Source: a virus
IMG/VR virus record: IMGVR_UViG_3300031918_000174
Location: 1-20,005 of that record
Strand: one strand, 5' to 3'
Length of the DNA: 20,005 nucleotides
This document shows positions 1 through 20,005 of this stretch, piece by piece. The first letter of the stretch is position 1. Each line of letters opens with the position of its first letter. The notes under the pieces were generated by a model that was not told the DNA's origin, ran no database searches, and was given only the letters and a program-made list of their open reading frames with translations. Both the position numbers and the translations under genes were made by a program.

Positions 1-3000
1 AAGAGTTATCCATCATTACTCTAGATGCATTATCGTTTCCAATACCTGAAAAACCAATTCCACCACTTATGGGGGTTGTCGATTTTATCCAAAATGATAT
101 TGTAACAAAATCACCTGCTTTAATCCCTCCAAGGACAAGACCTCTAAATCGAGTATGTGCGCTAAACTTAAAAGCATGTCCAAATACAGGATCAGTTACA
201 ACTTCCCGAATCGTACCATTGCTGAATATATCTCCTACAAAATCCAACCCATTAGAAAAGTTGCCATTTCGATATAAATTTCTACCTCCGATTTTCATAT
301 TGGTAACAGCCGTATCATCGGTATATTTTACCCATTTTGTCCAATCTGACGAAACAAAGGATGTACTATCCTGTGAAGCAGATAGAAGTTCACCAACAGT
401 AAACCCATTCCAAGCAGCTTTTAGACTCCAAAGGTCACCTTTACGATAGCAAAATCCGTCATCAGGATGTACGGTGTTTGGAATTGAATTGTAAGTTGTT
501 ACCTTTCTGTTGGCTGTTGCTTGTGCTTTAGCTACCAAAAGAAGTGCTTTTGATTGAGTAACGTCTCCAATCAATACCCACGAATAAATACCGTTTAGTT
601 TTGCGAATTTCCAACTCTTACCTGAATTTGGAGTTGATGATTCATCTACATAGTTTTGACAATTAGTATATATGTCAAGAATATGCCTATCTCTTATCGT
701 GTCAGACGTCCATTGATTTGCCGGGTAATTCGATAGCGTAGGAGCTTCGGACTGCGTGTTCGAACTCCAGTTGCTTATTTCACCGTCTTGCTGTGTTTGC
801 AAGTCGGCAATGTTCTGATTAATTACTGCAACCTTTGCATCAGAATACTCTTTAGATGTTTGAATTGCAGCATTTGCCTTATTGGTTGCATCGGTTGCAG
901 CCGTGGATATTGCTTCGCCCTTAGCGTTACTAATACCTGTTTCAACAGCAATCCCCGACTGAAATTTAATATTACCCTGAATGACTTCGTTTTCTAAATC
1001 GAAAAAAGTATTTCCGCTAGGACTTACTACTTTCTTCACTGTCATTCGTGCAGGTGTCAACTCTGAATAACCGTACATTTGACTGTATGATCTATCACCG
1101 TCATTCTCGGAGTTGAGAATTCCCATAAGAAGGTGATAATACCCGGCAACACTTTCGAGTGCAATTGCAGTTTCGGAAAGTAAGAAAACACCTGTATTAG
1201 CCGTTTTACTCACTTTTGCATACAAGTAGTAAGACTTACTACTATCATCCAACACGGCCGAAACAAATGCGGTCATGTTCCACCATTTCAACTCACTTGC
1301 AGCGTGCGAACTCGAAAGCGTAGTTACTCCAAGCGTTTTGTGCTGCAAAACACCGGCTGCAGATATGAATTGTTTGGTTGTCGGGTTATATATTTCATTA
1401 TGCGCAACGGCAGCTACAGAGTTTGAATTCGCAACAAACACGAATTGTAGCGTTTCATCACCGGCAATCAATTGCATGGTCTGAACGGTCAAAGGAGAAA
1501 TGGAGCTGCTGAAATTCAACAATGCCGATTGAAGCATTTCTGTTGTTTGCTTTGCATCTCGGAAACCACGTTTTGCGAAACGAATGGAGTCTTTTTTACT
1601 GTCCTCAATTAAAACATCTTTTGTCGGAATTGATTTTATCTGACTGGAGGTTGTATTTCCAACAGTTACATTACTTAATTCAATCTGTGGATAATGCGGA
1701 TCGTTGATATAATCCTTTATTCCGACCATTCGAATAAGAACCGGAGTATTCTGGAACTGTTCGTCGGTAAACGCACAGAACCCTCCTAGAATGATTTTGC
1801 CACCTATATTAATCCAGTCTTTCTTTGCCCATATTCCGTCCAAATCTCCTGTAAAAGAAAATCTAGGGTCTTCGTTATCGAAAAAGTACTTTACGGCTTC
1901 TAAGAACATGTCCCAGCTAGCCCCCGTTTTGGTAGTATTATCGCACACGTACGCTTCAGGCAATGACATACCGAATACCACGTATTTATCTCCCACTACA
2001 GGGATAAATACGCTACTAGGCATTGTAACTCCGTCTATTTCTTGTGGAATTATCTCGAATTTGCGCGAAGTGTGATTGTATGAAACGTCAAACTCCTTAC
2101 CGGTTAGCATTCCGGTTTGAAATATGATTGTCATTGTTTCGCCTTTAACGAGACAATCAGTATAATTCAATGATTCAGGAATAGAAGAGTCTTTTATGTC
2201 GTAGAAATTCTTATCGGCATTTACCGTTACAACTTCACTAATTACACCGACTCTCGACGGGTAGATATTTGACAAATCCAAACTATCTTCAATGTAAGTC
2301 GAAAGAGGTTTATCGGCTCTTTTTATTGAATATCCGTTTTCGTCTGAAATATAGCTTCTGCCCTGGTAAACGAGTGTCTGATTTTTAGGCAAAAGAAGTT
2401 CAGAGGATCCGTATGCAGTAGAATCAATATTCTTTTCTCCACCTTGAACATATAGAACCTCAATTGCTTTTGATTGATTGAAATTATCCCTTTTTACTCC
2501 TGACTTGAACCCATTACCAAATCCATAAGAAAGTGCAAGCGGATTGGATTTGTTGTACTCGACTTTTTTTAATGAAATAACCTTTCCTACTATCTCGTAT
2601 TCGGTATTAAAAGCCTCTGCAATCATCTTTAGAACTTCATCGCAATAAGTATGATTGTAGCTCAATAACTTTTCGGTTGAGTCAATGCATTCGCCAACGC
2701 TCCACCCTGAATCACGTTGATTTAAGTTCCAAACTAACATTTCTAAATGTTCGATTGGCTTAGCGGTGGTCGAGAATTTTAGTTTTTTTGTCGAGGAGTC
2801 TCTGAATTTGTATCTACCTAGTAAAGATTTAGAGCTTTCTAAAATAAGTGTGTATTCAAAATTGCGACTATCGTTTTTCTTGAAGTTTTGAGGAACTAAA
2901 AGAGTATATCTTTCGCCTTGAAAGTCAGCATAAGCACCGACAGGTATTTCAATGAAAGTATTAAGCGAAAATGTAAGCGTGAGCGCATTCTCTCCCATGA

Positions 3001-3073
3001 TAGTTCTGTAACGATAACTTTCATCACTAACCACCAAATCAACAAGCTCTATATTGTCTTTAAATATTTTCAT
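1..3073 (-). CDS. Tail-tip / receptor-binding tail protein (partial, C-terminus beyond window)
   Basis: The frame opens at ATG 3073 and stays open to the left edge, so at least 1024 residues are encoded and no stop is seen. The start overlaps the stop of the distal tail gene as ATGA, which fixes it. Position after tape measure and Dit is where siphophages keep the tail-associated (Tal) baseplate protein, and the first ~400 residues (starting MKIFKDNIELVDLV) fit that role. Residues ~700-760 are rich in Ala, Lys, Gln and Asn with a heptad-like pattern (KGEAISTAATDATNKANAAI), probably a coiled coil. Residues ~760-920 include the pattern AKAQATAN followed by GDLW, which I know from tail-fibre repeats. 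From ~925 a segment beginning IGGRNLYRNGNFSNG resembles carbohydrate-binding jelly-roll domains in phage tail proteins. It would act outside the cell, contacting the host surface. The domain calls are from memory; the open frame is directly visible. Confidence 0.85.
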   Translation of the reverse strand, partial: MKIFKDNIELVDLVVSDESYRYRTIMGENALTLTFSLNTFIEIPVGAYADFQGERYTLLVPQNFKKNDSRNFEYTLILESSKSLLGRYKFRDSSTKKLKFSTTAKPIEHLEMLVWNLNQRDSGWSVGECIDSTEKLLSYNHTYCDEVLKMIAEAFNTEYEIVGKVISLKKVEYNKSNPLALSYGFGNGFKSGVKRDNFNQSKAIEVLYVQGGEKNIDSTAYGSSELLLPKNQTLVYQGRSYISDENGYSIKRADKPLSTYIEDSLDLSNIYPSRVGVISEVVTVNADKNFYDIKDSSIPESLNYTDCLVKGETMTIIFQTGMLTGKEFDVSYNHTSRKFEIIPQEIDGVTMPSSVFIPVVGDKYVVFGMSLPEAYVCDNTTKTGASWDMFLEAVKYFFDNEDPRFSFTGDLDGIWAKKDWINIGGKIILGGFCAFTDEQFQNTPVLIRMVGIKDYINDPHYPQIELSNVTVGNTTSSQIKSIPTKDVLIEDSKKDSIRFAKRGFRDAKQTTEMLQSALLNFSSSISPLTVQTMQLIAGDETLQFVFVANSNSVAAVAHNEIYNPTTKQFISAAGVLQHKTLGVTTLSSSHAASELKWWNMTAFVSAVLDDSSKSYYLYAKVSKTANTGVFLLSETAIALESVAGYYHLLMGILNSENDGDRSYSQMYGYSELTPARMTVKKVVSPSGNTFFDLENEVIQGNIKFQSGIAVETGISNAKGEAISTAATDATNKANAAIQTSKEYSDAKVAVINQNIADLQTQQDGEISNWSSNTQSEAPTLSNYPANQWTSDTIRDRHILDIYTNCQNYVDESSTPNSGKSWKFAKLNGIYSWVLIGDVTQSKALLLVAKAQATANRKVTTYNSIPNTVHPDDGFCYRKGDLWSLKAAWNGFTVGELLSASQDSTSFVSSDWTKWVKYTDDTAVTNMKIGGRNLYRNGNFSNGLDFVGDIFSNGTIREVVTDPVFGHAFKFSAHTRFRGLVLGGIKAGDFVTISFWIKSTTPISGGIGFSGIGNDNASRVMMDNS

Positions 3074-3879
3074 ATAAAAATAATAACTAATTCAAACTCA
3101 AACCAAATTTTACCATCGTAACTAAATTTCTTCGTATTGGCAGATTTATAATAACATTTGTAGTCTACGCCAGAATAATTAAATACTCTTTCTCCTGGTT
3201 TCGATAGGTTATAAAGGAGCGCATTTCTGTTTTTAAAGAAATCCGACATATTTGTTGCCAGCATAAGGCAGTTCAACTTCACTTCTTTCTCTTGAAATAC
3301 TAATCTCCCACTATCGTACCGTGCACCGGATTGAGACTTGACATTTATTGTCAAATTGGGTTTTACGGTTCTTGGTTTTGAAATTTCAGAATCAGAACCC
3401 TCAAGAATAGCTATCCCATATTGCGATAAATCTACTCCGTCAAGTTTATATCCTCTTTGAGAAATAAGATTTGAACTTGGAGCCACATAACTATATCCTT
3501 GCAATGGAAAGTCGTCTGCGAAATTCAAGCTAAACAACCTCAAACTTTCTCCTTTGTAATCAGGACACGAAACAAAACGAAGCGAATTTGTTATTCCTAA
3601 ATAGGTGAAATTTATATCGTGATAAACGCTACCGAAAACAAGTTCCATGAACCCATTAAAGTCAGCATTTGCTTTTGTTCCAAATGATATAGAGAGCTCT
3701 TTTGTGTCTAATTTTGGAGCTGACAAGTCGACCTCAACACCGTCAAGTTCCGCCCAGTTGTTTTTATTCGGTTCTTTTAGTTCAGGAAAAGAAACAAGTC
3801 CATTCAAACCACCCTCGGATATAAATACACCGAAAGCCTGATAGGCATCTATGCCATTAATTGAGAATGAACCTATCAT
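3070..3879 (-). CDS. Distal tail protein (Dit-like)
   Basis: A 269-residue protein lying between the tape measure and the large tail-tip gene, the usual place of Dit, the hexameric ring that joins the tail tube to the baseplate. It has no signal peptide or membrane segment and looks rich in beta strands (for example VEVDLSAPKLDTKELSISFG). It seems to have two halves: residues 1-~140, and a second beginning near GYKLDGVDLSQYGIAILEG, consistent with an N-terminal ring domain and a C-terminal domain. Both junctions are ATGA overlaps (start 3879 over the tape-measure stop; stop 3070-3072 over the next ATG), so translation is likely coupled. The role rests mainly on gene order; the sequence alone would be called a phage tail protein. 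Confidence 0.72.
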   Translation of the reverse strand: MIGSFSINGIDAYQAFGVFISEGGLNGLVSFPELKEPNKNNWAELDGVEVDLSAPKLDTKELSISFGTKANADFNGFMELVFGSVYHDINFTYLGITNSLRFVSCPDYKGESLRLFSLNFADDFPLQGYSYVAPSSNLISQRGYKLDGVDLSQYGIAILEGSDSEISKPRTVKPNLTINVKSQSGARYDSGRLVFQEKEVKLNCLMLATNMSDFFKNRNALLYNLSKPGERVFNYSGVDYKCYYKSANTKKFSYDGKIWFEFELVIIFI

Positions 3880-6800
3880 TGTAATTTTACTCCTTTCATA
3901 TTAATGGTGTCAATCCCTAACTTAACCGCATTTATGCCACTCTCTACAGCCTCTAATCTAGCAGTGTTCGTTTCAATACCTGCAAGATGCTTCAGTGCTT
4001 GTGTTGAGTTTGCTTTTAAAATATCCATTCCCTCTGTTATTTTAAAAGTGTGACCCTGAATAACTGTAAATCTTCCGTTCAATTCGTCTGCACTATCTTG
4101 GTTAATCGAAGCGAATCCTTTCGTTGTGGCTTCTCTTGTTGTTTCGTTCCACAAGTCAAACCCAGCCTTAGACGCTGCATCTTTACTGTTTTGTAAGAAT
4201 TTATTTGCAGCCTCAACGTCAGCTCCTACATTTGAATAGAAATCACCCAGCAAAGCCGTTTCTTTGGCAGCCTGATCTTGTGGAGACAATGACTTATCTG
4301 TAATTATTGCTTTTACGTCATCTGATAATTTTGTGAATTTGTCAGCAAGGAACATTGAATAAGCAATATCTGTCATTAGCTTTTCGATTGTCTTTGCTGA
4401 ATTATCCGCGAACTTGTCGAGTGCGCTTTGAGTATCTCCCAGATTGTCGGTTATGGCCGTCATCATATCCTGACCAAGAGAACCGAAAACGCTAGTTAGG
4501 TAGTCACTTAACGATTTGAGTGCATCCTCATAATCTTTCGTGTAATCTAAAGCTGATTGAAGGGCTTTTTTGCTCGTTTCATCGAGCGTTTGATTATCCA
4601 ATACAGATTGAGCCAGTTCTTTGTTTAATTTACCTTGTCCGTCAATTAATGCCGGATATGTTTTCAGCAAACTAGAGTAATCAGCCTTTTCGCCTCCCCA
4701 ACCAAATAGACCAGTCTTATGCGAACCGGTTTGTACTTTTGCGTTATTCAATGCAGCAATAGCACCTTTGTACTCTCTGACTTCGGGCATTAGATTTGCG
4801 AATACTCCCGTACCTTGCTTTTGCGTAACAGTTGACTCTTTGCTATAAAGAGCCTCTCTCAACTTATCTGCGACCTGAGCGTATCCTATGGCTTGAGAAT
4901 AAGCGTCAGTTCCGAAAATGTTTGTAGCTTTCTCTAGGAGTTCGTTTTGCTTCATAAGCAAATCGTTGTACTCTTTTTGTTGCGCTATCTTTTCATCTCT
5001 TAATTTCTTAAGCGCAGCCTGGTGGGCTTTTTCAGATTCAAATATCTTTGTTGCTACAGATACGGCAAAAGCTACACCAGCACCGATAACACCTCCTTGC
5101 TTGAAACCTTCCATTGTGGAGTTAGCGACGTCCATAACCGCGCCAATGCTTTTTGCTGCGGAGCTGGCAGCGTCACCTTCTTCAGTCGACATTGCATTTA
5201 GAAGCCCTTGAGCTTGCCCGGCAAAGAATGATACCGTTTGAAAAGATTCTTGCAATGCGTCTATGCCTGCTTTTTCTTTTGCAAGTCCGTCCAACTGGTC
5301 TTTATTTCCAATTGAAACTTCTGTTTTGCCCTCTGATACTAATTCGGGTATTCCGCTGTCTATTTTGTTTTTACCACTTTTTACTTTGGCTTTTCCGGCT
5401 GTTTTTTGTTTTGAACCTTCAAACAACTTGCTTATTCCGCTCCCTATTTTTGAAAACCCAGTTTCGAGACTGTCAGCATTTGAATTAATCGACTTTATCT
5501 GATCTTCTATGCTTTTCATTTCTGATTTTCCCAATTTGAGGGAAATCAATTGATCGGCTGAAAGTCCAAATTTAGGAGTAATGTTGTTTACGCTTGTCGT
5601 TTTCAGGTAATCAAATAATGCTTCAGACTCGTTTGCTATTTTGCGAATGTCAGAAACAGACTTATCGGACATATCTCCGAATAATTGAATAAACAACTCA
5701 GTGTTTTTCAGAACACTGTCAGCCTCTTCTTTGTCGTTTGCTTCTATTGCATCCTTATGTTGCCTGTTTAATTCATCCAGTCGAACATTTAGGGCGTCGC
5801 CACTGAACATTGATTTTATAGAAACTTCATCTTGCCAGTATTGCTTGTCTATCTCCCTCCTTTTTTCATCAAACGAAGCATACTTATCTTTAAGTTCTTT
5901 TACAAGTTTATCGCTATTGGATTTATATGTAATTTCTACAACCGTGGAGCTTGCTTTTAGAACACCTTTATTTTCTGCTGACAAGTCAGATATACTATTT
6001 GAAGTTGGTTTGAAAACACCTTTTTTACCACCTTTCTCCCAAGCTAATTTTTCAGCCTCTTGTTGTTTCTCAAGCATATCTTGAGCTTGCTTCTCGATAT
6101 TTAAAAGCTCTTGTTTGTGGTCGTCGTCTATGAGTGCTTTTTTCTTTGCAAAACCGTCTTCTAGCAGGTTATCGAGTGCTTTTTGATTATCAAGTTCTTT
6201 TTGTAATTTATCCAGACCTGATTTAGCAATAAGATTTGTTTCCCTTAATGCTGCATCGGCTATTCCTTGAGCTCTTTTATCAGCATCTTTTTTGTTTTTT
6301 GTGATTGATTTCGTAGACCTGGCACTTAAATGCTTATCAGCTTCGTCGATTAGTTGCTGTTGAGCTTTCCAATCTTTAGTACCTAGCATGTCGTCTCCCA
6401 TTGCTTTTTGGGAGTCTGTCGCTTTTTTCTTTTGATCTTCCCAGAATGCAGCATTCTTGACTACAATTACATTTCTACTATTTAATGCAGCCTCAAGAGA
6501 GGAGTTTTGAGATTTTATTTCGTCTGCATTGAAATAACCAAGCGAGCCAACTTTACCTACAGAATCAGACTTTCCACTTTCTTTTATAGCAGAAAGAATT
6601 TTGTTTCTTTTGGCAATTTCGGCTTTCACTTGAGCATCTGTCATTTTGGATATGGAGGATGTCCAAGATGCCACACTGTCTTTTTCAACGTCTTGTTGAT
6701 ATAGTCTTTTCTTGCTTTGAAGTTCAACTATAAACTTCTCAAGCGAAACTATTGAGTGAGCAGTTCCCTCGGTAACTCTGTCCGAGTTTTTTAATCCGGT

Positions 6801-8252
6801 TATTTTATTTTGAGCGTCTTGAATTTGTTTGTCAATTCCTGAAACCTTATCCTTATTCCCTTGAACTGACTTTACGGAATCAGCCTCTGAAATTTGTTTT
6901 TTAAGCTTAAGAATATCAGCCAGTTTTAAATTTTCAATGTCATACTTCGCGAATATCTCTGGATATTTCTTTTTTAGAGATTCAAGAGCTCCGATACGTT
7001 CCATATCAGCAAGAGCCTGGTTAGTCGCTGCACCAATCAACTTTTCAATTTCTCCGCGATGTTTTTCCTCGGCTTCTGTAGCCAACTTCTTTTCTTCATT
7101 ATACGCCAATTGTGCTTTTTCGGCAGCTGTTGTACTATCATGTAACGCCCACATTGCCACAGCAACGCCAGCTATAGCCATAGCGACCAAAACATAAGGG
7201 TTTGATAGCATTGCTTTGTTTAATGCCAATTGAGCAGCCGTAAGCTTGCTTTTTACAACAGCAGCTATACCTTCAGTTGTAGATAATGTAATTGTGGAGC
7301 CTGCATTTGCGATATTGGCTAAAACCTGTTGGTATGCAATCTCCTTTTGAATGAGATTTATCGCATTTATTGTCATTACAGCAGCTTTGTAAGTTCCGTA
7401 GACAGCGATTAAACCAGCTATCACTTTACCTACTTGCTCGTAATGCTCAACTATGAATGTAGCCCCTAGTATTGCATCAGAGATAACTCCCTCATTGGAT
7501 TGGCCTATTGCATTGAATGATCTTGAAATTGTATCTCCAAGGTTGGATATTTGCCCGTTGATATTCTTGCTCTTTTCTTCCATTAGGTTGTAGAACATTC
7601 CACCGGAAGCCGTTAGGTTTTCAATTACCTTTTGAACTTCTGGGAATCCTACTTTACCACTTGAAATGAGTTTTTGAACTTCACCGTCAGCAACGCCCAT
7701 TTGTTTTGCCAATTCGTGAATCATGGGCACGCCCGCTTCTGTAAATTGGCGGAGGTCATCACCCATTAATTTCCCTTTTGCCTTTACCTGGCCATAAACC
7801 ATGATAAGGCGACTAATGGGAACGCTAAGACCTGAAGATATATTTCCGAGTCTTATGAGTGTGTCGTTTACGTCTTCTTGAGCAACTTGGTAGGCTAGGA
7901 GCTGTTTAGCCCCACCTGCTACTTCTTGGAGTGTGAATGGTGTTTTGGCAGCCGTGTTTACCATTTGGTTCATAAGCTCTGTTGATTTAGCTTTACTTCC
8001 CAACATGGTGGTGAATCCAGTCTCTAAGTCTTGGAACTCTCCGCGAACATTAGCAACTTCTTTTACAAACCCGGCAACGGCTGCAACAGATAAATATCCG
8101 GCAATAGATTTGCCAATATTGGCAAATTGACTGTCCAGTCTTTGACCCTGAATTTCGGCACTATTTCCGATACTGTTTAGTATCGCTTTAGCCTTGTCGG
8201 AGTCACGAAGTAACTGATCTGTGTCTAATCCTATGCCGTACCAATTATCCAT
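3876..8252 (-). CDS. Tail tape measure protein
   Basis: At 1458 residues this is the longest complete gene here. It follows the tail chaperone, as tape measures do. Residues ~60-250 carry the TP901-type tape-measure core, with recognisable stretches such as MLGSKAKSTELMNQ, TPFTLQEVAGGAKQLLAYQ and MGDDLRQFTEAGVPMI. Hydrophobic segments sit near residues 268-290 (IAGLIAVYGTYKAAV), 347-370 (YVLVAMAIAGVAVAMWAL) and 1051-1069 (GAGVAFAVSVATKIF). Between and after them are long Lys/Glu/Gln-rich helical regions (~380-900) likely to form coiled coils. The protein fills the tail tube, sets its length and may enter the host membrane at injection. At about 0.15 nm per residue it predicts a tail near 220 nm (inference). 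The ATG overlaps the end of the frameshifted chaperone frame by 8 bases. The C-terminal repeat-like end (IETNTARLEAVESGINAV) is typical of Bacteroidota versions. Confidence 0.95.
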   Translation of the reverse strand: MDNWYGIGLDTDQLLRDSDKAKAILNSIGNSAEIQGQRLDSQFANIGKSIAGYLSVAAVAGFVKEVANVRGEFQDLETGFTTMLGSKAKSTELMNQMVNTAAKTPFTLQEVAGGAKQLLAYQVAQEDVNDTLIRLGNISSGLSVPISRLIMVYGQVKAKGKLMGDDLRQFTEAGVPMIHELAKQMGVADGEVQKLISSGKVGFPEVQKVIENLTASGGMFYNLMEEKSKNINGQISNLGDTISRSFNAIGQSNEGVISDAILGATFIVEHYEQVGKVIAGLIAVYGTYKAAVMTINAINLIQKEIAYQQVLANIANAGSTITLSTTEGIAAVVKSKLTAAQLALNKAMLSNPYVLVAMAIAGVAVAMWALHDSTTAAEKAQLAYNEEKKLATEAEEKHRGEIEKLIGAATNQALADMERIGALESLKKKYPEIFAKYDIENLKLADILKLKKQISEADSVKSVQGNKDKVSGIDKQIQDAQNKITGLKNSDRVTEGTAHSIVSLEKFIVELQSKKRLYQQDVEKDSVASWTSSISKMTDAQVKAEIAKRNKILSAIKESGKSDSVGKVGSLGYFNADEIKSQNSSLEAALNSRNVIVVKNAAFWEDQKKKATDSQKAMGDDMLGTKDWKAQQQLIDEADKHLSARSTKSITKNKKDADKRAQGIADAALRETNLIAKSGLDKLQKELDNQKALDNLLEDGFAKKKALIDDDHKQELLNIEKQAQDMLEKQQEAEKLAWEKGGKKGVFKPTSNSISDLSAENKGVLKASSTVVEITYKSNSDKLVKELKDKYASFDEKRREIDKQYWQDEVSIKSMFSGDALNVRLDELNRQHKDAIEANDKEEADSVLKNTELFIQLFGDMSDKSVSDIRKIANESEALFDYLKTTSVNNITPKFGLSADQLISLKLGKSEMKSIEDQIKSINSNADSLETGFSKIGSGISKLFEGSKQKTAGKAKVKSGKNKIDSGIPELVSEGKTEVSIGNKDQLDGLAKEKAGIDALQESFQTVSFFAGQAQGLLNAMSTEEGDAASSAAKSIGAVMDVANSTMEGFKQGGVIGAGVAFAVSVATKIFESEKAHQAALKKLRDEKIAQQKEYNDLLMKQNELLEKATNIFGTDAYSQAIGYAQVADKLREALYSKESTVTQKQGTGVFANLMPEVREYKGAIAALNNAKVQTGSHKTGLFGWGGEKADYSSLLKTYPALIDGQGKLNKELAQSVLDNQTLDETSKKALQSALDYTKDYEDALKSLSDYLTSVFGSLGQDMMTAITDNLGDTQSALDKFADNSAKTIEKLMTDIAYSMFLADKFTKLSDDVKAIITDKSLSPQDQAAKETALLGDFYSNVGADVEAANKFLQNSKDAASKAGFDLWNETTREATTKGFASINQDSADELNGRFTVIQGHTFKITEGMDILKANSTQALKHLAGIETNTARLEAVESGINAVKLGIDTINMKGVKLQ

Positions 8253-8505
8253 ATAGAATCTTATTTACTTTGTCTTTGTTTTTTGGGTCGTCAGCCCTAA
8301 TTATTTCATCTTCTTTTTCGTCATCGTGACTTGGGAGTACTGCGCTGTAAAGAATCAGATTAGCATAGCTTAACTCGTTCAGAACATAATCAGGAGTTAG
8401 TGTGTAGCTCTTGCATACTCCAGCTACAACCGCCCATATGCTATCGCTTAAACTTTCGTCGTCTTTAGTAGATTTACATCTCTTAGGAAAATTATAGTGT
8501 TCAAA
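8245..8505 (-). CDS. Tail assembly chaperone frameshift extension (gpT-like part of G-T fusion)
   Basis: This frame has no start codon of its own in a sensible place. It is reached by a -1 shift from the upstream chaperone gene at the T run 8503-8511. It encodes 86 residues (FEHYNFPKRC ... NKDKVNKILYG) and ends in TAA at 8245-8247, overlapping the tape-measure start by 8 bases. The content looks like real protein: SDSIWAVVAGVCKSY, TPDYVLNELSYANLI, and an Asp/Glu/Lys-rich tail, similar in style to the T half of tail chaperones. With 143 residues of the upstream frame the fusion is 229 residues. In lambda-like phages the minor G-T product binds the tape measure and recruits tube subunits while the G form coats it. 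The open frame across the junction is seen; the use of the shift is inferred from family knowledge. Confidence 0.8.
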   Translation of the reverse strand, partial: FEHYNFPKRCKSTKDDESLSDSIWAVVAGVCKSYTLTPDYVLNELSYANLILYSAVLPSHDDEKEDEIIRADDPKNKDKVNKILYG

Positions 8506-8933
8506 AAAAAAGCGACTTTCATGCTTTCAAGGGCTGAAAATGTGTATTCAAATATCTCTTCCGGGCTTAGCTCAAGTAGAATCTGTTTGGCTAACTCCTC
8601 TCGTGGGTAGTATGTCGACTTTATTTTAGTGGGGATGAATCCGAACTTATATTTTTTTGTGATAACCTCTATTGGCTCTAGGTTCTTTTTTCCTAAAATA
8701 AGTATAGCGAGTATGTCGCTAATGTATTCACACTCGGAAGCATGAGCTAGAACCTCGTATATTACTCTTTTTTCGTCCTCAACATGAAGTTCAGGTAGTG
8801 TTGAGATATATTTAGAGACTTCAATAAGCGTTGCAGCCGTTGGCTTTTGTGTCATGTACTCATTATCTCCTATTCGTATGATCGAGGAGTTCTGAAGTAT
8901 CGTATCGGCTGTTTTTGATTCTGCTGTATTCAT
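8448..8933 (-). CDS. Tail assembly chaperone, zero-frame product (gpG-like)
   Basis: A 161-residue soluble protein directly upstream of the tape measure, the position of the tail assembly chaperone in siphophages. No membrane segment or known catalytic motif is visible; it looks largely helical (for example LIEVSKYISTLPELH, LAKQILLELSPEEIFEYTFSALESMKVAFF). The last 18 residues after AFF (LNTIIFLRDVNLLKTTKV) are translated only when ribosomes do not slip on the T9 run. When they slip, residue 143 is followed by the 86-residue extension. The ATG at 8933 lies 14 bases after the 3' end of the tRNA, with an A/T-rich leader and no Shine-Dalgarno sequence. The call rests on position plus the frameshift architecture rather than strong sequence identity. 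Confidence 0.8.
   Translation of the reverse strand: MNTAESKTADTILQNSSIIRIGDNEYMTQKPTAATLIEVSKYISTLPELHVEDEKRVIYEVLAHASECEYISDILAILILGKKNLEPIEVITKKYKFGFIPTKIKSTYYPREELAKQILLELSPEEIFEYTFSALESMKVAFFLNTIIFLRDVNLLKTTKV
8503..8511 (-). promoter_or_regulatory. Slippery site for -1 programmed frameshifting (T9 run)
   Basis: On the minus strand the chaperone gene reads GCT TTT TTT TTG. The heptamer T TTT TTT fits the X XXY YYZ slippery rule, and a -1 slip puts ribosomes into an open frame of 86 codons that ends at the tape-measure start. No strong stem or pseudoknot is obvious just downstream; only a weak AGAT-GTAA-ATCT hairpin was seen. RNA polymerase slippage on the T9 run, inserting one U, would give the same fusion. 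Confidence 0.72.
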
Positions 8934-8947
8934 TCTATTTAATTTTG

Positions 8948-9021
8948 AGCCTCCTATAGGATTCGAACCTATGACCTAAACATTACAAATGTTCCGCTCT
9001 GGCCAACTGAGCTAAAAAGGC
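8948..9021 (-). tRNA. tRNA-Thr (anticodon UGU)
   Basis: The minus strand folds into a complete cloverleaf of 74 bases. Acceptor GCCTTTT pairs with AGGAGGC (two G-U pairs), the D stem is GCTC/GAGC, the anticodon stem GAACA/TGTTT encloses loop TTTGTAA with anticodon TGT at 8985-8987, and the T arm is ATAGG-TTCGAAT-CCTAT. Position 73 is T and no CCA is encoded (CAA follows), so CCA must be added. It reads ACA codons. It sits between the tail tube and tail chaperone genes. Confidence 0.95.
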
Positions 9022-9029
9022 AATTTTTA

Positions 9030-9059
9030 AAAACGGACTTACCTAGATAAATCCGTTTT
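9030..9059 (-). terminator. Hairpin between tail tube gene and tRNA (possible terminator or processing site)
   Basis: Four bases after the tail-tube stop the minus strand has a 12-bp stem AAAACGGATTTA / TAAGTCCGTTTT with a 6-base loop. One pair is G-U on the minus strand but C-A on the plus strand, which argues that the functional RNA comes from the minus strand. The trailing U run is mostly inside the stem, followed by TAAAAATT, so termination may be weak. It could instead attenuate, or protect the 3' end of the very abundant tube mRNA and separate it from the tRNA. Confidence 0.5.
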
Positions 9060-9063
9060 ATTT

Positions 9064-9516
9064 TTAAGCTTTTGTGTAAGGCTTCAAAATGTTGCCAGTT
9101 GCTGGCTCAAGTGCATCGCAAGTGTACTTCCATTTTTTACCGTCTTTCGGAGTGTAAGTATCTTCAACCTGAACTGATACTTTGTCAAGAATAAAGCCTT
9201 CCAATGTTTCATCTTCCGGTGTCAATCTTACAGCATAATGTTCTACTACTACTCCGTCATTATCGACGATTGGTTTTGTTTTGCCTTTTTTGGCGTACAA
9301 CTCAAACTCAAATGCGTATGAGTTTTTAGCATACTTGGCATCTACTACGCCACCGCCCTCTTGTTTTGCCTCTGACTTAGTTCCCTTTGTAGGAGTCAAC
9401 TTGGTAGTATCTTCCACCGGGGTGTCAACTACCGTCCAAACAGGAGAAGCTGGCATTGCATCGGCTACGTATGCGCAAATTTCAATTTTAGGTTTACCCC
9501 ATGATAATGTTGCCAT
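9064..9516 (-). CDS. Major tail tube protein
   Basis: A 150-residue protein starting MATLSWGKPKIEI. The frame extends 15 codons upstream to 9561, but that would overlap the previous gene, and MATLSWGKP is the natural start, 11 bases after the preceding stop. Position between the tail-completion gene and the chaperone is that of the tail tube subunit, whose hexamers stack around the tape measure. Composition fits a beta-sandwich tube protein: short strands (AYVADAM, SYAFEFELYAK, HYAVRLTPEDE, VSVQVEDTY) and a Thr/Lys/Gly-rich loop near residues 35-60. No membrane segment or signal peptide. A hairpin directly follows the stop, as expected for a highly expressed structural gene. Confidence 0.78.
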   Translation of the reverse strand: MATLSWGKPKIEICAYVADAMPASPVWTVVDTPVEDTTKLTPTKGTKSEAKQEGGGVVDAKYAKNSYAFEFELYAKKGKTKPIVDNDGVVVEHYAVRLTPEDETLEGFILDKVSVQVEDTYTPKDGKKWKYTCDALEPATGNILKPYTKA

Positions 9517-9527
9517 GATTTTATGTA

Positions 9528-9944
9528 TTAAAATGTTGAACGTTTGAATTTCAATCTGCAATTGACGAAATACTGATCTATGTCATCAACTTTGAATGAT
9601 TTTATAATTGAATCTAAACTAAATTTATACTCCCCTGATAAACTGATTGATTCTACGAGATTCTCACAGATTCTCTCAATTTCAAGACAACGAGATACGT
9701 TTTTGACCAATACACCTTTGTTTTGACCATTGTCTATGTTTGGAACATAAACATTGAGGTTGAAAACACCGGTTTGTATCTCTCCGTCAACTCCCGCCAG
9801 AAACGAAATAACTGCATCTTCAACTTTCGAATCAATAGGTCTTATACCTTCTCGGTAAACCAAACCTTTGATTATACTTTTCAGAATGCTTGTTTTCAGA
9901 ATATTGAAAACGTCTGTTTCTATCTCCCCGGCTGTCTTTCTCAT
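9528..9944 (-). CDS. Tail completion / tail terminator-like protein
   Basis: A 138-residue protein starting MRKTAGEIETDVFNIL. It lies between the gp10-like neck gene and the tail tube, the place of the tail terminator that caps the tube and docks it to the head. The start overlaps the upstream stop as ATGA (9941-9944). An N-terminal helix (residues ~4-27) is followed by alternating strands with the segment VFNLNVYVPNIDNGQNKGVL and a C-terminal FVNCRLKFKRSTF, reminiscent of the alpha/beta fold of terminator proteins. I recognise no diagnostic motif, so the call comes from order and size. Confidence 0.6.
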   Translation of the reverse strand: MRKTAGEIETDVFNILKTSILKSIIKGLVYREGIRPIDSKVEDAVISFLAGVDGEIQTGVFNLNVYVPNIDNGQNKGVLVKNVSRCLEIERICENLVESISLSGEYKFSLDSIIKSFKVDDIDQYFVNCRLKFKRSTF

Positions 9945-10360
9945 TGAAGTTGATTTAGTAAAGTGGGAACTAAGCTTTCGGCCATTAACTCGGATGAAGT
10001 AATTACGTTTTTACCGACAGCTTCTAAAAGTTCGGCATACTTCATTCCGGCTACTACGATAAGCATAATTCCATTTGATTGACTAGCTCTTTCGATTGTA
10101 AGACTTCTACCTGTTTGACCTCCTACAGTGTTTTTAAATAAGCTAGAATAGATAATTGATTTGTTTTTTACGACCACAAAGCCACGTGAATCGCTCAAGT
10201 TATTAGATACGTTTTTGTAACCTCTGTTTTTCTCCATATCATCAATACAAATCTTCCCTAATCCGATAAGCATAGCTACTAAACTTAATTCCAACTTGTC
10301 AACTCTTTGGTCGATTATTTTGGATATTTCGGATTTCGATTTTAATTGAGTGATTGGCAT
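9941..10360 (-). CDS. HK97 gp10-like neck/head-tail connector protein
   Basis: A 139-residue protein. The segment IMLIVVAGMKYAELLEAVGKNVI (residues ~98-120; written here only to mark the motif AGMKYA...VE/LEAxGxxV) matches the core of the HK97 gp10 / minor tail family, where a strand ending in AGMxYA is followed by a helix with a conserved Gly. The N-terminal ~45 residues are a Lys/Glu-rich helix (IDQRVDKLELSLVAMLIGLG). These proteins act at the neck, joining the head connector to the tail. The start forms a TAATG overlap with the upstream gene and the stop overlaps the next ATG as ATGA. Confidence 0.7.
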   Translation of the reverse strand: MPITQLKSKSEISKIIDQRVDKLELSLVAMLIGLGKICIDDMEKNRGYKNVSNNLSDSRGFVVVKNKSIIYSSLFKNTVGGQTGRSLTIERASQSNGIMLIVVAGMKYAELLEAVGKNVITSSELMAESLVPTLLNQLQ

Positions 10361-10671
10361 TACACGGTTATTTTAATCCTACCTACCAACTTAAGGAACT
10401 CTATGTTTTGAACGTCAAACTCAACTTCTCTTTCGTCTATTATTAGCTTAACTCTGTCTGTTGAGAATCCTGATTTCATTGGAATGAAAATAATATAGGA
10501 GCTTATGATAAACTTCCCGTCTTGGTATTTTCCGTTGTTACTGTGTGAGTTTGTTTGAATGTGACATGGAATTTTATCTCCAAAATCAGAGACTACTTCG
10601 ATAGGTATACCATCTTCATCTAATCCACCTCCCGAAGTAATTTTTATCTGAACAAATCCATTTTGTATCAT
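10360..10671 (-). CDS. Head closure-like connector protein
   Basis: A 103-residue beta-rich protein in the second slot of the connector series after the capsid gene, where SPP1 gp16-type head-closure proteins are found. Visible features are a Gly-rich loop near residue 14 (SGGGLDEDG), the phrase IPCHIQTNSHSN and a strand-rich C-terminal half (ISSYIIFIPMK, VKLIIDEREVEFDVQNIEFL). The CHIQTNSHSN style is familiar from small connector proteins of Bacteroidota phages. Junctions are ATGA upstream (10668-10671) and TAATG downstream (10360). The family call is tentative; the gene itself is secure. Confidence 0.6.
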   Translation of the reverse strand: MIQNGFVQIKITSGGGLDEDGIPIEVVSDFGDKIPCHIQTNSHSNNGKYQDGKFIISSYIIFIPMKSGFSTDRVKLIIDEREVEFDVQNIEFLKLVGRIKITV

Positions 10672-10970
10672 AGGAATCTAGCTCTTGGCGTTATTTCATT
10701 TCTAAGTCCCAGTCTTTTGCATTCATTCGAGTAGAATAGTTCAATGTCCTGACGTTGCGCCCTTACTATTGAAACTCCGCCCTCTGAAACAGAACCTGGT
10801 CTCAAAAGAAGTGCAGGAATGTACGTTACGAAAGCCATATAAACTTCCGGTTGGTTCGATTCATCCACTGCTTTAGTTGTGTCCCACAATCCCATATTCA
10901 CGCAATCAGCCTCACTGAGAACCAGTCCCAGTGAGGTGAATTGTTGTGATATGTATTCAAGGATTGTCAT
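10668..10970 (-). CDS. DUF6706-like head-tail adaptor
   Basis: A 100-residue protein immediately after the major capsid gene, sharing a TAATG stop/start. It begins MTILEYISQQFTSLGLVLSEADC, a short helical adaptor-like domain, and ends with RLGLRNEITPRARFL. I recognise the arrangement (helix, then LLLRPGSVSEGGVSI, then SNECKRLGL) as that of the DUF6706 family found next to capsid genes in Bacteroidota phages. It likely occupies the first ring below the portal (connector), the role of SPP1 gp15-type proteins. The biochemical role is inferred from position. Confidence 0.65.
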   Translation of the reverse strand: MTILEYISQQFTSLGLVLSEADCVNMGLWDTTKAVDESNQPEVYMAFVTYIPALLLRPGSVSEGGVSIVRAQRQDIELFYSNECKRLGLRNEITPRARFL

Positions 10971-12043
10971 TAATCCAGATCGTCAAGATTGATAATTACA
11001 ATCTTATTTGGATTAGCGATATTCGGCATCCATTCAGCCATATACTCCGTGAAGCGACCTTCGTCAGTTCGTTGAGTAGAGATAAAGTGACCACCTTCCA
11101 ATCCAGTATAAACCTTGTTTGGAACAGGGTCAGTTACTTCGTAAGGCTGGTGCCAAACCATTTTACCGATTTTATCAGAAATGAGCAAAGCGATACGGTC
11201 ATCTGCAAACGTATTCACAGAAGTTCCGTCTTCTTTTACTACATATTCTTCAACGATACGGATAGGAGGCAATCCAATACCTACAAGCAACTGATTGGCC
11301 ATTGCAGCCGAAAGAAGTCCACCGGATACAGCAAGCTCAGAACTACCAAGGATCATTTTGTACATTGACTGAAACTCAGTACAAGTAGCAATACGATTGT
11401 TGAAAGTAGTTTGGGTCATTTCCATTACGGAGAATGTTCCGATTGTCGCTTTCAAAGACTGAACTTGTTTCTGAATGTAAGTAACTAAAGTTGCTTTATC
11501 AGTAGAAGCCGGTTTCTTTTCAATAACTGGAAGAACGATGTCGATTAACTCGATACCGTCTTTGTTATTCGCGATATTCACTGAAGCAGTTCCAGTTGAA
11601 CGAAGCAACCCAACAACATAATCCATACGTTTGTGCGGAGCTAATGTACATTGACGGATATCATCGGCTATGTAGTTGATAATTTCAGTCATTACGGCTG
11701 GCTGTCCAGCTCCGGCAGCGTTGAACTTGTCAATCAAAGTTTTCACCATATCCAAACGGTCATTGTCCATTTGGTAGCGGTTTCCGATTGGAGCAACTTC
11801 TCCAGTTCCAGAACCTAAGTTTCTACGTTCACGTAATGGTTTTTTGCCATTTTTCGAGATAATAGAACCCATTGTTACACCTGTAACAGTTCCGAAGTAG
11901 GTTTTAAACAACCGTGAGTTCGATTGCTCGAAGTCCAGGTAACGTTTCCAAAACACAGTATCAAGGGTAGTTTGATTAACCCTGTCAATCACTGCTTTAA
12001 TGACCATTGGGTCATTGAATAACTTATCTAATGTAAGTACCAT
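10970..12043 (-). CDS. Major capsid protein
   Basis: A 357-residue protein between the decoration-like gene and the connector genes, the position of the major head subunit. Features include an N-terminal helix (TLDKLFNDPMVIKAVIDRV), YLDFEQSNSRLFKTYFGTVTG, then a basic extended stretch KNGKKPLRERRNLG (residues ~64-78) suggestive of an E-loop, and a long alpha/beta core with LLSAAMANQLLVGIGLPPI and a strand-rich C-terminus ending NIANPNKIVIINLDDLD. Expected fold is HK97-like (family knowledge). No protease gene lies nearby, so maturation probably proceeds without cleavage by a phage-encoded prohead protease. Translation of the next gene starts within the stop (TAATG). Confidence 0.82.
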   Translation of the reverse strand: MVLTLDKLFNDPMVIKAVIDRVNQTTLDTVFWKRYLDFEQSNSRLFKTYFGTVTGVTMGSIISKNGKKPLRERRNLGSGTGEVAPIGNRYQMDNDRLDMVKTLIDKFNAAGAGQPAVMTEIINYIADDIRQCTLAPHKRMDYVVGLLRSTGTASVNIANNKDGIELIDIVLPVIEKKPASTDKATLVTYIQKQVQSLKATIGTFSVMEMTQTTFNNRIATCTEFQSMYKMILGSSELAVSGGLLSAAMANQLLVGIGLPPIRIVEEYVVKEDGTSVNTFADDRIALLISDKIGKMVWHQPYEVTDPVPNKVYTGLEGGHFISTQRTDEGRFTEYMAEWMPNIANPNKIVIINLDDLD

Positions 12044-12063
12044 GATTTTTTTATTTAAAAGGG

Positions 12064-12642
12064 TTAGATTATATCAAAACGACCGCCTAAATTCACTTTG
12101 TCAGGAGCTGACAACGGAACTATCAATTTACTTTCGATCACTTCATCGACGGCAAAGATTGCGTCTACGATTGCACCTGTTTCGACTTTCGTACGAGCAT
12201 AGTTCAAATGCGTTGCTTTGTTCTTTGGAGTTGTTGCAGCTCCGTCAGCTGTTTCAAACAATACTTGTCCGGCTGTTACGGCTGCTGCCAAAGACACGGT
12301 CAATGTATCGTAGTTAGCATTGGTTTTGTTGACTGCTGTTACGGCAGCGGATTTTGTTCCGTCACCTACAAACATTCCGACATAAGCCAGAGATTCTTTT
12401 TTCACTTTGATAGCTGTAGCATTAGCTGCTGCGTTTTCAACTACCTTTACATTTTTAACAGCCACTGCTTTGCGAGTTGCAAAGTCAATAGCCAGGGGAG
12501 CTAGTGGTGGAAGATATGAACCTGATACAAGACTTGCGTCGTTCAGATTAAATCCGCCTGTTCTACGGTGAATTGATGCAACGTCGCAGTTCTCTGCGGT
12601 TACAGGAAATTCCGTTAAATCGTAAGCTATTCCGATAGGCAT
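12064..12642 (-). CDS. Head decoration / head fibre-like protein
   Basis: A 192-residue protein from ATG 12642 (MPIGIAYDLTEFPVTAENCD), 4 bases after the scaffold stop. The frame extends to 12693 inside the scaffold gene, but the conserved-looking N-terminus and the tight spacing favour 12642. Residues ~60-145 are Ala/Thr/Val-rich with repeated short strands and turns (VKVVENAAANATAIKVKKES, VGDGTKSAAVTAVNK, LTVSLAAAVTAGQVL), typical of surface-displayed beta domains. The last third includes ARTKVETGAIVDAIFAVDEV. Bacteroidota phages often carry such a head-fibre or decoration gene just before the capsid gene. It probably binds the capsid surface. There is no signal peptide. Confidence 0.68.
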   Translation of the reverse strand: MPIGIAYDLTEFPVTAENCDVASIHRRTGGFNLNDASLVSGSYLPPLAPLAIDFATRKAVAVKNVKVVENAAANATAIKVKKESLAYVGMFVGDGTKSAAVTAVNKTNANYDTLTVSLAAAVTAGQVLFETADGAATTPKNKATHLNYARTKVETGAIVDAIFAVDEVIESKLIVPLSAPDKVNLGGRFDII

Positions 12643-12646
12643 AATT

Positions 12647-13285
12647 TTACTTTTTAGATTGTTCGACAATAATTTCCTTTGTGCCTGTCTCAATCAATTT
12701 GGCAATATCGCTAGTGTCTGATTTTGGAGGGTTGCCTTGTTCTGGTGGAGTGGTGAAAGAAAATCCCAAATCAGCCGATTTTTGTTTGAATACTTCGTAT
12801 TGATTTACGATAGTATCAGCTAATGTTTGAACCTCCGTTTCGTCCCTGAATTGGCGACCAGTCAAGGCTACACTCGAGAACTCTTCGGGAACTTTCTTTT
12901 CGGAAAGAATTCCAGTGAGCTTTTGAGCTAATGTTTGACTTTGACGATCTGCATTGAAAATATTTAACCCGGTTTCGAGAGAGCCGACTTTGTCAACGAT
13001 TGCTTTCGCCCACGCTGGCATGTCATCTACTTTCACTTCTTCTTTCTTTTCTTCAGGTTTCTTTTCAAGCTCTTTTTTTACACGTTCGGCTTCGGAAGTC
13101 GCCCGTTTGTCTCCAAATGATTGAATTGCTTTCAACGTTGCCTCCGCCCCGGTGACCGCTGCATCAATCTCAGTTTCTTCTTTTACGAACCCTGCGAGTT
13201 GTTTTGAAATCCCCTCCAGTGTTTCGCTCGATAGCCCTAAGTTTGCATACTTAATTCTAATCGCTGCTAAGATTTTTTCGTACAT
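12647..13285 (-). CDS. Capsid scaffolding-like protein
   Basis: A 212-residue hydrophilic helical protein, first gene after the promoter candidate, placed between portal and capsid as scaffolding proteins are. Residues ~60-90 are a strongly charged coiled-coil-like stretch (SEAERVKKELEKK then EEKKEEVKVDD). The C-terminus is a Lys-ending short helix (KLIETGTKEIIVEQSKK), the kind of basic end that binds capsid shells in scaffolds. The N-terminus MYEKILAAIRIKYANLGL is another helix. No Ser protease signature is visible. It would occupy the prohead interior and leave or be degraded before DNA fills the head. The role is inferred from order and composition. Confidence 0.68.
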   Translation of the reverse strand: MYEKILAAIRIKYANLGLSSETLEGISKQLAGFVKEETEIDAAVTGAEATLKAIQSFGDKRATSEAERVKKELEKKPEEKKEEVKVDDMPAWAKAIVDKVGSLETGLNIFNADRQSQTLAQKLTGILSEKKVPEEFSSVALTGRQFRDETEVQTLADTIVNQYEVFKQKSADLGFSFTTPPEQGNPPKSDTSDIAKLIETGTKEIIVEQSKK

Positions 13286-13318
13286 GGCACAATGATTTTG
13301 ATTTATAATTTTGAATTA

Positions 13319-13349
13319 CAAATTTACGGGTAAGGAAATGCAGTACATA
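13319..13349 (-). promoter_or_regulatory. Bacteroidota-type promoter for the capsid/tail unit
   Basis: On the minus strand, TATG (13346-13349) is followed 19 bases later by TAAATTTG (13319-13326). This matches the Bacteroidota housekeeping consensus of TTTG, about 19-21 bases, TAnnTTTG, with a perfect -7 box and 3 of 4 bases in the -33 box. Transcription would start near 13312, giving a leader of about 27 bases before the scaffold ATG at 13285. It lies directly downstream of the terminator that closes the packaging unit, which makes biological sense. Confidence 0.6.
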
Positions 13350-13402
13350 GATTTAGGAGGCGTATAACCGAACAGTTTAATTTAGGTTCGTTATTTGTTT
13401 AT

Positions 13403-13438
13403 AAAAAAGAAAAGCCCACTTTCACAAGCGAGCTTTTC
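13403..13438 (-). terminator. Factor-independent terminator closing the packaging/portal unit
   Basis: The minus strand shows stem GAAAAGC (13432-13438) pairing with GCTTTTC (13409-13415), extended by CGCTT / AAGTG with one G-U pair and a GTGA loop, then six T (13403-13408). It sits about 90 bases after the endonuclease remnant and before the promoter candidate. The U run is on the minus-strand side, matching the direction of all genes here. Confidence 0.82.
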
Positions 13439-13527
13439 CGAGGTAATGGACTACAAAATTTAAAACAAGAAAAATGTATAACTATGACAAATTGATATTC
13501 TTTTATTGATTTTTGCGTGATTGTGTT

Positions 13528-13665
13528 TTATTTTGTCGGAGGTGTTTTGTCATTTATATCGGTTTTTGCTGCTAAATTGATAGCATTTTGTTTTTGGTCA
13601 TCTTCAAATTTCCAGATAAATCCATAAGCCGTCTTGTGCTCACCTCTACAACATTTAAGAATGAT
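13528..13665 (-). pseudogene. C-terminal remnant of a NUMOD-type homing endonuclease
   Basis: Directly after the portal TAA, and in the same frame, 45 codons run to a TAA at 13528-13530. They begin IILKCCRGEHKTAYG, continue FIWKFEDDQ and end DKTPPTK. The pattern CCRG-x2-KTAYGFIWKF matches the last strand-turn-strand of the NUMOD1-like DNA-binding repeat at the C-terminus of phage HNH homing endonucleases (family knowledge; typical form CxxGKxKTAGGYxWKY). No start codon leads into this frame, and no HNH catalytic part remains nearby, so the piece looks like debris of an intergenic homing endonuclease whose front was deleted up to the portal gene. Alternatively it could be a readthrough extension of the portal, which I think less likely. 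Confidence 0.62.
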
Positions 13666-15111
13666 TTATTTTTTTGAAATTATTTTATTTTCATTGCTTA
13701 ATTCAGAATCCAACTTTACCTCTTCTAATTCTGATACGGCATTATCTGTTAGGCCAGCCATTATAATTCCCGTCTTAGTTGAAGCGACACCTCCGCCAAC
13801 TGCTGCCACTGCGTCAGTAATATCTGTAGACCGGTTATTAATCATGTACGGAACTACCTCAGTTTCAATCTCAACTTGTTTTACTATGTCGGAATAGGAG
13901 GGTTGCATTGAACCGATTGCAGATACAACGAAGTTCACTCTTCTTTGAAGGAACTCTTCCACGTCCTCAGCGTGATTACTTACGGCCATGTGCGCACCCA
14001 TGAAAGCAAACTTAAAAGCAACACCTGAAAAAGCGGTACCGTTTCCTTTTAGGTTCTCAAATGTTATGCGAGGCGTATTGGTCAATCCGTAGGCTCTTTC
14101 TGTTAGATTGTCGAATTCTAGCTTCGCCATTTCTGGGGATTGTTGCCAGGTTAAGTATGATATTTCAGCTCCGTTCTCTAGCTGAATGATCTCTGAACCT
14201 GAATTTCGACCGATAATATTTTCAACCACACCGGAAGATGTTAGTTTTGGGAAGAAATTGAAATCCAAACAGTCTGCAAAGTTAGATAGAAGTGTTTCAA
14301 GCCTTTCTCTGATTGTTTTGATTTTGTCGCAAAACGGTCTGTCTCGATACATGTAGATCACTGGGAGCTTTTCAAACTTATGTTCAAATTCTTTTACGAA
14401 CTCACCATTTTTGTATATGGTTACTTTTGACTTATCAACGGACATGAACATTGTAGTGTTATTCGTTCCGTCAACGTCAGTCGTCATGTATTCTCTTGAA
14501 ATAACAATCAAATCCCCATATTCATCAAAGTATGGATATAATTTATCCCCACGAAAAGGCGACCAGATAGCGACTTTCAATTTACGTGTAGATACGTTCG
14601 TTCCTACGGCTTTCAGAACCATATTAAGCACCTTTTTCCACCAATTCGTATCTTCGACCGTGTACCAATACTCCGCTACCTCTTGTTCAGCCAACCACGC
14701 CCGGACAACTCTCTTGTTGTGGAACTTCATCTTGTTTTGGCGGTAGATACTTTTCAAAATGTCGAGAACTGATTTTTGTTTTTCGTCAGTTCCTTGGATA
14801 GTTAGCGTTGGCTCAATCCCTACTGTGAAAGCTGTATGAATGTTCACAATATCTTGTTCCAATGGGAGCGCAATACGGTTCACTTCTTTTTTTTCGAAAC
14901 GTGCCGGCTTTGTCACCTTACCTTGTGCATCTCTGATTTCATCCTCAATCAACACACTTCGCTTTGGTCGTTTTTCGGGGTCAAAAACGGCATGTTGCTT
15001 TTCATCCCAATCTTTCAAAAGCGCACTGGCATCCGGAAGGTCTGTTTTTCTTTTTTTTAGTTCAACAATTCGCGCTTTTGGTTCAAGTCTGTAGATTTCT
15101 TCGAGTGTCAT
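13666..15111 (-). CDS. Portal protein (SPP1 gp6-like)
   Basis: A 481-residue protein two small genes after the large terminase, where the portal belongs. The sequence has the usual mix: N-terminal helical part with the basic stretch RPKRSVLIEDEIRD, an aromatic-rich segment EVAEYWYTVEDTNWWKK (~residues 145-162), a strand-rich middle (KLYPYFDEYGDLIVISREYMTT) and a helical clip/crown region with the portal-typical LTERAYGLTNTPRITFENLKG and FSGVAFKFAFMGAHM. The dodecameric ring is the DNA entry gate of the head and docks the terminase. The ATG overlaps the stop of the preceding 39-residue gene (ATGA). The C-terminus (ENKIISKK) abuts the endonuclease remnant and may have been altered by its insertion or deletion. 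Confidence 0.88.
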   Translation of the reverse strand: MTLEEIYRLEPKARIVELKKRKTDLPDASALLKDWDEKQHAVFDPEKRPKRSVLIEDEIRDAQGKVTKPARFEKKEVNRIALPLEQDIVNIHTAFTVGIEPTLTIQGTDEKQKSVLDILKSIYRQNKMKFHNKRVVRAWLAEQEVAEYWYTVEDTNWWKKVLNMVLKAVGTNVSTRKLKVAIWSPFRGDKLYPYFDEYGDLIVISREYMTTDVDGTNNTTMFMSVDKSKVTIYKNGEFVKEFEHKFEKLPVIYMYRDRPFCDKIKTIRERLETLLSNFADCLDFNFFPKLTSSGVVENIIGRNSGSEIIQLENGAEISYLTWQQSPEMAKLEFDNLTERAYGLTNTPRITFENLKGNGTAFSGVAFKFAFMGAHMAVSNHAEDVEEFLQRRVNFVVSAIGSMQPSYSDIVKQVEIETEVVPYMINNRSTDITDAVAAVGGGVASTKTGIIMAGLTDNAVSELEEVKLDSELSNENKIISKK

Positions 15112-15227
15112 AATTTCAAGAGTTGATGAAACTGTTTTTTACTAATTGGTTTTCTTGATTTGAAATGTCGCTCTTTGTCTGCTTTTATAGCCTGAATTAA
15201 AATATCGTAAGCTTCCTGTGCATTCAT
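15108..15227 (-). CDS. Small basic protein of 39 residues
   Basis: A short gene reading MNAQEAYDILIQAIKADKE and then RHFKSRKPISKKQFHQLLKL. It starts at ATG 15227, two bases after the preceding TAA, and its TGA overlaps the portal ATG as ATGA. Tight junctions on both sides make it very likely translated. It is soluble: an acidic helix followed by a basic half (RHFKSRKPISKK). I do not recognise a family. One possibility is simply to couple translation into the portal gene; another is a small nucleic-acid or terminase-binding peptide. Confidence 0.65.
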   Translation of the reverse strand: MNAQEAYDILIQAIKADKERHFKSRKPISKKQFHQLLKL

Positions 15228-15229
15228 AA

Positions 15230-15418
15230 TTACTCCCAAGGATTATCGTCGGTTAACTCAACATAAAGCCCTTTCAATGTTTCTACAACTTCGGGCAGTT
15301 GATTCTTAAGCTGTTCAACATGGAAGTCAGAGCCCATAGGTAGATTCATAGCAAAGACAAGGTTTTCTATCTTATCTATCTCTTGGGCTAATTCTTCGTA
15401 AATGTCGGTTTTTGCCAT
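15230..15418 (-). CDS. Conserved small phage protein (62 aa), helical
   Basis: A 62-residue acidic protein starting MAKTDIYEELAQEIDKIENLVFAMN (motif area residues 1-25) and ending ELTDDNPWE. The middle PMGSDFHVEQLKNQLPEVVETLKGLYVEL forms a second helix. I have a memory of similar small proteins in phage packaging regions with the pattern LAEQIDRIENLxFAxxLPxxxxxHVxQLKxxLPE, ending in NPW, but no function is known to me. No membrane segment. It may form a two-helix bundle. It sits 1 base from the next frame region and 2 bases before the 39-residue gene, inside the terminase-portal operon. Confidence 0.75.
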   Translation of the reverse strand: MAKTDIYEELAQEIDKIENLVFAMNLPMGSDFHVEQLKNQLPEVVETLKGLYVELTDDNPWE

Positions 15419-15419
15419 T

Positions 15420-15761
15420 TTAAATTTTATTTTGTTGAATAATATTTATATCCAGATAAAAATCAGCCCATATATTCATCGTGTAAACTACTCTCCCGTT
15501 AGGCTTATCGTAATGCGGTTTGATATGCTCTTCTTTCCACATGTTTCCGGTGAAACAATCAGAAAGAGATTGCATAAGCTCTTCGACTGGCTTAGCTTCA
15601 TCAATCCACGGCATTGCCATGATATCCATATCGGAGGACAGACTACCATGAAGACCTAATGCCCAACCGCAGTCAAGTGCAGAATTCATCAAGTCCGGCC
15701 ATATACTCGCATAAAATGCAGCCTTTCCGTTTTGTGTAATACGTTCCCTGCTTTTTGCCAT
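15420..15761 (-). CDS. Nucleotidyltransferase-like small phage protein
   Basis: A 113-residue protein from ATG 15761 (MAKSRERITQ). A GTG at 15767 in the same frame overlaps the preceding TGA and is a possible alternative start. The core reads ALGLHGSLSSDMDIMAMPW (residues 34-52) with a later strand FYLDINII (101-108). The GS ... DxD ... D layout recalls the DNA polymerase beta-type nucleotidyltransferase fold (Gly39-Ser40, Asp44, Asp46, Asp104), but the spacing from GS to DxD is much shorter than in classical members. Phage homologues I recall keep HGSLxxDLDLIAVPW and a final YIDLSV. It lies between terminase and portal genes. Activity and substrate are unknown. Confidence 0.7.
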   Translation of the reverse strand: MAKSRERITQNGKAAFYASIWPDLMNSALDCGWALGLHGSLSSDMDIMAMPWIDEAKPVEELMQSLSDCFTGNMWKEEHIKPHYDKPNGRVVYTMNIWADFYLDINIIQQNKI

Positions 15762-15763
15762 AA

Positions 15764-15922
15764 TCACTTATTTAAAATCCCAAACAAACAAGTCAAAACG
15801 AAACAAACGGCTGTAAATGGACGCTCCATTGATATTCCGTTTTCTGATATTGTAGTTTTCCCAACGAACGCGCCTAAAGCGAGTATCACAAGGATTATTG
15901 TTATGTAAATTGTTATTTTCAT
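15764..15922 (-). CDS. Small two-helix membrane protein (52 aa)
   Basis: An unlisted short gene starting at ATG 15922, 2 bases after the terminase stop, and ending in TGA at 15764-15766, where it overlaps the GTG of the next frame. It encodes 52 residues: a first hydrophobic helix (ITIYITIILVILALGAFVG, residues 3-21), a short polar loop with KTTISENGISMERP, and a second hydrophobic helix (FTAVCFVLTCLFGIL, 36-50) ending NK. It thus looks like an inner-membrane hairpin. Positive charges are few (Lys2, Lys22, Arg34, Lys52). Its role is unknown; small size and topology allow holin-like or superinfection-exclusion roles, but its place between terminase and portal genes does not favour either. Confidence 0.75.
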   Translation of the reverse strand: MKITIYITIILVILALGAFVGKTTISENGISMERPFTAVCFVLTCLFGILNK

Positions 15923-15924
15923 GT

Positions 15925-17403
15925 TTAATAGAATATTCCTGATATGTTTTGTTTTTCTTTTTGGTTTCTCATTTCAATAGTTCCGGTCAATGTATCTTCA
16001 GCATCGTCATGTGCATTTCCACCCTCTTTCCTATATGAAGTTATATGCCTTGCAAACTCTGGCCATCTCCTTTTCCAGTCGGAGGGGAAATAAGTCAAGT
16101 TCTGAACCTCAGAAGACTTTGTAAATATGCGAACCTGTTTGTTTTCGCTCTGATTGAACCAATTTACTTTAGTTCTATCATTCCTGATTATTCTCAACTG
16201 CCTTTCAACGTTTCTTGCAAACCCCCTTCCGGCACCGTTACTTTCAATGTTTATTTTTTCAGTCCCGTTTTCGCTAAGCATTTTAGCGGTTGCTGGTTCT
16301 GTATATTCCATTGCCTTATCAGTGTAGAGAACGTCTGTAATAAAGTTCCCAATCTCAGTTTCAGTATAGCAAATAGAACATAGATAATCACTACCTGTAT
16401 CCGCAGTGTCTGTGTAGTTCTTTTTGATAGCTGCTTGAGTGTATGGAATCATTTCGTAGGTCTTGAACTCTCCATACATTAAACCTTCAATCGGTTTTGG
16501 ATTTTGCATGTATTGAGTTTCAAAAACATACGAGTTGTTGTCTTTCAACTTATAAAGCTCTTCAAGTGTATGCTTATGCTCCCACAATGCTTTCTCGTTT
16601 CCGTCTTCGTCAATCTGAATAACTGGCAATGAGATAACCGTCCATTCTCCACCTTCTTTAGCGTCTCCCTCTAGCTCAATTAAATATCCACATAGATCAT
16701 GTTCATGCAATCTCTGCATGATTATGATAATGGGAGTTTCTCTACTGTTTACGCGACTCCTGATTGTTGTTTCAAACCGCTGATTTACCTTTTCTCTCAA
16801 AGTTTCAGACAGTGCATCTTCTGGTTTTATCGGGTCATCTATAATAATTGCACCCGCAAACTCGGAATCATAGAAGGGTATAAAGAGGTCTATTTCTTCT
16901 TTTTCCTTGTCTTCAACTTCCTTTTCGGGAGCGACAATCCCAGCACCGAACCCAGTAACCTGACCGCCTGTTGAGACTGCATAAAATCCACCTCCCTGAG
17001 CCGTGTACCACTTTTTGTTATTGCGACTTGTAGTCCTAGCATCGAATAACTGTCTGTAATAATCTGACTCTATCGTTTCTCGAATCTCTCTTGAATTGTC
17101 TAATACAAGGTCATCGGAGTACGATAGGTGGATAAACTTCGACTTAGGGTTTATTGCAAATCCCTCAGTTACGAAGTTCTTAACTACTATCTCAGTTTTC
17201 GAGTACCGTGGAGCAATATTGAAAATGACTTTTTTTAATTCACCGCTAAGAACTCTATCCAGCGTTTCGCATATGATTTTATGGTGATCTCCGATTATAA
17301 ACTTTTCGCCCGTTTTCTCCTTAAAAGAGAATCTAGTGTAATTGAGTGTACTTTCTAAAGCCCATGTCTTCTTTATGTCTATATCACGAATATCAGTATT
17401 CAT
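15925..17403 (-). CDS. terL: Terminase large subunit
   Basis: A 492-residue packaging motor. ATPase domain: degenerate Walker A NIAPRYSKTE (residues ~62-71), Walker B AIIIDDP (185-191) and coupling motif MQRLHEHDL (229-237). The RNase H-like nuclease domain has acidic positions in TDTADTGSDY (Asp332, Asp335), NIESNGAG (Glu387) and HDDAEDTL (Asp466/467, Asp470). It translocates DNA into the prohead through the portal and cuts the concatemer. A Lys/Glu-rich insert at ~159-183 (APEKEVEDKEKEEIDLF) precedes Walker B. The start lies inside the end of the small subunit gene (11-base overlap). A TTG or later ATG is not needed: MNTDIRDID is well placed. Confidence 0.95.
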   Translation of the reverse strand: MNTDIRDIDIKKTWALESTLNYTRFSFKEKTGEKFIIGDHHKIICETLDRVLSGELKKVIFNIAPRYSKTEIVVKNFVTEGFAINPKSKFIHLSYSDDLVLDNSREIRETIESDYYRQLFDARTTSRNNKKWYTAQGGGFYAVSTGGQVTGFGAGIVAPEKEVEDKEKEEIDLFIPFYDSEFAGAIIIDDPIKPEDALSETLREKVNQRFETTIRSRVNSRETPIIIIMQRLHEHDLCGYLIELEGDAKEGGEWTVISLPVIQIDEDGNEKALWEHKHTLEELYKLKDNNSYVFETQYMQNPKPIEGLMYGEFKTYEMIPYTQAAIKKNYTDTADTGSDYLCSICYTETEIGNFITDVLYTDKAMEYTEPATAKMLSENGTEKINIESNGAGRGFARNVERQLRIIRNDRTKVNWFNQSENKQVRIFTKSSEVQNLTYFPSDWKRRWPEFARHITSYRKEGGNAHDDAEDTLTGTIEMRNQKEKQNISGIFY

Positions 17404-17812
17404 TATTCATGCTTTTGTAAAGCTCTTTTATCTCATCTTTGCTCAATACCCTTGCAGTCGGGAGGTCTTTCCCGTTTGTAGTCAAATCGACATTTTCTCC
17501 GTAGCCCTCTTTTCTTCCTAGCGTTGACATAAAGTATCGGAGCATGCTTGGGTCGGGTCGTTCTTTCCAGCCAATAAACTTACCTGTTTCATCTCTATCA
17601 GGAACACCTAAAGCAACAATTCGCCCCATTGTGACACATTCGTCTAGGAGTGCACCTTTGAAGTCGTCAATTGTACTCTTGAACAATTCGTCTTCTTTCG
17701 CCCAGTCATAAACCGCCTGCCTTGACACGCTAAAAGCCTTTGCAATGGAGGTTATATTTCCATTGCAGGCTTGTGATACTTCTTTGAACTTTTTTAATGT
17801 TGGTTTTTTCAT
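17393..17812 (-). CDS. terS: Terminase small subunit
   Basis: A 139-residue protein directly before the large subunit and overlapping it by 11 bases. Residues ~16-41 (CNGNITSIAKAFSVSRQAVYDW) form a helix-turn-helix of the type that recognises the packaging site. The middle helix (ELFKSTIDDFKGALLDECVTMGRI) would mediate ring assembly. The segment RPDPSMLRYFMSTLGRKEGY and the C-terminus (VLSKDEIKELYKSM) resemble small terminases of Bacteroidota phages; the C-terminus likely contacts the large subunit. The ATG at 17812 follows the unusual sequence CGCACGCGCGC, which stands out in AT-rich surroundings. Confidence 0.88.
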   Translation of the reverse strand: MKKPTLKKFKEVSQACNGNITSIAKAFSVSRQAVYDWAKEDELFKSTIDDFKGALLDECVTMGRIVALGVPDRDETGKFIGWKERPDPSMLRYFMSTLGRKEGYGENVDLTTNGKDLPTARVLSKDEIKELYKSMNNEY

Positions 17813-17846
17813 GCGCGCGTGCGAGAACTGTCAAGTTTGTCAATTA

Positions 17847-18107
17847 TCAATCAATATCGTTTGTGAAAATCAAAGTTGGCGTATTTTCGATACACTCACG
17901 AATAGATACCCTGAAAGGCTCGTTATCGTGGTCATTGTCTTCCCAAATGTTTATGAATTTATCATCCCATTGATCTTCGGGTATTTCTTCTACTTTATCA
18001 ATCTGCATCTGACAGATAGTTTCAAAAAAACATTCTTTCGCTTGCTCTTCTGTTTCTCCAGAGAAAGCATAGCAATGATCTTCGCAATAAAATTTGAAAA
18101 CTTTCAT
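17847..18107 (-). CDS. Small acidic conserved phage protein (86 aa)
   Basis: An 86-residue strongly acidic protein (VEEIPEDQWDDKFINIWEDNDHDNEP, residues ~38-65, described rather than quoted in full elsewhere). The N-terminus MKVFKFYCEDHCYAFSGETE predicts a beta strand pair, and then a helix with two Cys. I have seen similar small proteins (MKVFKFxC...E, VEEIPExxWD...EDND) in the packaging regions of related phages, but know no function. It is soluble, with no zinc-binding pattern that I trust. It lies 11 bases after the ParB-like gene and 34 bases before the small terminase. Confidence 0.72.
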   Translation of the reverse strand: MKVFKFYCEDHCYAFSGETEEQAKECFFETICQMQIDKVEEIPEDQWDDKFINIWEDNDHDNEPFRVSIRECIENTPTLIFTNDID

Positions 18108-18118
18108 AATCGCTCTTT

Positions 18119-18829
18119 TTATTCTACCTTTTCTATCATATTTTCAAACAATTCTCCCTTTATTACCTTATCTCCAGGTTGAAACCCAAAACGAAGCATA
18201 AACGATTCTTTAGCCTCAGCTGTATCGAAGTTAATCATAACGTAAGACTCCATGTCTTTAGCTGCACTTTCCGAAGCCTCTTTGACTTGTTTCTTTACGT
18301 CCTTTACGTGTCGCTTGTCAATCTCCTTTTGAATTTGAACCGGAGCAAGCATTTCATTGAACTGATTTGCTATGCTAACCTCTGTTTCCGTCTGCATGGT
18401 AAAGTCAATTCCAATCAAACTCAAATCTTCGTCTGATAATCCGGCATTCTTGTAGTCAATGTCTGGAATCAACTCACGGAGCTTGTCAAAATCAAAAGTA
18501 CCTGAAACGTTCACGTTGTTGAAAAAAATGTTCAACTCTTTTTCTGTCTTCAAGTCAACTGAAATGAGTTCCACTTTCAATAGATAATCAACCTCTGGAT
18601 AGTTATTCAACTCGTCCAGTATATAAAGCTTTTGGTGTCCTGAAACGAGCGTGTTGTTTGTCATTTGATTGACAACCATTCCACCAACAACCCCATATTG
18701 TTTAATCGACTTCTTTAGAAGCTTTTTCGCCTCATTTGAAATCTTACGTGGATTATAACTTGCAGGGTGAATCTTTGAACGGAGTATTTCAACCGTTTCG
18801 CTTTTGAAATATTTATTTAGCTCTTCCAT
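18119..18829 (-). CDS. ParB/Srx N-terminal domain protein
   Basis: A 236-residue protein from ATG 18829 (MEELNKYF). A TTG two codons upstream overlaps the previous TGA and is an alternative start. Residues ~14-65 form a ParB/sulfiredoxin-type domain: IHPASYNPRKISNEAKKLLKK, then SIKQYGVVGGMVVNQ, then the box LVSGHQKLYILDEL, where Lys stands at the place of the usual Arg of GHxR. The second half contains LNIFFNNVNVSGTFDFDKL, an Ala/Lys/Glu helix (VKKQVKEASESAAKDMES) and a C-terminal alpha/beta piece (NFDTAEAKESFMLRFGF). Phage members of this group sit ahead of the terminase genes. Nuclease, nucleotide-binding or DNA-modification roles have been proposed for relatives; I cannot choose from sequence. 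Confidence 0.82.
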   Translation of the reverse strand: MEELNKYFKSETVEILRSKIHPASYNPRKISNEAKKLLKKSIKQYGVVGGMVVNQMTNNTLVSGHQKLYILDELNNYPEVDYLLKVELISVDLKTEKELNIFFNNVNVSGTFDFDKLRELIPDIDYKNAGLSDEDLSLIGIDFTMQTETEVSIANQFNEMLAPVQIQKEIDKRHVKDVKKQVKEASESAAKDMESYVMINFDTAEAKESFMLRFGFQPGDKVIKGELFENMIEKVE

Positions 18830-18831
18830 AA

Positions 18832-19143
18832 TCAATTTTTCTTTATCGGAACGTTACACAAAACCTCCGCAGTACAAGTACCGCCCAAATAGTCAAACGT
18901 AATTGCTGCAATCGCTCGACCCTGAACTGTTTTCAATCCGTCGTAATTCAGCTCTCTTTTTTCGAGAACCTCAATTGCTTTCTTGTATCCTTCTTTCACT
19001 CCGAAATTCACCGTTCGATTAATCGGCTTTTCTGATAGTCGCTGCTGAATCCGTTCTTTTACCTCTTGAACCTCGCTTTCGGTCGGAGGCGGTGACTGGG
19101 TACCTAAATTCTGTTGAATCAGGTTTAAATCTTGTTTGTTCAT
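18832..19143 (-). CDS. Hypothetical phage protein (103 aa)
   Basis: A 103-residue protein starting MNKQDLNLIQQNLG at ATG 19143, which overlaps the stop of the preceding gene as ATGA. A frame extension to 19170 exists inside the previous gene but is less likely. The first third is a polar helix with SPPPTESEVQEVKERIQQRL. The rest is an alpha/beta piece: TVNFGVKEGYKKAIEVLEK, then ITFDYLGGTCTAEVLCNVPIKKN. I do not recognise the family. Its stop overlaps the TTG that opens the ParB-like frame. Being inside the ParB/PAPS cluster suggests a role before or at packaging. Confidence 0.72.
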   Translation of the reverse strand: MNKQDLNLIQQNLGTQSPPPTESEVQEVKERIQQRLSEKPINRTVNFGVKEGYKKAIEVLEKRELNYDGLKTVQGRAIAAITFDYLGGTCTAEVLCNVPIKKN

Positions 19144-19664
19144 GATTCTTCCACATAAAGGGTTGAACAAATAATCTGAGGATCCTCACCGATATAATTC
19201 AAGTGATAATCCATGAGAGTTGGCATTTTCATTTCGTCAATGCACTGAATCTTTGTTGACTCAATCTCTTCCATTGTGGCCTCACGAATCAAATCAATGT
19301 CGTAAGTTTCGTAATCATGCTCCAACAAAAGGCAGTCAACGGCACTTTCTTCACTTTGTGCTATAATCCAGAACTTCTCTCCGTCAACTTCGACAATGTA
19401 AATCTTCCACTTTCCGTCATTCTTTCTCTCTTCGAAAGGAGTATCAACCGAAAGGAAAATAGGTGGTTGTGTTTGTCCACTGACAATACCTATCCAAATA
19501 CGTTTTGTTTCGACAATCTTTTGAATTTCTTCGTCAGTGAGTTGCCAACACGAAATGCATTCAGTTCCGTTGCTGAATACTGGAAGAGAACTACACTCTT
19601 CGTCTGTCATACTTTCCGGTTTGCCCAGAACTTTGTTTTGCTCTTTAAATTCAATCGGTTTCAT
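19140..19664 (-). CDS. Two-part conserved phage protein (174 aa)
   Basis: Residues 1-~80 (starting MKPIEFKEQNKVLGKPES) belong to a small family I know from phages and prophages: MKPIEFxExN, then ISCWQLTDEEIQKI, then TKRIWIGIVSGQTQPPIFLSV. No function is established for it. From about residue 80 a second module begins, KWKIYIVEVDGEKFWIIAQS, that resembles a different group of small phage proteins starting MKIYxVEIxGEKxWIxA, so the gene may be a fusion. The C-terminus is acidic with three Cys in total. It starts 17 bases after the PAPS-reductase-like gene and ends in an ATGA overlap with the 103-residue gene. Soluble; no membrane segment. Confidence 0.78.
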   Translation of the reverse strand: MKPIEFKEQNKVLGKPESMTDEECSSLPVFSNGTECISCWQLTDEEIQKIVETKRIWIGIVSGQTQPPIFLSVDTPFEERKNDGKWKIYIVEVDGEKFWIIAQSEESAVDCLLLEHDYETYDIDLIREATMEEIESTKIQCIDEMKMPTLMDYHLNYIGEDPQIICSTLYVEES

Positions 19665-19681
19665 AAATCACACTTTTTTAA

Positions 19682-20005
19682 TTATTTATTATCATAGTCC
19701 CATAGAATCTTACGGCTCATTGGAAACGCCTTTAAAATCTTTTCCAAATCCCCCGGATAGTTCTTTCTCAAATACAGAAAACAATCCAGGTTAAACCCGA
19801 CACCACCCGAAGCGTTCTTTCCGTATCGAACCGGTTCAGGAAGTTTATTTTGTCGCATGTAAGCCAAAACGTCTTTGTTAGTCCAATCGTCCAAAGGATA
19901 AACCTTGCCTAAATTCTGACTATTTTCGTATGTCATTAGCATTAACCGCCTATTGAGCGAATCAGCTTTTTTCATGCCGTAAAACGAATACTGAATGCCA
20001 GTTTT
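19682..20005 (-). CDS. PAPS reductase-like protein (partial, N-terminus beyond window)
   Basis: The frame is open from the right edge to the stop at 19682; the nearest ATG at 19975 is internal, because codons upstream (TGIQYSFYG) continue in frame and match the family. About 106 C-terminal residues are visible. They carry the hallmark end of phage PAPS-reductase/ATP-sulfurylase-like (adenine nucleotide alpha-hydrolase) proteins: YGMKKADSLNRRLML, VYPLDDWTNKDVLAYMRQNKLP, and NYPGDLEKILKAFPMSRK. In bacteria the fold handles sulphur donors; phage copies near ParB-like genes are often suspected of DNA modification, which is inference. The nucleotide-binding P loop would be in the missing part. Confidence 0.88.
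   Translation of the reverse strand, partial: KTGIQYSFYGMKKADSLNRRLMLMTYENSQNLGKVYPLDDWTNKDVLAYMRQNKLPEPVRYGKNASGGVGFNLDCFLYLRKNYPGDLEKILKAFPMSRKILWDYDNK

Follow-up and report, generated by a model that had tools for sequence, protein, structure and literature searches.

The slippery sequence of phage lambda gene G is G GGA AAG. From it the lambda G/GT locus makes a short product and a fusion extended by a −1 shift, directly before the tape measure gene (PMC5009743). The gene described here has the same layout, but its family slips on U UUU UUU or U UUU UUC, and there is no detectable sequence similarity between its chaperone and that of lambda. Two further differences are that here a class of nine-T sites lacking a stimulator stands beside a hairpin class, and that a tRNA-like element lies in front of the chaperone gene. 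The two site classes recall dnaX, for which Larsen et al. 2000 reportedly described polymerase slippage on A9 in Thermus versus ribosomal frameshifting with stimulators in E. coli. As with dnaX, homologues appear to recode either by a bare nine-base run or by a heptamer with RNA signals; here, however, the gene is a phage tail gene, the run is of T rather than A, both solutions occur within one close family, and slippage is proposed from sequence. The tRNA-like element recalls mitochondrial tRNA punctuation, in that two protein genes of one strand are separated by a tRNA or a fold resembling one, and cutting would give mRNA ends, but here the setting is a bacterial phage tail operon, many records have just one such site per genome, and the processing is putative. 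The protein families PHROG 12247, 25685 and 11996 match the zero frame, the extension or a longer form of the gene product; they are filed as separate unknown proteins, whereas in the present reading a single recoded gene encodes them all.

We analyzed a 20,005-nt stretch of a viral record (the window), from a phage of gut type, in which the following features, all on the minus strand, concern the recoded gene and its neighbors.

8448–8933, minus strand: short-form chaperone ORF in the zero frame, 161 aa, stop within these coordinates
8503–8511, minus strand: nine-T recoding site, zero frame GCT TTT TTT TTG AAC, with the heptamer T TTT TTT at 8511–8505
8245–8505, minus strand: C-terminal extension read in the −1 frame, with 86 residues past the slip and the stop TAA at 8247–8245
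3876–8252, minus strand: tape measure protein gene (PF20155, 2e-27; phrog_9959, 2e-220; TIGR02675)
9064–9561, minus strand: tail gene upstream of the chaperone (phrog_17745, unknown function; role from gene order)

The gene at 8933–8245 is, very probably, a tail assembly chaperone gene of the lambda G/GT type in a siphophage of Bacteroidota, its two products being made through a −1 shift. Standard decoding would yield the short form of 161 aa, whereas ribosomes or transcripts with a net −1 shift at the nine T would yield a 229-aa fusion, ending in ...NKILYG in the window translation, whose C-terminal part would be the analogue of the T domain. By analogy with lambda, the short form would coat the tape measure protein and the fusion would recruit the tail tube protein. 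A first-pass annotation of the window had proposed such a chaperone, with a zero-frame stop at 8448 and products of 161 and 229 residues; ORF 8933–8448 and both frame lengths bear this out, and the heptamer T TTT TTT is in the phase it claimed for a −1 shift, as the reading GCT TTT TTT TTG makes clear. It was also right that a TAA closes the otherwise open −1 frame, but this TAA does not overlap the tape measure ATG (8252–8250). Instead it spans codons 2–3 of the tape measure gene, the chaperone extension overlapping the first tape measure codons. The −1 frame is already open upstream of the T run, and this run is the longest A/T run anywhere in the window. A separate contig, 99% identical, also has nine T.

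Gene order fits a tail assembly chaperone, and fold similarity points weakly the same way. The order is terminase, portal, small head-tail genes, tail gene, chaperone and tape measure, with the tape measure gene (start 8252, identified by PF20155, phrog_9959 and TIGR02675) directly following the chaperone. The AlphaFold2 model of the short form was confident (pLDDT 87), and a Foldseek search of it against the viral database BFVD returned tail assembly chaperones at probabilities of 0.77–0.94 with weak E values (0.05–0.25), phage N15 GT among them at 0.94. Foldseek against the PDB matched no solved structure, and no Pfam model matches either chaperone half. The upstream gene at 9064–9561 matched phrog_17745, and no profile names it a tail tube protein; from gene order it is probably the major tail protein.

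We collected about 110 related loci from viral contig and genome searches, placing their domains by profile. The initial searches used peptide patterns containing FFF, with a possible bias toward slippery runs; a zero-frame profile search and an extension-pattern search, both free of that bias, agreed on the −1 relation. At 100 loci the N-terminal domain and the extension were in the −1 relation and met precisely on a U UUU UUY heptamer, which was U UUU UUC (a six-T run) in 62, T9 in 33, T7 in 3 and T8 in 2. Among these were loci that came solely from the zero-frame profile or solely from the extension patterns. The base 5′ of the two Phe codons was invariably T, though the codons GCT, GGT and TCT permit other third bases. 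The proposal of a lambda-like recoded chaperone is thus supported by some 100 loci, by adjacency to the tape measure gene and, weakly, by fold. Another T count and an unconserved extension, which the first-pass annotation had named as counter-evidence, were looked for in the relatives; neither occurred.

The zero frame matched phrog_12247 (2e-30), and the extension on its own matched phrog_25685 (4e-18) and phrog_11996 (1e-7). Because zero frame and extension match PHROG families separately, the two-frame architecture is beyond chance. All 69 aligned extensions matched phrog_25685, a profile of 67 positions whose start corresponds to roughly residue 30 of the extension; it thus seems that the extension is at present annotated as a small ORF in its own right.

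The −1 relation held in every close relative except L054 (2452–3201), where a single additional base, either a sequencing error or a true variant, brings the two domains into frame and makes the fusion the sole product. Farther out, L048–L051 and L053 keep the −1 relation at sites that read T TTT TTG or are unclear. Recoding appears not to be indispensable in the wider family, because four distant loci (L012, L013, L015 and L115) encode both chaperone domains in a single frame with no shift site. A tblastn search of 50,697 phage records with the fusion proteins found no annotated relative and one weak unannotated match. Annotated relatives came from a search with the tape measure protein, and were Riemerella phages and Bacteroides phage p00. 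In Riemerella phage RAP44 (L113, 366–1030) and phage p00 (L114, 2677–3407) the two halves are annotated as two hypothetical genes, in the −1 relation; in the Riemerella phages and p00 the first ORF and the extension likewise occupy different frames, yet a search for a U UUU UUY site identified none.

Could the T run instead come from faulty sequencing or assembly, or be a tract that varies in phase, in a gene that is really single-framed? Homopolymers are error-prone, and the one-base difference in L054 does join both domains in frame. Yet the run length was exactly nine in 33 of 33 T9-class loci, which come from many samples, and in 62 others the −1 relation is achieved through T6, which is not an error-prone long run. 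Because of the T9 constancy and the T6 loci, this explanation is refuted at the family level, and we regard it as highly implausible for the window.

The signals around the junction fall into two classes. In the 60 nt downstream of the heptamer, folding of the T6–8 class (U UUU UUC) gave a mean z of −2.43, with neighboring windows near 0; the same region of T9 sites gave a mean of −0.45, and the window's own value was near 0. The underlying stem begins 7 nt 3′ of the heptamer, where CCACTTTCC pairs with GGAAAGTGG across a loop of 21–36 nt. It had 8–9 of 9 pairs in 47 of 48 distinct T6–8 sites, with covarying changes CCGTTTCCC/GGGAGACGG, CCATTTCCC/GGGAAATGG and CCGCTTCCC/GGGGAGCGG, and was present in only one of 25 distinct T9 sites, the other 24, window included, lacking it. 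Counted as distinct sequences, there were 53 T6–8 with the stem, 22 T9 without, 1 T9 with and 1 T6–8 without, L025 and L110 being the two that break the pattern. On a tree built without the junction region, site class and stem each required 8 changes, with just two independent contrasts on well-supported branches. Site class and stem have likely been exchanged repeatedly in the family.

The relatives with U UUU UUC and a hairpin have the arrangement of canonical ribosomal −1 frameshifting. The window does not belong with them: a stem 5–9 nt after its heptamer was looked for and is absent. The earlier remark that no stimulatory stem is visible was correct, and comparison with relatives indicates that the lack is real, since the window belongs to the nine-T class, which is generally stem-less. 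What the window has instead, nine T and no stem, matches the description of a transcriptional slippage site, namely an A/T homopolymer of at least about eight with no ribosomal stimulator. Homopolymers of 8 or more are transcriptional slip sites (PMC3711429), and slippage of about 20% was reported on A11, with similar slippage for Yersinia tssM3 (A9), without ribosomal signals (PMC4256274).

We see about an even chance that the bare U9 works by RNA polymerase slippage that adds one U. That both polymerase and ribosome slip there is improbable. Ordinary ribosomal −1 frameshifting, in which the long U run re-pairs both tRNA-Phe and makes the hairpin dispensable, is possible, although we lean away from it. 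It gains from the exact phase of U UUU UUU and from the same register being held by the hairpin-bearing relatives. Against it stand positions T8 and T9, which lie outside the heptamer but are still T in 33 of 33 T9 loci, a constancy that would favor the run itself as the selected feature; moreover, where polymerase slippage operates one expects a run of 8 or longer and no stimulator, as here (PMC3711429, PMC4256274). Overall, a known kind of recoding system with a new twist in its signals is well supported by these sequence comparisons.

The more surprising part of the locus is the tRNA-like element. A tRNA gene just upstream of the chaperone had been overlooked in the first-pass annotation. 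Between the upstream tail gene and the chaperone gene lie the following.

9030–9059, minus strand: terminator-like hairpin of 13 bp with a T run after it, on the tail-gene side of the tRNA-like element
8948–9021, minus strand: tRNA-Thr(UGU)-like element (ARAGORN; Rfam RF00005 at 66.7 bits, cut-off 29)
8934–8947, minus strand: A/T-rich 14-nt leader from the element to the chaperone ATG, beginning with C74

The window element, 14 nt upstream of the chaperone ATG, has a normal anticodon arm, in which five pairs carry a loop of seven bases that includes U33. In most relatives the corresponding place before the chaperone gene is likewise occupied by a tRNA-like element. A covariance model built from the elements of 35 relatives had changes on both sides in 20 of 21 pairs, and 94% of its cells were paired, against 68% when shuffled. 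Run on both strands of about 676 kb, it gave 65 matches, all directly upstream of the chaperone gene, and no copy anywhere else in that sequence; one further match is in L115, whose chaperone is fused in frame. In many phage records the element is the sole Rfam tRNA match. Weak second tRNA-like matches at G410:C1:33542-33602 and G438:C1:32112-32175 may be similar elements at another gene junction.

Two links between element and recoding were considered and rejected. One was a tRNA-Phe supplying the slippery codons, as ARAGORN called Phe in L022 and L026; the identity varies, and both of these have abnormal anticodon loops. The other was a dependence of recoding on the element; both site classes occur with and without it, and L115 combines an element with an in-frame chaperone. 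Since both classes occur either way, the tRNA-like element is, on this comparison, independent of recoding.

Might the element simply be a tRNA gene by which the phage provides an initiator tRNA or a rare one? In the window it scores well as tRNA-Thr(UGU), at 66.7 bits, and the anticodon arm is normal in 27 of 47 distinct copies, most of them with CAU; the majority of elements are initiator-tRNA-like with a CAU anticodon, and pair 1:72 is non-standard in 23 of 35. But the identity varies while the position, before one gene, is fixed. About 20 of the 47 distinct copies have no usable anticodon arm (loops of 2–76 nt, or no U33), while the acceptor stem persists in all copies (5–7 of 7 pairs), as do the T-arm, kept in every distinct copy, and C74. 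We consider a plain tRNA gene unlikely. In L073 and L076 (2740–2871) a 76-nt insert replaces the anticodon loop, and the element ends 108 nt before the start codon. Otherwise the elements end 13–45 nt before it, the two copies with the insert being those at 108 nt.

That spacing, nearly universal and with an A/T-rich single-stranded leader, would also suit an element left uncut in the mRNA, as a structured leader that controls chaperone translation or binds a protein. This account, which we think distinctly unlikely, fits poorly with two features that suggest tRNA-maturation enzymes. First, the unpaired C74 after the discriminator is conserved as in chromosomal tRNA genes: it is C in 45 of 46 distinct elements, against a leader that is only 14% C, a difference whose p-value ignores relatedness among the elements. 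Position 75 is mostly non-C. In chromosomal tRNA genes sampled from the genomes carrying L011 and L014, C74 was present in 20 of 20, and C75 was mostly absent too in those of the L011-carrying genome. We read the constancy of C74 as a probable retained signature of pre-tRNA processing. Second, L011 and L039 retain a bare acceptor/T-arm helix as the only clear part of the element. The minimal substrate of RNase P is the acceptor/T-arm helix.

We infer that the element is a processing signal of pre-tRNA type, separating the mRNA of the upstream tail gene from that of the chaperone. In the simplest model, host RNase P and 3′ processing enzymes would cut at the element, and the mRNA of the tail protein would part from that of the chaperone and tape measure, the latter headed by a short A/T-rich leader. 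Such a leader suits Bacteroidota because their mRNAs lack Shine-Dalgarno sequences (PMC6847099). Hairpins 5′ of the element are common in relatives (mean z −2.13, versus about −0.5 in the upstream coding region), which suggests that the hairpin marks the 3′ end of the upstream mRNA. Taking both parts together, we give slightly less than even odds to the reading that a pre-tRNA-like element, mostly initiator-like and often without an anticodon arm, punctuates the tail operon of a large family of Bacteroidota siphophages, in which the chaperone gene swaps between hairpin frameshifting and polymerase slippage on a bare T9. Searching open-licence papers for tRNA-like elements in phage tail operons turned up nothing relevant, which is weak evidence.

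From these results, three phage protein families so far without a function gain a likely one, and annotation is seen to split one recoded gene in two. The family also provides natural variants of a single gene, some with a heptamer and hairpin and others with a bare U9, making the question of replacement between ribosome and polymerase testable. If the processing reading is true, the element would be a means, of which we found no earlier description, for a phage to divide an operon transcript via the tRNA maturation enzymes of its host.
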